In this document: one piece after another, positions 1 to 64,000 of the stretch | Numbering within the stretch: position 1 is the first letter of the stretch | Layout: each line of letters starts with the position of its first letter | DNA from: Verrucomicrobiota bacterium | Lineage (GTDB): Bacteria > Verrucomicrobiota > Verrucomicrobiia > Limisphaerales > UBA9464 | Length of the DNA stretch: 64,000 nucleotides | Assembly: GCA_017309115.1 (NCBI GenBank) | Contig: JAFLEF010000017.1 | Location: forward strand, 61,430 to 125,429 | Direction of reading: 5' to 3' | Notes under the pieces: model-generated | What the model was told of the DNA's origin: nothing | Seen by the model: only the letters and a program-made list of their open reading frames with translations | Database searches by the model: none | Position numbers and translations under genes: made by a program

Positions 1-26
1 CGTCCGCAAGACGAGGCTTTTTTGTT
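1..26 (+). terminator. 3' part of a rho-independent terminator, cut by the window edge
   Basis: The window opens with CGTC-CGCAA-GACG followed by AGGC and six T. If the missing bases to the left continue the stem (GCCT expected), this is a standard terminator hairpin with its U tract at 18-23. It would end a gene lying left of the window. Only one arm is fully visible, so the call depends on the unseen flank. Confidence 0.55.
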
Positions 27-212
27 TGGGATTTCCTGCCGTTTTTGAGGAAGTGAACGGTGGAAGTCACTGAGGAATGGACAAGTACTTGTTTCATCCA
101 AACACTGACTTCAAACCTAAGGGTTGATCGGGACGATTAAAGCGTTCTTGAGGCGGGTTCGCGAGACGAAGAGTCGCGCAAAGAAATGGCGCTATTTCTG
201 GTCAGAAACCCG

Positions 213-241
213 TTGACACTCGGAAGCTGCGCTCGTATCAA
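213..241 (+). promoter_or_regulatory. Sigma-70-type promoter for the tRNA-Thr/tuf transcript
   Basis: A perfect -35 box TTGACA (213-218) and a -10 box TATCAA (236-241) are separated by 17 bp. The expected start is near 248, about 100 nt before tRNA-Thr. No other gene lies between, so it should drive tRNA-Thr, tuf and possibly the downstream tRNAs. The match is close to consensus, as expected for a very highly expressed operon. Confidence 0.75.
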
Positions 242-279
242 TTTGCGCCTCAATTTTGAGTTGCAGGCGCCCGACTTCG

Positions 280-317
280 GTTTCCTCGCTCCGGTGAGCG
301 TGGAAACTGAATTTTTT
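280..317 (+). terminator. Hairpin plus T run in the tRNA-Thr/tuf leader (possible attenuator)
   Basis: GTTTCC-T-CGCTC pairs with GAGCG-T-GGAAAC around a CGGT loop (280-307). This gives 11 base pairs with one T-T mismatch, followed four bases later by TTTTTT (312-317). It lies between the promoter at 213-241 and tRNA-Thr at 351, so the transcript must read through it. A short CGCC-TTAA-GGCG hairpin (319-330) follows. It could be an attenuator, a processing signal or the end of a small RNA. Confidence 0.5.
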
Positions 318-350
318 ATCGCCTTAAGGCGGTAAGCGGCCGAAGGCGAT

Positions 351-426
351 GCCCGCGTAGCTCAGTTGGCAGAGCACGTCCTTGGTAAGGACGAGGTCAT
401 CGGTTCAAACCCGATCGCGGGCTCCA
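351..426 (+). tRNA. tRNA-Thr (anticodon GGT)
   Basis: The cloverleaf is complete. The acceptor stem GCCCGCG pairs with CGCGGGC (416-422), and the anticodon arm CGTCC-TTGGTAA-GGACG gives GGT. The T arm contains GGTTCAAACC, the discriminator is T, and the CCA end is encoded in the DNA (424-426). It lies 51 bp before tuf, the arrangement also seen in the Escherichia coli thrT-tufB operon. Confidence 0.95.
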
Positions 427-477
427 GCCAGCAACTCGGTTGAGACAAGCGAAAACCAGAAAACGTTCGTCAGTCAC

Positions 478-1665
478 ATGGCTAAAGACAACTTCCAGCG
501 CACCAAGCCGCACCTTAACGTGGGTACCATCGGCCACGTTGACCACGGCAAGTCCACCCTGACCGCCGCGATCGTCGCGGTTCAAAACCGTAAGGGTCTC
601 GCCCCGATGATCGAGTACAAGGACATCACCAAGGGCGGTACGGTTCGCGATGAGACGAAGACGGTCACGATTGCCGTCTCTCACGTCGAATACGAAAGCC
701 CGAATCGGCACTATGCTCACGTGGACTGCCCTGGCCACGCTGACTACGTCAAGAACATGATCACGGGCGCCGCTCAGATGGATGGCGCAATTCTGGTGGT
801 CAGCGCGGCAGATGGCCCGATGCCTCAGACCCGCGAGCACATTCTCCTCGCCCGCCAAGTGGGTGTTCCGAGCATTGTGGTGTTCCTGAACAAGGTTGAC
901 CTTGCTGATGCCGACCTGCTTGAGCTCATCGAAATGGAAATCCGCGAGCTTTTGACCAAGTACGGATTCCCTGGCGACACGACTCCGATTATTCGGGGTT
1001 CGGCGACGGCGGCGATCTCTGGTAAGCCGGAAGGTGAAGCGGCCATCGCGGCGTTGCTCGAAGCGCTGGATACCTTCGTTCCGGAACCGATGCGCGAGGC
1101 CGACAAGCCGTTCCTGATGTGCATCGAGGACGTTTTCAACATTGAAGGTCGCGGCACGGTTGTGACGGGTCGATGTGAGCGCGGTGTGCTGAAGAAGATG
1201 GAAGAAGTTGAGATCGTGGGATTGAAGGACACCCGCAAGACCACGGCGACGGACATGGAAATGTTCCGTAAGCTTCTGGAAGAGGTTCGCCCTGGCGACA
1301 ACGCCGGAATCTTGCTCCGCGGTATCAAGAAGGAAGATGTGGAACGTGGTATGGTTTTGGCCAAGCCCGGTTCTATCAAGCCGCACACTGCCTTTAAGGC
1401 GGAAGTGTATGTCTTGACGAAGGATGAAGGTGGTCGTCATACGCCGTTCTTTAACAACTACCGTCCGCAGTTTTACTTCCGCACCTCGGACGTCACCGGC
1501 AGTGTGACCCTTCCGGCGGGAGTCGAGATGGTGGTTCCCGGTGACAACGTCAGCGTTGAAGTGAAGCTTCAGGCTCCGGTCGCCATGGAGAAGGGCCTCC
1601 GGTTCGCCATCCGTGAAGGTGGTCGCACCATTGGCGCCGGACGAGTGACGGACGTTATCGCCTAA
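478..1665 (+). CDS. tuf: Elongation factor Tu
   Basis: A 395-residue EF-Tu, the GTPase that delivers aminoacyl-tRNA to the ribosome. G1 is GHVDHGKST (residues 19-27), G3 is DCPGHADY, G4 is NKVDL and G5 is GSATAA. Domains 2 and 3 are complete up to the conserved [10 protein letters not shown] end. The start ATG at 478 ([12 protein letters not shown]) is the family start; an in-frame ATG at 382 lies inside tRNA-Thr and is rejected. Odd point: the switch I/G2 region reads [18 protein letters not shown] where most bacteria have RGITI before the same SHVEY motif. The Thr that contacts magnesium is kept, but the Arg-Gly-Ile before it is not. The gene ends in a strong terminator at 1675. Confidence 0.98.
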
Positions 1666-1674
1666 GGTTTTCGC

Positions 1675-1711
1675 GGGAGGCTGGGATTGAATCCCAGCCT
1701 CCCTTTTGTTT
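1675..1711 (+). terminator. Rho-independent terminator after tuf
   Basis: GGGAGGCTGGGATT pairs perfectly with AATCCCAGCCTCCC (1675-1703) around a tiny loop, followed by TTTTGTTT. It lies 10 bp after the tuf stop codon. Transcription of the following tRNAs, secE and nusG therefore needs partial readthrough or a promoter that I do not see clearly in 1712-1736. Confidence 0.92.
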
Positions 1712-1736
1712 CATTGGGGAAAGATTCGTTACGGAC

Positions 1737-1812
1737 AGGGCGTTAGCTCAATTGGTAGAGTAGCGGTCTCCAAAACCGTTGGTTGGGGGTTCGAGTCCCT
1801 CACGCCCTGCCA
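1737..1812 (+). tRNA. tRNA-Trp (anticodon CCA)
   Basis: The acceptor stem AGGGCGT pairs with ACGCCCT (1802-1808). The anticodon loop CTCCAAA is closed by GCGGT/ACCGT-type pairing, giving anticodon CCA. The T arm is GGTTCGAGTCC, the discriminator is G, and CCA is encoded at 1810-1812. Placement between tuf and secE is common in bacteria. Confidence 0.95.
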
Positions 1813-1821
1813 AAACCTCGC

Positions 1822-1911
1822 GGAGGGGTGGCAGAGTGGTCTATTGCGGCGGTCTTGAAAACCGCTGTGGGGTCACACCCACCGGGGGTTCGAATCCCTC
1901 CCCCTCCGCCA
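1822..1911 (+). tRNA. tRNA-Ser (anticodon TGA), class II with long variable arm
   Basis: This is a 90-nt tRNA with acceptor stem GGAGGGG pairing with CCCCTCC (1901-1907). The anticodon arm GCGGT-CTTGAAA-ACCGC gives TGA. A long variable arm (TGTGGGGTCACACCCACC region) is typical of tRNA-Ser. The T arm is GGTTCGAATCC, and CCA is encoded at 1909-1911. It starts 9 nt after tRNA-Trp and ends 11 nt before the secE start codon. Confidence 0.95.
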
Positions 1912-1922
1912 CGTTCTGACTT

Positions 1923-2192
1923 GTGTCTAGTTTCTACATTCAACTTCTAATCTGGGTTGCCGTCATCGGAGTATCCTTTGGGTTACTTTGGAAATTTGGC
2001 TACTTGGCCCGCTTCGCCTCCTACGTCGGAGATACCCGGGACGAGCTCAAGAAATGCGCGTGGCCGAGCCGAGACGAACTGATTGAGACCACGGTCATGG
2101 TTTTGGTGACGGTAGGTATTTTGGGAATTTTCCTGATGGTGGTGGATTGGGGGGTTCTTGGAGCGATCAAACTCCTGATCGGAGGCCGCTGA
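1923..2192 (+). CDS. secE: Preprotein translocase subunit SecE
   Basis: An 89-residue SecE, the small essential subunit that clamps the SecY channel. One membrane segment lies at about residues 4-26. An amphipathic stretch with the family signature follows (RDELKKCAWPSRDEL, 39-53), then the conserved C-terminal membrane helix (about 56-85). The GTG at 1923 is the only start that keeps the N-terminal helix. No Shine-Dalgarno sequence fits, because tRNA-Ser ends at 1911. nusG follows 5 bp after the stop, the usual secE-nusG pairing. GTG is a less usual start and the short leader is noted separately. Confidence 0.93.
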   Translation: MSSFYIQLLIWVAVIGVSFGLLWKFGYLARFASYVGDTRDELKKCAWPSRDELIETTVMVLVTVGILGIFLMVVDWGVLGAIKLLIGGR

Positions 2193-2197
2193 AACAT

Positions 2198-2746
2198 ATG
2201 AAATTCCAGTGGTTTGCTCTTCATGTGCTCGCCGGTAAGGAGCAGAAAGTTCGCGATAGTATCCTTAAGCGGCTCAAGATCGAAGAAATGGAGCCCTACA
2301 TTCGGGAGGTTCTGCTTCCGATGGAGAAGGTGGTCGAGGTTCGAGGGGGCAAAAAGACGGTAACGAACCGAAAGCTTCATCCCGGCTACTTGTACATTGA
2401 GATGGCGCTTTTGGACGAGGGACGGCGTCTTCTGGAGAAGCCGTGGTATTTCATCAAGGGAATTGACGGCGTGATCGGATTCATTGGCGGTGAACGTCCG
2501 GCCGAGGTCGAGCTTGAGGAGATCAATACGATCAAACTGGCGATCAGCGATGCCGAAGATACCGAGAAGCCGAAGGTCAACTTTGACATCGGCGAAACGG
2601 TGAAGATCAATGACGGGCCGTTCCTTAATTTCAGTGGCGTGATCGAAGAAATTGAGCCAGACAAAGGCAAGTTGAAGGTCACTGTCGATATTTTCGGGCG
2701 CAAGACGCCCGTCGAACTCGAATACTGGCAGGTGGAGAAGGCGTGA
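2198..2746 (+). CDS. nusG: Transcription termination/antitermination factor NusG
   Basis: A 182-residue NusG, which binds the RNA polymerase clamp and couples it to Rho or the ribosome. The N-terminal NGN domain (about 1-115) starts WFALHVLAGKEQKV and contains LHPGYLYIEM and the GVIGFIGG loop. A C-terminal KOW domain (about 128-182) contains DGPFLNFSGVIEEI. I start at ATG 2198 (MKFQWFALHV). A longer in-frame reading from 2147 overlaps secE and adds residues with no family match. Length is normal for the family. Confidence 0.96.
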   Translation: MKFQWFALHVLAGKEQKVRDSILKRLKIEEMEPYIREVLLPMEKVVEVRGGKKTVTNRKLHPGYLYIEMALLDEGRRLLEKPWYFIKGIDGVIGFIGGERPAEVELEEINTIKLAISDAEDTEKPKVNFDIGETVKINDGPFLNFSGVIEEIEPDKGKLKVTVDIFGRKTPVELEYWQVEKA

Positions 2747-2799
2747 CGCCTCTACGCGACTTCTCATTCCGACGCCGATTCATTTAGCACACATACATC

Positions 2800-3225
2800 A
2801 TGGCCAAGAAAGTTACAGGCACAGTCCGCTTGCAGATCCAAGCCGGCCAAGCCAACCCGGCGCCGCCGGTCGGTCCCGCCCTGGGTTCCCAAGGCATCAA
2901 CATCATGGCGTTCTGCAAGGAGTTTAACGCCGCCACCAAGGACAAGGCCGGACTGGTGATTCCCGTGGTAATCACGGTGTATCAGGACAAGTCCTTCACC
3001 TTCATTCTCAAGTCGCCTCCAGCGGCCGTGCTGCTCAAAAAGGCAGCCGGAATCGCTTCTGGATCGAAGACGCCGAACAAGGAAAAAGTCGGCAAAGTGA
3101 CCCGTAAACAGATCCTCGAGATTATAAAGCTCAAGGGATCCGATCTGAACGCCAACAGCGAAGCAGCTGCGGTGAGCATGATCGCGGGTACCGCCCGGAA
3201 CATGGGCATCGATGTGATTGATTGA
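2800..3225 (+). CDS. rplK: 50S ribosomal protein L11
   Basis: A 141-residue L11 that forms the GTPase-associated region of the 50S subunit with 23S rRNA and L10/L12. It shows the proline-rich N-terminal domain ([18 protein letters not shown]), the linker and the RNA-binding C-terminal domain ending in NMGIDVID. It follows nusG by 53 bp, as in most bacteria. Unusually, rplA does not follow: a terminator lies 19 bp downstream and rplA sits almost 11 kb away at 14158. Confidence 0.97.
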
Positions 3226-3243
3226 TTTCGCCGAGTCCTTTCA

Positions 3244-3278
3244 CGCCCTGCTTCCTTGGGAAGCGGGGCGTTTTTTTT
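3244..3278 (+). terminator. Rho-independent terminator after rplK
   Basis: CGCCCTGCTTCC pairs with GGAAGCGGGGCG (one G-T pair) around a short loop (3244-3270) and is followed by eight T (3271-3278). It ends the secE-nusG-rplK transcript and separates it from the regulator gene downstream. Confidence 0.92.
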
Positions 3279-3300
3279 GGGGGGGGAGGAAGTGGAATTG

Positions 3301-4707
3301 GTGTCGGGCTTGCCCGGAGGGGTGCGGCTCCGCTACATCCCCGGGGTGGCTGTGACTTCTGCTCCTCGATTGCTGATTGCTGACGATCAACCCGACGTCG
3401 GCGAAGCGCTTCGGTTGTTGTTTAAGGCGGAAGGTTGGCGGGCGGAGGTGGTCACCTCTCCGCGCCAAGCCCTCGAGGCCATTTCCCGGCAGGAGTTTGA
3501 TCTACTTTTGGCGGATTTGAATTACGCGCGAGATACCACTAGCGGCCAGGAAGGGTTGGATCTCTTGGCACGGGTACTGACGGTGGACGCCAGCCTTCCG
3601 GTGGTAGTGATGACGGCTTGGGCGAGTGTGGAAGTGGCGGTGGAAGCCATGCGCCGGGGAGCACGGGATTTTGTGCAAAAGCCCTGGGAGAACGCCCGTT
3701 TGCTGGCGATTGTACGGAACCAGATTGCCCTGCGTCGGGCTCTGCGGGAGGGGGAGCGGCTGGCTGCGGCCAATGTGGCCCAGCAGGGGCGAAAAACAGT
3801 GCTGGTGGCGCAGTCGCTTGCGATGCGCCCGGTGTTAGAACTGGTTGATCGGGTGGGACCCAGTGACGCCACCGTCCTGATCACCGGAGAAAACGGGACC
3901 GGCAAAGGAGTGGTAGCGGCGGCACTTCATGCGTCCAGCACACGCGCCAGTCGGCCCTTCATTTCCGTCAACATGGGAGGACTAAGCGAAACACTTTTCG
4001 AGAGTGAGTTGTTTGGACATGTCCGGGGTGCTTTCACTGATGCTAAGTCGGATCGAGTTGGCCGATTCGAAATGGCTGAGGGCGGATCGCTGTTTCTCGA
4101 TGAGATTGCCAATGTGCCCTCCGGCCAGCAGGCTAAATTGCTGCGGGTGCTGGAGACCCGAAGTTTTGAACGGGTGGGTTCATCCCGAACGCAGCAGGCG
4201 GATGTCCGATTGATTGCAGCTACCAACGCCGACCTGAGGGCCGAGGTTAGTCAGGGTCGGTTCCGGCAGGATCTCTACTTCCGACTCAATACCATTGAGA
4301 TTCACTTGCCTCCGCTCCGGGAACGGAGGGAGGACCTGGAGCCTCTTGCGCATTTCTTTTTGCAACAATTGCGCCAGCGTTATCGCAAGGAGTTGACGGG
4401 TTTTGAGCCCGCCGCGTTGACCGCGCTTCAGGCCCATCATTGGCCAGGAAACGTCCGCGAGCTTAGTCATGCGATTGAGCGGGCGGTGTTGCTCAGTCCT
4501 GGCCCGCAGATTCGGGCTGTAGATTTGGGGTTGGTAGGAACGCGCGAGGCCGCCCCTCGCTTGGAAGACATGAGTCTGGAAGAGGTCGAACGGTTCCTGA
4601 TCAGGCAAACCCTGGCCCGGTGTGGGGGCAATGCAATGAAGGCGGCAGAGCAGTTGGGCTTAAGCCGTAGCGCATTTTACAGACGTTTGGAGAAGTATGG
4701 GCTTTAG
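3301..4707 (+). CDS. Sigma-54-dependent response regulator, NtrC family
   Basis: An NtrC-type regulator of about 468 residues. The receiver domain (about 22-140) has the acidic pair IADDQPD, phosphoacceptor Asp72 in LLADLNY, and the conserved Lys in VQKPW. The AAA+ domain (about 160-400) has Walker A GENGTGKG and Walker B SLFLDEI. The sigma-54 contact loop reads GAFTDA instead of the usual GAFTGA. A Fis-type helix-turn-helix ends the protein (KAAEQLGLSRSAFYRRL). The start is uncertain. GTG 3301 has a GGAGGA-type ribosome site about 10 bp upstream; GTG 3352 would begin just before the receiver. A TTG at 3256 lies inside the rplK terminator and is rejected. The kinase at 4751 is its likely partner. 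Confidence 0.92.
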   Translation: MSGLPGGVRLRYIPGVAVTSAPRLLIADDQPDVGEALRLLFKAEGWRAEVVTSPRQALEAISRQEFDLLLADLNYARDTTSGQEGLDLLARVLTVDASLPVVVMTAWASVEVAVEAMRRGARDFVQKPWENARLLAIVRNQIALRRALREGERLAAANVAQQGRKTVLVAQSLAMRPVLELVDRVGPSDATVLITGENGTGKGVVAAALHASSTRASRPFISVNMGGLSETLFESELFGHVRGAFTDAKSDRVGRFEMAEGGSLFLDEIANVPSGQQAKLLRVLETRSFERVGSSRTQQADVRLIAATNADLRAEVSQGRFRQDLYFRLNTIEIHLPPLRERREDLEPLAHFFLQQLRQRYRKELTGFEPAALTALQAHHWPGNVRELSHAIERAVLLSPGPQIRAVDLGLVGTREAAPRLEDMSLEEVERFLIRQTLARCGGNAMKAAEQLGLSRSAFYRRLEKYGL

Positions 4708-4750
4708 TCCCAAGTTGAGTCAGTTGCTGGGAGTTGAATGAACCAGGAAT

Positions 4751-6121
4751 ATGGTGGCCCAGTCTTCGCAGATGCGGTTTGAACGGCGCCTCAAGTGGTT
4801 GGCGTCGGCGGTGGGACTACCGGGAATCGCAGTGGTATTGCTTTTGCTCTGGTGGGGAGACTTTTCTCCCCCGGTTCGATACACCGTCGGCACTCTGTCG
4901 GTTGTGTGGGCGATCGTAACGATCGCGCTCTTGGTTCATCGGGTTGTGTTTCCCTTGCAGACGCTGGCGAATCTGTTGGGTGGACTGAGAGAAGGGGACT
5001 TTTCTACGCGCGCGCGAGGGGCGGTTCGTGACGATGCCCTGGGGGAGGTGCTCATCGAAGCCAATGCGCTGGCCGAAACCTTGCGGCAGCAACGGTTGGG
5101 CGCGCTGGAGGCGACGGCCCTGCTGCGAACGGTAATGGCTGAACTTGATGTGGCGGTGTTTGCGCTGGATGAATCACAACGGCTGCGTTTGGCCAACCGG
5201 GCCGCAGAAAACCTTTTACGGCGGCCTATCGAACAATTATTGGGGCGAACAGCCCAGGAACTAGGGCTCGCAGAGTGTTTGGCAGGTGAAGTGGCGCGGA
5301 CCATCCCCCTTACGTTTCCGGGAGCAGTGGGCCGGTTTGGTGTTCGCCGATCCACGTTTCGCCAGGATGGTCGTTCGCATCAACTCCTTGTTTTGACAGA
5401 TCTGAGTCGAGCCTTGAGGGAAGAGGAGCGACTCGCTTGGCAAAGGTTGGTTCGGGTTCTTGGTCACGAGCTCAACAACTCCCTCGCTCCTATCAAAAGT
5501 CTGGCCGGTAGCTTGGAGTCCCTTTTGTCGCGAGATCCGTTGCCCGAAGACTGGCGGGACGATGCGCAACGTGGACTCGCTGTGATTTCCCAAAGGTCAG
5601 AAGCGCTGACCCGATTTATGGAAGCGTATGCGAGGCTGGCCAAGTTGCCCGCTCCGCGGAAACAGAATGTTGATTTGCCGGCTCTGATACGGCGGGTGGT
5701 CGCCGTGGAGACCAGGGTACAACATGAGGTCAAGGAAGGGCCTGCGGTCATGATTTCCGCCGACCCGGACCAGTTGGAACAGTTGTTGATCAATCTCCTT
5801 CGAAATGCGGCTGATGCCGTCCTGCAAGGGGCGGGCGATACCTCTCTGGATCGACCAATGGGGGTGGGGATTGTGGTGGTTTGGCGTCGGTCTACCGATT
5901 CGGTTGAAGTCATGGTTACCGACTCCGGGCCAGGCTTGGCCAACCCCGCCAATCTGTTCGTCCCCTTTTTTACCACCAAGCCAAAGGGAAGCGGAATTGG
6001 ACTTACACTCTGTCGACAAATTGTCGAAGCTCATGGTGGATCCATCGCTTTGGAGAATCGAACAGATGGTCAAGGCTGCGTCGCCCGCTTGCGTCTTCCG
6101 TTTTCGACAGGTTCTGTTTGA
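4751..6121 (+). CDS. Membrane sensor histidine kinase, NtrY-like
   Basis: A 456-residue histidine kinase. Two membrane helices (about 18-36 and 43-64) enclose a very short external loop, so it probably senses within the membrane or cytoplasm. A HAMP linker (about 65-115), a PAS-like segment (about 125-225), the dimerization/phosphoacceptor helix with GHELNNSLAP (His239) and an HATPase_c domain with NLLRNAADAV, DSGPGL and GSGIGLTLC follow. It lies 43 bp after the NtrC-type regulator, the usual NtrY/NtrX-like arrangement. The signal it reads is unknown. The ATG at 4751 is the first in-frame start; ATG 4772 is an alternative. Confidence 0.93.
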   Translation: MVAQSSQMRFERRLKWLASAVGLPGIAVVLLLLWWGDFSPPVRYTVGTLSVVWAIVTIALLVHRVVFPLQTLANLLGGLREGDFSTRARGAVRDDALGEVLIEANALAETLRQQRLGALEATALLRTVMAELDVAVFALDESQRLRLANRAAENLLRRPIEQLLGRTAQELGLAECLAGEVARTIPLTFPGAVGRFGVRRSTFRQDGRSHQLLVLTDLSRALREEERLAWQRLVRVLGHELNNSLAPIKSLAGSLESLLSRDPLPEDWRDDAQRGLAVISQRSEALTRFMEAYARLAKLPAPRKQNVDLPALIRRVVAVETRVQHEVKEGPAVMISADPDQLEQLLINLLRNAADAVLQGAGDTSLDRPMGVGIVVVWRRSTDSVEVMVTDSGPGLANPANLFVPFFTTKPKGSGIGLTLCRQIVEAHGGSIALENRTDGQGCVARLRLPFSTGSV

Positions 6122-6205
6122 AGACCCGAACCGAGACTACACCAACCCAGCTTCGAGAGCCCGAATCTTCGTGAAATCCCCGGATCCTAACCGCAATCTG
6201 GTCGC

Positions 6206-6580
6206 GTGACGAAACCGCTGGCCATCGTGTTTCACGAGAGTCTCCTTCCTGGAAGTCAGATCGCCAACCGTCTTGCCGACACCGGATGGCGAGTTCAGAC
6301 CGTCAATATTGCGGCCAACGTCCTGAATCTCGTCCGTCGCGAAAAGCCGATGTTGCTCGTCGCCGAGCTCGCGTTGCGACACGGCGATTTCTGCGGTGTC
6401 ATCGAGGAACTCCGGCGGGATCCTTCGGTGTCCCATGTGCCGATCATCGGCTACGCCAGCTTGAGAAACCCGAAGCTGCACAAGGATGCAATTGCCGCAG
6501 GAGCGCGTTTGGTGGCGGCTGATTCGGCGATTCTTGATCAGCTTCCTCAGCTCTTGGAGCACGCCTTGGCGGTCGAGTGA
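6206..6580 (+). CDS. Degenerate (pseudo-) receiver domain protein
   Basis: A 124-residue protein with the length and beta/alpha pattern of a stand-alone receiver domain, but without its active-site residues. The acidic pair after strand 1 is missing (AIVFHES). The phosphoacceptor position in strand 3 reads AEL (Glu in place of Asp). The conserved Lys near the end is replaced (LVAADS). The Ser/Thr position (GYAS) is kept. It starts with GTG 6206, 84 bp after the kinase gene, so it may act as an unphosphorylated partner of that two-component pair. Assignment to the CheY fold is by pattern only; the role is not known. Confidence 0.72.
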   Translation: MTKPLAIVFHESLLPGSQIANRLADTGWRVQTVNIAANVLNLVRREKPMLLVAELALRHGDFCGVIEELRRDPSVSHVPIIGYASLRNPKLHKDAIAAGARLVAADSAILDQLPQLLEHALAVE

Positions 6581-6655
6581 CGGCGAGTGACGGGTTTTCC
6601 GGAACGAATGTAGATTGGCGCGGGGCGAAGCCGTGGGTTTACTTCACGTCGTCGC

Positions 6656-7468
6656 ATGTCTTCTTCGGCTATCACTCTCTCGCGTGGCGTCCATGTGGCG
6701 CACCTGTTTTTTCGTCTGGACCGTGTTCGTTGGCAGTCTTTGACTGCGGAGGAATCCAAGTCTGCCCAGGAACGGTTGGGAGGTGTTTGTGCCCGCTTTC
6801 CGGGGCCTGCCGCGCCGCGGGTCATGACGTTTGCCGGAGTTGGGGGAAAGGCCGACGTGATATTCCTCTTGTTTGCTGCGGATCTCCGGCAATTGAGCAG
6901 CATGCAGCGTGAACTGGAGGCGGCGTTTCCAGTTGGTACGCTGAATCCGGTCTATAGCTATCTCAGCATCACCGAACTTCCGGAATACGTTGCCACCGAC
7001 GATGACTTGAAGGCGATTCTGGCGCGCGACGGGGTCGTCCCGGGGCACCCTCAGTTCGAGGAACGCTTTGCCGCCGCCCAGAAACGAAACGCGGAGTACC
7101 AGCATTACCGGCTTTATCCCGAAATCGAGGCGTGGGAAGTGATGTGCTTTTACCCTATGAACAAGAAGCGGAGCGGGGCTGACAATTGGTATTCTCTCGA
7201 CTTCGAAACCCGCAAGAAGCTGATGGCGAGTCACGCTCGGACAGGTCGCAAGTACTCTGGTCGGATTGCGCAGCTGATCACGGGTTCGGCCGGTCTTGAT
7301 GACTGGGAGTGGGGTGTGACGTTGATGGCCCACCAATTGGATGCGGTTAAGGAGATCGTTTACGAAATGCGGTTTGATGAGGTCACTGCCCGCTATGGGG
7401 AGTTCGGTCCGTTCTTCATCAGTCTTTACCTGTCACCTGAGGAATTGTGGAGTCATTTGGGGCTCTAG
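6656..7468 (+). CDS. hemQ: Coproheme decarboxylase HemQ (chlorite dismutase family)
   Basis: A 270-residue member of the chlorite dismutase-like family. HemQ converts iron-coproporphyrin III to heme b in the coproporphyrin-dependent pathway. The diagnostic YPMNKKR motif carries the catalytic Tyr (Tyr166), and the proximal heme His is in ASHARTGRKY (His193). The downstream DDWEWGVTL and GPFFIS motifs also match HemQ. True chlorite dismutases have an Arg-based distal site and lack the YPM motif, so HemQ is favoured. No other heme genes are nearby. The gene follows the degenerate receiver on the same strand by 75 bp. Confidence 0.9.
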   Translation: MSSSAITLSRGVHVAHLFFRLDRVRWQSLTAEESKSAQERLGGVCARFPGPAAPRVMTFAGVGGKADVIFLLFAADLRQLSSMQRELEAAFPVGTLNPVYSYLSITELPEYVATDDDLKAILARDGVVPGHPQFEERFAAAQKRNAEYQHYRLYPEIEAWEVMCFYPMNKKRSGADNWYSLDFETRKKLMASHARTGRKYSGRIAQLITGSAGLDDWEWGVTLMAHQLDAVKEIVYEMRFDEVTARYGEFGPFFISLYLSPEELWSHLGL

Positions 7469-7586
7469 GCGGGCTTACCCGTGAACCGGTTTGGAAACGA
7501 AATGACCAAGAACGGTTTGGCGGACAGCTGCCGGATACGGCGGTTCTGGGGCGGAATCGCGGCTGGAGCCTCGAACCGGGCTGCTT

Positions 7587-8333
7587 TCAGTTGGCCAAGG
7601 CTCGATTGGTTCGAAAAGCTTCGGTGACGGCCCAGAGGTTAAGAGGGTAGAGGACGCCGCGATACTTGAGGAACTCAGCGTGTCCGTCGGCAAAGGCGTA
7701 GTTGGAACCGCCGGCTTTGTTTTTGCGGGAACCGCCGGAATGCATGTTGCGCAGGATTTGATCGCGGTCGTTGCCCTCTAGAAAGTCCATGTAGAAGTGG
7801 CTGGAGTTGGTAAGTTTCTCCCCTAGGACAATGGTCTGCTGCGGTTGCTGCAGGGCTGATTCCGGCATCGGACGTCGGAGCGCCTGGTCGACGCTGCCCA
7901 GGCCCAAGCCCACCTTAAAGTAGTCGTTCCACCCATTGATAATGTAGCTCCGGAGAGCGGAATCAGGATCCTTTTCAGCGGTCGCTCGAGCGGACGCGGA
8001 GATCCGTTGGCGATCATTCGGGCATTGAAGGATTGCCAGGATCCGGTAGCCGGAGCGGAGTTGGGTGGGCCACCGTCGCTCGGTGCGTCGCTCGGGAAAA
8101 CTTCCCCGGTTGTCGTCCACATAGAGCCGGGTGCTTAACCCGAGCTGATGAAGTTGGTTGAGGCACTGGAGCGAACGAGCCTTATCTCTCGCCCGCCCCA
8201 AGCTCGGCAGAATCATTCCCGCCAGAATCGCAATAATGGCAATAACCACGAGCAGCTCGATCAGCGTAAATCCATTTGGCTGGCGGCGCGGAGTCTCCTC
8301 GAGAGCCGCTCGTGGTGGTTGTACTCTGGCCAT
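7587..8333 (-). CDS. Prepilin-type N-terminal cleavage/methylation protein (type II pseudopilin-like)
   Basis: A 248-residue protein starting MARVQ (ATG at 8333). The class III signal is [20 protein letters not shown], with prepilin peptidase cleavage after the Gly and methylation of Phe. The C-terminal part has the HSGG...[12 protein letters not shown] pattern known as H-X9-DG, found in very large paralogous families in Verrucomicrobiota, Planctomycetota and Lentisphaerota. The mature protein is expected to be anchored in the inner membrane and face the periplasm. The exact role of these family members is not known. The frame stays open upstream to 8708, but that extension has no similarity and overlaps the divergent gene. 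Confidence 0.9.
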
Positions 8334-8425
8334 GGACGAACGGTACAAACCCACCAACGAATCACCAGACCGTATTCGGGAGGGGATTTGAAGTGACTGG
8401 GGAAGAGTCGCGTCCATGGAGACAC

Positions 8426-10408
8426 ATGTTGCTGTTGTTTCGTGCGTGCCTGGTCGGAGTGTTCGTTGGCGTTTGGTTCGCATCGGCGCAATCGATTTGG
8501 GTGGTGGCGCCGACCGGTGGACCGGTGGGTCCCGGAGAAAACACTTCTCTGACTGAGGCGTTGGCAGCGTTTCGGAGCACTCGGGTGAAGGGTTCGATTG
8601 ATCCGGCGGTGATTGAACTCCGCGGAGGCACGCATTTCTTACCGGAGACCTTGGTGCTGGGGCCTCGGGACTCTGGACTGATCCTGCGGGCTCGGCAGGG
8701 AGAGACACCGATTGTGTCCGGAGCCCGGCGATTGGAGCGTTGGAGTCCGGTTTCCGGTCAGCCCGGAGTTTGGGAGACGCAAGTCCTGGACGTCCGGAAT
8801 GGACGTTGGGATCTTCGCCAACTCTACTTGGACGGGCATCGCCAAAGGCGGGCTCGGACTCCCAATGATGGGTTTTTCCGGGCCACCGGGCGATTGGGGA
8901 CCAACTCGCCGATCGTTCTACCGTTTCGAGCCGGGGATTTGTCGACGAATTGGGCCCGTCCCGGAGTGGAGTTGGTTATGTTGATGAAATGGACCGACCT
9001 CCGCGTTCCCTTGAAGGCGGTCGACGTCGAGAAGTTGGAAGTAACCATTCCGGGTGGCCCGAGACCCTATTGGATGGATGAATCGGACGCGCGGTACTGG
9101 GTTGAGAATTCGCTGGAGGGTTTGGACCAGGAAGGCGAGTGGGCGGTGGAGCCGGCGTCGGGAGTCGTTCGTTGGCGGGCCCCGATAGGGGTTGATCCAA
9201 ATCTGCGTCGGGTCACAGCGGCTCGACTGTTGGAATTAGTTCGAGTCAGCGGCGAAGAGGGAAATCCGGTCCGGCAATTAAGGTTCGAAGGCATTACGTG
9301 GGCGGAGTCTGATTACCGGGTTCCGCCGGATGGGCTCATCTCCCCTCAGGCGGCGGCTCCCATCGGCGGCGCTTGGAAAGCGGAGTTCGCGGTGAATTGT
9401 CGGGTTGAAAGCTGCCGATTCGTCAACTTAGGAGGATACGGACTGGAATTGGCGCGGGGCTGTCAGAACTGGATCGTCCAAGGAAATGAGTTTCGGGAGT
9501 TGGGTGCCGGGGGAATACGACTGGGCGAACCAGGCGAAGCCAACCCTCCTTCGCAACGAGCCAATCATGGGCATCAAGTGACGGACAATCGCCTGTTGGG
9601 TCTGGGTCGAATCTTTGCCCCTGCCGTGGGTGTGATCGTCTTCCACAGCGGTAGCAATCGGATCGCCTTCAACCATATTTCGGACCTGTATTACACTGGG
9701 ATCTCGGTTGGTTGGAACTGGGGCTACCAGGAGACAGCATGTCGGGCCAATGTCATCGAGAACAATCTGGTCGAACACGTGGGGCAGGGACGGCTGAGCG
9801 ATATGGGAGGCATCTACACCTTGGGTCCCCAGCCGGGCACGGTCATCCGAAACAACGTTTTTCGCGATATCGTCAGCTACGGCTATGGAGGCTGGGGCCT
9901 GTATACCGATGAAGGCAGCACGGGGATTTTGTTGGAGAACAATGTCGCCACAGGCTGCAAAAGCGCGGGATTTCATCAGCATTACGGTCGAGACAACGTG
10001 GTTCGGTTCAATCTGCTGGCGTTCAATCAAGAGCATGAATTGATGCGAACTCGTGAGGAGCCACACCGCTCCTTTTGGTTTACCAACAACGTGGTCATCT
10101 GGGATTCAGGGGACTTGTTGGGAAGCAACTGGGGCGGGACGCCCGAGCAGTTCCTGCTAGACCACAATCTATACTTCGATACCCGGCTGGGAGGGGATTT
10201 CGCCCAATACCGTTTCGGCAAGGATTCCTGGCGGCAATGGCAGGCCCGAGGACAAGATCGGCATTCGCGGCTGGCTGACCCGCAGTTGTTGGATCCGAAA
10301 CGGCCTGAACTCGGCTTTCGTTCGGGTTCGCCGGCCGAGCAGGTCGGTTTTCGACCGGAGCGATTGCTTCCCCTGGGACCCCGACCGGCGGCGGAACGGA
10401 AACCGTGA
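8426..10408 (+). CDS. Secreted right-handed beta-helix protein, possible glycoside hydrolase (GH141-like)
   Basis: A 660-residue protein with a signal peptide ([19 protein letters not shown], cleavage near ASAQS). It begins at ATG 8426, 5 bp after a GGAG ribosome site. The N-terminal part has a Pro/Gly-rich strand region and the motif [15 protein letters not shown]. The centre (about 300-560) contains regular NxxxxNxF/V repeats of a parallel beta-helix (for example [32 protein letters not shown]). The N-terminal motif plus helix resembles polysaccharide-active enzymes such as GH141, but I cannot identify catalytic residues. It is transcribed divergently from the pseudopilin gene with a 92-bp gap. 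Confidence 0.8.
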
Positions 10409-10413
10409 GGCAG

Positions 10414-11397
10414 TCAGGTGGAAGAGCCGGAAGGATGGGTGCGGGCGGCGTGGAGTTGCAGCATCACGATGGCCGTGAGGATGAGTCCCCCGCCGATGAG
10501 CAGATTGGGGGTCAGGTGTTCGTTGGGGTAGTTCACGCCGGACCAGACCGAAATCCAGGCGGGAATCACCAGGGAAACGGCGGAGGTGAAGACGGGTTCC
10601 GTCGAATAGAGTAGGCCGGCTTCCGTCGCGGGAACTTCGGGTTGCCAGCGATTAGCCAACAGAAAGGCAACTAACGTGCACGGCACAACCAGAATGGCCA
10701 ACAATCCGAGGGCGTAGGGGGATTGGAACGCTGACCAGACGTGGGTGAATTCGTGGGCGGTCAGGGCGGCCACGGGAAATGTGACAAGGGCCAGCGTCAC
10801 AAACATGACCCAGCTGAAGCGAATGACGTCGTTGCCTCGAAACTCCGGGCGCTCCAACCATAGAATTTGACCGGTAAACATGACCGAGCCCGCGAGAGTT
10901 TCCCACTCGCCTCGACCCAAACGAAGGTGGCGCAGATCAACCCCCGCGAGGATGGCCCCTCCGAGGAGCACGAGGGCAGACGCGGCAAGGACGATCCCGG
11001 CGGGCCAGCGGCGGTGACGCAGGGCGAACCAGATGGGCAACCAGACGCAGTATCCTTGGGTCAGAAAGGCACAGGTGGAGGCGTGCGTATAGGCCATTCC
11101 GTCCATTTGCAGCACCAGTCCGCAGGCGCCGAAGAGACCGATACCGATACCCTGACGGAACTCCGAGCGGGTCAATTTTTGGAGTCGCCGAGGATTGAAG
11201 ATGAGGAGAATAAGAGCGGCGGCAGCGAAGCGGTAGGCGACGCAAAGATTGGCGAAGAAGAAGCTGCTGTTTCCCGGTGTGGTCCGTTGGCCGACCATTT
11301 CCAGAGCCTTCATGGCCGGAAAACTGAAGGCCCAGCAGGCGCAGCAGAAGACCAGGACGAGCGCGGCTTGATGGCGGTGTTCAGAGAGTGGTGTCAC
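10414..11397 (-). CDS. EamA/DMT-superfamily transporter
   Basis: A 327-residue membrane protein with about ten hydrophobic helices in two EamA halves, typical of drug/metabolite transporters. The first half starts CCACWAFSFPAMKAL and the second includes SVMFTGQILWLERPEF and LLYSTEPVFTSAVSLVIP. The start is GTG 11397, directly after a terminator-like hairpin. The substrate cannot be told from sequence. It converges on the beta-helix gene with only 5 bp between stop codons. Confidence 0.88.
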   Translation of the reverse strand: MTPLSEHRHQAALVLVFCCACWAFSFPAMKALEMVGQRTTPGNSSFFFANLCVAYRFAAAALILLIFNPRRLQKLTRSEFRQGIGIGLFGACGLVLQMDGMAYTHASTCAFLTQGYCVWLPIWFALRHRRWPAGIVLAASALVLLGGAILAGVDLRHLRLGRGEWETLAGSVMFTGQILWLERPEFRGNDVIRFSWVMFVTLALVTFPVAALTAHEFTHVWSAFQSPYALGLLAILVVPCTLVAFLLANRWQPEVPATEAGLLYSTEPVFTSAVSLVIPAWISVWSGVNYPNEHLTPNLLIGGGLILTAIVMLQLHAARTHPSGSST

Positions 11398-11430
11398 AGA
11401 AAAAGTAATGCCGCCTTGAGGGGCGGCATT
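11398..11430 (-). promoter_or_regulatory. Terminator-like hairpin immediately before the DMT transporter start
   Basis: AATGCCGCC pairs perfectly with GGCGGCATT (11407-11430, six-base loop). Read on the minus strand, it is followed by AC, then TTTTT (11404-11400), and 2 nt later the GTG start codon. No minus-strand gene lies upstream for it to terminate, so it may be an attenuator in the transporter leader. The leader (11431-11640) has further short inverted repeats but matches no riboswitch class that I recognise. Confidence 0.5.
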
Positions 11431-11543
11431 GAGCGGGAAATTCCGGTGGGGACAAGAAAACGTTTTAAAGGCGACTCATGACATGGCGGTCCATCGACCG
11501 CAGTTCGGTGGCTCCGACATTGGCGCGTAGATTTTGAGGATGA

Positions 11544-13948
<2,405 letters not shown>

Positions 13949-14081
13949 GGCATCACGGACCAGGACGTTGGGCGCACGGCAGTAGACCCCGTGGTGGGGA
14001 AGAGGAGGCCTTCACTCAGTGGTTTTCTGTAGAAAGATTTTGACACTGCCTCCGCAATTTGTCACTGCATGGGGCTCCGTC

Positions 14082-14103
14082 GCGGGAGTTTTTCAACTCC
14101 TGC
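14082..14103 (+). promoter_or_regulatory. Hairpin in the rplA leader
   Basis: GCGGGAGTT pairs with AACTCCTGC around a TTTC loop, nine pairs including one G-T. It lies 54 nt before the rplA start. A TTGACA sequence at 14040-14045 could be the -35 box of the rplA-rpoC operon, but I see no good -10 box at the right distance. Because rplA here heads a transcript, this leader is a candidate site for autogenous control. Confidence 0.4.
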
Positions 14104-14157
14104 TCGGTCGAATCCATCGCGGGAGGGCAATCACGCCCGATTGAACCGCACCAAATC

Positions 14158-14853
14158 ATGTCGAGTAAACGTTTCAAAAAGGCTCTGGCAGTTGTGGACG
14201 CCAGCAAAAGCTATCCGCTGAATCAGGCGGTTGAAGTTCTCCACAAGTTCCCCCGCGCCAAGTTTGTGGAAACTGTGGATCTGGCGTTTCGCCTTGGAGT
14301 TGATCCCAAGCAATCGGACCAGATGGTCCGCGGAACGTGCCCGCTTCCTCATGGGTCGGGCAAGACTGTTCGTGTGTTGGTGTTCACCAAACCCGGTGAG
14401 CAGGCCGAGGCAGCTCGGGCAGCAGGAGCGGAATACGTCGGCTTCGATGACCTTATCAAGAAGTGCCAGGAGGGTTGGGCGGATTTTGATATCGCAGTGG
14501 CGACCACTGAAGCGATGTCGGAAGTTCGAAAACTCGGCAAGGTGCTTGGACCTCGGGGTCTGATGCCCAACCCGAAGACCGGAACCGTGACTGACGACGT
14601 CGCCAAGGCGATCAAGGAAGTCAAAGCGGGTCGGGTTGAGTTCAAAATCGACAAGGCTGGCAACGTTCATGTGCCAGTTGGGAAAGCGAACTTCACGGCG
14701 GTGCAGATTGCTGAAAATGCTCGCTCGGTGATTGAGGCGGTTGTTCGGGCTCGTCCTTCTGGTGCTAAGGGCGTCTTCGTTCGGACGTGCACGCTATCGT
14801 TGACCATGAGTCCGCCGGTTCGGTTGGACCTCAAGGAATTCGGCGCCAACTAA
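14158..14853 (+). CDS. rplA: 50S ribosomal protein L1
   Basis: A 231-residue L1, which forms the L1 stalk and in many bacteria represses its own mRNA. The start at ATG 14158 (MSSKRFKKAL) fits the family; earlier in-frame residues from 14059 do not. Conserved blocks are present: KTVRVLVFTKPGEQ, VLGPRGLMPNPKTGTV and FKIDKAGNVHVPVGK. The C-terminus is slightly extended. It starts the rplA-rplJ-rplL-rpoB-rpoC run, with rplJ 20 bp downstream, and is separated from its usual partner rplK. Confidence 0.97.
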   Translation: MSSKRFKKALAVVDASKSYPLNQAVEVLHKFPRAKFVETVDLAFRLGVDPKQSDQMVRGTCPLPHGSGKTVRVLVFTKPGEQAEAARAAGAEYVGFDDLIKKCQEGWADFDIAVATTEAMSEVRKLGKVLGPRGLMPNPKTGTVTDDVAKAIKEVKAGRVEFKIDKAGNVHVPVGKANFTAVQIAENARSVIEAVVRARPSGAKGVFVRTCTLSLTMSPPVRLDLKEFGAN

Positions 14854-14873
14854 TCCTTTCTGGAGATATTTTC

Positions 14874-15386
14874 ATGCGTACGGAGAAGACTTTCATTTCC
14901 GCCGAATACGCGACGCGCCTTAACGCGTCGCCGTTTTTCCTCGTGGTGGACTACCGAGGCCTGTCGGTGTCCAAGTTCACTGAATTGCGTAAGCGCCTGG
15001 GCCAAGCCGGCGCTGAAGTTCATGTGGTCAAGAACACCATATTCCGAGTCGCCGCAAAGCAGGCGGGAGTGGCTGACTTGGAGGGTGCTTTGGCAGGGCA
15101 GTTGGCTGTTGTAACAGGCAAGGAGGATATTGCCGCTGCCGCCAAGGTGGTTAAGACGTTCCAAGCCGAATTCGAAAAGCCCAAACTGCAGTTTGGTTAC
15201 TTGGGTAACCAACGGTTGGACGCTGATGCGGTCAAGGCGATTGCCGACCTCCCTCCGCTTAATGTGTTGCGCGGTAAAGTCTTGGGATTGCTCCAGGCGC
15301 CCGCCCAGAAGCTCGTTGCTCTCATCAACACCCCGGGATCGCAATTGGCCCGCGTCATCAAGGCCAAGTCCGAACAGACGGCCTGA
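14874..15386 (+). CDS. rplJ: 50S ribosomal protein L10
   Basis: A 170-residue L10, which anchors L7/L12 dimers on the ribosomal stalk. The start is ATG 14874 with TGGAG 8 bp upstream; the longer in-frame reading from 14787 overlaps rplA and is rejected. Family features are FFLVVDYRGLSVSKFTELRKRL, seen in two adjacent pieces, and the later VVKNTIFRVAA. The C-terminal helix that binds L7/L12 dimers follows (ALINTPGSQLARVI). The gap to rplL (153 bp) is longer than usual. Confidence 0.96.
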   Translation: MRTEKTFISAEYATRLNASPFFLVVDYRGLSVSKFTELRKRLGQAGAEVHVVKNTIFRVAAKQAGVADLEGALAGQLAVVTGKEDIAAAAKVVKTFQAEFEKPKLQFGYLGNQRLDADAVKAIADLPPLNVLRGKVLGLLQAPAQKLVALINTPGSQLARVIKAKSEQTA

Positions 15387-15409
15387 TCCGGTTTTTAACT
15401 TTCGGAGGG

Positions 15410-15472
15410 GCGGCCTCGTCCTGCAGTCCTTCCGGAATCACATCAAGAGTAAATCGTCGGTCTGCAGGCCGC
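15410..15472 (+). promoter_or_regulatory. Long-range stem in the rplJ-rplL spacer
   Basis: GCGGCC (15410-15415) can pair with GGCCGC (15467-15472), and TGCAG (15422-15426) with CTGCA (15462-15466). This forms an 11-pair stem with a six-base bulge and a 35-base loop. The 153-bp spacer has no reading frame of its own. It may set the L10:L12 ratio or mark an RNA processing site. Confidence 0.4.
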
Positions 15473-15539
15473 GGACTAATGCGAAGGGGCTCTTTCGCCG
15501 ACGAGACTAAACGGACGATTGACTACAGGACAAACTAAC

Positions 15540-15923
15540 ATGGCAGACATCAACAATATCGTGGAAGAGTTGAGCAAGCTTACCGTTTTGGAAGCTGCTG
15601 AACTCGTTAAAGCGCTCGAAACCAAGTGGGGCGTGACGGCGGCGGCTCCGGTTGCCGTGGCGGCGGCCCCGGCAGCGGGTGCGGCGGCTCCGGTCGCAGA
15701 AGCTAAGGATACCTTTGATCTCATTCTCGCGTCGGTTCCTGCCGACAAGAAGATCGCGGTGATTAAGGTTGTCCGCGAAGTCAAAGCTGGCCTCGGATTG
15801 GCTGAAGCCAAGGCGCTGGTTGAAGGTGCTCCGAAGCCGGTGCTCGAAGGCGCTCCGAAGGCTGAAGCTGAAGCGGCCAAGAAGAAGCTCGACGACGCTG
15901 GTGCCAAGACTGAGCTCAAGTAA
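15540..15923 (+). CDS. rplL: 50S ribosomal protein L7/L12
   Basis: A 127-residue L7/L12, the multicopy acidic stalk protein that recruits translation factors. It has the N-terminal dimerization domain ([20 protein letters not shown]), an Ala/Pro-rich hinge (about 38-58) and the globular C-terminal domain with [21 protein letters not shown]. The start ATG 15540 is the family start. A hairpin at 15939 separates it from rpoB. Confidence 0.97.
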
Positions 15924-15938
15924 GCTCGATTTCTTTCA

Positions 15939-15973
15939 GGGTGGCGGGGCGAGTGTCCCGTCACCCCTTTATT
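15939..15973 (+). terminator. Hairpin between rplL and rpoB (probable attenuator)
   Basis: GGGTGGCGGG (15939-15948) pairs with CCCGTCACCC (15957-15966), with one G-T pair and an eight-base loop, and is followed by CTTTATT. The T tract is weak, which suits partial termination. In Escherichia coli an attenuator in this same gap makes ribosomal protein mRNA exceed rpoBC mRNA. Confidence 0.7.
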
Positions 15974-16049
15974 CCGCTGGCAAGTTGTTTGCCGCCAAAC
16001 ATATTGCTGTTACCCTCTGGGAGCGTTGCGAAATTTTTGAAGGCCATAA

Positions 16050-16095
16050 GACGAGACCGGGTGACTCGCCATAACTCGAGCCGCCCGGCCTCGTC
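16050..16095 (+). promoter_or_regulatory. Long hairpin in the rpoB leader
   Basis: GACGAG-A-CCGGG (16050-16061) pairs with CCCGG-C-CTCGTC (16084-16095), 11 pairs with one mismatch. It lies 62 nt before the rpoB start, after the attenuator at 15939. In Escherichia coli the matching interval carries an RNase III site; this stem could serve the same purpose. Confidence 0.45.
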
Positions 16096-16156
16096 CTATC
16101 GTCTTTTGACATAGTTGACCAGCCGGCCGTCCGGCTGAACTGAAACCAAGGTCGCC

Positions 16157-19100
16157 ATGCCACATAAAGTCACGGAGCGCATCAACTTCGGAAAGATCAA
16201 GGAGGTAATCGCCCCTCCCAACCTGATCGAAATCCAACTCGACTCGTATCGCGAGTTTCTCCAAGCGGATGTTTCCCAATCCAAACGCAAAAACACGGGC
16301 CTGCAGGCTGTGTTTACGGAGGTGTTCCCCATCGAAAGCTATGATGGCAAGACGGTTCTTGATTTCCATAGCTACGAAATCCAAGAGCCCAAGGTCGACT
16401 GGCTCGAATGTTTACGCGAAGGGTTGACCTACGGGGCTCCTCTTTACGTCACCTTTTTGCTTAAGGACGAGAAGGGAACCAAAGAGGAAAAGGTGTTCAT
16501 GGGTGAAATCCCGCTCATGACTCCTCAAGGCACGTTCGTGATCAATGGGGCGGAACGGGTCATCGTTAGCCAGTTGCACCGGTCGCCTGGATTGGCCTTT
16601 GAGACGACCCAGCACCCGAATGGAAAGCTGCTCCACAGTTTCCGGATCATCCCTGATCGTGGTTCTTGGTACGAAGCTCAGTTCGATACCAGCGACCTCC
16701 TTTACGTTTATCTCGACCGTAAAAAGCGCCGTCGGAAGTTCCTCACAACCACATTTTTCCGCGCTCTATTCGCGATTGCGGAGGCCCGTCTTCATCCCAA
16801 GCCGGAATCCAAGATCAGCCCGGAAGATGTGGGCAAGGACGGGGATATCCTTGATCTGTTTTACAAGATCGAAGAACTCCCGGTCAAAGAGGCGGACAAG
16901 CTAGAAGACATTCAGAACAAGGTTCTGATCGAAGACGCGGTCGATCTCGATAAAGGCATTGTGGTTGCGCGGGCTTTCGAGCCGCTTTCAAAGGCGACCG
17001 TCAAGCAAATCGCCGAGTTGGGCGTGACCAAAATCCGCGTCGTCGATACGTCGATCGACGAGGGTATTGTCATCAAATGCCTGAAGAAGGATCCGACCAA
17101 GAATGGTGACGAGGCGCTGAAGGACATCTACCGGCGTTTGCGTCCTGGCGATCCCCCGACGGCCGCCAATGCCAAGGCGCTGATCAAACGTCTCTTCTTC
17201 GATGCCAAGCGCTACGACCTGGGCCGCGTGGGACGTTACAAGATCAACCAAAAGTTGAACTTTGCCGAAGGCGATTCCCGTATTCTGACGGGCAAGGACC
17301 TGCTTGAGGCCACCAAGTACCTCCTAAAGCTAAAGAAGGGCGAAGGAAGCTTGGATGACATTGATCATTTGGGTAGTCGTCGCATCCGAACTGTGGGCGA
17401 ATTGCTGGCGAACCAATGCCGAGTTGGATTGGCCCGTACTGAGCGGTTGGTTAAGGAGCGTATGACGCTGTTTGACCAGACCATGGACACCATGACGCCC
17501 CAGAAGTTGATCAATCCTAAGGCGCTGTCGGCCGTGGTCCGCGACTTCTTTGGACGCAGTCAGTTGAGCCAGTTCATGGATCAGATCAATCCTCTGGCGG
17601 AATTGACCCACAAGCGGCGTCTGTCCGCTCTTGGGCCAGGCGGTCTCTCCCGTGATCGCGCTGGATTCGAGGTTCGCGATGTTCATCCGTCCCACTACGG
17701 CCGGATTTGCCCGATCGAAACTCCTGAAGGTCCCAACATCGGGTTGATCGCCTCTTTGGCGACCTTCGCTCGGGTTAACGACTACGGCTTCATTGAAACT
17801 CCGTACCGCAAGGTCGAGAGTGGTCGGGTTACCGAGAAGCTTGACTACCTGACGGGCGACCGTGAGGAAGGATTTACCATCGCCCAGGCAAACGCCCAGA
17901 TCGATGAGAAGGGGCGTTTCCTCACCGAGAAGGTGACGTGCCGGAACAAGGGTGACTTTATCGACGTTGAGCCAAAGGAAGTTCATTACATGGACGTTTC
18001 GCCGAAGCAGTTGGTTTCGGTGGCCGCCGGTCTGATTCCCTTCTTGGAACACGACGATGCAAACCGCGCGCTGATGGGTTCGAACATGCAACGGCAGGGT
18101 GTGCCTTTGCTGATCACGGAAGCTCCGTTCGTTGCCACGGGTCTGGAGGATCGAGTTGCGCGGGACTCAAGGGCGGTGATTGTGGCTGAGGAGGCTGGTA
18201 AAGTCGCCAGCGTCACGGGTAGCCAGATCATTATCACCAAGGACGGCCGGATGCCGGACAGCAAGAAGAAGATCAAGCACGATCCGGGCAATGATGTCTG
18301 GGTCTATCAGGTCCGGAAATTCATGCGGTCAAATGCGGCGACCTGTATCAATCAGAAGATTCTGGTCGATAAAGGTGACTTGGTGAAAAAGGGCCAGGTC
18401 CTAGCCGACGGACCATGTACTGCGGGCGGAGAATTGGCACTCGGTCGTAACGCTTTGGTGGCGTTCATGCCGTGGAACGGCTACAACTTCGAAGACGCGA
18501 TCTTGATCAGCGAGCGAATCGTAAAGGACGACATCTTCACGTCGATCCACATCGAAGAATTCGAAGTTGTCGCTCGGGATACCAAGCTTGGACCCGAGGA
18601 AATCACGCGGGATATTCCGAACGTAGGTGAGGAAGCCCTCAAGAACCTGGGTCTCGACGGCGTCATCCGCGTGGGTGCCGAAGTGAAGCCTGGTGACATC
18701 CTCGTGGGCAAGATCACTCCTAAATCGGAAACCGAACTGGCTCCGGAAGAGCGCCTCCTGCGAGCGATCTTCGGCGAGAAGGCGGCCGACGTTAAGGATA
18801 CTTCACTGCGCGTGCCCTCAGGGACCTATGGCATCGTGATGGACATCAAGGTGTCCGCGAAGGCTGACGGTGCTAAGGGAATCGGTCGCAAGGAGGAAAA
18901 AGAAACGGCCAAGAAGGTCACCAAGGAAGTCGACGACGGGTTCCGCTCCAAAAAAGAGGAACTGCTCGAACAGTTGACCGAGGCCCTCTCGAACATCCTG
19001 CTGGGAGAGAAGATTCCTTTGGACGTGGTCAACAGCGAAACGGGTGAGATCATCATCCCGGCCAATCGCAAGATCACGAAGACGCTGCTGAAGAAGCTCG

Positions 19101-20071
19101 CCACGGTGTACGATCGCATTGAGATCGATCCGTCACCGATCCGGAACAAGATCAACGAGATCATCGGGGCCTTTAAGAAGAAGTTTGAGGATCTCGATTC
19201 CCAACACGCCGAAGAAGTTGAGCGCGTTGAGGCGGGTGAGGATCTCGACGGAGGAGTTGTCAAGCAGGTCAAGGTCTACATCGCTTCGAAGCGAAAGCTT
19301 TCGGTCGGTGACAAGATGGCCGGTCGCCACGGTAACAAGGGTGTCGTGGCGGCAATCGTTCCCGAGGAAGACATGCCGTATTTGGCGGATGGAACCCCGG
19401 TGGACATCGTGCTGAATCCGCTGGGCGTGCCTTCGCGCATGAATGTCGGTCAGTTGCTCGAAACCCACTTGGGTTGGGCCTGCAAGATTCTTGGAATCAA
19501 GATCGCGACGCCGGTCTTTGACGGCATCAAGGAGAAGGAAGTTCGCAATTACCTGAAGCAGGTTGTGGACGACCAGAAGAAGAACGGCCTGACACCGCTG
19601 ATCGGTGAAAATGGTAAGGCAACTCTGTTCGATGGTCGAACGGGTGAACCGTTCGATCAGGAGGTGGTTGTGGGTTACATCTACATGCTGAAACTGGGCC
19701 ACCTTGTGGCCGATAAGATTCATGCACGTGCGGTGGGACCTTACTCGCTGGTGACTCAGCAACCCCTGGGCGGAAAGGCTCAATACGGCGGTCAACGGTT
19801 CGGCGAAATGGAAGTGTGGGCAATGGAGGCCTACGGCGCCGCCTACACGTTGCAGGAACTGCTCACGGTCAAGTCCGACGACGTCCAAGGACGAACCCGG
19901 ATCTATGAAAGCATCGTCAAAGGCGACAACACACTGGAGGCCGGAATTCCCGAGTCCTTTAATGTACTCGTCAAAGAGATGCAGTCCCTGGGTCTTGATG
20001 TGCGGGTTGGCTATGCCAATCCGGCCGAGGCTCCCCAAACACCGGCGGCTGTGCTTTCAGCCCTGGCTTGA
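16157..20071 (+). CDS. rpoB: DNA-directed RNA polymerase subunit beta
   Basis: A full-length 1304-residue beta subunit. The lineage landmarks are present: the rifampicin-pocket region with [19 protein letters not shown] and [18 protein letters not shown], then [19 protein letters not shown]. The active-site stretch [16 protein letters not shown], the [18 protein letters not shown] motif and the C-terminal clamp ([15 protein letters not shown]) also match. The ATG 16157 has AAGG upstream. It is cotranscribed with rpoC, 37 bp downstream, and preceded by two hairpins in the rplL-rpoB gap. Confidence 0.98.
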
Positions 20072-20108
20072 TCACTGACTTCAACTGTAACCGGAGGCTG
20101 TCCTACTT

Positions 20109-23100
20109 ATGATTTCTTCGAGGGAAACCGCTCGCGAGTTGCTCGGATTGGATAAGGTCAACCAAGTTGATCATGTCGCCATTCAGGTCGCATCACCCGA
20201 AAACATCCGCTCTTGGTCCAAGGGCGAGGTGAAAAACCCGGAAACCATCAACTACCGAACCTTCAAACCTGAAAAGGGCGGCTTGTTCTGCGAGCGCATT
20301 TTCGGACCGGTGAAGGATTGGGAGTGCTCCTGCGGAAAGTATAAACGCATCAAACATCGCGGCGTTGTCTGCGATCGTTGCGGTGTCGAAGTCACCTTGG
20401 CTCGCGTCCGCCGTGAACGGATGGGTCATATCGAGCTTGCCGTGCCAGTGTCGCACATCTGGTTCTTCAAGTGCATGCCCTCCCGCATCGGTTTGATGCT
20501 GGACATGACTGCCCGGAATCTCGAACGCGTGATCTATTATGAGGACTACATGGTCATTGATCCGGGCAATACGCCGCTCAAGGACCTGCAGTTGCTCAGC
20601 GAACATGAGTATCGCGAGGCGCGTCAGACCTACGGTACCGATGCCTTTGTGGCCAAAATGGGCGCCGAGGCGGTCCGCGATGCTCTGAGCAAGATCGAGT
20701 TGGAGAAGACCATTGAGTCGCTCCAGCAGCAGATGCTGGAGACCAAGTCGAAGCAGAATCGCAAGAAGATCGCGAAGCGGATCAAACTGTTTCAGGGCTT
20801 CACCAAATCGAAGACTCGCCCGGAATGGATGATTCTGACGGTGCTGCCGGTGATCCCACCGGATTTGCGTCCTCTGGTCCCGTTGGAGGGCGGCCGATTT
20901 GCCACTTCGGACCTCAACGATCTGTATCGTCGAGTGATCAACCGCAACAATCGGTTGAAGAACCTCCTCCAGCTGAAGACCCCCGAGGTCATCATCCGGA
21001 ACGAGAAACGAATGCTTCAGGAAGCTGTGGACGCGCTGTTTGATAACGGTCGTCATGGTAGGGCTGTAACCGGCGCCGGTAACCGTGCGTTGAAGTCCCT
21101 TTCGGATATGTTGAAGGGCAAATCTGGCCGTTTCCGTCAAAACTTGCTCGGTAAACGTGTCGATTACTCCGGCCGCTCCGTCATCGTCATCGGACCAGAA
21201 CTAAAGCTGAATCAGTGTGGTCTGCCCAAGAAGATGGCGCTCGTCCTGTTCGAGCCGTTCATCATCCGCAAACTAAAGGAACGCGGTTATGTCCACACGG
21301 TTCGTTCAGCCAAGAAGATGATCGAGCGACAGTCGCCGGAAGTCTGGGACATCTTGGAAGAAGTAACCCGGGGTCACGCCGTGTTGCTGAACCGCGCTCC
21401 GACGTTGCACCGCCTTTCAATTCAGGCTTTTGAGCCGACGTTGATTGAGGGCGAAGCGATCCGCATTCACCCCCTCGTCTGTACAGCCTACAATGCCGAC
21501 TTCGATGGCGATCAGATGGCAGTTCACGTCCCGTTGTCGGTCGAGGCCCAGTTGGAGGCTCGGTTGCTGATGATGGCACCGCTGAACATTTTCAGCCCAT
21601 CAAGCGGGAAGCCGATCATGACACCCACCCAGGACATCACCCTGGGCTGCTATTACCTGACCGCCGAGCCTCGCAAGGCCCGGAAGGAAGGCGAACGGTT
21701 GATGCTTTTTGGTAGTAAATCGGAAGTGATCTTCGCCCACACTGACGGCTCGGTGAAGACACACGATCGGATTCGGATCAAGAATCCGGACTTTGGCCGC
21801 AAGACCACTTATGGGAACGCGGACCTGAAGGTGATTGAAACGACGGTTGGGCGGGTCATTTTTTCGGAGATCTGGCCGGACGATCTCGGCTTCGCCAACT
21901 TCCCAGTAGGAAAGTCGAAGCTCGGCGACCTTATCTTCCAATGCTACAAGGTTTGTGGCCATGAAAGCACGGTGCTCACCTTGGACCGGTTGAAGGAAAT
22001 TGGCTTCACGGAAGCGACCCGTGCAGGCGTTTCGATCGGGATCGACGACATGATCATTCCGGAGGCCAAGTCGAAGGAAATCGACAATGCCCACAAGCAG
22101 ATCAGTGACGTCGAGAAACAACACAAGAAGGGCGTCATCACCAATCAGGAACGCTACAACAAGGTGATCGACATCTGGACGCATTGCACCGACCAGATTG
22201 CGAACGTCATGTTGAAGACGTTGGAAGCCAACCAGAACAAGAAGGAATACAACCCAGTGTTCCTGATGGTCGATTCCGGCGCTCGGGGTAATAAGGCCCA
22301 GGTGCGTCAGTTGGCCGGTCTCCGCGGTCTGATGGCCAAACCTGACGGTTCCATCATCGAGAAACCAATTCTGTCGAACTTCCGGGAGGGTCTGACCGTG
22401 CTCGAGTACTTCATCTCGACGCACGGCGCCCGTAAGGGCCTGGCCGACACCGCCCTTAAAACCGCTGACTCGGGTTACATGACCCGTAAACTCGTCGATG
22501 CGGCCCAGGACGTCATCATTCGCGACCACGATTGCGGAACCAACAACGGTATCTTTGTCGCCTCCATTTACGAAGGTGAAGAGGAAGTCGTGAAGATCAG
22601 TGAGCGTATCTTTGGCCGGTATTCCGCCGAAGACATCTACGACCCGTCCAACCTTCAGCATAAACTCATCGGCGCGGCCGAGGAGTTTGATGAAGTCCGC
22701 GCGAAGTCAATCGAGCGGGCCGGTATTGAGAAGGTCAAGATTCGCTCAGTGCTGACCTGCGAGACCAAGGTAGGCGTTTGTGCCCGTTGCTACGGCCGTA
22801 ACCTCGGCACGGGCCGGTTGGTTGAGCCCGGTGAAGCCGTCGGCATCATCGCCGCCCAATCCATCGGTGAACCGGGAACGCAGCTCACCATGCGTACGTT
22901 CCACATCGGTGGCGCCGCCGCTCAGACCTACAAGCAGCCCCAGATCAAGTCCAAGCACGACGGCACAGTTCACTACCATGACCTGCGTGTGGTGACCTTG
23001 GATGACGGCAATAACATTGTCCTCAACAAGAATGGTTCGATCACCATCACTTCGCCGGACGGCAAGGAATTGGAATCCCACACCATCGTCGTTGGTTCGG

Positions 23101-24260
23101 TGATCTCCGTTCCCGAGAATGGTCAGGTCAAGAAGGGTGACATCTTCGTGGAGTGGGATGCGTACAACGTCCCCATTATCTCGGAGAAGACCGGTCAGGT
23201 GAAGTTCGTCGACATCATCGAGGGCGTCACCATGAAGCAGGAGGTTGACGAAGCCACTGGCCAGGAAGACTTGGTCATCATCGAGCACAAGGAAGACCTG
23301 CATCCGCAGATCATCGTTGAGAACGAGAAGGGTGAACCTCTGGCTCAGTACCCGATTCCTGCGGGTGCGCACTTGGTAGTCACCGAGGGCGACGAGATCG
23401 GGGCCGGTTCGTTGCTCGCCAAGACTCCGCGTAAGGCGTCGAAGACCAAGGACATCACTGGCGGTCTCCCGCGTGTGGCCGAACTCTTCGAAGCCCGGCG
23501 CCCCAAGGATGCGGCGGAAATCGCCCGCATCGACGGTGTGGTGGACTTCGGTCCTTCAATCCGCGGCAAACGCTGCATCATCGTCAAGGATCCGCAGACC
23601 GACACCGAGGAAGAACACTTGGTTCCGATGAGCAAGCACGTCATCGTCTACAAGGGTGACTTCGTGAAGAAGGGTCAGCAGTTGACCGACGGTCCGGTGG
23701 TCCCCCACGAGATTCTGGACGTCTGCGGACCCCACGAGCTCCAGGAACACCTCGTCAACGAAGTTCAGGAGGTCTATCGACTCCAGGGCGTGACGATCAA
23801 CGACAAGCACGTCGAGATCATCATTCGCCAGATGCTGCGCAAGGTCCGGATCACCGAACCCGGCGACACCATCTTCCTCTGGGGCGAGCAGATCGATAAG
23901 ACGATGTTCGAGGACGAGAATGCCCGCGTGGAGAAGATGGGTGGTAAACCCGCTGAAGCCGCGCCGGTGCTCCTGGGCATCACCAAGGCATCCTTGGAAA
24001 CGGAGTCCTTCCTCAGCGCGGCCTCGTTCCAGGACACGACTCGAGTTCTCACCGAAGCGGCTACGATGGGCAAGAGCGACGCCCTCCGTGGCTTCAAGGA
24101 AAACGTGATCATGGGTCACATCATCCCGGCCGGAACCGGCTTCGTCGGACACCGCGGCGTCAAGATCAAGGCGTTGGTGGAGGTTCCTGATGATCCGGAA
24201 CCCGCAGTGCCGGAGAATCAGACTCCGACCGAGATGGCTCCGTCTCCCCTGACGGCCTGA
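20109..24260 (+). CDS. rpoC: DNA-directed RNA polymerase subunit beta'
   Basis: A full-length 1383-residue beta' subunit. The N-terminal zinc site is [19 protein letters not shown]. The catalytic magnesium motif NADFDGDQM sits in [16 protein letters not shown]. The second zinc site includes [15 protein letters not shown], followed by [18 protein letters not shown] and the trigger-loop/jaw region. GGAGG lies 11 bp before ATG 20109. The C-terminus has a short Pro/Glu-rich tail. A strong terminator follows at 24292. Confidence 0.98.
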
Positions 24261-24291
24261 CGGGCGTCAGACTGAAGAAATATAGCAAGAA

Positions 24292-24317
24292 GGGCGGCCC
24301 AGTCGGCCGCCCTTTTT
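24292..24317 (+). terminator. Rho-independent terminator after rpoC
   Basis: GGGCGGCC (24292-24299) pairs perfectly with GGCCGCCC (24305-24312) around CAGTC and is followed by five T. It lies between rpoC and the convergent bioA gene, and the minus-strand side (TTCTTG) may weakly serve bioA. Confidence 0.93.
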
Positions 24318-24351
24318 CGTTGGGTTGTCGCCCGGGCTCCGTCCTTAGTTC

Positions 24352-25776
24352 TTAGTTCGACAACCTAGGCGAGCCGAGGGTTTCGACGACAGCGTCGTGA
24401 AGGGATCTCACAATTCGGGTCAATTGGGATGGCGTGGTGCAGTAGGGTGGCATGAGGACGACCACATTCCCGATGGGCCGGGTCAATACCCCCCGTTTGG
24501 CCATGGCTTCACAAACTCGGATTCCCGCCCGTTCCGCCAGTGCGAAAGGCTCGCGCGTCGTCCAATCGCGAACCAGTTCCACTCCCACCACCAGTCCAAC
24601 TTGTCTGATATCGCCAACTGAAGGCAGTGACCAAAGGTGGGTCAGTTCGGAAGCGAGTTGTCGTTCGAGCCGTTTTCGTTCCCATCGCGCCTCCCGAGGT
24701 GTGAGTAACTCAAGACTCGCCAGGGCTGTGGCGGCGGCCAGCGGATTGGCAGTGAAGCTGTGGCCGTGGAAGAAGGTCTTGAACTCCGCATACTCCCCCA
24801 GGAACGCGTCGAAAATGGTCGGCGAAGTCAGCGTGACTGCAAGCGGCAAATAGCCGCCGGCGAGTCCCTTGGCCAGACACAGAAGGTCAGGCCGGACACC
24901 CTCCTCCAAGGCGGCGAAGAGCGTGTTGCCCCCGGTCCGACCAAAACCCGTCATGACTTCGTCAGCGATGAGGAGGGCACCATGTTCCCGTGCGAGGGCA
25001 CTTGTTCGGGCCAACCATCCCTCTGGCTGGGGAATCATTCCAGCGGCGCCTTGAATTCGGGGTTCAAACGCGAAGGCGGAATACGGCCGCTTTTGCCGAC
25101 GGGCAGTCTCCAGTTTGGCTTCCATTTGGCCCACGCATTCCCAATGACAGGAGCGATAGGTTCGGGCGTCAGCACGCTCTGGAGAAGCCCGATTGAAGGG
25201 ACACCGGTAACAGTAAGGAGCCATCACGGAATCGGACTTGAAGAGGAGTCCGGAGAACGAGCGATGGAACAGAGGACTGTGCCCTAAGGAGACCGCGCCA
25301 ATCGTGTCGCCATGATAGGCACCCTCCAGCGAAAGGAAGCGCGGCGCCGGTCGGGCGCCCCGGGTTCGGCGGGTGAATTCGTAGGCCAGCTTCAGAGCAA
25401 CTTCGAGGGCAGTGGATCCGTCGTCGGAAAAAAAGGATCGAACGAGTTCCGGTCCGACGGCTTTCCCACTTCGGGTCAGGAGCGCGAGTTGAGCGGCCAG
25501 CAAACTGGCGGGTGGATTGGCAAAACCCAAGGCGGAGGTGTGGGCCACCCGCTTCAGTTGCTGTCGGAGGGCGCGGTTGAGATGCGGATGGTTGTGGCCG
25601 TGCAGATTGGTCCAAATGGAGGAGTTTGCGTCCAAGTAGGCGCGACCTTGGACATCCTTCAGAACCGCTCCTCGACCACTCGCCAAGACGATAGGCTCCT
25701 GCTGGAGCCAATCCTTCATCTGCGTGAATGGGTGCCAGACGAACTTTTGATCAAGTCGGGCGAAGTTGGGTTTCAC
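24352..25776 (-). CDS. bioA: Adenosylmethionine-8-amino-7-oxononanoate aminotransferase
   Basis: A 474-residue PLP-dependent class III aminotransferase. BioA converts KAPA to DAPA in biotin synthesis with S-adenosylmethionine as amino donor. The N-terminus FVWHPFTQMKDW is diagnostic for BioA among class III enzymes. The PLP site includes DDGSTALEVALK, LIADEVMTGFGRTG and the catalytic Lys in CLAKGLAGGYLPLA; GHSFTANPLA follows. It starts with GTG 25776, 18 bp after bioF, so the two are cotranscribed. Other biotin genes (bioB, bioD) are not in the window. Confidence 0.95.
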   Translation of the reverse strand: MKPNFARLDQKFVWHPFTQMKDWLQQEPIVLASGRGAVLKDVQGRAYLDANSSIWTNLHGHNHPHLNRALRQQLKRVAHTSALGFANPPASLLAAQLALLTRSGKAVGPELVRSFFSDDGSTALEVALKLAYEFTRRTRGARPAPRFLSLEGAYHGDTIGAVSLGHSPLFHRSFSGLLFKSDSVMAPYCYRCPFNRASPERADARTYRSCHWECVGQMEAKLETARRQKRPYSAFAFEPRIQGAAGMIPQPEGWLARTSALAREHGALLIADEVMTGFGRTGGNTLFAALEEGVRPDLLCLAKGLAGGYLPLAVTLTSPTIFDAFLGEYAEFKTFFHGHSFTANPLAAATALASLELLTPREARWERKRLERQLASELTHLWSLPSVGDIRQVGLVVGVELVRDWTTREPFALAERAGIRVCEAMAKRGVLTRPIGNVVVLMPPYCTTPSQLTRIVRSLHDAVVETLGSPRLSN

Positions 25777-25794
25777 GGGGGTAAGGGAACAATC

Positions 25795-26985
25795 TCAGGC
25801 CTCGGCAGCGGTCAGGTTCGACCCGGCCGGCAGAACTTCGAGCAGGCACTGCAGGTCGGTGAGTTCATGTCCGGCAGTGACACTAAACCGCAGACGGGCC
25901 GAATCGCGGGCCACGGTAGGATAGCGGATGGCCGGTACCCAGATTCCCTGGGACCGCAATCGGGCTGCGGCAACCATCGCAGCGTCCGCTGGTCCCAGGA
26001 TGAGGGGGAGAATAGCGCTGGTTGGCGGGCGCCCCGGCTGCAGTTTTGCGGCGAGTTGTCGAGCGATCGCCCAAACCTGGGAACAACGCTGGGCTCCTTC
26101 GCTTCCCTGAATCAGCTTTAGGGCGGCTTGGGCGGAGGCGACCGCCGCTGGTGCCGGGGCCGTGGAAAACATGAAACTCCGAGCGCGATGAATCAGGAAA
26201 TCAATGAGGGCTCGGGACCCGGCGACATAACCTCCAGCCGATGCGAGGGCCTTTCCCAAGGTGCCCATTTGAATCTCCACGTGAGCGTCGAGTTCCAGGG
26301 CTCGAATTAGCCCGGAGCGAGCGGTGCCAAACAACCCAAGCGCGTGCGCTTCGTCCACCATCAACCACGCCCCGTAGCGGTCCTTCAGTTGGACGATTCC
26401 CGGCAAGGGTGCCTGATCCCCATCCATCGAAAACACGCTTTCGGTGACGATTAGAATTCGGCTTTTCCCGGAACCGCGTCGTTGGTCCGCCCACTTCAGA
26501 ACATCCTCCAGCGATTCCAGGTCATTGTGGCGAAAGACCCGCAACGTGGCCTTGCTCAAGCGCGCGCCATCCACGCAGCAGGCATGAACCCGCTTGTCGA
26601 GAATCACGACGTCGTCACTCCCCAAGAGGGCGGGTATCACCCCGAGGGCCGTGGCATAACCACTGCCAAACGTCAGGGCGGCGGAAGTCCCCTTCCAGTG
26701 GGCCAGAGACTCTTCCAGTTCGTGATGAAGGGCGAGGGATCCGGAGACCAGGCGGGAGGCACCGCTGCCCGAACCCCAATCACGAAGTGCCCGGACGGCG
26801 GCCTCTTGGAGTTCCGGATGATGGAGCAAACCCAGATAGTCGTTGGATGCGAAGTTGATCAACTCCAGACCTTCGACGACGAGACGGGTTCCGGAAGTGG
26901 CGGCCACCCGGCGCAATTCCCGGCGCAAACCGGCGATGGACCAGTCGGCCAATTCTCCCGCCAGCGTTTCATCGAGTTCCGGCAT
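25795..26985 (-). CDS. bioF: 8-amino-7-oxononanoate synthase
   Basis: A 396-residue PLP enzyme of the alpha-oxoamine synthase family. BioF condenses pimeloyl-ACP or -CoA with L-alanine to KAPA, the substrate of BioA. The conserved NFASNDYLGL start, GSGSGASRLVSG, VDEAHALGLFG and the PLP Lys in MGTLGKALASAGGYVAG are all present. The ATG at 26985 is the family start. It is the first gene of a bioF-bioA pair. The 230 bp upstream holds a short CGCTCT/AGAGCG hairpin (27053-27068) but no clear BirA operator. Confidence 0.93.
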   Translation of the reverse strand: MPELDETLAGELADWSIAGLRRELRRVAATSGTRLVVEGLELINFASNDYLGLLHHPELQEAAVRALRDWGSGSGASRLVSGSLALHHELEESLAHWKGTSAALTFGSGYATALGVIPALLGSDDVVILDKRVHACCVDGARLSKATLRVFRHNDLESLEDVLKWADQRRGSGKSRILIVTESVFSMDGDQAPLPGIVQLKDRYGAWLMVDEAHALGLFGTARSGLIRALELDAHVEIQMGTLGKALASAGGYVAGSRALIDFLIHRARSFMFSTAPAPAAVASAQAALKLIQGSEGAQRCSQVWAIARQLAAKLQPGRPPTSAILPLILGPADAAMVAAARLRSQGIWVPAIRYPTVARDSARLRFSVTAGHELTDLQCLLEVLPAGSNLTAAEA

Positions 26986-27215
26986 CGCGTATCCCGCTTC
27001 CTATCAGCCAAGAGGTCCGGGTTCAAAACATCCCTGCGATGCGGCCTAGAATCGCTCTGCCGAGAGCGGTAAGAATTTTCTCGGGAGTGCTAATCCGAAA
27101 TGGTCGAGCCAACGGCAACTCTCAGAAATGCAACTGGGTCGGTGCCGAAAAATCCTCCTAGAAGTTCCGCTTCCGGGTTTGCGTCTGGAGCCGACCTCTC
27201 TAGGCTTCGCGCCGC

Positions 27216-28088
27216 ATGAAGGGCATTATTCTGGCGGGTGGTGCCGGTTCCCGGCTGTACCCTCTAACCCTCGTCGCTTCCAAACAACTCCAACCGGTTT
27301 ACGACAAACCGATGGTTTATTACCCGCTGACCACCCTGATTGAAGGGGGAGTGCGGGAATTTTGTTTGATCTCGACGCCTCACGATCTCCCTCGTTTCCG
27401 GCAATTGCTCGGCGACGGTTCGCGCTTTGGCGTGACCTTCGACTACCGCGAGCAGGCCAAGCCCGAGGGAATTGCCCAGGCATTCCGTCTGGCGGACACC
27501 TTCATTGGCAGCGATCCGGTCACCCTGATCCTTGGTGACAACATCTTCTGGGGTGGCGACGCGTTCCAGCGGGCGTTCAGCGAGTTTACCGGGGGCGCCA
27601 CTATCTTTGGATATCACGTTCATGATCCCGAGCGGTATGGCGTGGTGGAGTTCGATGCCACGGGCAAAGCGATTTCGATTGAGGAGAAGCCCCAGAAACC
27701 CAAGAGCAGTTTCGCCGTGCCCGGTCTGTACATCTACGACAACTCGATTGTTCAGATAGCCCGGGATTTGAAGCCCAGTGCGCGAGGTGAACTCGAGATC
27801 ACTGACGTCAATGTCGAGTACCTGCGCCGGGGAACCCTCCGCGTCTGCAAGCTGGCGCGCGGCTTCGCTTGGCTCGATGCCGGGACCAGCAGCAGCCTGC
27901 ACGACGCGAGCGCCTACGTGCAGACCATTGAACAGCGGCAGGGAATCAAGGTGGGTTGTCCGGAGGAAGCGGCGTTCCGTCGCGGATTTCTTTCCCTCGA
28001 TCAGCTGGCCCAAGTATCGGCGGCCATGCCGCGTTGCGAGTACCGGGCTTACCTCGAGGAAGTCGTCGCGGAAGCCCGACGTGGCTGA
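27216..28088 (+). CDS. rfbA: Glucose-1-phosphate thymidylyltransferase
   Basis: A 290-residue RmlA/RfbA that makes dTDP-glucose from dTTP and glucose-1-phosphate, the first step of dTDP-L-rhamnose synthesis. Signature motifs are MKGIILAGGAGSRLYPLT, KPMVYYPLTTL, LGDNIFWG, YGVVEFD, IEEKPQKPKSS, VPGLYIYDN, GELEITDVN and AWLDAGTSSSLHDAS. Family length is normal. It heads the cluster rfbA, epimerase/reductase-like gene, rfbB. Confidence 0.96.
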   Translation: MKGIILAGGAGSRLYPLTLVASKQLQPVYDKPMVYYPLTTLIEGGVREFCLISTPHDLPRFRQLLGDGSRFGVTFDYREQAKPEGIAQAFRLADTFIGSDPVTLILGDNIFWGGDAFQRAFSEFTGGATIFGYHVHDPERYGVVEFDATGKAISIEEKPQKPKSSFAVPGLYIYDNSIVQIARDLKPSARGELEITDVNVEYLRRGTLRVCKLARGFAWLDAGTSSSLHDASAYVQTIEQRQGIKVGCPEEAAFRRGFLSLDQLAQVSAAMPRCEYRAYLEEVVAEARRG

Positions 28089-28157
28089 TCCTTACCGCAA
28101 CAAGCCGGTATTCGAACCGGGTTTCGTTCCAGTCTCTCACCCCCACGTTTCCAGACC

Positions 28158-29114
28158 ATGATCCTATTGCTTGGCGCCACCGGCTACGTCGGTCAGGCCT
28201 TTGCTGATGAGTTGACCGCTCGAGGGACTCCGTTCCGCGCGGTGTCTCGTTCCGAAGTCGATTACACCCGGTTTACTCCGCTCTGCAGTCTGTTGCGCGC
28301 CGTCCGACCGGAGTTCGTTGTGAATTGTGCCGGATACACCGGCAAACCCAATGTCGATGCCTGCGAAGTCGCCCGAGCCGACACGCTTCAGGGCAATACT
28401 CTTTTTCCGCTGACCTTGGCTCAGGCCTGCACGGCCGAAGGAATCCCCTATGGCCATGTGTCCTCCGGATGCATCTACGCGGGAGCCAAGATCTCGGATC
28501 AGGCAGGAAATTTTCGTCCGGAAAAGGACCTGATGACTCCGGGTGTGTTTCATCTGGTCACGCAGCATCCGGAGCGGGTGCATGGGTTCACGGAACTGGA
28601 TCCGCCCAATTTTTCCTTCCGAGACGGTCCCTGCAGTTTCTATAGCGGCACCAAGGCCCTGGGCGAAGAAGCGATGGCGGGTGTGGGGGATGGTTATCTC
28701 TGGCGGTTGCGCATTCCCTTTGATCGCTATGACAGTCCGCGCAACTACCTGAGCAAGGTGCAACGGTACTCCCGGGTGTATGACAACGTGAACGCTGTCT
28801 CGCATCGGGCGGACTTTGCCAAGGCCTGCCTTGATCTGTGGAAGCTTCGGGCTCCCTTCGGGATCTACAACGTCACCAATCCCGGCTGGGTCACGACTCG
28901 GCAGGTGGTGGAGAAGGTCAAGGCCATCCTCCGTTTGGAGCGAACCTTCGAGTACTTCGAGAACGACAGTGAGTTTTACAAAACAGCGGCGCAGACTCCT
29001 CGCTCGAATTGCGTTCTGGATGTGAGCAAGTTGCTGGCGACCGGCGTCCGCATTCGCCCGGTGGATGAGGCCCTCGAAGAATCCCTCCGCAATTGGGTCC
29101 CCGAGTCGAAATAA
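28158..29114 (+). CDS. Sugar-nucleotide reductase resembling bifunctional dTDP/UDP-4-keto-6-deoxyglucose 3,5-epimerase/4-reductase
   Basis: A 318-residue extended SDR. The NAD(P)-binding motif is GATGYVG (6-12) and the catalytic YxxxK is YSGTK (Tyr162, Lys166). The family is RmlD-like. However, several blocks read like the plant NRS/ER (UER1) enzyme rather than RmlD: GYTGKPNVDACE, SSGCIYAG, RLRIPFDRYDSPRNYLSK, IYNVTNPGWVT and TPRSNCVLD. Cys105 and Lys200 align with the Cys and Lys that I recall as required for epimerization in the Arabidopsis enzyme. This would make dTDP-L-rhamnose from the RmlB product without RmlC. The start at ATG 28158 follows rfbA by 69 bp. Confidence 0.8.
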   Translation: MILLLGATGYVGQAFADELTARGTPFRAVSRSEVDYTRFTPLCSLLRAVRPEFVVNCAGYTGKPNVDACEVARADTLQGNTLFPLTLAQACTAEGIPYGHVSSGCIYAGAKISDQAGNFRPEKDLMTPGVFHLVTQHPERVHGFTELDPPNFSFRDGPCSFYSGTKALGEEAMAGVGDGYLWRLRIPFDRYDSPRNYLSKVQRYSRVYDNVNAVSHRADFAKACLDLWKLRAPFGIYNVTNPGWVTTRQVVEKVKAILRLERTFEYFENDSEFYKTAAQTPRSNCVLDVSKLLATGVRIRPVDEALEESLRNWVPESK

Positions 29115-29149
29115 TTCCTTTCCCGAACTGACCCTCCGATCCCTCGCGC

Positions 29150-30166
29150 ATGAACCTTCTCGTTACCGGTGGTGCCGGCTTCATCGGCTCAAATCTGATC
29201 CAGCACATCATCGACCGTCCGGAGATCACCCGATTGGTTAACCTGGACGCCCTCACCTATGCCGGACACCTCGCCAATCTTCGGGCGGTGTCCCAGCATC
29301 CCAAGTACGCGTTTGAGAAGGTGGATCTGCGCGACAAGGCGGAGGTCGTGCGCGTGGTGCGTCAGTACGAAATTTCCCACGTGCTCCATTTGGCGGCCGA
29401 ATCTCATGTGGACCGTTCCATCTCGGGACCAGGCGACTTCATTTCGACCAACATCGTCGGGACTTTCCATCTGTTGGATGCCTGCCGCGATCTTTGGAAT
29501 GGCAGCTTCGCCAATCGTCGGTTTCATCACGTCAGCACCGACGAAGTTTACGGATCCCTGGGAGCAACTGGATTTTTCCTGGAGACCACGCCGTACGCGC
29601 CCAATTCGCCCTATTCCGCCAGCAAGGCGTCGAGCGACCTGCTCGTTCGGGCTTACCACCACACCTACGGGCTGCCAACGGTGGTGACCAACTGTTCCAA
29701 TAATTACGGCCCGTATCAGTTTCCCGAGAAGCTGATCCCAGTGGTCCTGCAAAGCCTCCTGGCTCGGAAGTCGATTCCGGTCTACGGCGACGGGATGAAC
29801 ATTCGCGACTGGTTGTTTGTGCGCGATCATTGCGAAGCTCTGTGGCAGGTCCTGAATCGCGGACGGGAAGGCGAGACCTACAACATCGGGGGCCACAACG
29901 AATGGGCGAATATCCATATTGTGCAGCTCATGTGTGACTTGGTGGACGAGCTGAAGCCGGATCTGGGCGGGAATTCGCGGTCGCTGATTACCTATGTGAA
30001 GGACCGTCCCGGCCACGATCGCCGGTATGCGATCGACGCGGGCAAGATTCAGCGCGAGTTGGGTTGGACTCCGGAGTACACCTTCGAGCGGGGAATCCGT
30101 GAGACGGTGAAGTGGTACCTGGAACATCAGGACTGGGTCGCCGAAGTGAAACAGGCCAAGTCCTGA
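29150..30166 (+). CDS. rfbB: dTDP-glucose 4,6-dehydratase
   Basis: A 338-residue RmlB/RfbB that converts dTDP-glucose to dTDP-4-keto-6-deoxyglucose. It has the NAD-binding [10 protein letters not shown], the substrate/active-site stretch [12 protein letters not shown], the catalytic [12 protein letters not shown], the [11 protein letters not shown] motif (YxxxK), [30 protein letters not shown] and [12 protein letters not shown]. It follows the epimerase/reductase-like gene by 35 bp. No rmlC homologue lies in this neighbourhood. Confidence 0.97.
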
Positions 30167-30272
30167 GGGCGGTGGAGGGACGGACGCAGTGTCCTTCCGG
30201 TCGGCGGCCGCTGGAATTGAGTCGACTGACACGAGGCTTTGGGAGAATCAGTGGTGTCGGAAATTCTCCATC

Positions 30273-30818
30273 ATGCAGGCCAAAATTGCGGAGAATCTGT
30301 TGGAGATCTTGGAGGCTCGTTTTGAAGCCAACCGGCATCGTCATCGCGACCTCGAATGGCCAAAAGTCTGCGCTCGGATCAAGACTGACACTGCAGCGCT
30401 ACGAGCTCTTCAGGCTATGGAATCGACGGGTGGAGAGCCGGATGTGGTGGGATACTCGAAGGGGTCAGGCCGCTTCACCTTTTGCGATTGTTCGGCCGAG
30501 AGTCCCAGTGGACGGAGGAGCCTCTGCTACGACCCCGCAGCCTTGGAGTCCCGAAAGGAACACAAACCCGTGAACAGTGCGGTTGGCCTGGCAGTTTCCA
30601 TGGGCGTGGAGTTCCTCACAGTGGAGGGGTATCGCGAACTTCAGGAATTGGGGGATTTCGATACTAAGACCTCCAGTTGGCTCAGGACTCCGACCGACAT
30701 CAGGTCGCTGGGAGGAGCGCTTTTCGGCGACAAACGGTATGGGCAAGTGTTCGTGTACCATAACGGTGCGCAGTCGTATTACGCTGCGCGAGGGTTCCGT
30801 GGAACCCTCAGGGTCTGA
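30273..30818 (+). CDS. DUF4256 family protein
   Basis: A 181-residue cytoplasmic protein of the conserved DUF4256 family, of unknown function. Landmarks are LEWPKVCARI, MESTGGEPDVVGY, FCDCSAESPSGRRSLCYD, LESRKEHKP, FDTKTSSWL and the C-terminal VFVYHNGAQSYYAARGFRG, which match members from distant phyla nearly word for word. I start at ATG 30273 (MQAKIAENLL); the frame is open back to 30189 but those residues are not family-like. High conservation of such a rare family suggests horizontal spread. The next gene is an ADP-ribosylglycohydrolase 91 bp away. Confidence 0.85.
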   Translation: MQAKIAENLLEILEARFEANRHRHRDLEWPKVCARIKTDTAALRALQAMESTGGEPDVVGYSKGSGRFTFCDCSAESPSGRRSLCYDPAALESRKEHKPVNSAVGLAVSMGVEFLTVEGYRELQELGDFDTKTSSWLRTPTDIRSLGGALFGDKRYGQVFVYHNGAQSYYAARGFRGTLRV

Positions 30819-30909
30819 GGGGGAGTTCGGGTGATTTTTGGGACGTTGGGACGCCGGGGGGCTTTCGGCGGAAACATTTTTGGTTGATTGGGGTTTCAAG
30901 CCCGTCGCC

Positions 30910-31971
30910 ATGACGAGCTCCAGCCGATCCCCGATCGCGACCCGTCAGAATCAGATTCTCGGGTGCTTACTGGGCTGCGCCGTGGGCGATTCAATGGGTT
31001 TGCCCTACGAGGGGCTGTCGCGACGCCGGACCGCTCAATTTCTCAGGTTGCCCTTGAGACAGAGCTTCCTGGCTAGTCGGGGAATGGTCAGTGACGACAC
31101 CGACCACACTGTGTTCGTTGCCCAATCTTTGGCTCTGAATCCGGTCTCCCCGGAACGCTTTGCCAGTTCGCTCGCCTGGCGGCTGCGGTTTTGGCTACTG
31201 TGTTTTCCCGCCGGTATCGGTTGGGCTACCCTGCGGAGTACGGTTCGGCTGTGGTTTGGTGTTTCGCCGGCACGAAGTGGGGTGTTTTCGGCGGGAAATG
31301 GAGCGGCGATGCGCTCGGCGATTATCGGAGTCTACCAGCCATCCGATCGGGAACTGCGCCGAAGATTCGTCAGCGCGTCGACCCGGATCACCCATTCCGA
31401 CCCTCAAGCGGAGTTTGGTGCTCAGGCCATCGCCGAAGTAGCCGCTTGGATTGCCCGGGAGAATTCCCGGCCAACAATTTCGGATTTGGAACTGATGCTT
31501 CGATCGGCGGGGGAAGGTCGGGTATGGGAGGAGGCAACAGGCCGCACGTTACTGGCCTGTCAGGAAGGGAACGTCGAGCACGCATTACCCAAGAATCGCC
31601 GGGAGCGGGGAGTATCCGGATACATCGGCCACACCATGCCCGTCGCAGTCTCGGCTTGGTTCATCCACTACGGTGACTTCCGTAAAACCATTGAGACGGT
31701 GGTCTCTCTCGGAGGGGATACCGATACGGTGGCGGCCATTGCCGGGGCGCTGGCAGGGTTGTCCGCGATGCCGTCGGGAATCCCGGCGGATTGGGTGTCT
31801 CAGCTCGTCGACTGCCCGCATGGGCCGCGGTACTTCTCACAGTTGGCCGACTCGATGGCGCAGGGACGGACGGACCACACGGCCTTCTCGTGGTGGCTGT
31901 TTCCGCGGGGAGTGATCTTTACGGCGATTGTTTTGGCCCACGGATTCCGCCGACTGCTGCCACCGTTTTGA
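30910..31971 (+). CDS. ADP-ribosylglycohydrolase family protein
   Basis: A 353-residue member of the ADP-ribosylglycohydrolase (ARH/DraG) family, which removes ADP-ribose from proteins or small molecules. The N-terminal GCLLGCAVGDSMGLPYEG, the magnesium-binding SDDTDHT and the C-terminal SLGGDTDTVAAIAGALAG motifs are all present, so the two-metal site looks intact. After the catalytic fold there is a hydrophobic tail (about 330-350, WWLFPRGVIFTAIVLAHGF) that could be a membrane anchor. I start at ATG 30910; the frame extends back to a TTG at 30838. Target unknown. Confidence 0.85.
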   Translation: MTSSSRSPIATRQNQILGCLLGCAVGDSMGLPYEGLSRRRTAQFLRLPLRQSFLASRGMVSDDTDHTVFVAQSLALNPVSPERFASSLAWRLRFWLLCFPAGIGWATLRSTVRLWFGVSPARSGVFSAGNGAAMRSAIIGVYQPSDRELRRRFVSASTRITHSDPQAEFGAQAIAEVAAWIARENSRPTISDLELMLRSAGEGRVWEEATGRTLLACQEGNVEHALPKNRRERGVSGYIGHTMPVAVSAWFIHYGDFRKTIETVVSLGGDTDTVAAIAGALAGLSAMPSGIPADWVSQLVDCPHGPRYFSQLADSMAQGRTDHTAFSWWLFPRGVIFTAIVLAHGFRRLLPPF

Positions 31972-32003
31972 TTCCACCGTTGATGAGGCTCTTCGCGGTC
32001 TGC

Positions 32004-33701
32004 TCACAACGGACGCAGACGCGGCCACTCGGTTTCAAAGCCCTGGGTGCGGAGGAGTTGCTGGAACTCAGCCAGCCGCTTCGGGTCCTTGCGGATTTGG
32101 CGGGGCGGCTCTTTGGTTCGCAGGGATTGGGCGACCAGCCAGCCCACGGCTTCGCCAATGTTCCATTCAACTGGATGCAGCCGGTAGCATCCGTTGGTGA
32201 TGTGAGTGACTCCGAGATTCTTGCAGGCGGGCAGCAGATTCTCGACGCGGCGCGGAATCAACGCACCAAGCGGAATCTGGAAGGGCAGGGAACTCAGGTC
32301 GATGTAGTTGTCTCCCGTGGTGCTGGGATGCAGGTCGATCCGATACGCGCCGATCCCCACGGAGTCAGCAAAGACGGCGGCAGTGACTTCCTCCTTGGGC
32401 CGCCCCGTTTCCTTCATGCGATACTCGGTGCTGACGTGCTGTTCGAGGACCGTGAATTCAGCCCGAATGCGTCGGGACTCCCGGACATAGATTGCTTTGG
32501 CCAATCCTTCGGTCGTTCCTACCACGTCGGTGCGCAGCCGGAGTCCGGGCCAACCGGTTCCGCCATCGGGTCGCGGGGCTTCGGTTTGCATCCAATACAG
32601 CAGTGACAGGCTGAGATCGCGTCCGCGCTGCGCATGCCGGGCTGCTTCCTCCGCACTGACGCCGACCAGCGGGCCCAGCCAGTAGTCGTTCTGCGGCCAG
32701 TTGATGAGTGAGATTCCGCTGGGGTAGGTGCCGGGCAGAAAGTTGGTCGGGTCGGCGATGCGCCGATAGACGAACAGATTCAGACCGGATCCAGGTCCGG
32801 TGGGATCGAAGGAAACCTGTCGGGGTTCCAGAGTGATGGGATTGCTCATGTCCCAACTCAACAGTCGCCCGGGCCAACTGGGCCGCATCGCCGGAACGTA
32901 ATCCCGCCAGAAGGCGTAATCCGTGGGTCGGTCGATGGTGTGATTCTGGCCGGCCAGATGATCCACGGCGAAGCACCAGGTGAAGGCTTGTTGATTCAGC
33001 GGTTGGGCTTGTTCGGGGGCGTGGGGTTCCCCGGTTTCGGCGCGGCTCTCGGCGCCCATGACGAACTCTGTGCCGGTGAGTGGCAGCAGGTCGCCCAATT
33101 CAGTGGCATCGACAAAATACGGGGCGGTCCAGGTGGTTTCCCGCTGGGTGAGACGGCTTCGGACCGTTACCGACTGAACCCGGTCTCCGTTCATTTCCGC
33201 CCGGACCGGGACGTGTTCGGTGAGGATCTGGAGTCGACCGCCACTCACGAAGGGGGCCAGGGTGTTGAGCAACACGGCGAGCGAGACGCGTGGTTCCAAG
33301 CAGAGGCGGCTGACGGACCCGTTCCCGGGATTCAGGCGCGAATTGGCCCGTGCTTCGGCCGTGAGCGGATAGTGATCCCGGTAGTACTGGCGAGCGGCGT
33401 TGCGAAACTCCCGATACGAACGCGTGCAGCCGAATTGCTCGATCCAAGGGTGCTCGTCGGGCGGGACGGCCTGGGAGGTCAATTGACCGCCGATCCATTC
33501 GGTCTCCTCCGTCAGGACCACTCGCAGTCCTGCCCGACAGGCCGCCAGAGCCGCGGCATACCCTCCGAGTCCGCCGCCAATAATCACGACATCGGCTTGG
33601 TTCTCCCAGCCCAGGGCCTCGGCTAGCAATGATGACGCCGTAAGGACGGGCCAAGCGGCGAGTGTGGACTGGAGAAAGCGGCGGCGAGGGAAGGCGCTCA
33701 C
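32004..33701 (-). CDS. Secreted FAD-dependent oxidoreductase
   Basis: A protein of about 565 residues from GTG 33701. The N-terminus FPRRRFLQSTLAAWPVL resembles a twin-arginine signal, which would suit export of a folded flavoprotein. The FAD-binding motif VVIIGGGLGGYAAALAA follows at about residue 38-54, and the second half holds TEWIGGQLTSQ, YFVDATELGDLLPL and the C-terminal GVTHITNGCYRLHPVEWNIGEA. It matches the FAD-dependent oxidoreductase family common in Verrucomicrobiota and Planctomycetota; the substrate is unknown. GTG 33737 is an alternative start; the frame is open to 33854. It converges with the glycohydrolase gene. Confidence 0.82.
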   Translation of the reverse strand: MSAFPRRRFLQSTLAAWPVLTASSLLAEALGWENQADVVIIGGGLGGYAAALAACRAGLRVVLTEETEWIGGQLTSQAVPPDEHPWIEQFGCTRSYREFRNAARQYYRDHYPLTAEARANSRLNPGNGSVSRLCLEPRVSLAVLLNTLAPFVSGGRLQILTEHVPVRAEMNGDRVQSVTVRSRLTQRETTWTAPYFVDATELGDLLPLTGTEFVMGAESRAETGEPHAPEQAQPLNQQAFTWCFAVDHLAGQNHTIDRPTDYAFWRDYVPAMRPSWPGRLLSWDMSNPITLEPRQVSFDPTGPGSGLNLFVYRRIADPTNFLPGTYPSGISLINWPQNDYWLGPLVGVSAEEAARHAQRGRDLSLSLLYWMQTEAPRPDGGTGWPGLRLRTDVVGTTEGLAKAIYVRESRRIRAEFTVLEQHVSTEYRMKETGRPKEEVTAAVFADSVGIGAYRIDLHPSTTGDNYIDLSSLPFQIPLGALIPRRVENLLPACKNLGVTHITNGCYRLHPVEWNIGEAVGWLVAQSLRTKEPPRQIRKDPKRLAEFQQLLRTQGFETEWPRLRPL

Positions 33702-33917
33702 GAGTGGAAGAATCGTCTGACTTCCTTTGGGGCGCACGCGGAATCCTATCGAGTGTCCGAGTTCTCGACCGCAACGAGCGTGGAGAACGATCGCCAAGAG
33801 GTCGGCTGGCCTGGATCCCGACCCCAAATCCTTTGAACTTCCGCGCATTCTCATCGTCGAAGCTCGACTTCACGAGGTTGGCTTTGCTTGGCTTCGGGTC
33901 GACAGTCCCACGAAATT

Positions 33918-34916
<999 letters not shown>

Positions 34917-34955
34917 GGCGGTTGTGGCTCGGCGAGTCCCTTGATGATTTAGACC

Positions 34956-35876
34956 ATGCTGCCCTCTGACTACCTCAAGCGGCTTCGTCAGGTGGAGGTC
35001 CGCTCCCGGCTGGTCAGTGAACAGCTCATGGGCGGGCGTTTGACGAGCGTGTTCAAGGGCCGCGGGATGGACTTTGCCGATGTCCGGGAGTACGTGCCTG
35101 GGGATGACGTGCGCCGGATTGATTGGAACGTGACCGCTCGATTGCGCAAGCCGTTCATCAAGCGTCATATTGAAGAACGCGAGTTGGTGGTGATGCTGCT
35201 GGTGGATGTTTCGGCCAGCGGTCATTTCGGAACGGCGGCCGACGAGGTGATCGCCTCCGGGACGGGAGCGGAGACCAAGCGCGAGCTCGCTGCGGTCCTC
35301 GCCGGTGCCCTGGCGTTCAGTGCGGTGCGGGATGGTGATCGCGTGGGCATGCTGCTGTTTTCCGACCGGATTGAACGCTACGTGCCGCCGCGCAAGACCC
35401 GGGCGCACGTTACCCGGCTATTGCACGAATTGCTTTATACCGAACCGCAATCGGGAGGCACTTCGCTAACCATGGCTCTGAATTACTTGAACAACCTGCT
35501 GCATCGGCGCGCCCTGGTGTTCGTGCTTTCGGACTTCCACGATCCGCAGGAGGACCGGTGGCAACGCACGTTGGCCGCCACCAACCAGCGACATGAAGTG
35601 ATCGCCCTGCGCACGGTGGATCAGCGGGAATTGGAACTGCCGGATGTGGGGTTAGCGCTGGTGCAAGATTCCGAGACCGGCGAAGTCATGGAGCTCGACA
35701 CCAGCGATCCGGAAGTCCGGGCGAAATGGGCGGCGTTGGGAATGAAACGCCAGCAGGACTTGATTGCGACGTTCCGGCGTGGCCGAGTGCCGGAATTGGA
35801 AGTGCGGACGGATCAGCCGTGGCCGCAGCGGCTCCAGAAGTTCTTGGATTACTCCGCCAAACGGCGGGTTGCTTAG
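34956..35876 (+). CDS. DUF58 domain protein
   Basis: A 306-residue soluble protein of the DUF58 family with a degenerate VWA-like fold. It shows the family signature FKGRGMDFADVREYVPGDD followed by IDWNVTARLRKPFIK and LLVDVSASGHF, which keeps a DxSxS-like site. It lies 39 bp after the moxR gene, its near-universal neighbour, and 3 bp before the next gene. Thought to partner MoxR in the Bat system; no enzymatic activity is known. Confidence 0.92.
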   Translation: MLPSDYLKRLRQVEVRSRLVSEQLMGGRLTSVFKGRGMDFADVREYVPGDDVRRIDWNVTARLRKPFIKRHIEERELVVMLLVDVSASGHFGTAADEVIASGTGAETKRELAAVLAGALAFSAVRDGDRVGMLLFSDRIERYVPPRKTRAHVTRLLHELLYTEPQSGGTSLTMALNYLNNLLHRRALVFVLSDFHDPQEDRWQRTLAATNQRHEVIALRTVDQRELELPDVGLALVQDSETGEVMELDTSDPEVRAKWAALGMKRQQDLIATFRRGRVPELEVRTDQPWPQRLQKFLDYSAKRRVA

Positions 35877-35879
35877 CCC

Positions 35880-36422
35880 ATGAACCGCACCAGCCTGATT
35901 GAGGATTTCACGTTGCTGCCCCTACCGGCCTGGTGGGAGTCGCCGTGGGTATGGCTGGGGGCAGTGTTGGGGTTGGTGTTGTTCGCCTGGTTGGGTTCCT
36001 GGTGGTGGCGCCGGTGGGCGGTGCGGTTGAAGCCCGTCAGCGTCCAACCGCCGGAGCCGGATCGAACGCCGGACTTTCTGGCTCGCCTCGCCCAGTTGCG
36101 GGCGCGTCAGGGACAATTGAGCGCCTATGACCTGGCGATCGAGTGCTCGGACTTGTTGCGGGAGTATGTCGAGTGGCGGTTCCGGCTGGCCATCCGGTTT
36201 CAGACGACCCGGGAGTTTTTGGAAGCGGCTGCCCGGGATACGTCCATGGCGACCACCCAGCGAGACTGGCTCGGACGATACCTGCGCTTTTGTGATCTCG
36301 TGAAGTTTGCCCGTCAGGGTGCAACTCCGGCGGAACAGTCCAATCTGTTGGATTCGGCGGAGACGTTTCTCCGGGGCGGAACGGTGGTTCCGACCAAGCC
36401 CGCAGTCCTCCACACGCCATGA
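35880..36422 (+). CDS. DUF4381-like single-pass membrane protein
   Basis: A 180-residue protein with one membrane helix (about 22-46, VWLGAVLGLVLFAWLGSWWW). A basic cytoplasmic part (about 60-170) contains LRARQGQLSAYDLAIECSDLLREYVEWRF. This matches the DUF4381 / BatD-C-terminal pattern always found between DUF58 and the VWA proteins of Bat operons. It starts 3 bp after DUF58, and its TGA overlaps the next ATG (ATGA at 36419-36422), so translation is coupled. Confidence 0.82.
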   Translation: MNRTSLIEDFTLLPLPAWWESPWVWLGAVLGLVLFAWLGSWWWRRWAVRLKPVSVQPPEPDRTPDFLARLAQLRARQGQLSAYDLAIECSDLLREYVEWRFRLAIRFQTTREFLEAAARDTSMATTQRDWLGRYLRFCDLVKFARQGATPAEQSNLLDSAETFLRGGTVVPTKPAVLHTP

Positions 36423-37384
36423 ACGACGTGTCACTCAACTGGACGGGCTTTGAGTTTGAGTACCTGTGGGTGCTGTTACTCCTGTTGTTGCTGCCGCCCC
36501 TGGCGTGGTGGATGGGACGCCGCGGACCGCTGCCTTCGATTCCAGTGCCGACCCTGCGGGGGATGGAAAAATTGGGTTCGGCTCCGCGGTATCACGCCGG
36601 ACAGTTCCAGCTGTACTGGCTGCTGATCCCCCTCGCGTTGCTGATTCTGGCCCTGGCCCGACCGCGCATTCCCCGGGGCGAAGTTCCCGATCCCAGCAAG
36701 GGAATCGACATCATGCTCGCGCTCGATTTTTCCCGGTCGATGGCCGAGACCGATTTTCGGTTGAAGGGACGCCGCGTTAGCCGCCGAGATGCGCTGGTGG
36801 TGGTCACCGAGGATTTCATTCGAGGACGTCCCAATGACCGGATTGGCATCGTCTGTTTTGCCCGAACCCCCTGGTTGGTCAGCCCCCTGACTCTGGATCA
36901 TGACTGGGCCATTAATTCCCTGAAGGAAGCGGAACTGGCCACGGGAACTGGGATCGGCTGGGCGATTCAGGCATCCACGACGTTTCTGAAGCAGGACAGC
37001 GACCGGAGTCGGGTGATCATTCTGGTCACCGACGGCGACAATTCCGCCGGCCCCCGACCCCTGGAGACGGCGCCGATCGCGGTGCGAAATGGCATCAAGG
37101 TGTACACCATCATGGTCGGCCCGGAGTCGGTCACACCCTCGGCGGCGGCGAACCACGAACTCAACAAGGTGGCGCGCATGACCGGTGGGCTGTTTTTTCA
37201 AGCCCAGGACGCCCGGGCCTTGCGGGACATCTACGCCGCGATTGATCAACTCGAAAAACGGGAGTTGGTGCAAAAGCGGTACGTCAGCTGGCAGGAACTG
37301 TATCCCTGGTTTGCCTGGGCCGCCCTGGTGACCTGGCTGGGAGGAACCCTGTGGTCGCAGTTTTTCCGGAGGCGAGTGGCCTGA
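36419..37384 (+). CDS. BatA-type von Willebrand factor A membrane protein
   Basis: A 321-residue protein. Two N-terminal membrane helices (about 14-33 and 62-81) are followed by a VWA domain (about 92-275) with a MIDAS-like DFSRSMAE and the later LVTDGDNSAG. One C-terminal helix (about 297-314) anchors the other end. This is the Aerotolerance/BatA architecture. The VWA faces the periplasm in the accepted model. It is translationally coupled to the gene before and lies 15 bp before the BatB-type gene. Confidence 0.93.
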   Translation: MNDVSLNWTGFEFEYLWVLLLLLLLPPLAWWMGRRGPLPSIPVPTLRGMEKLGSAPRYHAGQFQLYWLLIPLALLILALARPRIPRGEVPDPSKGIDIMLALDFSRSMAETDFRLKGRRVSRRDALVVVTEDFIRGRPNDRIGIVCFARTPWLVSPLTLDHDWAINSLKEAELATGTGIGWAIQASTTFLKQDSDRSRVIILVTDGDNSAGPRPLETAPIAVRNGIKVYTIMVGPESVTPSAAANHELNKVARMTGGLFFQAQDARALRDIYAAIDQLEKRELVQKRYVSWQELYPWFAWAALVTWLGGTLWSQFFRRRVA

Positions 37385-37399
37385 ACCCATCCTGAACCC

Positions 37400-38440
37400 A
37401 TGCGCTTCGCCCATTCTTGGTTGTTCTATCTGACGCCCTTCCTCGTGCTGGGTGTGGGTCTGCTGCTGTGGCGGGCCCAGCGGTGGGGACAACAGCGGAA
37501 GACAGTTTTCACGGGGGGAGAAAAGCGCGCTTGGGCCGAGTCCAATCGGTGGCCCGCAGCCGACCGATGGAGTTTGGTTCTGAGCCTGGCGACTTTGACC
37601 TTTGTCTTGCTGGCGTTGGCCCGGCCGCTCTGGTTCAAAAAGAACGATCGAACTGAACTTCAGGGCATTCCCTATCTGATCGCCTTGGATGCCTCGCGAT
37701 CCATGCTGGCGACGGACATCAAGCCCAGCCGATGGTCCGTCGCGACCAATGCGCTGGACCGCTTTTTGGCGGCGACGAAGTCGGATCGGATCGGGCTGAT
37801 CACCTTTAGCGGCGTGGCCTACCTGAACGCGCCCCTGACCTTCGATACCCTCGCCCTGCGCATGATGATGCGGTACCTGGATCCCAATACGCTGGAGGAT
37901 CCTGGAAGCTCGTTGACCTCGGCCTTGGAGCGGGGCGGACGGTATTTCGAAACGAATCGGATTTCGCCCCGGTTGATCGTCTTGATTTCGGACGGTGAAG
38001 ACCTCACGGGAAATCCCATTGAAACCGCCCGGCGCTTGTCCCGGCAGTATCAACTGAAAGTGGTCACGCTGGGGGTCGGAACAACCACTGGCGCCAAGGT
38101 TCCGATGTCCCGGGGCGGTTCGGCTCGCAACAGTTTTGGACAGGAAGTCATTTCCCGGTTGAACGAGAGCAATCTTCAACGATTGGCCACAGCTACGGGA
38201 GGCCGGTACTTCCGGTTTGGCGAGCGGGGCGAGGGGTTGGAGCAGTTTCGCAAGGAGGTGCTGGCGCCCATGACCGAGGCGGCCGCTCGGGAAGATCTGA
38301 AGAATTACCAGGAGTTGTTTCCGTTGCCGCTCGCGCTGGCGGTGGCGTGTCTTCTGGGGCAGGTTGTGCTCGCGGCCGAGCGGCGAATGAAGCCGCGTCG
38401 GTTGGTGTCGGTGGCCCGGCGCCCCGTAGCGGTCTCCTAA
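37400..38440 (+). CDS. BatB-type von Willebrand factor A membrane protein
   Basis: A 346-residue paralogue of the preceding gene. It has two N-terminal helices (about 6-23 and 55-74), a VWA domain (about 86-290) with DASRSMLATD, TFSGVAYLNAPLTFD and LISDGEDLTG, and a C-terminal helix (about 309-327). The MIDAS set looks intact, so it probably binds a divalent metal. BatA and BatB are thought to act as a pair with MoxR. Confidence 0.92.
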   Translation: MRFAHSWLFYLTPFLVLGVGLLLWRAQRWGQQRKTVFTGGEKRAWAESNRWPAADRWSLVLSLATLTFVLLALARPLWFKKNDRTELQGIPYLIALDASRSMLATDIKPSRWSVATNALDRFLAATKSDRIGLITFSGVAYLNAPLTFDTLALRMMMRYLDPNTLEDPGSSLTSALERGGRYFETNRISPRLIVLISDGEDLTGNPIETARRLSRQYQLKVVTLGVGTTTGAKVPMSRGGSARNSFGQEVISRLNESNLQRLATATGGRYFRFGERGEGLEQFRKEVLAPMTEAAAREDLKNYQELFPLPLALAVACLLGQVVLAAERRMKPRRLVSVARRPVAVS

Positions 38441-38462
38441 CGCAAAACCAGAAAGGCAACGG

Positions 38463-40016
38463 ATGCGAACGTGGAAGCACAGCGGACGAGTTCTGGGACT
38501 ATGGCTGGCTCTGGGCGGCAGTGCGCCCCTGTGGGCGGCCTTGGATGTGGTGCCGCTCCAGCCGATGATGACCAACGGTCAGGCGGCAGCGGTTCTGGAG
38601 AAGCTGGCGGCCGAGTTGGAACGCGATCCGGACAACGCGCGGTTGCTCTATGACCATGGGCTGGCGGCCTATGCGATCGGGCAGTACGAGGATTCGCTGG
38701 TTTCATTGGATCGGGCGGAGGCTTTGGGGAATCGCAAAGTGGCCCGCAAGGCGCGATTTCAGAAGGGCAACGCGGAGTTCAAACTCGGCGTGGCGGCGCG
38801 GCAGACCAATCTGGAGGAAACCATTGCCCGTTGGCGGGAGTCGCTGCGGCAGTATGCGGCGCTGATCCGGGAGTCTGACGATCCCGAGCCCAAGGGGAAC
38901 TTTGAGTATGTGCGGCGGGAGTTGATGACCCTGCTATTGGCGGATGCGAAACGGAATCTGGACGAGGCCAACCGCAAGGAGACGCCGCTGGCCCAGAAGC
39001 TGGAGAAGCTGCGCAACGCCTTCGAACGGTACACGGCTGCCCAGGAAACCGATCCCCAGAATTCCGAAGCCAAAGCCGGAGAACAAACCTCCCGGGACCA
39101 GCTGGCCGATGCGCTGATGAAAGAAGGCACCCGGAAATCCCAGTCCACCCGACTCGTGCAGCCTCGGGGGAACGAGGCGCCGATTCCCCGGCCCGACTTC
39201 AAGGAAATCGAGGAGGGCGTGGCCATGATTGAGGATGCCGCCCAATTGAAGCCGGACGACGCCGGCATCAAGGATGCGCTCCAGCAGGGCAAGGAGCGGT
39301 TGGCGGATGCACTGACCTTCAACGCTCGGATTCTCATGGCCAACGAGCTGCAAATGCCGTGGCCCAAAGAGAAACTGGCCGTCCTGCGCATGGCCAAGGA
39401 GCAGGTCGAGAAGGCGCTCGACAAAGTGCCTGATCACGAACCGGCCAAGGAGACTTTGGAAGCCGTCAACCGTCGCCTGGCGCAGGTCATGGAAGATCAG
39501 GCGGATCAGTTGGCCGAGAATGCCGATCAGCAGAGTTTGGAACAGAAGACGATGATGCTCTCGCAGTCGTTGGATTTTTATCAGCAAGCGGCCGAGTTGC
39601 AGCCGCGGCAGCAGGAACTCAAAAACAAGGCGGAGAACACTCAGAACCGCCTGGAGGAGGCGCTGTCCAAGCTGGCGGACCGGCTGATGCAAGAGCCCCG
39701 CTCGGAATCGATGGAGCAAAAGGCTGCGCGACTCGAAGGGGCGGAACAGGCGTTGAGTCAGTTGCAGGGATTGGAGCCGTCCGATGAAACGGGCGAGAAG
39801 CTCGAGCAAGTCAGCGAACAGTTGGACGGCATTCGCCAGAAGCTGGCCGAGCAGGGGAAGCAGGCGATGCCCAATCCGGGTGGTCAGCAGCCCCAAATGG
39901 CCCAGCAACCGCAGGGCCCGATGGGGCCGCCGATGGACGCCCCGCCGCGGGTGAATACGCCGGGAGCCAAGGGTGCTTGGCAGTCGCCGTTGATGAACCG
40001 GGCGCAGGATTATTGA
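38463..40016 (+). CDS. Secreted TPR/coiled-coil protein of the Bat operon
   Basis: A 517-residue protein with a signal peptide (MRTWKHSGRVLGLWLALGG, cleavage near PLWA-AL). At least two TPR-like units (about 40-130: NARLLYDHGLAAYAIGQYED, then a KGNAEFKLG helix) precede long Glu/Lys/Gln-rich helices (about 160-460) of coiled-coil type. The tail is Pro/Gln/Met-rich (PGGQQPQMAQQPQGPMGPP). It sits where BatC/BatE lie in other Bat operons, 22 bp after BatB, and likely scaffolds periplasmic partners. Confidence 0.85.
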   Translation: MRTWKHSGRVLGLWLALGGSAPLWAALDVVPLQPMMTNGQAAAVLEKLAAELERDPDNARLLYDHGLAAYAIGQYEDSLVSLDRAEALGNRKVARKARFQKGNAEFKLGVAARQTNLEETIARWRESLRQYAALIRESDDPEPKGNFEYVRRELMTLLLADAKRNLDEANRKETPLAQKLEKLRNAFERYTAAQETDPQNSEAKAGEQTSRDQLADALMKEGTRKSQSTRLVQPRGNEAPIPRPDFKEIEEGVAMIEDAAQLKPDDAGIKDALQQGKERLADALTFNARILMANELQMPWPKEKLAVLRMAKEQVEKALDKVPDHEPAKETLEAVNRRLAQVMEDQADQLAENADQQSLEQKTMMLSQSLDFYQQAAELQPRQQELKNKAENTQNRLEEALSKLADRLMQEPRSESMEQKAARLEGAEQALSQLQGLEPSDETGEKLEQVSEQLDGIRQKLAEQGKQAMPNPGGQQPQMAQQPQGPMGPPMDAPPRVNTPGAKGAWQSPLMNRAQDY

Positions 40017-40043
40017 GCCGGTCGTCCAGACGGAGGAGAGGGC

Positions 40044-40679
40044 TTGGGGTCAACGGTGATGCGGCACGCGAACCAATTGCTGGTCTTTCTGCGGGCACCC
40101 CGGCCGGGCACCGTTAAGACGAGACTGGCGGCCGCGATCGGCGCCGAAGCGGCCTTGCAGGCCTATGAGGAACTGCTGGAGGTGACAGTAACGGCCCTGG
40201 CGGATCTGACCGAAGTGGAACTGCGGTTCACTCCGGATGATGCGGCGGCGGAGGTGTCTGGGTTGGGGCCGGCGAGTTGGTCCAGATGTCCCCAGGGGCC
40301 CGGGGATTTGGGCGAGCGCCTGATCCGGGCGTTTGCGGATTCCTTCCGCGGCGGAGCGCGGGGCACAGTGGTGATCGGAACGGACTGTCCGTGGATCATG
40401 CCCGAGGACATTGGTGCCGCTTGGCTGGCCCTCGAGGAAGTCGATGTCGTGCTCGGACCAGCGGCCGATGGGGGCTATTGGCTGATCGCGCTGCGGGAGC
40501 CGCATCCGGAGTTGTTTCAGGGGATTTCCTGGGGACAGTCCACGGTCTTGGCGGAGACTCGACATCGGGCGGAACGGCTGGGGCTCCAGGTCCGCTTGCT
40601 GCGGGAACTGGCGGATGTGGACACGGTCGAGGACTGGCGGGCGTACCAATTGGCGCAAAGTCACTCGCCGCTTGAGTAA
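40044..40679 (+). CDS. DUF2064 / TIGR04282-type glycosyltransferase-like protein
   Basis: A 211-residue protein with a nucleotide-sugar-transferase-like fold. It has LLVFLRAPRPGTVKTRLA at the N-terminus, the GDLGERLIRAF motif, VVIGTDCPWIMPEDI and LGPAADGGYWLIAL, all standard for the DUF2064 / TIGR04282 family. The TTG at 40044 has GGAGG 7 bp upstream; ATG 40059 is an alternative with a poorer site. The acceptor and sugar are unknown. It follows the Bat operon by 27 bp and may be cotranscribed. Confidence 0.85.
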   Translation: MGSTVMRHANQLLVFLRAPRPGTVKTRLAAAIGAEAALQAYEELLEVTVTALADLTEVELRFTPDDAAAEVSGLGPASWSRCPQGPGDLGERLIRAFADSFRGGARGTVVIGTDCPWIMPEDIGAAWLALEEVDVVLGPAADGGYWLIALREPHPELFQGISWGQSTVLAETRHRAERLGLQVRLLRELADVDTVEDWRAYQLAQSHSPLE

Positions 40680-40784
40680 CTTTGGGAAGCCTCCAGCTAC
40701 CCCAGGTCGGCATCGAATGGACCCGGGAATCGCAACTTCCCCCTTGTTCAGGATCCGCCTCGCCCGCGATAACACACGCCTTCG

Positions 40785-42071
40785 ATGAACATTCTAGATG
40801 ACCTCGAGTGGCGGGGACTGATCGCCGACTGTACGGACTTTCCGGAGCTGAAGAAGCGGCTGTCGGCGGGGGCGATCACGCTGTACTGCGGCTTTGATCC
40901 GACCGCGGATTCCCTGCATGTCGGGCATCTGGTGCCGTTGTTGTGTCTGCGCCGGTTTCAGAATGCGGGACACATCCCGATTGCGGTGGCGGGCGGCGCC
41001 ACGGGCAGCGTCGGCGATCCCAGCGGGAAATTTGCTGAGCGCAGTCTGCTCACCAAGGAACAAATCTCGGCCAATGTGGAGTCGGTGAAGCCGCAGTTGG
41101 CGCGCTTGCTGGACTTCCGGGTCACGCCCAACACCGCCCGTCTCGTGGACAATGCCGAGTGGACCGATGGCGTCTCCTTCATTGGGTTCCTTCGTGACAT
41201 TGGAAAGCATTTCACGGTCAACCAAATGGTGGCCAAGGAATCGGTGCGGTCCCGGATGGAGGATCGCGAGGTGGGCATCAGCTTCACCGAGTTCAGCTAC
41301 ATGCTGCTGCAGGCCTTTGATTTCTACGTGCTGGCCCGGGATCAGGAATGTGAGTTGCAGATCGGCGGTTCCGATCAGTGGGGCAACATCACGATGGGCA
41401 TCGAGCTGACCCGCAAGAAGCTGAGTCGGGGTGTCTTCGGTCTGACCCTGCCGCTGATCACCAAGGCGGATGGCACGAAGTTCGGCAAAACTGAGTCGGG
41501 CACCGTGTGGCTGGATCCCAAGAAGACGAGTCCGTACCGGTTCTACCAGTTTTGGCTGAACGCCGACGACCGGGATGTGATTCGTTATCTGAAGTTCTTC
41601 ACCTTTCTGGGGCGGGACGAGATTGAGGCGCTGTCGGCGCAGCACACAGCGGATCCTGGAAAGCGGGTGGCGCACCGGGCGTTGGCGCAGACGCTCACGG
41701 AACTGATTCACGGCACGGCGGCCATGCAGGAAGCCATTCGCGCCAGTGAAATTCTCTTCTCAGGAGCCACGCTGGAAGGTCTCAGCGAAGAAACGTTCAA
41801 CGAACTGGTCGGCGAGGTTCCGACGCGCAGCCTGACCGCACCGCTGGCCGACGCTGGCTTGCCGGTGATCGAGGCCTTTGTGGCGGCCGGCTTGTGTCCG
41901 AGCAAAGGACAGGGACGAAAAGACCTCGAAGGCGGCGGACTCTATCTCAACAATCATCGGCTCACCGAGGTGGGTCGGATGGTGACGTCTGCGGACCTGC
42001 TGTTTGGGAAGCATCTGCTGCTGCGAAAGGGTCGGAAGAATTACGTTGTGCTGAGTGTTCCCAATCCCTGA
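40785..42071 (+). CDS. tyrS: Tyrosyl-tRNA synthetase
   Basis: A 428-residue class I synthetase that charges tRNA-Tyr. The HIGH motif is HVGH in SLHVGHLVPLL, the KMSKS motif is KFGKT in GTKFGKTESG. The tyrosine-recognition stretch LYCGFDPTADSLHVGH begins the catalytic domain, and QIGGSDQWGNIT follows. A C-terminal S4 RNA-binding domain (about 360-428) ends the protein. The form with KFGKT is the standard TyrRS used in many bacteria. The SDR gene follows 18 bp later. Confidence 0.97.
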   Translation: MNILDDLEWRGLIADCTDFPELKKRLSAGAITLYCGFDPTADSLHVGHLVPLLCLRRFQNAGHIPIAVAGGATGSVGDPSGKFAERSLLTKEQISANVESVKPQLARLLDFRVTPNTARLVDNAEWTDGVSFIGFLRDIGKHFTVNQMVAKESVRSRMEDREVGISFTEFSYMLLQAFDFYVLARDQECELQIGGSDQWGNITMGIELTRKKLSRGVFGLTLPLITKADGTKFGKTESGTVWLDPKKTSPYRFYQFWLNADDRDVIRYLKFFTFLGRDEIEALSAQHTADPGKRVAHRALAQTLTELIHGTAAMQEAIRASEILFSGATLEGLSEETFNELVGEVPTRSLTAPLADAGLPVIEAFVAAGLCPSKGQGRKDLEGGGLYLNNHRLTEVGRMVTSADLLFGKHLLLRKGRKNYVVLSVPNP

Positions 42072-42089
42072 ACTGCTTTCTTTGGTTCC

Positions 42090-42896
42090 ATGAAGCGATT
42101 CAACTTAAGCGGCGAAGTGGCGGTGGTTTTGGGCGGCACGGGAGTGTTGGGCGGTGCCCTGGCCGAAGGATTGGCCGAGGCGGGGGCGACCGTGGCGGTG
42201 GTGGGCCGCAATGCGGAACGGGGCGAGGCCCGGGCCCAAGCCATTCGTAAAGCGGGAGGCCAGGCGCTCTTTGTGGCGGCGGACGCGGTGGATCGAGAGG
42301 GGCTTCAGCGGGCGCAGGAGGCCATCCGGAATCAGTTGGGAGCCCCTACGGTGCTGCTGAATGCCGCCGGCGGGAATGACCCCAAGGCCACGGTGACCGA
42401 TACCCAGCAGTTTGAAAACTTGCCGCTGGACGCCTGGCGGGGGAATTTTGATCTGAACCTGGTGGGGGGCGTGCTGCTGCCGTGTCAGGTCTTCGGTCCC
42501 GCCATGGTGGCCGCGGGTCGGGGTAGCATCATCAACATCGCGAGTGTCTCGGCGCATCTGCCGCTGTCCCGGGTGGTGAGTTATTCGGCGGCGAAGGCGG
42601 CGGTGCTCAGTCTGACCCAGTTTCTGGCCCGGGAGTGGGCGCCCCGGGGCGTGCGTGTGAATTCCCTGACCCCGGGGTTCTTCCCGGCGGAACAGAATCG
42701 CCGGCTGCTGTTCAATGAAGACGGCTCGCCCACGGCCCGGACCCGCTCGATTCTGGGGCATACGCCGATGGGCCGGTTTGGTCGGCCGGAGGAATTGATC
42801 GGCGCGGCGGTGTTTTTGGCCAGTTCGGCGGCGAGTAGTTTTGTGACGGGAACGGATCTGCGGGTAGATGGCGGGTTCCTCTCGCAGACAATTTGA
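42090..42896 (+). CDS. SDR family oxidoreductase, possible D-mannonate oxidoreductase
   Basis: A 268-residue classical short-chain dehydrogenase. The cofactor motif is GGTGVLGGAL (TGxxxGxG variant), then NAAGG, the catalytic Ser region INIASVSA, and the YSAAK motif (YxxxK). The segment NSLTPGFFPAEQNRRLLF and GFLSQTI at the end match SDRs annotated as D-mannonate (or fructuronate) oxidoreductase, which work in hexuronate use. No uxu genes are nearby, so the substrate is inference. It may be cotranscribed with tyrS. Confidence 0.82.
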   Translation: MKRFNLSGEVAVVLGGTGVLGGALAEGLAEAGATVAVVGRNAERGEARAQAIRKAGGQALFVAADAVDREGLQRAQEAIRNQLGAPTVLLNAAGGNDPKATVTDTQQFENLPLDAWRGNFDLNLVGGVLLPCQVFGPAMVAAGRGSIINIASVSAHLPLSRVVSYSAAKAAVLSLTQFLAREWAPRGVRVNSLTPGFFPAEQNRRLLFNEDGSPTARTRSILGHTPMGRFGRPEELIGAAVFLASSAASSFVTGTDLRVDGGFLSQTI

Positions 42897-42953
42897 GGCG
42901 TTTCGTCTGCGGGCCGCGCTTTACAGGGAACGCGATCTTCGTAGGTTTGCGCG

Positions 42954-43262
42954 GTGAAACTCACCGTGGACACCTTCGCGCCGGAACTGGCCGCGGCACT
43001 CCATAGCTACGAGCGCCATGTGGTTTGCCTGGAGAAAGTCCCCGAGGAATGTGCGGCGACTCTGCAGTCGCTGATGGCCAAGGCGATTCAAGCGTACGAG
43101 AACCGGGCGCCCGAAATGCGCCACGGCATCGCTCTCGACCGCCACGTGACCATCATTCTCAGCCAAAACGACCATCCGCGGCCGCTTTGCGGGATTTATT
43201 TCAACCTGCATTCGCCCTACGCCAAGAAGTCCACCGGACGGGCGCGGGCGCAGCGGGCCTAG
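42954..43262 (+). CDS. Small conserved-looking protein of unknown function
   Basis: A 102-residue soluble protein starting at GTG 42954. It has alpha-helical content in its first two thirds (ELAAALHSYERHVVCLEKV) and a C-terminal RHVTIILSQNDHPRPLCGIY stretch suggesting a small alpha/beta fold. I recognise no family. Codon choice is like its neighbours, and it begins 57 bp after the SDR gene. The stop codon (43260-43262) touches the first base of the palindromic element. Confidence 0.6.
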   Translation: MKLTVDTFAPELAAALHSYERHVVCLEKVPEECAATLQSLMAKAIQAYENRAPEMRHGIALDRHVTIILSQNDHPRPLCGIYFNLHSPYAKKSTGRARAQRA

Positions 43263-43439
43263 CCCGGATATCGCACACTCTTTCTGCTGCGGCTGGCTGC
43301 AAGCCCGTCTGGCGGCGTTGGCCTCGCATTCCTCGCCGGACAGTATGTCCCCATACAGCCCGGTTCGAAATCGTTTCGGCCGCCTTGCCAGACGGGCTTT
43401 CGCGGCGCCTCGCGACGAAAGCCTGTGAAATATCCGGGC
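43262..43439. repeat. 178-bp element of nested palindromes with terminal inverted repeats
   Basis: The ends carry GCCCGGATAT (43262-43271) and ATATCCGGGC (43430-43439), extending to 16 bp with two mismatches. Inside, AAGCCCGTCTGGC (43301-43313) pairs with GCCAGACGGGCTT (43387-43399). Smaller hairpins are GGACA/TGTCC (43338-43350), CGAAA/TTTCG (43366-43378) and GGCTTTCG/CGAAAGCC (43395-43402 with 43416-43423). No coding frame on either strand is convincing. It looks like a MITE- or REP-type repeat, or a structured RNA, inserted directly after the 102-residue gene. I see no obvious target duplication. Confidence 0.75.
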
Positions 43440-43546
43440 AAGGATGGCGGAGCAGGGGAGACGTCCCGGGGACCAGGGGAATCGTCTCTCAGTACGGAAA
43501 ATGATGGTAGTCGGCTTGGGATTTGCTCTTTTCTGAGCTCGATTCC

Positions 43547-46500
43547 ATGAATTTCCTCAGCGGCGTGTCTCTCCCCCTTGGTCGCCGACGCCACCGTTCC
43601 TTCGGGAACCGGTTGCTCTTTCTTCTGTTGTGGGCTGGTTTGGTTGCCCACGCCGGGTCCATCCGGCGGGAAGTCTTCTTCGACATTCCCGGCAACTCCA
43701 TCGCCGAGCTGACCAGTTCCCCCTCCTATCCCAACTCCCCGGGGTTGGTGGAGGATCTCACCGAGTTCTTCGAGGCTCCGACCGACCAGTTCGAAAACTA
43801 CGGCCAACGGGTCCACGGCTACATCGTTCCTCCAGTCACCGGGAGTTACACCTTCTGGATCTCCTCCGACGACAACGGCGAACTGTATCTCAGCACGGAT
43901 GAGAACCCCTCCAACGCCCGGCTGATCGGTTCCGTGCCGGAGTGGACCGGTTCGCGGGAATGGGAGAAGTACCCCCAACAGAAGTCGGCGACGATCAACC
44001 TTCAGGCCAACAAGGCTTACTACATTTCGGCGCTGATGAAGGAAGGTGGTGGCGGCGATAATCTGGCCGTGCGCTGGCTTCGGCCGGGAGGCATCGACGA
44101 GGGGCCGATTCCCGCCACGTACCTTCTGCCTTGGGGGACCGCTTTCACCCCGCCCGCGATCACCCAGCAGCCGACCAACACCACGGTTATCGAGGGGCAA
44201 CTGGCCACCTTCGTGGTTAAGGTCAGCAACATCGATCCCGTCGCGGTGCAATGGCGCCGCAATGGCCAAACGCTCGCCGGTGCCAATTCCCTGGTGCTGT
44301 CGTACGGCCCGGTCACCTTGGATGATCAGGGAGCGTTGTTTGGGGCGGTCCTGACCAACCGTATTGGGGCCACCAACACGTCCACCGGAACGCTGACGGT
44401 CCTTCCCGACACGACGGCGCCGGTGCTGCTGTCGGGGGTCAATTTGGGCTCGGGCCGAATTCAACTGCAGTTCTCCGAACCAATGGACCCGACGTCCGCG
44501 GCGGCTCCGGCCAACTACACCGTGAGCGGCGGAATCACGGTTTCCGGGGCGGCGCTCGGCACCGATCCGCGAACCATTGTGCTGACGGTCTCCCCGCTGA
44601 CCTTTGCGCAGAATTACTCGGTGACCGTCCGCGGATTGCGGGACCGGGCGCGGACTCCGAACACGGTCGCGGCGGGAAGCTCCATTGGGTTCCTCGCTTT
44701 GGAGTTGGTCTCGCAAAGCATCGGATCCGCCAATGGTTCCATCGTGCGACTGGGGGAGGGGGCCTTCCAGGTGACCGGAGGAGGCCGGGGTTCGGGCCGG
44801 ACATCCGACGAGTATCAGTTTGCTTGGGAACAGCGGACCGGGGACTTCGATCTGCGCGTCCGCGTGGATTCCTTAGACATCACTGATCCGTACGTTCAAG
44901 CGGGGTTGATGGCTCGGGCGAGTCTCGAAACCAATTCCGCCTATGCCGCCGTGTTCACGAGTTCCGCGCAGGTGGGTTCGTACTTCGAGAGCCGATCCAG
45001 TGCGGGAGCCAATCAGGTGTCCGCCGCTCCGCGTGGCGGATTTCCCTTCAACGGTCGGATCACCTGGCTGCGCTTGCAGCGAATTGGCGGCACTGTCTCC
45101 GGGTTTGGGAGTTTGGATGGTCGGACCTGGACCTCGCTGGGCTCGGTCTCGATCAACCTGGGATCTCCGGTTTACGTCGGCTTGGCGGCCTCAAGTCGGG
45201 AAGTGGATTCCCAGACCACCGCCCGGTTCTATGACTACGGAGCCGTGGTCAATCCCGTCGTTGGGGTTTTGGATACCGGACGTGAGCCGCTGGGACCGAC
45301 CACCCGAAAGACGGGAATCGTCGTCTCGGAAATCATGTATCACCCCCAGCCGCCGCCGGGAGTGACCAACAATCTGGAGTTCGTGGAACTGTACAATGCG
45401 GGTCCGGTCTTCGAAGAACTCGGCGGTTGGCGATTGGGCGGGGCGATTCAGTACACGTTTCCGGAGGGCTACAAACTCGAGGCCGGTGGCTTTGTGGTCG
45501 TGGCTGCTGATCCTGCGGGACTGCAAAGTGTGTCCAAGGTTCCCGGCGGACTCGGCCCCTTCAGTGGTTCGCTCAACAACTCCGGGGAGGTTCTCCAGGT
45601 CTTCGATGCGTTCGGAGCCCTAAAACTGGAAGTCGAGTACTCACCGAAAGCGCCCTGGCCAGTGGCCGCGGATGGTGGCGGCGTTTCGCTGGTACTCGCG
45701 CGGCCGAGTTACGGCCCGGATGATCCCCGGGCGTGGTCCGCCAGTGAGGTGATTGGTGGTTCCCCGGGGACCTACGATGCGATTCAGCCTTCCCCGCTGC
45801 GGGAAGTGGTGATCAATGAGTTCCTGGCTCACACCGATGATCCGCAATTGGATTTCGTGGAGCTGTTCAATCGGGGCAAGACGGAGGTCGATCTTTCCGG
45901 ATGCGTCCTGACCGATGATCCCGCCACCAACCGGTTCCGTCTTCCGGCGGGCACGCGGATCGCCCCGCGCGGATATCTGGTGTTCGATCAGAATCAACTC
46001 GGCTTTCGTCTGAGTTCTGCTGGCGAACAGGTGTTCCTGCTGAGCGCGGACGGAACCCGGGTTCTCGATGCCGTGGAATTTGGCGGACAGGAGAACGGGG
46101 TCAGCTCGGGCCGAGCGCCGGATGGCAGTCAGACGATTCGGCGTCTGTTGCAGCCAACACCGGGAGCTGGCAATGCCGCGTGGCGTCAGGAGGCCATTGT
46201 CATCAACGAGCTGATGTACCAGCCGATCTCCCGCGATGACGCGGATGAGTATTTGGAATTGCACAATCGTTCGACTCAGCCGGTGAACTTGAGCGGCTGG
46301 CGGTTTACCGAGGGAGTGCAGTTTGAATTCGCTCCTGGCACGACCGTTCCCGCCGGGGGCTTTCTGGTTGTGGCCAAGGATGCGGCGCGCATTCGTTCCA
46401 ATCACCCCACGCTGGAACCGTCCCGGGTGGTGGGCAATTATAGTGGGACCCTGGCCAATCGCGGGGAACGAGTTGCCTTGGCCATGCCGGATGAAGTCGT

Positions 46501-49500
46501 CGCGACTGACGACCAGGGAAATCAGGTGACGAACCTCATTCACATCGTGGTGGCCGAAGCGTTCTACCGGGAGAAGGATCGGTGGCATCAGTGGGCGGAT
46601 GGCGGGGGATCGAGTTTGGAATTGACCGATCCCGATGCGGATCCGCTGGAGCCGTCCAATTGGGCGGATTCGGATGAATCAACCAAGGCACCGTGGACCA
46701 CCGTCGCCTTTACGGGGAATCTTGATAACGGGATGGACGGTCGGTCCCCGGATCGATTCCAGATCAGTCTGATGGGAGCCGGGGAATGTCTGGTGGACGA
46801 CGTGGAGTTTTTCAAAACGGGTGGGGCGAACCTGCTGGGGAATGCCGACTTCGAGGGGGCTTCGGGATGGCAATTCTGGGGCAACCATTTCCGGTCGCGG
46901 TTGCAGACGGGCGAGGCTTTCGCAGGAAATCGATGTTTGCGGTTGGTGGCCGAAGGAGATGGCGATACCGGACCCAACTGTGTTCGCGCGGATCTGGCTT
47001 CCACGCCAACGGCCAGTGGGCAGGCTACACTTCGGGCCAAGGTTCGCTGGTTGCGCGGATGGCCGGAAATTTTGTTGCGCACCCATGGCAACTGGATCGA
47101 GGCCTATGGGCGCCTTCCGGTGCCCAACAATCTGGGTTCGCCGGGTCAAGCGAACGGCCGGCTGCTGGTCAATGCGGGTCCGGTGATCACCGAGGTCCAG
47201 CATCGGCCGCTGCTGCCGGCGGTTGGCCAGGCGGTCACGGTGACGGCTCGCGTGGCGGATCCGGACGGACTCGGTTCGGTGGTGCTGCGCTTCCGAGTGG
47301 ATCCGTCGGGCGCGGCGACCTCGGTGATCATGCGGGATGATGGTTCCGGAGTGGATGCCGCGGCTGGGGACGGCATTTACAGTGCGACGTTGACCGGCCG
47401 GAGTGAGGGCAGCCTGCTGGCCTTCCGGGTGGAGGCGACCGACGGCGCCAGTTTGCCAGCCAGCCGGGTTTTCCCGCCGAAGTTTCCGGAGAGCGAATGC
47501 CTGGTGCGCTGGGGCGATCCGGCTCCGAACGGGAGTTTCGGTCACTACCATTTGTGGACGACCCAAGCGACGGAGAACGCGCGCGGCAGCAGTTACGGTC
47601 TGAACAACCGCTTCCGCGATCTCACCGTGGTTTATGGCAATGCCCGGGCGATTTACGGTGCAGGGTTCCGGGACAAGGGCAGCCCGTTCCACGGTGGTTA
47701 CGGAGACTTCGTGGTGACTGTTCCAGGCGACGATCTGCTCCTTGGCGCGGAGGACCGGGTGCTGGGATTGACTGGCAATGGCGATACCGAAGAGACGGGC
47801 ATGCGGACCCAGGTGGCGAATTGGATCGCCTCCCGCCTGGGCATCCCGCATCTGCACAGCCACTACATCCGCCTGTACCGAAACGGCTCACAGTACTCCA
47901 ACGTCACGGAGGATTTGGAGCAGCCCAACAATGACTTTGCCGAAGGGTTCTTCCCGGCCGTGGACGAGGGGGATTTGTACAAGATCGCGGTGTGGTTTGA
48001 ATTCAATGACGACAACCAGGGATTCGATGCCCGGGGCGCGACCTTGGAGCGGTTCAATTCCGCCGGATTGGGCCTGAAGCCGGCGCGGTATCGGTGGAAT
48101 TGGCAAACCCGCGGGTGGCTGGGATCCGCCAATAATCTCACCAACATCTTCAATCTGGTCGGCGCGGCCAACTCGACGACCGACTACGCCAACCGCATGC
48201 AGGCCGTGGCCGACATGGAGCAGTGGATGCGGGTCTTCGCCTTCAACCGGATTTGCGGCAACTGGGATTCCTGGACCTTCTCGGTGGGCCAGAACATGTA
48301 CCTGTATTTCCAACCGGGTGAACGGGCCAAGCTGCTCCCGTGGGACATCGACTTTGTCCTGGGTCGGGGCAATGGACCCCAGGATCCACTCGGAGGCGGT
48401 AGCCTCGGAGGGTCCAATCAGGACCCCGTCGCGAATGCCTTCTATAACGAGCCGGCCTTTCGGCGCGCCTTGTTCCGGGCTTATCTGGATGCCGCCAACG
48501 GACCCCTGCTACCCGCTCAGTACGGACCGCAGCTGGAATCCCGCAAGGCGGTGCTTCAGAACAACGGGTTCACGGTGGGGGCCGCGGGAGATCTACGGGA
48601 TCCCAAACCGATCGCGACCTACATCGACGCCCGACGCAACTTTCTCCTGAGTCAGGTGAACGCGGCCAATCGCGCATTCGCGATCACAACCAGTGGCGGC
48701 GCCAACTTCACCGCCACGCAGCCTGTCGCCACAATCACCGGGACTGCTCCGTTTGCAGTCGCTCAACTGGAGATCAACGGCGTGGTCTTCCCGGTGCGCT
48801 GGACCAACGTGAACACCTTCAGCGTCGCCGTTCCCCTGGCGGCGGGAGCCAATGCTTTGAACCTGGTCGGACGCGACCGCGCTGGAAACGTTGTTCCCGG
48901 TGCCACCGATTCGATCACCGTGACCTACAACGGTCCGGTGCCTCAGGCGGCGGATTTCCTGGTGATCAATGAAATCCAATACGACTCGCCCCTGCCCGGG
49001 GGTTCGTTCATCGAACTGTTCAACCGCTCGGTCAATGTGCCGTTCGATCTCTCCGGCCTGGTGCTCTCAGGCGTGGGCTACACCTTTCCCTCGAACGCCG
49101 TCATCGCGCCGAACTCGTATCTGGTGCTGGCCAAGGATCGCACGGCCTTTGCGCTCGCCTATGGCAATACGGTTCCCGTGTTCGATGTGTTTCCCGGATC
49201 GCTCGACAACGGGGGCGAGACGTTGACGTTGCTGGAACCGGGAACGACTCCGGGTACGGAGAAGGTGATCAGCTCGGTTCGCTATGATGACGATCCCCCC
49301 TGGCCGGCGGCCGCGGCCGGGCTCGGGTCGTCCCTGCAATTGGTGGATTCCAACCAAGGCGCGTGGCGGGTGGCCAACTGGACGGCGCCGGCGACGAATG
49401 ACGTAAATCGAGTCACGCCGGGTCGAGCCAATGCCCTACGCAGTTCGCTGGCGGCATTTCCGACGCTCTGGCTCAACGAAGTGCTGCCCCAGAACGTGGA

Positions 49501-52500
49501 CGGTCCGGTGGACAATCGCGGCGAACGCGAACCGTTCATCGAACTGTACAATTCCGGAACCGCTCCGGTCGAAGTGGCGGGCCTGGTGCTCACGGACTCC
49601 TATTCCGACTTGGCCCGCTGGAGCATTCCGGCGGGGACCCCAGCGTTGGCTCCCGGCGCCTTTCTGGTGATTTGGGCCGATGGCGAGCCGACGGAATCCG
49701 CAGCGGGATCGCTTCACTCCAACTTCCGACTGAACCCGACCAACGGCGCCGTGGCGCTGGTGTGGTCCCAGGGGAGTCCCGCTCAGCCGGCCGTCCTCGA
49801 CTACGTCAACTACGCGCAGCAACCGATTGGGCGCAGTGTGGGCAGTTATCCGGACGGCGAGCCGCGGGGACGGCGAACGTTCTTCAAGGTGACTCCGGGG
49901 GCGCCGAATGATCCGGCTTTCCCGCCGGTGAACGTGGTGATCAATGAGTTCATGGCCAGCAATACTCGGACACTCACCAACGTGGTGAACGGCCGAAGGG
50001 ATGACTGGTTTGAACTCTACAACGTCGGTTCCGCGCCCGTGGATCTGACGGGATACTTCCTCAGCGACAATCTGACCAACCGCACGCAGTTCCAGATTCC
50101 GGCGGGCTTCGTGGTGCCGCCCGGAGGGTTTTTGTTGGTGTGGGCGGATGAGGAAACCCGGGCCAACACCAATGGTTCGCCCCAACTGCACACAAATTTT
50201 CGGTTGGGTGCAGGCGGCGAAGATCTGGCGCTGTTCGGGCCGGACGGGGCGCTGGTGGATGGATTTTCCTTCGGCGCTCAGCAGTCGGATATCAGCCAGG
50301 GACGCTTCCCGGATGGTCAGGCAGGACCCTTGGTGGCACTGGAACAGCCTTCGCCCGGCGCACCGAACCTTCTGGCGGGCGGCAATCGTCCGCCGGTGGT
50401 GACGCCGATTGCTGATCTGACCCGGGCGGAAGGCACGTTGGTGCAGTTCCGGGTCCAAGCTACCGACGAACCCGGACAAACGATTCGCTACAGTCTGGGA
50501 GTGGATGCCCCGCCGGAAGCGGTGCTGAACGAAATTACCGGCGACTTCAATTGGACGCCGACCGAAGCCCAGGGACCAGGAGTGTACTCCTTTGCGGTTC
50601 GGGCTTCGGACAATGGAACCCCCTCCCGCACCGGCTCGACCCGCGTAACGGTGACAGTGACCGAGGCGAATCAGGCGCCGGCCTGGGTGGAGTTGAAGAA
50701 TCAACTAGTGGACGAGCGATCCACGCTGTCGTTCCAGCTGGCGGCGACGGATGCTGACTTGCCGGCGAATACGTTGACCTATGAGTGGGTCGGCGAAGTG
50801 CCGCCGGGTTTGAGCTTGGATGCCGCGACCGGTCGCGTGACGTGGACGCCGACGGAGGCGCAGGGACCGGGGGTGTATCCCGTGCAGGTGCGAGTGGTGG
50901 ATTCCGCCACGCCTTCGGCCAGTACGCCCGGGTCCTTCGTGATCACCGTCAACGAAGTGAACAACCCGCCGGATCTGGCGGACATCCAACCCCAGAGTGC
51001 GGTCGAGGGGCAGCCGTTCGTCCTTCGGGCGACCGCGGTCGATGCCGACAATCCCCCGGCATCGCTCCGGTATTCACTCGAGGGCACGATCCCGGCTGGA
51101 CTGCACATCGAATCATCCACCGGCTTGATCAGTTGGACGCCCACGGAAACGCAAGGACCGGGCAATTACGTCATTCTGGTTCGGGTCACCGAGAACAATG
51201 CTGCCGGACTTAGCACCGCGCGGTCCTTCGGAATCAATGTGGCGGAGGCGAATCAGCCACCACGGCTGGATCCCTTGCCCGAGCTGACCGCCGAGGCTGG
51301 AACCACCGTTCGGTTCACCGCGACGGCGACGGATTTGGACCTGCCGGCGCAACCGTTGGTCTTCACCCTCGAAGGCACCCCGCCGCCGGGAGTGTCTTTG
51401 GATGGCAACACGGGCGAGTTCGCCTGGACCATTCCGGGCGATTCGCCGGCGGCCACCTACGAGCTGACGGTTCGCGTCAGCGATGGCGTGGAGGGTTCCA
51501 GCGCCTCGGCACCGCTGCGGATTCAAGTGACCCCTCGCTTCAACGTGGTGATCAGCGAGATCATGTACCGCCCGGCGTCGGTGAAGGGGGAGTACATCGA
51601 GCTGAAGAACGCGTCGGCGGTGACGGCGTGGGATCTGTCTGGGTACCGACTGATCGGAGAAACACTAAGTTTCACGTTCCCGACGGGCACGACGCTGGCT
51701 CCGGGCCAACTGCTCTGCGTAGCGTCGGACGCCGCGAGTTTCCGAACGCTCTACGGCGCCGTTCCCAGGTTGGCTGGAGCTTGGACGGGCAGTCTGGGAG
51801 TGCAGGATGATTACCTGCGCCTCAGCCCGCCGGCTCCGAGTTCGCGGATTCTCTCGCCCGTCCGGTACAGTGCCCGTGCGCCGTGGCCCGCAGCGGCCAA
51901 TGGCTCGGGCGCATCCTTGCAGCTGATCGATGACCGGCAGAGTCCGGCCCGGGTGGCAAACTGGTCTGGAGCACCGGCCTACAATGGGCCGCGTCAGTTG
52001 GTGGTGCTGACCAACCAATGGCGCTATTACCAATCAGGTCCGCTGGAGGCCTCCTGGAAGAATCAGTCGTTTGTGGACTCCGCCTGGCCCCAGGGTCGAG
52101 GCCTGTTGTACCGGGAAGACGCGGACCTTCCCGCGCCCAAGAACACCCTGCTGAACCTGGGTCAATCCACGTATTACTTCCGCACCCGGTTTGAACTGCC
52201 TTCGGTTCCGGCTGGAGTCACGCTGAGCCTCTCCACGGTCATTGATGATGGCGCGGTGTTTTATCTGAACGGTCAGGAGATCTTCCGGCAAAACATCCCG
52301 CCGGACGCGGTGGTGGACTTCAACACGCCCGCCTCGCCGAATGTGGCCGATGCCACCCTGGTGGGGCCGATCACGCTTCCCGCTGGGGCCTTGCAGGTGG
52401 GAGTCAATGTGCTGGCGGTGGAAGTGCACCAGTCGGGACTGGGTAGTTCCGACATCGTCATGGGGTGCCGGCTGGATTTGGAGGGGGGCAATTTGCCGGG

Positions 52501-53797
52501 GCTGACTCCGGGCGCTTCCAACAACGTGGCGGCGGTGCGCGCGACTTTCCCAGAAATCTGGCTGAATGAAGTCGTTCCGAATAACACCACCGGGTTGGCC
52601 GACCGCTTCGGCGATCGAGAGCCTTGGGTGGAGATTCACAACGCCGGACGAATTGAGATTGGTTTGGATGGCTGGGCGCTGACGGATTCCCTGGGCACTC
52701 CGGGACGATGGGTGATTCCGGCCGGGACTCGAATTCCGGCTGGCGGCTTCGTGGTGGTGTTTCTCGACAACGAAGTCTCCGAGACTGGTGTCGGTGAGCT
52801 GCACGCCAGTTTCCGTCCGGCGACCGGTGCGGGACTGCTGGCCTTGTCGCGACCGACTCCCGCTGGCTGGGAACTCGCGGATTACCTGGAATACCCGGCC
52901 CTGGGAGCGAACGAAGCGTGGGCTTCGTTGCCGGACGGTCAGCCCTTTGTGCGGTCCCGGACCACCCGTCCAACTCCAGGGGCAGCGAATTCTCCGAGCG
53001 TGGCCAACCAACCTCCGGTGTTATCGGCGCTCGGAGCGATGAGTGTGGACGAGGGAACACAACTCCAACGGATGGCGTCAGCCGTGGATCCCGATGCCGG
53101 ACAGATCCTGACCTATTCCTGGGTCGGTGAAGTACCGGCCGGCCTGACGTTGAATCCGGGCACGGGCTTGATCCGCTGGATTCCGGATGAAGCGGTGGGA
53201 CCGGCCGTCGTTACGGTAACCCTGCGGGTGACCGACAACGGCCTTCCGGCTTTGAGCGACGAGGAGACCTTCACCATCACGGTTCGGGAAGTGAACCGGC
53301 AGCCGGTGGTGGATGCGGTCGCGGCCCAAGCCGCTTCGGTGGGAGAACTGTGGGTTCTGGCGGTGTCGGCGCGGGACTTCGACTTCCCGCCGCAGGCCCT
53401 GAGTTTCTCGCTGGAAGGGGCTCCGGCGGGCATGACGATCGGCGCGAGTTCGGGCGTGGTTTCCTGGACCCCTTCGGCCGCGGATGTGGGGACCCGACAA
53501 TTCCAAGTGCGAGTGACGGATGCCGGTAGTCCCATTCTATCGGCGGCGACTCCGGTGATGGTGACGGTGACCGGTGGTTCCGGCTCGACCTTCCCGGTGG
53601 GTGCCGAGATTTCGAACAATGGCTTGAAGCTGACTTGGGCCTCGCAGTCTGGAGTCACCTATCGCGTCGAGACCGTGCCGGCTCTGGGACAAAGTTGGAC
53701 GTTGCTCGAAAGCGTGGTCGGGACGGGGCAAGCCATGACCTACACTGTGCCAGTGGAACAGGCGCCGCCCCGGTTCTTCCGGGTCGTGGCGCCTTGA
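43547..53797 (+). CDS. Giant secreted lamin-tail/CotH/PA14/putative-Ig protein
   Basis: A 3416-residue secreted protein. The signal peptide has core NRLLFLLLWAGLVAHAGS, and the start is ATG 43547. Rough domain order: PA14 (40-185); Ig-like (203-284); SbsA-type Ig; a beta-sandwich (about 390-575); three lamin-tail domains (588-655, 751-818, 883-948); a galactose-binding-like region (1045-1200); a CotH-like domain (1318-1705) with LLPWDIDFVLGRG; three lamin-tail domains (1803-1865, 1971-2048, 2128-2205); four putative-Ig repeats (2281-2663); lamin-tail 7 (2665-2732); a second galactose-binding-like domain (2817-2982); lamin-tail 8 (3001-3075); two putative-Ig repeats (3151-3343); and a C-terminal FFRVVAP module. 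Probably exported to the surface; CotH domains in other proteins are atypical kinases. No catalytic role is proven here. Confidence 0.9.
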   Translation: MNFLSGVSLPLGRRRHRSFGNRLLFLLLWAGLVAHAGSIRREVFFDIPGNSIAELTSSPSYPNSPGLVEDLTEFFEAPTDQFENYGQRVHGYIVPPVTGSYTFWISSDDNGELYLSTDENPSNARLIGSVPEWTGSREWEKYPQQKSATINLQANKAYYISALMKEGGGGDNLAVRWLRPGGIDEGPIPATYLLPWGTAFTPPAITQQPTNTTVIEGQLATFVVKVSNIDPVAVQWRRNGQTLAGANSLVLSYGPVTLDDQGALFGAVLTNRIGATNTSTGTLTVLPDTTAPVLLSGVNLGSGRIQLQFSEPMDPTSAAAPANYTVSGGITVSGAALGTDPRTIVLTVSPLTFAQNYSVTVRGLRDRARTPNTVAAGSSIGFLALELVSQSIGSANGSIVRLGEGAFQVTGGGRGSGRTSDEYQFAWEQRTGDFDLRVRVDSLDITDPYVQAGLMARASLETNSAYAAVFTSSAQVGSYFESRSSAGANQVSAAPRGGFPFNGRITWLRLQRIGGTVSGFGSLDGRTWTSLGSVSINLGSPVYVGLAASSREVDSQTTARFYDYGAVVNPVVGVLDTGREPLGPTTRKTGIVVSEIMYHPQPPPGVTNNLEFVELYNAGPVFEELGGWRLGGAIQYTFPEGYKLEAGGFVVVAADPAGLQSVSKVPGGLGPFSGSLNNSGEVLQVFDAFGALKLEVEYSPKAPWPVAADGGGVSLVLARPSYGPDDPRAWSASEVIGGSPGTYDAIQPSPLREVVINEFLAHTDDPQLDFVELFNRGKTEVDLSGCVLTDDPATNRFRLPAGTRIAPRGYLVFDQNQLGFRLSSAGEQVFLLSADGTRVLDAVEFGGQENGVSSGRAPDGSQTIRRLLQPTPGAGNAAWRQEAIVINELMYQPISRDDADEYLELHNRSTQPVNLSGWRFTEGVQFEFAPGTTVPAGGFLVVAKDAARIRSNHPTLEPSRVVGNYSGTLANRGERVALAMPDEVVATDDQGNQVTNLIHIVVAEAFYREKDRWHQWADGGGSSLELTDPDADPLEPSNWADSDESTKAPWTTVAFTGNLDNGMDGRSPDRFQISLMGAGECLVDDVEFFKTGGANLLGNADFEGASGWQFWGNHFRSRLQTGEAFAGNRCLRLVAEGDGDTGPNCVRADLASTPTASGQATLRAKVRWLRGWPEILLRTHGNWIEAYGRLPVPNNLGSPGQANGRLLVNAGPVITEVQHRPLLPAVGQAVTVTARVADPDGLGSVVLRFRVDPSGAATSVIMRDDGSGVDAAAGDGIYSATLTGRSEGSLLAFRVEATDGASLPASRVFPPKFPESECLVRWGDPAPNGSFGHYHLWTTQATENARGSSYGLNNRFRDLTVVYGNARAIYGAGFRDKGSPFHGGYGDFVVTVPGDDLLLGAEDRVLGLTGNGDTEETGMRTQVANWIASRLGIPHLHSHYIRLYRNGSQYSNVTEDLEQPNNDFAEGFFPAVDEGDLYKIAVWFEFNDDNQGFDARGATLERFNSAGLGLKPARYRWNWQTRGWLGSANNLTNIFNLVGAANSTTDYANRMQAVADMEQWMRVFAFNRICGNWDSWTFSVGQNMYLYFQPGERAKLLPWDIDFVLGRGNGPQDPLGGGSLGGSNQDPVANAFYNEPAFRRALFRAYLDAANGPLLPAQYGPQLESRKAVLQNNGFTVGAAGDLRDPKPIATYIDARRNFLLSQVNAANRAFAITTSGGANFTATQPVATITGTAPFAVAQLEINGVVFPVRWTNVNTFSVAVPLAAGANALNLVGRDRAGNVVPGATDSITVTYNGPVPQAADFLVINEIQYDSPLPGGSFIELFNRSVNVPFDLSGLVLSGVGYTFPSNAVIAPNSYLVLAKDRTAFALAYGNTVPVFDVFPGSLDNGGETLTLLEPGTTPGTEKVISSVRYDDDPPWPAAAAGLGSSLQLVDSNQGAWRVANWTAPATNDVNRVTPGRANALRSSLAAFPTLWLNEVLPQNVDGPVDNRGEREPFIELYNSGTAPVEVAGLVLTDSYSDLARWSIPAGTPALAPGAFLVIWADGEPTESAAGSLHSNFRLNPTNGAVALVWSQGSPAQPAVLDYVNYAQQPIGRSVGSYPDGEPRGRRTFFKVTPGAPNDPAFPPVNVVINEFMASNTRTLTNVVNGRRDDWFELYNVGSAPVDLTGYFLSDNLTNRTQFQIPAGFVVPPGGFLLVWADEETRANTNGSPQLHTNFRLGAGGEDLALFGPDGALVDGFSFGAQQSDISQGRFPDGQAGPLVALEQPSPGAPNLLAGGNRPPVVTPIADLTRAEGTLVQFRVQATDEPGQTIRYSLGVDAPPEAVLNEITGDFNWTPTEAQGPGVYSFAVRASDNGTPSRTGSTRVTVTVTEANQAPAWVELKNQLVDERSTLSFQLAATDADLPANTLTYEWVGEVPPGLSLDAATGRVTWTPTEAQGPGVYPVQVRVVDSATPSASTPGSFVITVNEVNNPPDLADIQPQSAVEGQPFVLRATAVDADNPPASLRYSLEGTIPAGLHIESSTGLISWTPTETQGPGNYVILVRVTENNAAGLSTARSFGINVAEANQPPRLDPLPELTAEAGTTVRFTATATDLDLPAQPLVFTLEGTPPPGVSLDGNTGEFAWTIPGDSPAATYELTVRVSDGVEGSSASAPLRIQVTPRFNVVISEIMYRPASVKGEYIELKNASAVTAWDLSGYRLIGETLSFTFPTGTTLAPGQLLCVASDAASFRTLYGAVPRLAGAWTGSLGVQDDYLRLSPPAPSSRILSPVRYSARAPWPAAANGSGASLQLIDDRQSPARVANWSGAPAYNGPRQLVVLTNQWRYYQSGPLEASWKNQSFVDSAWPQGRGLLYREDADLPAPKNTLLNLGQSTYYFRTRFELPSVPAGVTLSLSTVIDDGAVFYLNGQEIFRQNIPPDAVVDFNTPASPNVADATLVGPITLPAGALQVGVNVLAVEVHQSGLGSSDIVMGCRLDLEGGNLPGLTPGASNNVAAVRATFPEIWLNEVVPNNTTGLADRFGDREPWVEIHNAGRIEIGLDGWALTDSLGTPGRWVIPAGTRIPAGGFVVVFLDNEVSETGVGELHASFRPATGAGLLALSRPTPAGWELADYLEYPALGANEAWASLPDGQPFVRSRTTRPTPGAANSPSVANQPPVLSALGAMSVDEGTQLQRMASAVDPDAGQILTYSWVGEVPAGLTLNPGTGLIRWIPDEAVGPAVVTVTLRVTDNGLPALSDEETFTITVREVNRQPVVDAVAAQAASVGELWVLAVSARDFDFPPQALSFSLEGAPAGMTIGASSGVVSWTPSAADVGTRQFQVRVTDAGSPILSAATPVMVTVTGGSGSTFPVGAEISNNGLKLTWASQSGVTYRVETVPALGQSWTLLESVVGTGQAMTYTVPVEQAPPRFFRVVAP

Positions 53798-53804
53798 GTG
53801 AAGA

Positions 53805-53832
53805 AGTTGAGAGTTGAAAGTTGAAAGTTGAG
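53805..53832 (+). repeat. Four tandem 7-bp repeats
   Basis: AGTTGAG, AGTTGAA, AGTTGAA, AGTTGAG follow each other without spacing, 8 bp after the stop codon of the giant gene. Such heptamers can arise by slippage and often vary in copy number between strains. Confidence 0.85.
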
Positions 53833-53916
53833 AGCAACCAAAACCGGGGGACTGGTATGCAATGCGTCCACAAACCCGTCTGCCCTTCTACTAACGCGTT
53901 GGGATTCACGATTTTT

Positions 53917-53937
53917 CTCTCAGCTCTCAGCTCTCAG
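53917..53937 (+). repeat. Three tandem copies of CTCTCAG
   Basis: Three perfect 7-bp units lie 84 bp after the AGTTGAG-type array in the same intergenic interval. CTCTCAG is not the reverse complement of AGTTGAG, but both are seven bases long. Together they bracket the gap between the giant gene and the next secreted protein. Confidence 0.85.
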
Positions 53938-54021
53938 CTGGTCCGGCGAGCCGTGATTTCGAGGCGTTCGCATCGGAACAGGCTTGACCGCGGAATCAGT
54001 ACGAGAAGGCTTGCGTGCACA

Positions 54022-55008
54022 ATGCATTCAGACCTTTGGCGGCGATTTCAACTGGGACTCGGATTGGTTATGGCGGGTGGGTTCTCGGCCCTGGCCCAGG
54101 ATGTCTCCAGCATTTCCCTCTACCGCTCCGGTTATTTTGAGCAGACCCAGCAGGCGCCGCCGGTGCCGATCCCGTCGAGTGACGAAGAGGTTCCTTTCTT
54201 CGTTTTGGCGGTGATGGAGATGAGTGGGGATTTTCTCAGCGACCCGGACAACCTGCTGTTTGTCCGCGGCGTCACGCTGCAACCGCCCACAGGATCGCTT
54301 CGGGGGATGGACTTCTTCGAGGAGTTTGGTGGGTTTGTATACTATCAGGAATTTCTCAGCCAAACCGCTTTGCAATCCGCGTTTCGCTCCGGGTCCTACA
54401 CCTACACTTTCGACAGTTTCCTGACGGGCGAGTCGGAATACGTGCTGGGGGTCGACGAGACGCAATTGCCGTCGCCGGCTGAGGTTTTGAATTTTGCCTC
54501 GGCGCAAAGCATTCCCGCGGGCGCACCGTATACGCTTCGCTGGACTCCGGACTCACCCGCCCTCGGTGGCGTGCGGGTGGAGATTTACGATCAGGCGGAC
54601 GGAATGCAGGTTTTCGATTCGGAACCCCGGTTGGGCGCCCTGAGTTCCTTGGAACTTCCGGGAACCATTTTCCAGGCGGGTCATACCTACTTGGCCGAAA
54701 TTACGTTCACGCGATTCGACAGTCCGGACGGCTCCTCCGGGAGCGTGGCGCTCACGCGAGTTCCCCTGGCGTCATCCTCGGGCAATGTGCCCGCCCCGGT
54801 GATCAATACCATCACCTTGAATGGATCCGGGGAAGCCGTGTTGCTGATCCAATGCACGCCGGGAGTTCCGCTCCTCGTGCAGCAGAGCAACTCCCTCTCT
54901 GGCGGCTGGGAGACGAGTCAGACTGTGAATCCCACGGCCTCACCCGCCACCGTTACTTTACCCACTGCCTCGCTTTCGGACGTCGCGTTTCTGCGTGCGC
55001 TCCAGTGA
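54022..55008 (+). CDS. Secreted protein of unknown function with verrucomicrobial C-terminal module
   Basis: A 328-residue protein with signal peptide (FQLGLGLVMAGGFSALAQ, cleavage near ALAQ-DV). The start is ATG 54022; the frame is open upstream to 53821 through the heptamer repeats, and I reject that extension. The mature part is rich in beta-strand, with LRWTPDSPALGGVRVEIYD and an Ig-like stretch near 150-240. The last 70 residues (VQQSNSLSGGWETSQTVN to VAFLRALQ) resemble the C-terminal module of other secreted verrucomicrobial proteins, including the giant neighbour. I do not recognise a family. Confidence 0.72.
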   Translation: MHSDLWRRFQLGLGLVMAGGFSALAQDVSSISLYRSGYFEQTQQAPPVPIPSSDEEVPFFVLAVMEMSGDFLSDPDNLLFVRGVTLQPPTGSLRGMDFFEEFGGFVYYQEFLSQTALQSAFRSGSYTYTFDSFLTGESEYVLGVDETQLPSPAEVLNFASAQSIPAGAPYTLRWTPDSPALGGVRVEIYDQADGMQVFDSEPRLGALSSLELPGTIFQAGHTYLAEITFTRFDSPDGSSGSVALTRVPLASSSGNVPAPVINTITLNGSGEAVLLIQCTPGVPLLVQQSNSLSGGWETSQTVNPTASPATVTLPTASLSDVAFLRALQ

Positions 55009-55080
55009 AGCGAGTGGGCCCGTTCGGAGTCCCGGCTTGAGCCGGTCCCGGGTAATGCGCAAAGAGCCGGATGATTGATC

Positions 55081-55110
55081 CGCAGATTGACGCAGATCAG
55101 CGCAGATTTC
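55081..55110 (+). repeat. Three imperfect 10-bp repeats (CGCAGATnnn)
   Basis: CGCAGATTGA, CGCAGATCAG and CGCAGATTTC stand in tandem in the gap between two convergent genes. Similar CGCAGAT-based arrays occur between genes in unrelated bacteria, as I recall, and are probably dispersed repeats without coding role. The CCGGC-TTGA-GCCGG hairpin at 55032-55045 lies just before it. Confidence 0.7.
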
Positions 55111-55182
55111 GAAGGAAGGGAAGGATGGTACGAGCACTTCCCGTCGGGTCGAAGAAACGTTTCGGATTAAGAGTCGTGGAGA

Positions 55183-58104
55183 CTAAAGAGATGCGTTTCT
55201 GCGGGTGGTCTTCCAATGAACCGGCGTCGTCTTTCCCGGTTCGGCCTCCAATTCTAACTCCTCGCCATGACGCCACGCGTTTGTCCCCTGGTGCAGAGTT
55301 ATCGGGTGGAGAATGACCAACTTGAGCGGACCGGGAGGCACACTCTCGAAACCAAATCGACCTTCGGCATCGGTCAGAGTTTGGAATCGTCGCGAATCGA
55401 ACCTGACTGGGTCATGAAGTCCACCCCGACCGAACAGGGCGAGCCGGACACCCGCCAAAGGTGTCGCATTAGATTCGAGATACCCCTGAATCTTGGCCCA
55501 CGATTGCAGCCTCCAGGTCCTTTGGGACGAGGCCAGTTCGGCGGACAGATCCAGATATCCAGAGGGGTGAACGATTACAATTCGGGTCGAAGGATCCTCC
55601 CAGGTCAGACTCACTTGGCCCAGTTGGTCGGTCTGATGTTGAACCACCCCTGCGCGTTCGTTTCCTGAATACAGCGCAAATCCGTCGAGAATCGCTTGGG
55701 CACCAGAACGAAGGATGGCCACGTCCGCTCCGGTAACCAAACTTCCCTGCGGACTGGTCACGGCCAGGACGATTCCTGGGGTCGGCTTCAGGCTGGCATC
55801 TAGTTGGATGAGTCCTTCCTGAGTGGAAATCCATCGGGATGTAAACGGAGCGAATCCTTCCGCTGCGATGCGGACGTAGTAGCCGGCCTCCGGGGATTCG
55901 CTAACCACGGGTTCCGTCAGGGAAAGCTGGAATTGGCCCCCGCTGAACGACTCCCCAAAGCGCTCTCGAGAGCTCCAGACCAAATTGGTGACGACTCGGA
56001 CTCCGTCGAAGGTTGCTTCCGGACTTCCCACGCTGACCGAAAACCGCGGAATCAACTCACCGGTGTCGGCGTTTCTCACTCGTCCCGTAACGGTGACGGC
56101 CGGATGGAGAACCAGGGTGTGCGTCTTCTCTGAGGGACGGATTTGTCCCATCGTTGTACTTCGAAATCCTTTCGCCTCGACCTGGAAGACGAGCTCGCGG
56201 TCGGGCGCTTCGTTCCAGGTCATTTGGCCGTCTGGGCCGGAACGCAGTCGGAGCCATACCTGAGGAGGGGGCTGTGAGCCCGAATCGTAATGATTCGCAT
56301 CGAAGGTATCCAGTGACGCCAGGCCTCCCTCAATGGGAGTTCCATCAGCCGTGACCAACTTAAGTCGGAGTGCTCGGGAAGGTTCGAGCTTGATTCGAAA
56401 CTGAGTGTTTTCGGGAGTGACGCTGATTCGAAGGGTGTTGGGCGCGAATCCCGGAGCGACCGCAGTCAAAAGTCGGTTCCCCCTTCGGCAACCCTTCAGA
56501 ACAAAGGCGCCGCCCTCGCCGGTGGTCTGGGTCTCGGCCGGGAAGCGTGGATCGTTAAGGATACCTAGGGTTACGCTGGCCCCCGAGATCGGACGTTCGT
56601 TGCCATCCACCACGAGTCCGGAAATCTCGGTGCCGGGGCTGAGTCGTACGACATGGTTGCCCTTGAGCAAGGCCGTCTCGGCGGGTTTGTCTCGATGAAT
56701 CCAGACCCCTGAAGACGGATGGTTGGGATGATCCACCACCAGTTGGCTGTTGCGGACCATGTCCGAACCCATTCGATTCAGAGTCCATCGACCGTCAGGA
56801 TTTGTGGTGGTCTCCAGCATTCCAAACTCGTGACTTATTGGGCGACGGTTTTGAGTGAAGTTCGCCTGCTGCCGAAACTGAATGTGCGCTCCAGGAACTG
56901 GCTGGCCTTCGGAGTCGATCACGAGGCCACCCAGATGAACGGAGGGTTCCAGGGTCACCGTGAATTCGGTCGGGACGAGTTCTCCATTTGGGGGCCTCCA
57001 CGTAAGCCGAGTAGTCGCCCAACCGTCGGCTTGAGTGGTCAGTTGTACGACCGAAGGATTCTCCGGTAGGGGTACTTCACACCTGCCGTCAGGCCCGGTA
57101 ACGACTTCGAAGCGTTTGGAATCGTCGTCCGCCTCAACAAGAGCATCCACCGAAAGTGCCGGAAGCGGGCGTCCATCCGTCGCGCCGATGACGGTCAATC
57201 TAAAGACGGCTTGGGCAGAAAGAGGATCCGAAGCTCCGATATTGGATCCGGTACCTGTCCAACTTGGAGATAGCTCGACCTGAGCGATTTGATCATGGGA
57301 ATCCGAGGGAAGTGTCAGGCGCTTTTTGTCATGGGCCAGCCGGACCAAGCCGAGAAACGCAATGAGCATGGCCGTCAGAGCGATGAGGCCCGCGGGAACT
57401 ATGGGGCGAGGCAATCGGGAACCCACTTTGGTGGCGGTGCCGACCCCAACTCGCTGCTCGCGCACGTCAACGCAGATTTGGACGCCAAGATTGATTGGGG
57501 CGTTGGAAACGGAGTTCTGGCCCAGCACGGTTCCCAACGCTGAAATGGTCGAGATGACGCCACGGGAGGCCAATTTTGATCGGAGTCGATCGAGGGCTCG
57601 GTCCACTCGCATTCGGGCAGCATTTTCCGTGGAGCCCAAGCGCCGGCCTATGTCGGCATGGGAAAGTCGCTCGAAGAACCTCCAAAGCAGGGCTTCACGA
57701 TCCGCGACATCGAGTTGGCTGAGACAATCGTCCAAGAGCGGGCGAATCTCCTCCCAAGGTGGGTTGTTGGGCGCCAAGTCTGGAATCTGATTCACGATGA
57801 GAATTCGCTTCTCCCGCCCTCGTCGTCGTTGTTCCCTGCGAAGGTGGTGGTTGACCTCAAATCGGGTGCTCGTATGGAGCCAACCAGCGAGTGAGGTGTG
57901 GGAGTCCAATTGGTGCGCCTTGGCCGCGAGATCGATGAAGACGCGTTGGCTTACATCAGAGGCGGCGGAGGAATCGCCGTTGAGTTGGCGCAGAGCCACC
58001 GAGTAAACCCAATTCAGATGCCGGGCGACGAGATCAGCAAAGGCGTCGTCAGATCCCTCCGAGGCAAACCTCCGAAGCAATTCTTCGTCGCTCACCGTTT
58101 CCAT
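55183..58104 (-). CDS. ECF-type sigma factor fused to a transmembrane helix and extracytoplasmic carboxypeptidase-regulatory-like repeats
   Basis: A 973-residue fusion. Sigma region 2 (about 10-100) includes DDAFADLVARHLNWVYSVAL and DVSQRVFIDL. Region 4 (about 125-182) includes LDVADREALLWRFFERLSHA and ADIGRRLGSTENAARMRVDR. A single membrane helix follows (about 235-256, IVPAGLIALTAMLIAFLGLV). The remaining 700 residues, presumably in the periplasm, contain about six units of the carboxypeptidase-regulatory-like kind (GLVIDSEGQPVPGAHIQF, SGLVVDGNERPISGASVTL, TGRVRNADTGELIPRF and others). No separate anti-sigma gene is adjacent, so the tail may control the sigma domain directly. I start at ATG 58104 (METVSDEELL); GTG 58135-58137 would add 11 residues. 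Confidence 0.88.
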   Translation of the reverse strand: METVSDEELLRRFASEGSDDAFADLVARHLNWVYSVALRQLNGDSSAASDVSQRVFIDLAAKAHQLDSHTSLAGWLHTSTRFEVNHHLRREQRRRGREKRILIVNQIPDLAPNNPPWEEIRPLLDDCLSQLDVADREALLWRFFERLSHADIGRRLGSTENAARMRVDRALDRLRSKLASRGVISTISALGTVLGQNSVSNAPINLGVQICVDVREQRVGVGTATKVGSRLPRPIVPAGLIALTAMLIAFLGLVRLAHDKKRLTLPSDSHDQIAQVELSPSWTGTGSNIGASDPLSAQAVFRLTVIGATDGRPLPALSVDALVEADDDSKRFEVVTGPDGRCEVPLPENPSVVQLTTQADGWATTRLTWRPPNGELVPTEFTVTLEPSVHLGGLVIDSEGQPVPGAHIQFRQQANFTQNRRPISHEFGMLETTTNPDGRWTLNRMGSDMVRNSQLVVDHPNHPSSGVWIHRDKPAETALLKGNHVVRLSPGTEISGLVVDGNERPISGASVTLGILNDPRFPAETQTTGEGGAFVLKGCRRGNRLLTAVAPGFAPNTLRISVTPENTQFRIKLEPSRALRLKLVTADGTPIEGGLASLDTFDANHYDSGSQPPPQVWLRLRSGPDGQMTWNEAPDRELVFQVEAKGFRSTTMGQIRPSEKTHTLVLHPAVTVTGRVRNADTGELIPRFSVSVGSPEATFDGVRVVTNLVWSSRERFGESFSGGQFQLSLTEPVVSESPEAGYYVRIAAEGFAPFTSRWISTQEGLIQLDASLKPTPGIVLAVTSPQGSLVTGADVAILRSGAQAILDGFALYSGNERAGVVQHQTDQLGQVSLTWEDPSTRIVIVHPSGYLDLSAELASSQRTWRLQSWAKIQGYLESNATPLAGVRLALFGRGGLHDPVRFDSRRFQTLTDAEGRFGFESVPPGPLKLVILHPITLHQGTNAWRHGEELELEAEPGKTTPVHWKTTRRNASL

Positions 58105-58298
58105 ACTGGGGAACACCCGCCCGAGACTAAACCGCACACAAATTCGACAGCAAGACGCTCACCTGGGAGCCAGATCGTCTGTCATCCCGGCCCTACGGTG
58201 AAACCTCGCGCTACCTTGTTTCTACCTTCCGAGGTCTCAGCTCTTGATCGGAACGAGTGATTCCAACCGCGAGTCGAGTGAACTCCTAAAGGGTACTT

Positions 58299-59549
58299 TC
58301 AGGGCTTCCGGAGGTCTACCGGCTCGGCCACGAATTCCGTCCAGAGCCCGCGGTGCACGGCGAAGGTCAGGTCGAGGGTCTCCAGGTCGGGACGGGCGCG
58401 GAACTGCAGATTCCGGGGTTCGTGCCACTGCGCGTATCCCGTGTGGTCTTGAACGCTCACCAAGGTCAGGTATTGACCCTGTTCCCGCCCAATCAAGGCC
58501 ACCTCGGCCCGCCAACTGTTTTCTGCGGGATTCAGTAGTTTAAGGGACTTCAGATGAACGACCTGCTGCCCCAAGGTTTGTTGCAGATCGAGCGGCACGA
58601 TGGGGAGTCCTTTTCTTCGGATCCCCCGAAATGTCACCAGTTCCTCCGGGGCAAAGCCTTCGTTGTGCGAGAACTCCACCCGCAGTCGCCAGCGTTGACC
58701 GGTTGGAGGTCCCGGTATGAGTTTGACCAGCCATCCGTTGCGGGTGCGTTGCCAGCCCTCCAGGGAAGTCTCCAGGTAGACTCCCGTTTCGTCCATCACT
58801 TGGATTCGTTGCGGCAGCCAATCGCGATTGGGCACACCATTGCTGGCCGCCAGAAACGTCAGCCACGCAGTAGAATCTTCCGCGGCGGTGGCGAAGGTTC
58901 GTTGATGCCGGTTCACGCCCGTTTCAAACGACGCGAGGGTGAACTGCCAGGGACCGACTGGTGCGCTTTGGGGCAGGTCCGCCGATTCGGAGCTGGGCGG
59001 CACTGCGGACCTTTTTCTCGGGTTTGGAATGCTGAGCTCCAGCGCAGGCGGTTCCATTTTCGCCTTGGGGTGGGGGTCACGGACCACCAGACGGAGCGTC
59101 TCACCCGGCCGGGCCAGCAGTCCGTAGTCCAAGCGAATGGCGGAAGCGCCCTGGGTGGTCGTGAGCTGAAGCGCGGAGAAGTTGGCGATGGAGAATCCGG
59201 ACTCGTCGATCAGATCCCAGCGGTAGGAAGGCAGCAGGGGCAGTCGGCGATCCGTGTGAAACCAAATCCGAAGTTCCGGAAAGGCTCCGGGATAATCCTT
59301 GGGCCAGCCTGCCGTCGGGAGGGCCGAGAGTAACCAGACCGGAAGCGGCCAACGCTCCCAGGGATATTTCAGGGGCGATGGGTGATTGGTGCCAACAGTG
59401 AGTCCGGCCCAGCGCAACTGGGTTCCATCTGGCAGAGTCCACGCGGTTGGAGGTCGGGGAGCTTGGCGCAACCAAACGAGTCCCAATCCGAGAATCAGGA
59501 CCACCAGCAAAAGCGCCGCGCCCACCATCCCGAGTCGGCGCCGGTTCAC
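58299..59549 (-). CDS. Membrane-anchored protein of unknown function
   Basis: A 416-residue protein with one N-terminal helix (about 7-27, GMVGAALLLVVLILGLGLVW) and a large external part rich in beta-strand and Trp/Pro. Parts such as WRLRVEFSHNEGFAPEELVT and LTLVSVQDHTGYAQW look like small beta-sandwich modules. I recognise no family. It lies between DUF2950 (40 bp upstream) and the sigma-factor fusion (194 bp downstream) on the same strand, so a shared envelope role is possible but unproven. Confidence 0.7.
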   Translation of the reverse strand: MNRRRLGMVGAALLLVVLILGLGLVWLRQAPRPPTAWTLPDGTQLRWAGLTVGTNHPSPLKYPWERWPLPVWLLSALPTAGWPKDYPGAFPELRIWFHTDRRLPLLPSYRWDLIDESGFSIANFSALQLTTTQGASAIRLDYGLLARPGETLRLVVRDPHPKAKMEPPALELSIPNPRKRSAVPPSSESADLPQSAPVGPWQFTLASFETGVNRHQRTFATAAEDSTAWLTFLAASNGVPNRDWLPQRIQVMDETGVYLETSLEGWQRTRNGWLVKLIPGPPTGQRWRLRVEFSHNEGFAPEELVTFRGIRRKGLPIVPLDLQQTLGQQVVHLKSLKLLNPAENSWRAEVALIGREQGQYLTLVSVQDHTGYAQWHEPRNLQFRARPDLETLDLTFAVHRGLWTEFVAEPVDLRKP

Positions 59550-59589
59550 GAGGAACGAGGGGTAGAACGTCGTCTAGCTGACGGATCAA

Positions 59590-60543
59590 TCAGTCCGGAG
59601 AAACCGTCCAACCCGGGCCCGGATCGTACTCTGACATACCCTTGGCGAGCTTGGCGGTCTTCGGACCGAGATCCTTCTGATACACCCGGCCCTGCTGATT
59701 GACGATGAACGTCATGATCCCGGTTTCGCCGTACTCCGCCGGCCAGGCAACCGCGGCAAACCCTCCGAGCAGATGGCCGTTGATCACATAGTTGTAGGCT
59801 CCGGCCGGGGCGGCCTTGCCCTGCCGGGTGAGGATCTTGAAGTAGTATCCGTGGAAGGGCTGAGGTTCGGATTTAGCGTGGCCCATTTCGCGATATCCTT
59901 CGGCTTGGGCGGCGGCGACCAGCGGTCCCATCGGACTTTCCGTGCCATCCAGTTCCACCGGCCAGAACAGACCGTCCTTTTTTCCGGGAGTGCTGACGAA
60001 TCGGCGGGCGTATTCGTGGATTTCGTCACCGTTGGGGTCGGATTCAGAGAACTCGCGTTGGGCGGCGACGAAGGCGCGCAGGGATTCCAGCACTTTGAGT
60101 TCATTGGCCCCGATTCGCCGATCCAAGATTTCCTCCCGACCGGCGGCGGCGTCGAATTGCCATTGGCCACCCGCCAGCACCAGGGGAACCGGGAACGGCC
60201 AGCGGTCGGTACCGACTTCCAGAACCTGCCGTTCGGAGGATTCGGGTACGAGGAGATATCCCTGGGCCATGGCTTGGGAGAATCGTTCCAGTTCGCCGAG
60301 ACCCATGACGGGATCAGGATTGATCAGGTATTGTCCTCCGGGACCGAACAGCGCCTGGAGCGCGTCCTTGTTCTGGGTCGTGGTGGCTTCCCGGAGAGCC
60401 GAAGCGGCGGCTTCCGGAGTGGGGAACGTGCGGGCGGCGTCGGCGGCCTGAGCCGAGGCCAGGCCGACCAGGAGGCCGGCGGCGAGCGTCAGGGACCGGA
60501 ACAATGCGAAGGTGTTCATCGGGGAAGGATGGTCAGAGTTCAT
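59590..60543 (-). CDS. DUF2950 family exported protein
   Basis: A 317-residue DUF2950 protein with a signal peptide (LFRSLTLAAGLLVGLASAQA, cleavage near AQA-AD). Family blocks are TFPTPEAAASALREAT, YLINPDPVMGLGELERFSQAM, PFHGYYFKILTRQG and YNYVINGHLLGGFAAVAWPA. The function of DUF2950 is not known. Its ATG (60541-60543) overlaps the stop of the DUF3300 gene as ATGA, with a GGGGGG-type ribosome site just upstream, so the pair is translationally coupled; ATG 60519 is an alternative start. Confidence 0.9.
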   Translation of the reverse strand: MNSDHPSPMNTFALFRSLTLAAGLLVGLASAQAADAARTFPTPEAAASALREATTTQNKDALQALFGPGGQYLINPDPVMGLGELERFSQAMAQGYLLVPESSERQVLEVGTDRWPFPVPLVLAGGQWQFDAAAGREEILDRRIGANELKVLESLRAFVAAQREFSESDPNGDEIHEYARRFVSTPGKKDGLFWPVELDGTESPMGPLVAAAQAEGYREMGHAKSEPQPFHGYYFKILTRQGKAAPAGAYNYVINGHLLGGFAAVAWPAEYGETGIMTFIVNQQGRVYQKDLGPKTAKLAKGMSEYDPGPGWTVSPD

Positions 60544-61808
60544 CGACGGCCCCCCATGGCGCGACCGCCACCGCCGCCACCACCGCCGCCTCGGCTGGCG
60601 GCACCGCGGTTGGCCTGGGTGCGGGCATTGGAACCTTGATTGACGCCGCTAAAGGCGGAGTGGGAGGAATGCTGAGAAGTGGCGGGCCGGGCGGTTGGCG
60701 GAGTTCGCTGTTCGGTTTGCGGCATCGGCCGGGCGGCGGCGCTATTGCCGAGATTACCCGCGGTGGGGGTCGGGCGATTGGCCGGGGTTGTCGTCGGCGT
60801 GGGCCGGGCGTTGTTGCCGGGAAAGGAGGTGGCGGTATTGGCCGGCCGGGTGGTGGCGGCGGGAGATCCTGAGCCTGAACTCCAGCCCCGGGCTTCCCGG
60901 GACTGATACGCCTGAGCGGCGCCTGGGGCACCCGTGGTCCGCAACCGGTTGGTATCCGGCTTCCAGGGCTGGGCGTTTGGCGGCCGCTGACCAGGCGGAC
61001 GGTTGTTGATGACCGTGTTGTTGTTGTTGATGTTGATATTAACGTTGTTGTTCCCGCCGTAGTAGTTGCCACCACCGTGGTAGCCCCAACCCCAGCCGCC
61101 CCCGACGTAAACGCCGCCATAATGCCAGTCGCAGTTGTTGGCGATGATGGCCCCGACAGCGACCCCTAGACCGAACGTGATGAGCGGAGTGGCCGGATTG
61201 TAGGTCGGCGGAGGATAATAAACGGCCGTGGGCACGTACTGCGGCACATACACGATCTGAGGATTCGCCGGTTCGATCTGAACGATCGTGTTGGTGACCA
61301 CCACCACTTTGGTTTCCACCGTCTTCTCCACCACCATGTTCGTCACGATGACGATCTGCTGTTCGGTGGTTTTGAGGGTCCCCACCTGATTCGCCCGGTT
61401 CCGCAGAACCTGGATGGTGTCCATGACCTCCTTGGGTTGATCGAGGAAGGCCTGTCCCAAATTGGAGGTCCAGGTGAGGTTCTCATTCAGCTTCTGCAAG
61501 GCGGCCGGGATTTTGGCCACGCCCTTGACGTTCACGTCCCAGGATTGGTCGTCAATCTTGGGAATGTTATTGGTGTTGGCGACGAACCGGGCGGCCTCGA
61601 CGATTTCCAGCGGATAGCAGGCCGCTGGCAGCATGATGGACAGGAGAGGATCGGGGTAGAGCGCGATGGGGCCCAACAGGGTCTCGAGGTCGGACTGACT
61701 TCGTTTCGGCTCGGAAGACGGTGCCTGGGCGCTGGCCACGGCGGACATCAGCCACACGATCGCCAAAATTCCGGTGAATCGGCGAAGCAGAAGGAACAAA
61801 GGGTTCAT
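60540..61808 (-). CDS. DUF3300 family exported protein
   Basis: A 422-residue DUF3300 protein. A signal peptide (RRFTGILAIVWLMSAVASAQA) is followed by the DUF3300 region (about 30-220) with LLGPIALYPDPLLSIMLPA, YPLEIVEAARFV and PQIVYVPQYVPTAVYYPPP. A glycine/asparagine-rich stretch (about 235-270) and a long disordered Pro/Thr/Asn-rich tail end in GGGGGGGGGRAMGGRR. I start at ATG 61808 (MNPLFLLLRR); the frame is open to 61859. It is coupled to DUF2950, its usual partner across several phyla. Function unknown. Confidence 0.88.
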   Translation of the reverse strand: MNPLFLLLRRFTGILAIVWLMSAVASAQAPSSEPKRSQSDLETLLGPIALYPDPLLSIMLPAACYPLEIVEAARFVANTNNIPKIDDQSWDVNVKGVAKIPAALQKLNENLTWTSNLGQAFLDQPKEVMDTIQVLRNRANQVGTLKTTEQQIVIVTNMVVEKTVETKVVVVTNTIVQIEPANPQIVYVPQYVPTAVYYPPPTYNPATPLITFGLGVAVGAIIANNCDWHYGGVYVGGGWGWGYHGGGNYYGGNNNVNININNNNTVINNRPPGQRPPNAQPWKPDTNRLRTTGAPGAAQAYQSREARGWSSGSGSPAATTRPANTATSFPGNNARPTPTTTPANRPTPTAGNLGNSAAARPMPQTEQRTPPTARPATSQHSSHSAFSGVNQGSNARTQANRGAASRGGGGGGGGGRAMGGRR

Positions 61809-61886
61809 GGATGTGATTCGGGCTGTCAGCCAGCGCGAAAACCGAATAGAAAGTACCAATGATGGGCGTCGTTGCCCAGCGGCGAA

Positions 61887-61948
61887 TCAGGGGACGGGGA
61901 GGGGCAACATGGACAACATGGCTGCCTGGATTCGACCCCGCCCCCTGA
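61887..61948. repeat. Long inverted repeat between DUF1269 and DUF3300
   Basis: TCAGGGGACGGGG (61887-61899) pairs with CCCCGCCCCCTGA (61936-61948), 12 of 13 positions, around a 36-base loop. No T run follows on either strand. It may be a transcription-end or processing structure for the DUF1269 message, or a small repeat. Confidence 0.5.
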
Positions 61949-61974
61949 CGTGCGCGTGAGTTTGCGAATCCAGA

Positions 61975-62463
61975 TTAGCTCTTCGCGCTCAGGGCGGCTT
62001 GGAGCTTGGCTTCGTCCTCGTGAGACAGGGAGGTCTTCAGGACGGTGCCGCCGGAACCCTTGAGTTCCTCCAGCACTTTGTCCGGCGTGGCCTTGCGAAC
62101 GAGGACAAACAGGGCTGAGCTGCCGGGTTTGAAAGTGGCGGCAAGATCCTTCATGAACTGGTCGTTAATGCCGAGGTCGGTCAGGGCTCCCGACACCGCG
62201 CCGGTGCTGGCTCCAATGGCCAGACCCAACAACGGATTGAGGAAGATCAAACCAATCAAGGATCCCCAGAACCCGCCACTCACCGCTCCGGCGGTCGTGA
62301 GGTTGATGGCCTGATTCAACTTCACTTTTCCCTCCTGGTCTTTGGTAACGACCACGGCGTCTTCGAGGTCAATCAAGTACTCCGCCTGTAGCTTCCGCAG
62401 TTTGAGGCGGACTTCTTCGGCCTGAAACAGGTTGTCGTAGCCAATAACGGTCAGTGTGCTCAT
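61975..62463 (-). CDS. DUF1269 membrane protein
   Basis: A 162-residue protein starting at ATG 62463 (MSTLTVIGYDNLFQAEEV). A ferredoxin-like N-terminal part (about 1-50) is followed by a Gly/Ala-rich hydrophobic zone (about 60-95, SGGFWGSLIGLIFLNPLLGL and AIGASTGAVSGALTD) of the glycine-zipper kind. The family is DUF1269, of unknown function, often seen with stress or envelope genes. Frames open upstream to 62925 but the extension is not family-like. Two short hairpins (62495-62508 and 62513-62526) lie in its leader. Confidence 0.82.
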   Translation of the reverse strand: MSTLTVIGYDNLFQAEEVRLKLRKLQAEYLIDLEDAVVVTKDQEGKVKLNQAINLTTAGAVSGGFWGSLIGLIFLNPLLGLAIGASTGAVSGALTDLGINDQFMKDLAATFKPGSSALFVLVRKATPDKVLEELKGSGGTVLKTSLSHEDEAKLQAALSAKS

Positions 62464-62897
62464 GAGATTTTGGTAATGGGTGCTCGCCTTGGGACCCCGC
62501 ATACGGGGACGGCGATCGATTGATCGTCCTGTGGCGAAACCGGTGGAGAATCCTGTTCCGGGGCCGAACTGATGTCGAGTGAACTCCCGGCGACTAGACG
62601 GGCGCAAAAGCGACGGACGGAGTCGACGGCCGTTGGCCTCGTCTACCTTCCGGCTGAGTCCGCCGAGGATCCGCCCTTGACCGACGGGTGCGTCACGTCC
62701 TACACCGCTGGCCGCAACATGCGTTTGACCCTCTGGAACAGTGTAATCGTAGCAGCCTCCGCCCGTATTGGGCGCTGGCTGCGCGCTTCCGGCTGTCTGG
62801 GCTGAACTGCCTCCCGACGACCGGAAGCCCAGGAAGGGTTCCGGTGGTTGGCGCACTGTAGAACGCTTCCCGGGACTCGGTTCGTCACTCTGACGAA
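62464..62897. other. 434-bp intergenic stretch without a convincing gene
   Basis: Between divergent DUF1269 and the DMT transporter I find no frame with a recognisable product. It has the small hairpins CCCCG-CATA-CGGGG (62495-62508) and CGATC-GATT-GATCG (62513-62526) in the DUF1269 leader. The rest must hold the two divergent promoters, but I see no strong -10/-35 pair. Confidence 0.6.
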
Positions 62898-63803
62898 ATG
62901 AAACCTCCGTCCCACCATCACCCACCCACTGAACGTCACAGCGTCGCTTGGATGCTGCTGTCGATTGTGCTCTACGCCGGCAACGTGCTCATTCTACGGG
63001 CCGCTGCGGAAGCGTCCCCAGTCGCCGATGCGTGGGTGGCCACCGCGTTTCGGGGCGTCATCGGTCTGGTATTGGTGGCCGCGCTGTTTGGCGGACGGGG
63101 ATTTCAGGCCCGGAACCTGGTGAGTCGGCCTTTGGTTCTGGCGCGTGGTCTGGTGGGGGCGGTGGCCATTCTGCTGTTCTACTTCACCATCCCGCATCTC
63201 GGGGCCGGCCGGGCGGTGATTCTCAATCTGACCTACCCAGTGTTTGCCGGCTTGATGGCCCAATATTGGATTGGCGAATCGATGTCCCGGCGGCAATGGG
63301 GTTGGATGTTGGCGTCGCTGGCGGGTCTGATGATTTTCCTGGGGTCCGATGCCTGGAAGCCAGGCGCCATCGTCTGGGAATTGGTGGGACTCCTGGGCGC
63401 GATCACGGCCGGGGGCGCAGTGGTCCTGATCCGGGAACTGCGCCACAGCGAACATCCCTCGACGGTGTTCGCCTCCCAATGTCTGTGGAGTTTGGCGCTC
63501 ACCCTGCCGTTCAGCTTCGGATCCGTTCGCTCCCTGCCCAGCGGGGTTCTGGCCGCTCTGATCGGCGCGGCCGTTTTGGTGGGGTTGGCGCAACTCGCCA
63601 TGACCCACGCCTTCCGTTCGCTTTCGGTAGCCCGCGGATCGGCGATCCAGATGCTGCTTCCATTGCTCACGACTCTGGGTGGCATGGCCCTCTTTAACGA
63701 GCGGCTGAGTCTGCTGGAGGTCGTTGGTGCGGCGCTAACGCTTTGGGGAACGTTTGAGGCGGTGCGGCCTCGGGCGAGCCCAGCGGCGGCTCCGGCGCGT
63801 TAA
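62898..63803 (+). CDS. EamA/DMT-superfamily transporter
   Basis: A 301-residue membrane protein with about ten helices in two EamA repeats. The first half contains VAWMLLSIVLYAGNVLILRA and AVILNLTYPVFAGLMAQYWI; the second contains GLLGAITAGGAVVLIRELRH and LLPLLTTLGGMALFNERLSL. It lacks a signal peptide, as expected. The substrate is unknown. It is not a close copy of the transporter at 10414. The end of a group II intron lies 84 bp downstream on the other strand. Confidence 0.9.
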   Translation: MKPPSHHHPPTERHSVAWMLLSIVLYAGNVLILRAAAEASPVADAWVATAFRGVIGLVLVAALFGGRGFQARNLVSRPLVLARGLVGAVAILLFYFTIPHLGAGRAVILNLTYPVFAGLMAQYWIGESMSRRQWGWMLASLAGLMIFLGSDAWKPGAIVWELVGLLGAITAGGAVVLIRELRHSEHPSTVFASQCLWSLALTLPFSFGSVRSLPSGVLAALIGAAVLVGLAQLAMTHAFRSLSVARGSAIQMLLPLLTTLGGMALFNERLSLLEVVGAALTLWGTFEAVRPRASPAAAPAR

Positions 63804-63886
63804 TTTGTCTCCTGCGTTAGCGGGGAGAGCGGGAGCAAGTGGGAGGGGGAGACTTGGTGAAACGGTGAAGGAATCGCGAAGCGTTT

Positions 63887-64000
63887 ATAGAGGTAGGAAT
63901 GGGGGATTGACCCCACCCCTCCCTCCGAACCGGACGTGCGGATCTCCCGCATCCGGCTCTCCAGTTGGTGAGTCACCCGCAGGTGGCGGGACTGGAGCGC
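63887..64000 (-). mobile_element. 3' end of a group II intron (domains V and VI), truncated by the window
   Basis: Read on the minus strand, 63959-63927 forms a domain V hairpin of 33 nt. GAGCCGGAT pairs with GTCCGGTTC, a two-base AC bulge follows the upper stem GCGG/CCGC, and the AGC triad is present near the 5' end. Domain VI follows at about 63926-63887 with GGGGTGGGG/CCCCCATTCC pairing. It has a bulged A in CCTACC, eight bases from the end CTAT, the expected branch point. The intron body and any reverse transcriptase lie beyond 64000. The 3' exon starts at about 63886. Confidence 0.75.

Follow-up and report, generated by a model that had tools for sequence, protein, structure and literature searches.

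ECF sigma factors fused to further domains are known in several forms, among which activation by proteolysis has been experimentally characterised only for IutY of Pseudomonas putida (ECF243), where the proteases involved are Prc and RseP; a further 15 ECF groups with extensions remain unstudied, according to the review PMC8999054. Here, we describe a protein encoded in a 64,000-nucleotide stretch of a Verrucomicrobiota genome (hereafter the window) which, like IutY, joins an ECF sigma factor and a membrane-bound regulatory part in one chain, and for which an extracytoplasmic signal is likewise predicted. IutY, however, carries a C-terminally fused anti-sigma factor and works within a cell-surface signalling system for iron uptake, unlike the window protein, which gave no Pfam match to an anti-sigma domain up to E 1, as did 20 paralogues from its own genome up to E 0.01.

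A C-terminal extension with a membrane helix is also found in ECF48, ECF52 and ECF53, an example being SCO4117 of Streptomyces coelicolor, whose extension includes an extracytoplasmic carbohydrate-binding domain. The extensions of these groups contain a zinc-finger domain, for which the window protein gave no Pfam match up to E 1, having instead an Ala-rich module and a different tail. The same search, at the same limit, returned no SnoaL-like or TPR extension of the kind found in ECF41 and ECF42, from which the window protein also differs in having a membrane helix. The WD40-type ECF factors of the Gemmataceae, from the same superphylum, resemble the present family in their lineage-wide paralogue expansion and long extra parts, but bear WD40 repeats where transthyretin-like and other tails are found here (PMC8567305); WD40 repeats were found neither in the window protein (E 1) nor in 20 own paralogues (E 0.01). 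Beyond sigma factors, BlaR1-type M56 receptors carry a similar tail on another transmembrane head, which is a protease rather than a sigma factor. The family described below joins the known fused ECF factors (IutY, ECF52 and the planctomycete WD40-ECF proteins) as a variant, and what is newly described is a module following sigma region 4, a promoter-like element before the start codon and a code linking sigma residues to promoter bases.

Anatomy and conservation of the fusion

The gene occupies 55183..58104 on the minus strand, running from an ATG at 58104 to a stop codon at 55183-55185, and encodes 973 residues with no internal stops. Its N-terminal part is an ECF sigma-70 factor, with Sigma70_r2 (PF04542; residues 25-94, 57823..58032, minus strand) at 39.5 bits against a curated cut-off of 24, Sigma70_r4_2 (PF08281, in a region assigned to PF08281/PF04545; residues 124-174, 57583..57735, minus strand) at 37.3 bits against 25.7, and no profile match listed for region 3; the TIGR02937 sigma70-ECF profile scored 72.6 bits (cut-off 42.9). 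The original prediction that regions 2 and 4 are intact is borne out by these scores. With 62.5 bits against a curated cut-off of 124.55, the protein falls outside the TIGR02989 Rhodopirellula/Verrucomicrobium sigma subfamily. Further along the chain, hydropathy likewise predicts the one membrane helix that had been proposed (residues 235-253, 57346..57402, minus strand; Kyte-Doolittle 2.39 over 19 residues), and the tail (residues 300-973, 55186..57207, minus strand) comprises about seven transthyretin-like modules, counted by eye as G-x-V-x-D-x-x-G-x-P-like repeats and marked by Pfam in four stretches (CarboxypepD_reg, PF13620; 110 bits), which makes the earlier figure of about six carboxypeptidase-regulatory-like modules a fair one.

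An artefact at the joint, whether a frameshift or a misassembly, had been set in advance as a finding that would undo the fusion. It is ruled out by stop-free matches, present in 11 or more of the 38 other genomes searched, which run in one open frame from query residue 7 or earlier to residue 928 or later. The same nearly full-length matches establish that the sigma-helix-tail fusion is real and dispose of the alternative that sigma and tail are always separate genes in homologues. In another search, every one of the 54 listed matches scoring 80 bits or more falls in a frame no shorter than 336 residues, with an internal TGA in a single case. A plasmid search with the sigma part returned just two genes, both annotated as ordinary sigma-70 family members (25.1% and 26.9% identity).

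Across the family, 115 of the 124 counted members share a tail of at least 100 residues, the helix and a linker proline. The helix is centred a median of 58 residues past the sigma domain (interquartile range 54-61) and is missing at the 1.5 threshold in six members (L032 and L044 among them); the positive-inside bias is weak, with 62 members for, 35 against and 27 even. The genome of the window protein holds at least 21 such paralogous fusions, itself included and nine of them with this tail type, besides many ECF-type loci that lack a long extension. In the family alignment, the stretch linking sigma region 4 to the helix contains a conserved module of about 30 residues (residues 178-214 of the window protein, 57463..57573, minus strand) with the pattern RG[VI]xSTxxALxxxLxxxxVxxAPxGLxxx[VI] and a mean information of 2.39 bits over 121 members at residues 182-210; sigma regions 2 and 4 are likewise conserved across the family. 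The conservation and nearly fixed spacing of this module suggest that it may both hold the sigma domain silent and be the relay point of the signal.

The tail of the window protein is best read as extracytoplasmic, and most likely lies outside the cytoplasm as first proposed, because similar tails follow signal-peptide-like starts (L101, L104, L105 and L106) and Peptidase_M56/BlaR1 heads (L102, 158 bits; L103, 156 bits). Another member has TonB_C as its tail (3.2e-16), and a Pfam search with the tails of ten other members placed just TonB_C and HEAT_2 above cut-off. Fourteen aligned relatives or paralogues extend beyond the C-terminus of the window protein, most by about 140 residues, and the window copy, lacking these residues, may be partly decayed; a 3' frameshift was discarded as the cause, as inspection by eye of three frames downstream of the gene revealed no remnant of the missing part. 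Directly 3' of the gene lies a copy of a dispersed repeat (55075..55128, strand not specified) with at least 37 other matches in the same genome (40 of 100 candidates scored).

A promoter-like element and the sigma-promoter code

Immediately before the gene lies a promoter-like element, TGTGTGCGGTTTA-GTCT-CGGGCGGGTGTTCC (58110..58140, minus strand), composed of -35-like and -10-like halves and ending 5 nt before the ATG. It attains a pair score of 26.0, where the 99% shuffle level is 6.3, using a matrix that had this gene in its training set. When the promoter matrix was trained and scored on the same member set, 95 of 113 members had an element above the 99% shuffle level directly ahead of the start codon, and the remaining 18 upstreams lacked it by the matrix. 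ECF factors commonly, though not universally, control their own promoters through -35 and -10 sequences specific to the sigma, a trait that this family appears to share.

Bases of the element covary with residues of the sigma domain. Among 40 members below 60% identity, residues 165 and 164 in region 4 covary with -35 positions 5 and 6, respectively, and residues 86 and 79 in region 2 with -10 positions B7 and B9; each of the four pairs gave 0 of 2000 permutations and ranked first of 158 sigma columns, and the pairing of B8 in the -10 with residue 58 failed at this identity limit (15 of 2000, rank 6). Taking all 95 members with the element, M165 is accompanied by G or T (56/56) and K165 by C (30/30), R164 by C (70/72) and Q164 by G (15/15), K or R at 86 by G (30/31) and D, E or Q by C (35/35), and S79 by G (35/37), with no single base predicted by N86 (18 members) or K164 (six members). 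The code positions of the window element agree with its residues R164, M165, H86 and S79. At a limit of 50% identity, which leaves 11 members, only the -35 pairs survive (6 and 0 of 2000), whereas the three -10 pairs fail (1673, 681 and 913 of 2000).

A code learnt from relatives only predicts the -35 in 19 of 21 own-genome upstreams, compared with 33 of 314 mismatched pairs and 753 of 4200 shuffles. The two misses are L033 and L037, the hit for L055 is probably misplaced, and a single relative apiece was the source of the KK and KM codes. Altogether, 15 combinations of the code residues occur among the at least 21 fusions of this genome. R164 and M165 form part of the recognition helix in region 4 and align without gaps with the R-S of solved ECF SigE; PMC6713349 describes contacts to -35 bases by K170/T171 of SigW and R171/S172 of E. 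coli SigE, a K/R-S/T pair being common to both. A structure search with region 4 alone did not have SigW among the solved structures listed. Similarity of sigma domains and of upstreams is also correlated in a Mantel-type test (r 0.527, a value reached by none of 1000 free and none of 2000 within-genome shuffles), and for own members taken singly the upstream of the nearest sigma relative ranks 3 to 77 of 96; we treat this as background only, because linked inheritance of a gene and its upstream DNA would give the same result, and base the argument on the position-specific covariation. Given the promoter element and the code, the sigma domains appear to be active and autoregulated, reading their own promoters.

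Target sites and neighbouring genes

Strict patterns, each based on promoters known from the family, matched in the own genome only before sigma-fusion genes, namely the window gene, L046 and L036, and in one Opitutaceae genome (6 Mb) a pattern derived from two sites matched just those two, both in the locus of the sigma gene itself. An overly strict pattern was set aside, having found one site in 39 genomes, not before a sigma gene, and having missed the window gene. That site (L181) and L189, one of three sites matched by another of the patterns, both appear to fall inside coding frames and were taken as chance. Allowing three mismatches in the own genome gave six sites, two of them before sigma genes, and four in the control, so weak targets are indistinguishable from chance, with four non-sigma sites against four control matches. 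Some genes for exported-looking proteins that lie beside sigma genes have the element (L138 and L131).

The upstream neighbours, originally described as envelope proteins, are real genes, encoding a DUF2950 protein (347 bits), a DUF3300 protein (167 bits) and a 416-residue protein without a Pfam family at 1e-3, but no homologue of theirs occurs in the ORFs from the remaining fetched loci, for many of which the flank spans just 1.5 kb. They were dropped as partners for this reason, as were the convergent 395-residue gene and the gene next to it (61975-62925). The neighbour survey also recorded tandem arrangements with further family members and, in 10 loci (on the same strand in seven), a pilin-like family. 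This pilin-like family is very common in the superphylum, so nothing is built on it. The claim that an anti-sigma neighbour is lacking withstood, for the zinc type, a weak test, a search for H-x3-C-x2-C in ORFs of at least 120 residues within 2.5 kb of the 21 own-genome members, whose sole hit is an overlapping frame within the L055 gene itself.

Proposed signal transfer across the membrane

Taken as a whole, the original interpretation is partly supported, and we place the probability of the following one-protein transmembrane switch at about 0.58. The N-terminal ECF sigma domain would lie in the cytoplasm and the single helix would span the inner membrane, with the transthyretin-like chain periplasmic or surface-located and binding a ligand or an envelope component there; the conserved module would keep the sigma domain silent and relay the signal. 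On receipt of a signal, the chain would be cut within or close to the membrane helix, the least certain step, proposed by analogy with IutY, and the released sigma domain would, again by analogy, bind RNA polymerase. Once free, it would drive transcription of its own gene from the promoter ahead of the ATG, a step supported by the sigma-promoter code; the message would be near-leaderless and the feedback positive. In some relatives it probably also transcribes adjoining genes for exported proteins. The at least 21 fusions with their varied tails would then form largely separate channels in one genome. M50 proteases are present in this genome, yet also in 14 of 14 control genomes, and their presence is therefore not diagnostic of proteolysis.

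Proteolysis is the favoured means of signal transfer across the membrane, and tethered action a possible one. CadC and ToxR act at the membrane, and the sigma domain might similarly recruit polymerase there, uncleaved, once a ligand or the conformation of the tail frees it from the conserved module. The single helix at a nearly fixed distance after that module suggests mechanical coupling and not a loose tether, and the Pfam searches of the window protein and its 20 paralogues found no anti-sigma domain to degrade. Against this, sigma factors depart from the promoter together with the polymerase or shortly afterwards, which makes a membrane tether awkward. IutY, moreover, the sole fused case with experimentally characterised proteolysis according to PMC8999054, needs Prc and RseP, and we consider action without cleavage rather unlikely.

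The tail could also be the product and the sigma domain its thermostat, the protein being a periplasmic or surface component and its own gene the main target, so that loss, cleavage or occupation of the tail would release the sigma domain and restore supply. The confinement of strict-pattern matches to sigma-fusion genes in the own genome, and to the sigma locus in the Opitutaceae genome, points this way; however, such patterns miss diverged targets (one missed the window gene itself), weak targets cannot be separated from chance, and exported-looking genes carry the element too, all of which leaves this account distinctly unlikely. We give almost no credence to the extension being a by-product, a chance fusion to a surface-protein gene with an inactive sigma part. 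The many ECF-type loci that lack a long extension, and the absence of the last module from the window copy, would fit such an origin, but it is contradicted by the base-by-residue code, by the conservation of regions 2 and 4 and by an anatomy kept in 115 of 124 members.

The family comes with a likely promoter, a readable code, a candidate inhibitory module and natural tail swaps, and the activation of a membrane-anchored sigma factor is therefore testable by a small reporter in a laboratory strain. In addition, orthogonal sigma-promoter pairs might be obtained from the code. A bolder proposal, which we regard as doubtful, is that the at least 21 fusions are largely separate self-amplifying channels distinguished by the residue-to-base code, each sigma acting chiefly or exclusively on its own gene, at most together with adjacent genes for exported proteins. 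If true, the sigma domain would be a built-in thermostat, by which a receptor or wall component orders its own replacement.

An intact sigma-tail fusion and its relatives

The gene encoding P0001, the window's sigma-fusion protein, runs from 58104 to 55183 on the minus strand and comprises 973 codons with no internal stops. Its sigma part, with region 2 at residues 25-94 and region 4 at residues 124-174, scores above the curated cut-offs of PF04542, PF08281, PF04545 and TIGR02937 and is followed by a single hydrophobic helix at residues 235-253, in agreement with the original prediction of an ECF sigma factor with both regions joined to one membrane helix. The predicted count of about six carboxypeptidase-regulatory-like modules in the tail was also close, there being four such stretches by Pfam and about seven by eye. 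An alternative in-frame GTG at 58137 would add 11 residues to the protein; the ATG is preferred because this GTG falls within a promoter-like element.

A frameshift or assembly error could in principle produce such a fusion. P0001 was searched in 39 genomes, including the one that holds the window (own genome), with up to 21 candidates scored per genome, and gave matches at 1e-3 in all 39, ordinary sigma factors being counted among these. Of the 38 genomes besides the own one, at least 11 (among those listed, G003, G004, G007, G012, G014, G016, G018, G020, G022, G028 and G035) hold a match of 31 to 40% identity that is nearly full length, from query residue 7 or earlier to 928 or later, in one stop-free frame, so that an artefact is not borne out and the fusion is real. 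Nor are the sigma part and tail always separate genes elsewhere. In an even phylum draw of 194 genomes, own genome included, the sigma part plus the post-sigma4 module (the conserved stretch between sigma region 4 and the membrane helix) was matched at 1e-12 in 25 genomes, the score reaching at least 80 bits in 16, with up to 15 candidates scored per genome. All 54 of the 65 listed matches that reach 80 bits lie in frames of at least 336 aa, one with an internal TGA. Frame lengths for the 11 weaker matches are 181-206 aa in four cases and 377-2294 aa in seven.

The named relatives are 60 loci, chiefly from MAGs whose titles name Limisphaerales, Opitutaceae or other Verrucomicrobiota; a single record is titled Hydrogenedentota (L177) and another Planctomycetota (L180; 58 bits), the latter excluded from family counts. 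A record titled as an Akkermansia muciniphila MAG (L141) also holds a member, with a linker and helix like those of the Opitutaceae member L146; its presence there is perhaps a binning error.

Within the own genome, Sigma70_r2 matches fall at 74 places, of which 59 were fetched, including all frames above 300 aa, the remaining 15 having frames of 123-271 aa. Twenty-one ORFs, P0001 included, have a sigma domain that scores at least 99 bits against that of P0001, and between stop codons they span 393-1173 aa. Nine carry a CarboxypepD_reg tail above cut-off (P0001, L032, L033, L036, L037, L039, L044, L047 and L051), the tail of L040 has a HEAT match below threshold, and the other tails have no match over cut-off. 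A different fused type, an ECF-like sigma followed by several predicted membrane helices, occurs at L031:6771-8534 and L052:5146-6882.

Shared anatomy and the probable place of the tail

Across the fetched loci there are 151 distinct sigma ORFs, from which 27 that scored below 80 bits or were partial were excluded, leaving 124 members; as the loci were chosen as best family matches, the shares that follow describe the family and not sigma factors at large. At least 100 aa follow the sigma domain in 121 members, a membrane helix at Kyte-Doolittle 1.5 or above is present in 118 and a linker proline in 120, with all three features in 115; two of the nine exceptions (L088 and L174) are truncated by locus ends. 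Four same-strand sigma-fusion genes are clustered on each of two Opitutaceae contigs (L134:7905-15683 and L150:6641-14037).

Conservation extends beyond the sigma domain. Averaged per alignment column over 121 members, information reaches 2.72 bits in sigma 2, 2.83 bits in sigma 4 and 2.39 bits at residues 182-210, compared with 1.51 bits for the spacer, 1.64 bits for the helix and 0.97 bits for what follows the helix. Four module residues stand out, G182 being kept in 118 members, L190 in 107, P203 in 115 and L206 in 100, and the distance from the sigma-domain end to the helix centre has a median of 58 residues (quartiles 54 and 61). This conservation and spacing are more than a passive tether would need, and we infer that the module is a built-in inhibitor and coupling piece.

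The tail is probably extracytoplasmic, a placement that fits several findings. Among six sigma-less loci fetched from the P0001 matches in the 39-genome search (L101-L106), four (L101, L104, L105 and L106) have signal-peptide-like N-termini, read by eye, L106:2414-5605 encoding a secreted-looking carboxypeptidase-regulatory-like protein with a C-terminal AhpC/TSA-redoxin domain. The other two, L102 (L102:3-4208; 158 bits) and L103 (L103:763-4320; 156 bits), join a BlaR1-type Peptidase_M56 head to a carboxypeptidase-regulatory-like tail, and the more distant member L131 ends in TonB_C. These arrangements fit a tail module that is combined with different kinds of transmembrane head, M56 being the second. 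Charge bias flanking the helix weakly favours the same placement (62 members for, 35 against, 27 even).

Relatives aligned to P0001 extend about 140 residues beyond its stop, downstream of which no remnant of their extra C-terminal part was seen; directly 3' of the gene (55051-55163) lies a dispersed repeat that recurs in the own genome, with 37 or more further matches. The window copy may have lost its last module, while its remaining frame and promoter code are intact. Beyond its convergent neighbour, an open frame of 3424 aa (43523-53797, plus strand) probably encodes a giant surface protein with many repeats.

A promoter-like element and its residue-to-base code

Todor is said to have published in 2020 a use of autoregulated ECF promoters, an approach followed here. 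A usable ATG and sufficient upstream DNA were available for 114 of the 124 members, or 113 once one duplicate was removed. These upstreams contain a two-part element, the fitted matrices of which read tTTGTgCGgTTTc and nCGGCGGcTGtTAn; it exceeds the 99% mononucleotide-shuffle level in 95 of 113 (median 22.2 vs -8.3), a measure of consistency rather than independent discovery, because these very upstreams served to train the matrices. In 93 of the 95 the halves are separated by 4 or 5 nt, and in 74 the distance from the element's end to the ATG is 8-15 nt, which would place transcription start at or near the ATG. For P0001, the element lies at 58140-58110 on the minus strand (matrix score 26.0). 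L140:3755 holds a slightly altered duplicate of the sigma gene's own element, some 250 nt upstream of the first.

Recognition of this element by the fused sigma predicts that residues in contact with DNA covary with particular bases more than other residues do. A first all-column scan suggested a few pairs, which a follow-up test ranked over all variable columns. At below 80% identity (n=87), the best of 166 sigma columns were residue 165 for -35 position 5, residue 164 for position 6, and residues 86, 58 and 79 for -10 positions B7, B8 and B9, with 0 of 2000 permutations as strong for any pair. Four pairs hold at below 60% identity (n=40; 0 of 2000 each, rank 1 of 158 columns), where B8 with residue 58 fails (15 of 2000, rank 6); at below 50% (n=11), only the -35 pairs hold (6 and 0 of 2000) and all -10 pairs fail. 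The partners are chemically sensible. At residue 164, Arg is paired with C and Gln or His with G; at residue 165, Lys is paired with C and Met with G or T; at residue 86, a basic side chain is paired with G and an acidic one or Gln with C. N86 and K164, however, each occur with several bases and have no single partner. In alignments to solved structures, R164-M165 lie ungapped over the R-S of one ECF SigE. According to PMC6713349, K170-T171 of SigW and R171-S172 of E. coli SigE contact -35 bases in crystals, an equivalent K/R-S/T pair where P0001 has R-M, although the SigW register is here only a range and SigW was not shown among the listed matches of a further solved-structure search.

A code learnt from relatives alone predicted a string that is present within 65 nt upstream of 19 of the 21 own members, compared with 33 of 314 mismatched code-upstream pairs and 753 of 4200 shuffled upstreams, although the matrix placing the relatives' elements had own members in its training set, and the KK and KM codes, borne by nine own members, were each learnt from one relative. 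The prediction fails for L033 and L037, and the L055 match is probably at the wrong place. Linked inheritance alone could make a whole upstream track a whole gene, but not easily single bases track single contact residues, and because of this single-residue tracking, autoregulation by an active sigma domain is well supported at the sequence level.

Possible release, putative regulons and predicted channels

Comparison among members demonstrates, as far as sequences go, an intact fusion, a conserved module, nearly fixed spacing and a self-directed promoter code, and we infer that the tail is extracytoplasmic and that the post-sigma4 module inhibits the sigma domain. By analogy with IutY, the sigma would be released by proteolysis; M50 proteases are present in the own genome, and likewise in 14 of 14 control genomes. 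The sigma may instead act while membrane-tethered. PMC8999054 describes ECF extensions in at least 26 groups, a zinc finger with membrane helices in ECF48/52/53, and IutY as the sole example in which proteolysis has been studied experimentally. PMC8567305 places ECF sigma factors of a planctomycete, belonging to a class that it characterises by WD40 repeats, in fractions soluble in Triton or SDS. The P0001-type family is not described in the excerpts of PMC8103513 and PMC7406223. A literature search light on subscription papers and without the 2021 ECF classification found, among the hits listed, no paper on a sigma factor fused to a carboxypeptidase-regulatory-like tail, an architecture that those sources may well note.

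The element was also sought elsewhere. When 1.55 Mb of fetched DNA was scanned with the matrix, 113 sites scored above 14 bits, 93 upstream of family members and 20 elsewhere, against 16 in a single shuffle, 5-11 in four mononucleotide and 12-17 in four dinucleotide shuffles, so that the 20, as a class, are little more than chance. Six of them exceed 20 bits (0-2 in shuffles) and four exceed 25 bits (none in eight shuffles). Two of these four, L138:7128 (255 aa) and L131:7341 (213 aa), precede genes for exported-looking proteins directly before a sigma gene, signal peptides being judged by eye; the other two, L139:1135 and L156:10589, are without a clear gene. Two weaker sites near that L138 sigma gene, at L138:4775 (20.6 bits; 529 aa) and, on the minus strand, L138:4684 (16.8 bits; 309 aa), are likewise followed by genes for exported-looking proteins, but could be chance. 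By eye, the 309-aa protein of this region (L138:4684-7950) has LTxxQ/CpxP-like repeats, and at L131:7341-9419 a TonB-like lipoprotein gene with the element is followed by the sigma fusion with the TonB_C tail.

In the L138 genome, a strict pattern derived from a pair of the L138 sites matches those two only; in the own genome, strict family-promoter patterns found only sigma-fusion genes (the P0001 gene, L046 and L036), and a looser pattern gave no excess over control. Within the limits of pattern search, the regulons therefore look small and local. The 21 own members carry 15 combinations at residues 79, 86, 164 and 165, that of P0001 (S, H, R, M) being unique among them and T, R, K, K common to four; on this basis, most sigma channels of the genome should be separate, with some overlapping.
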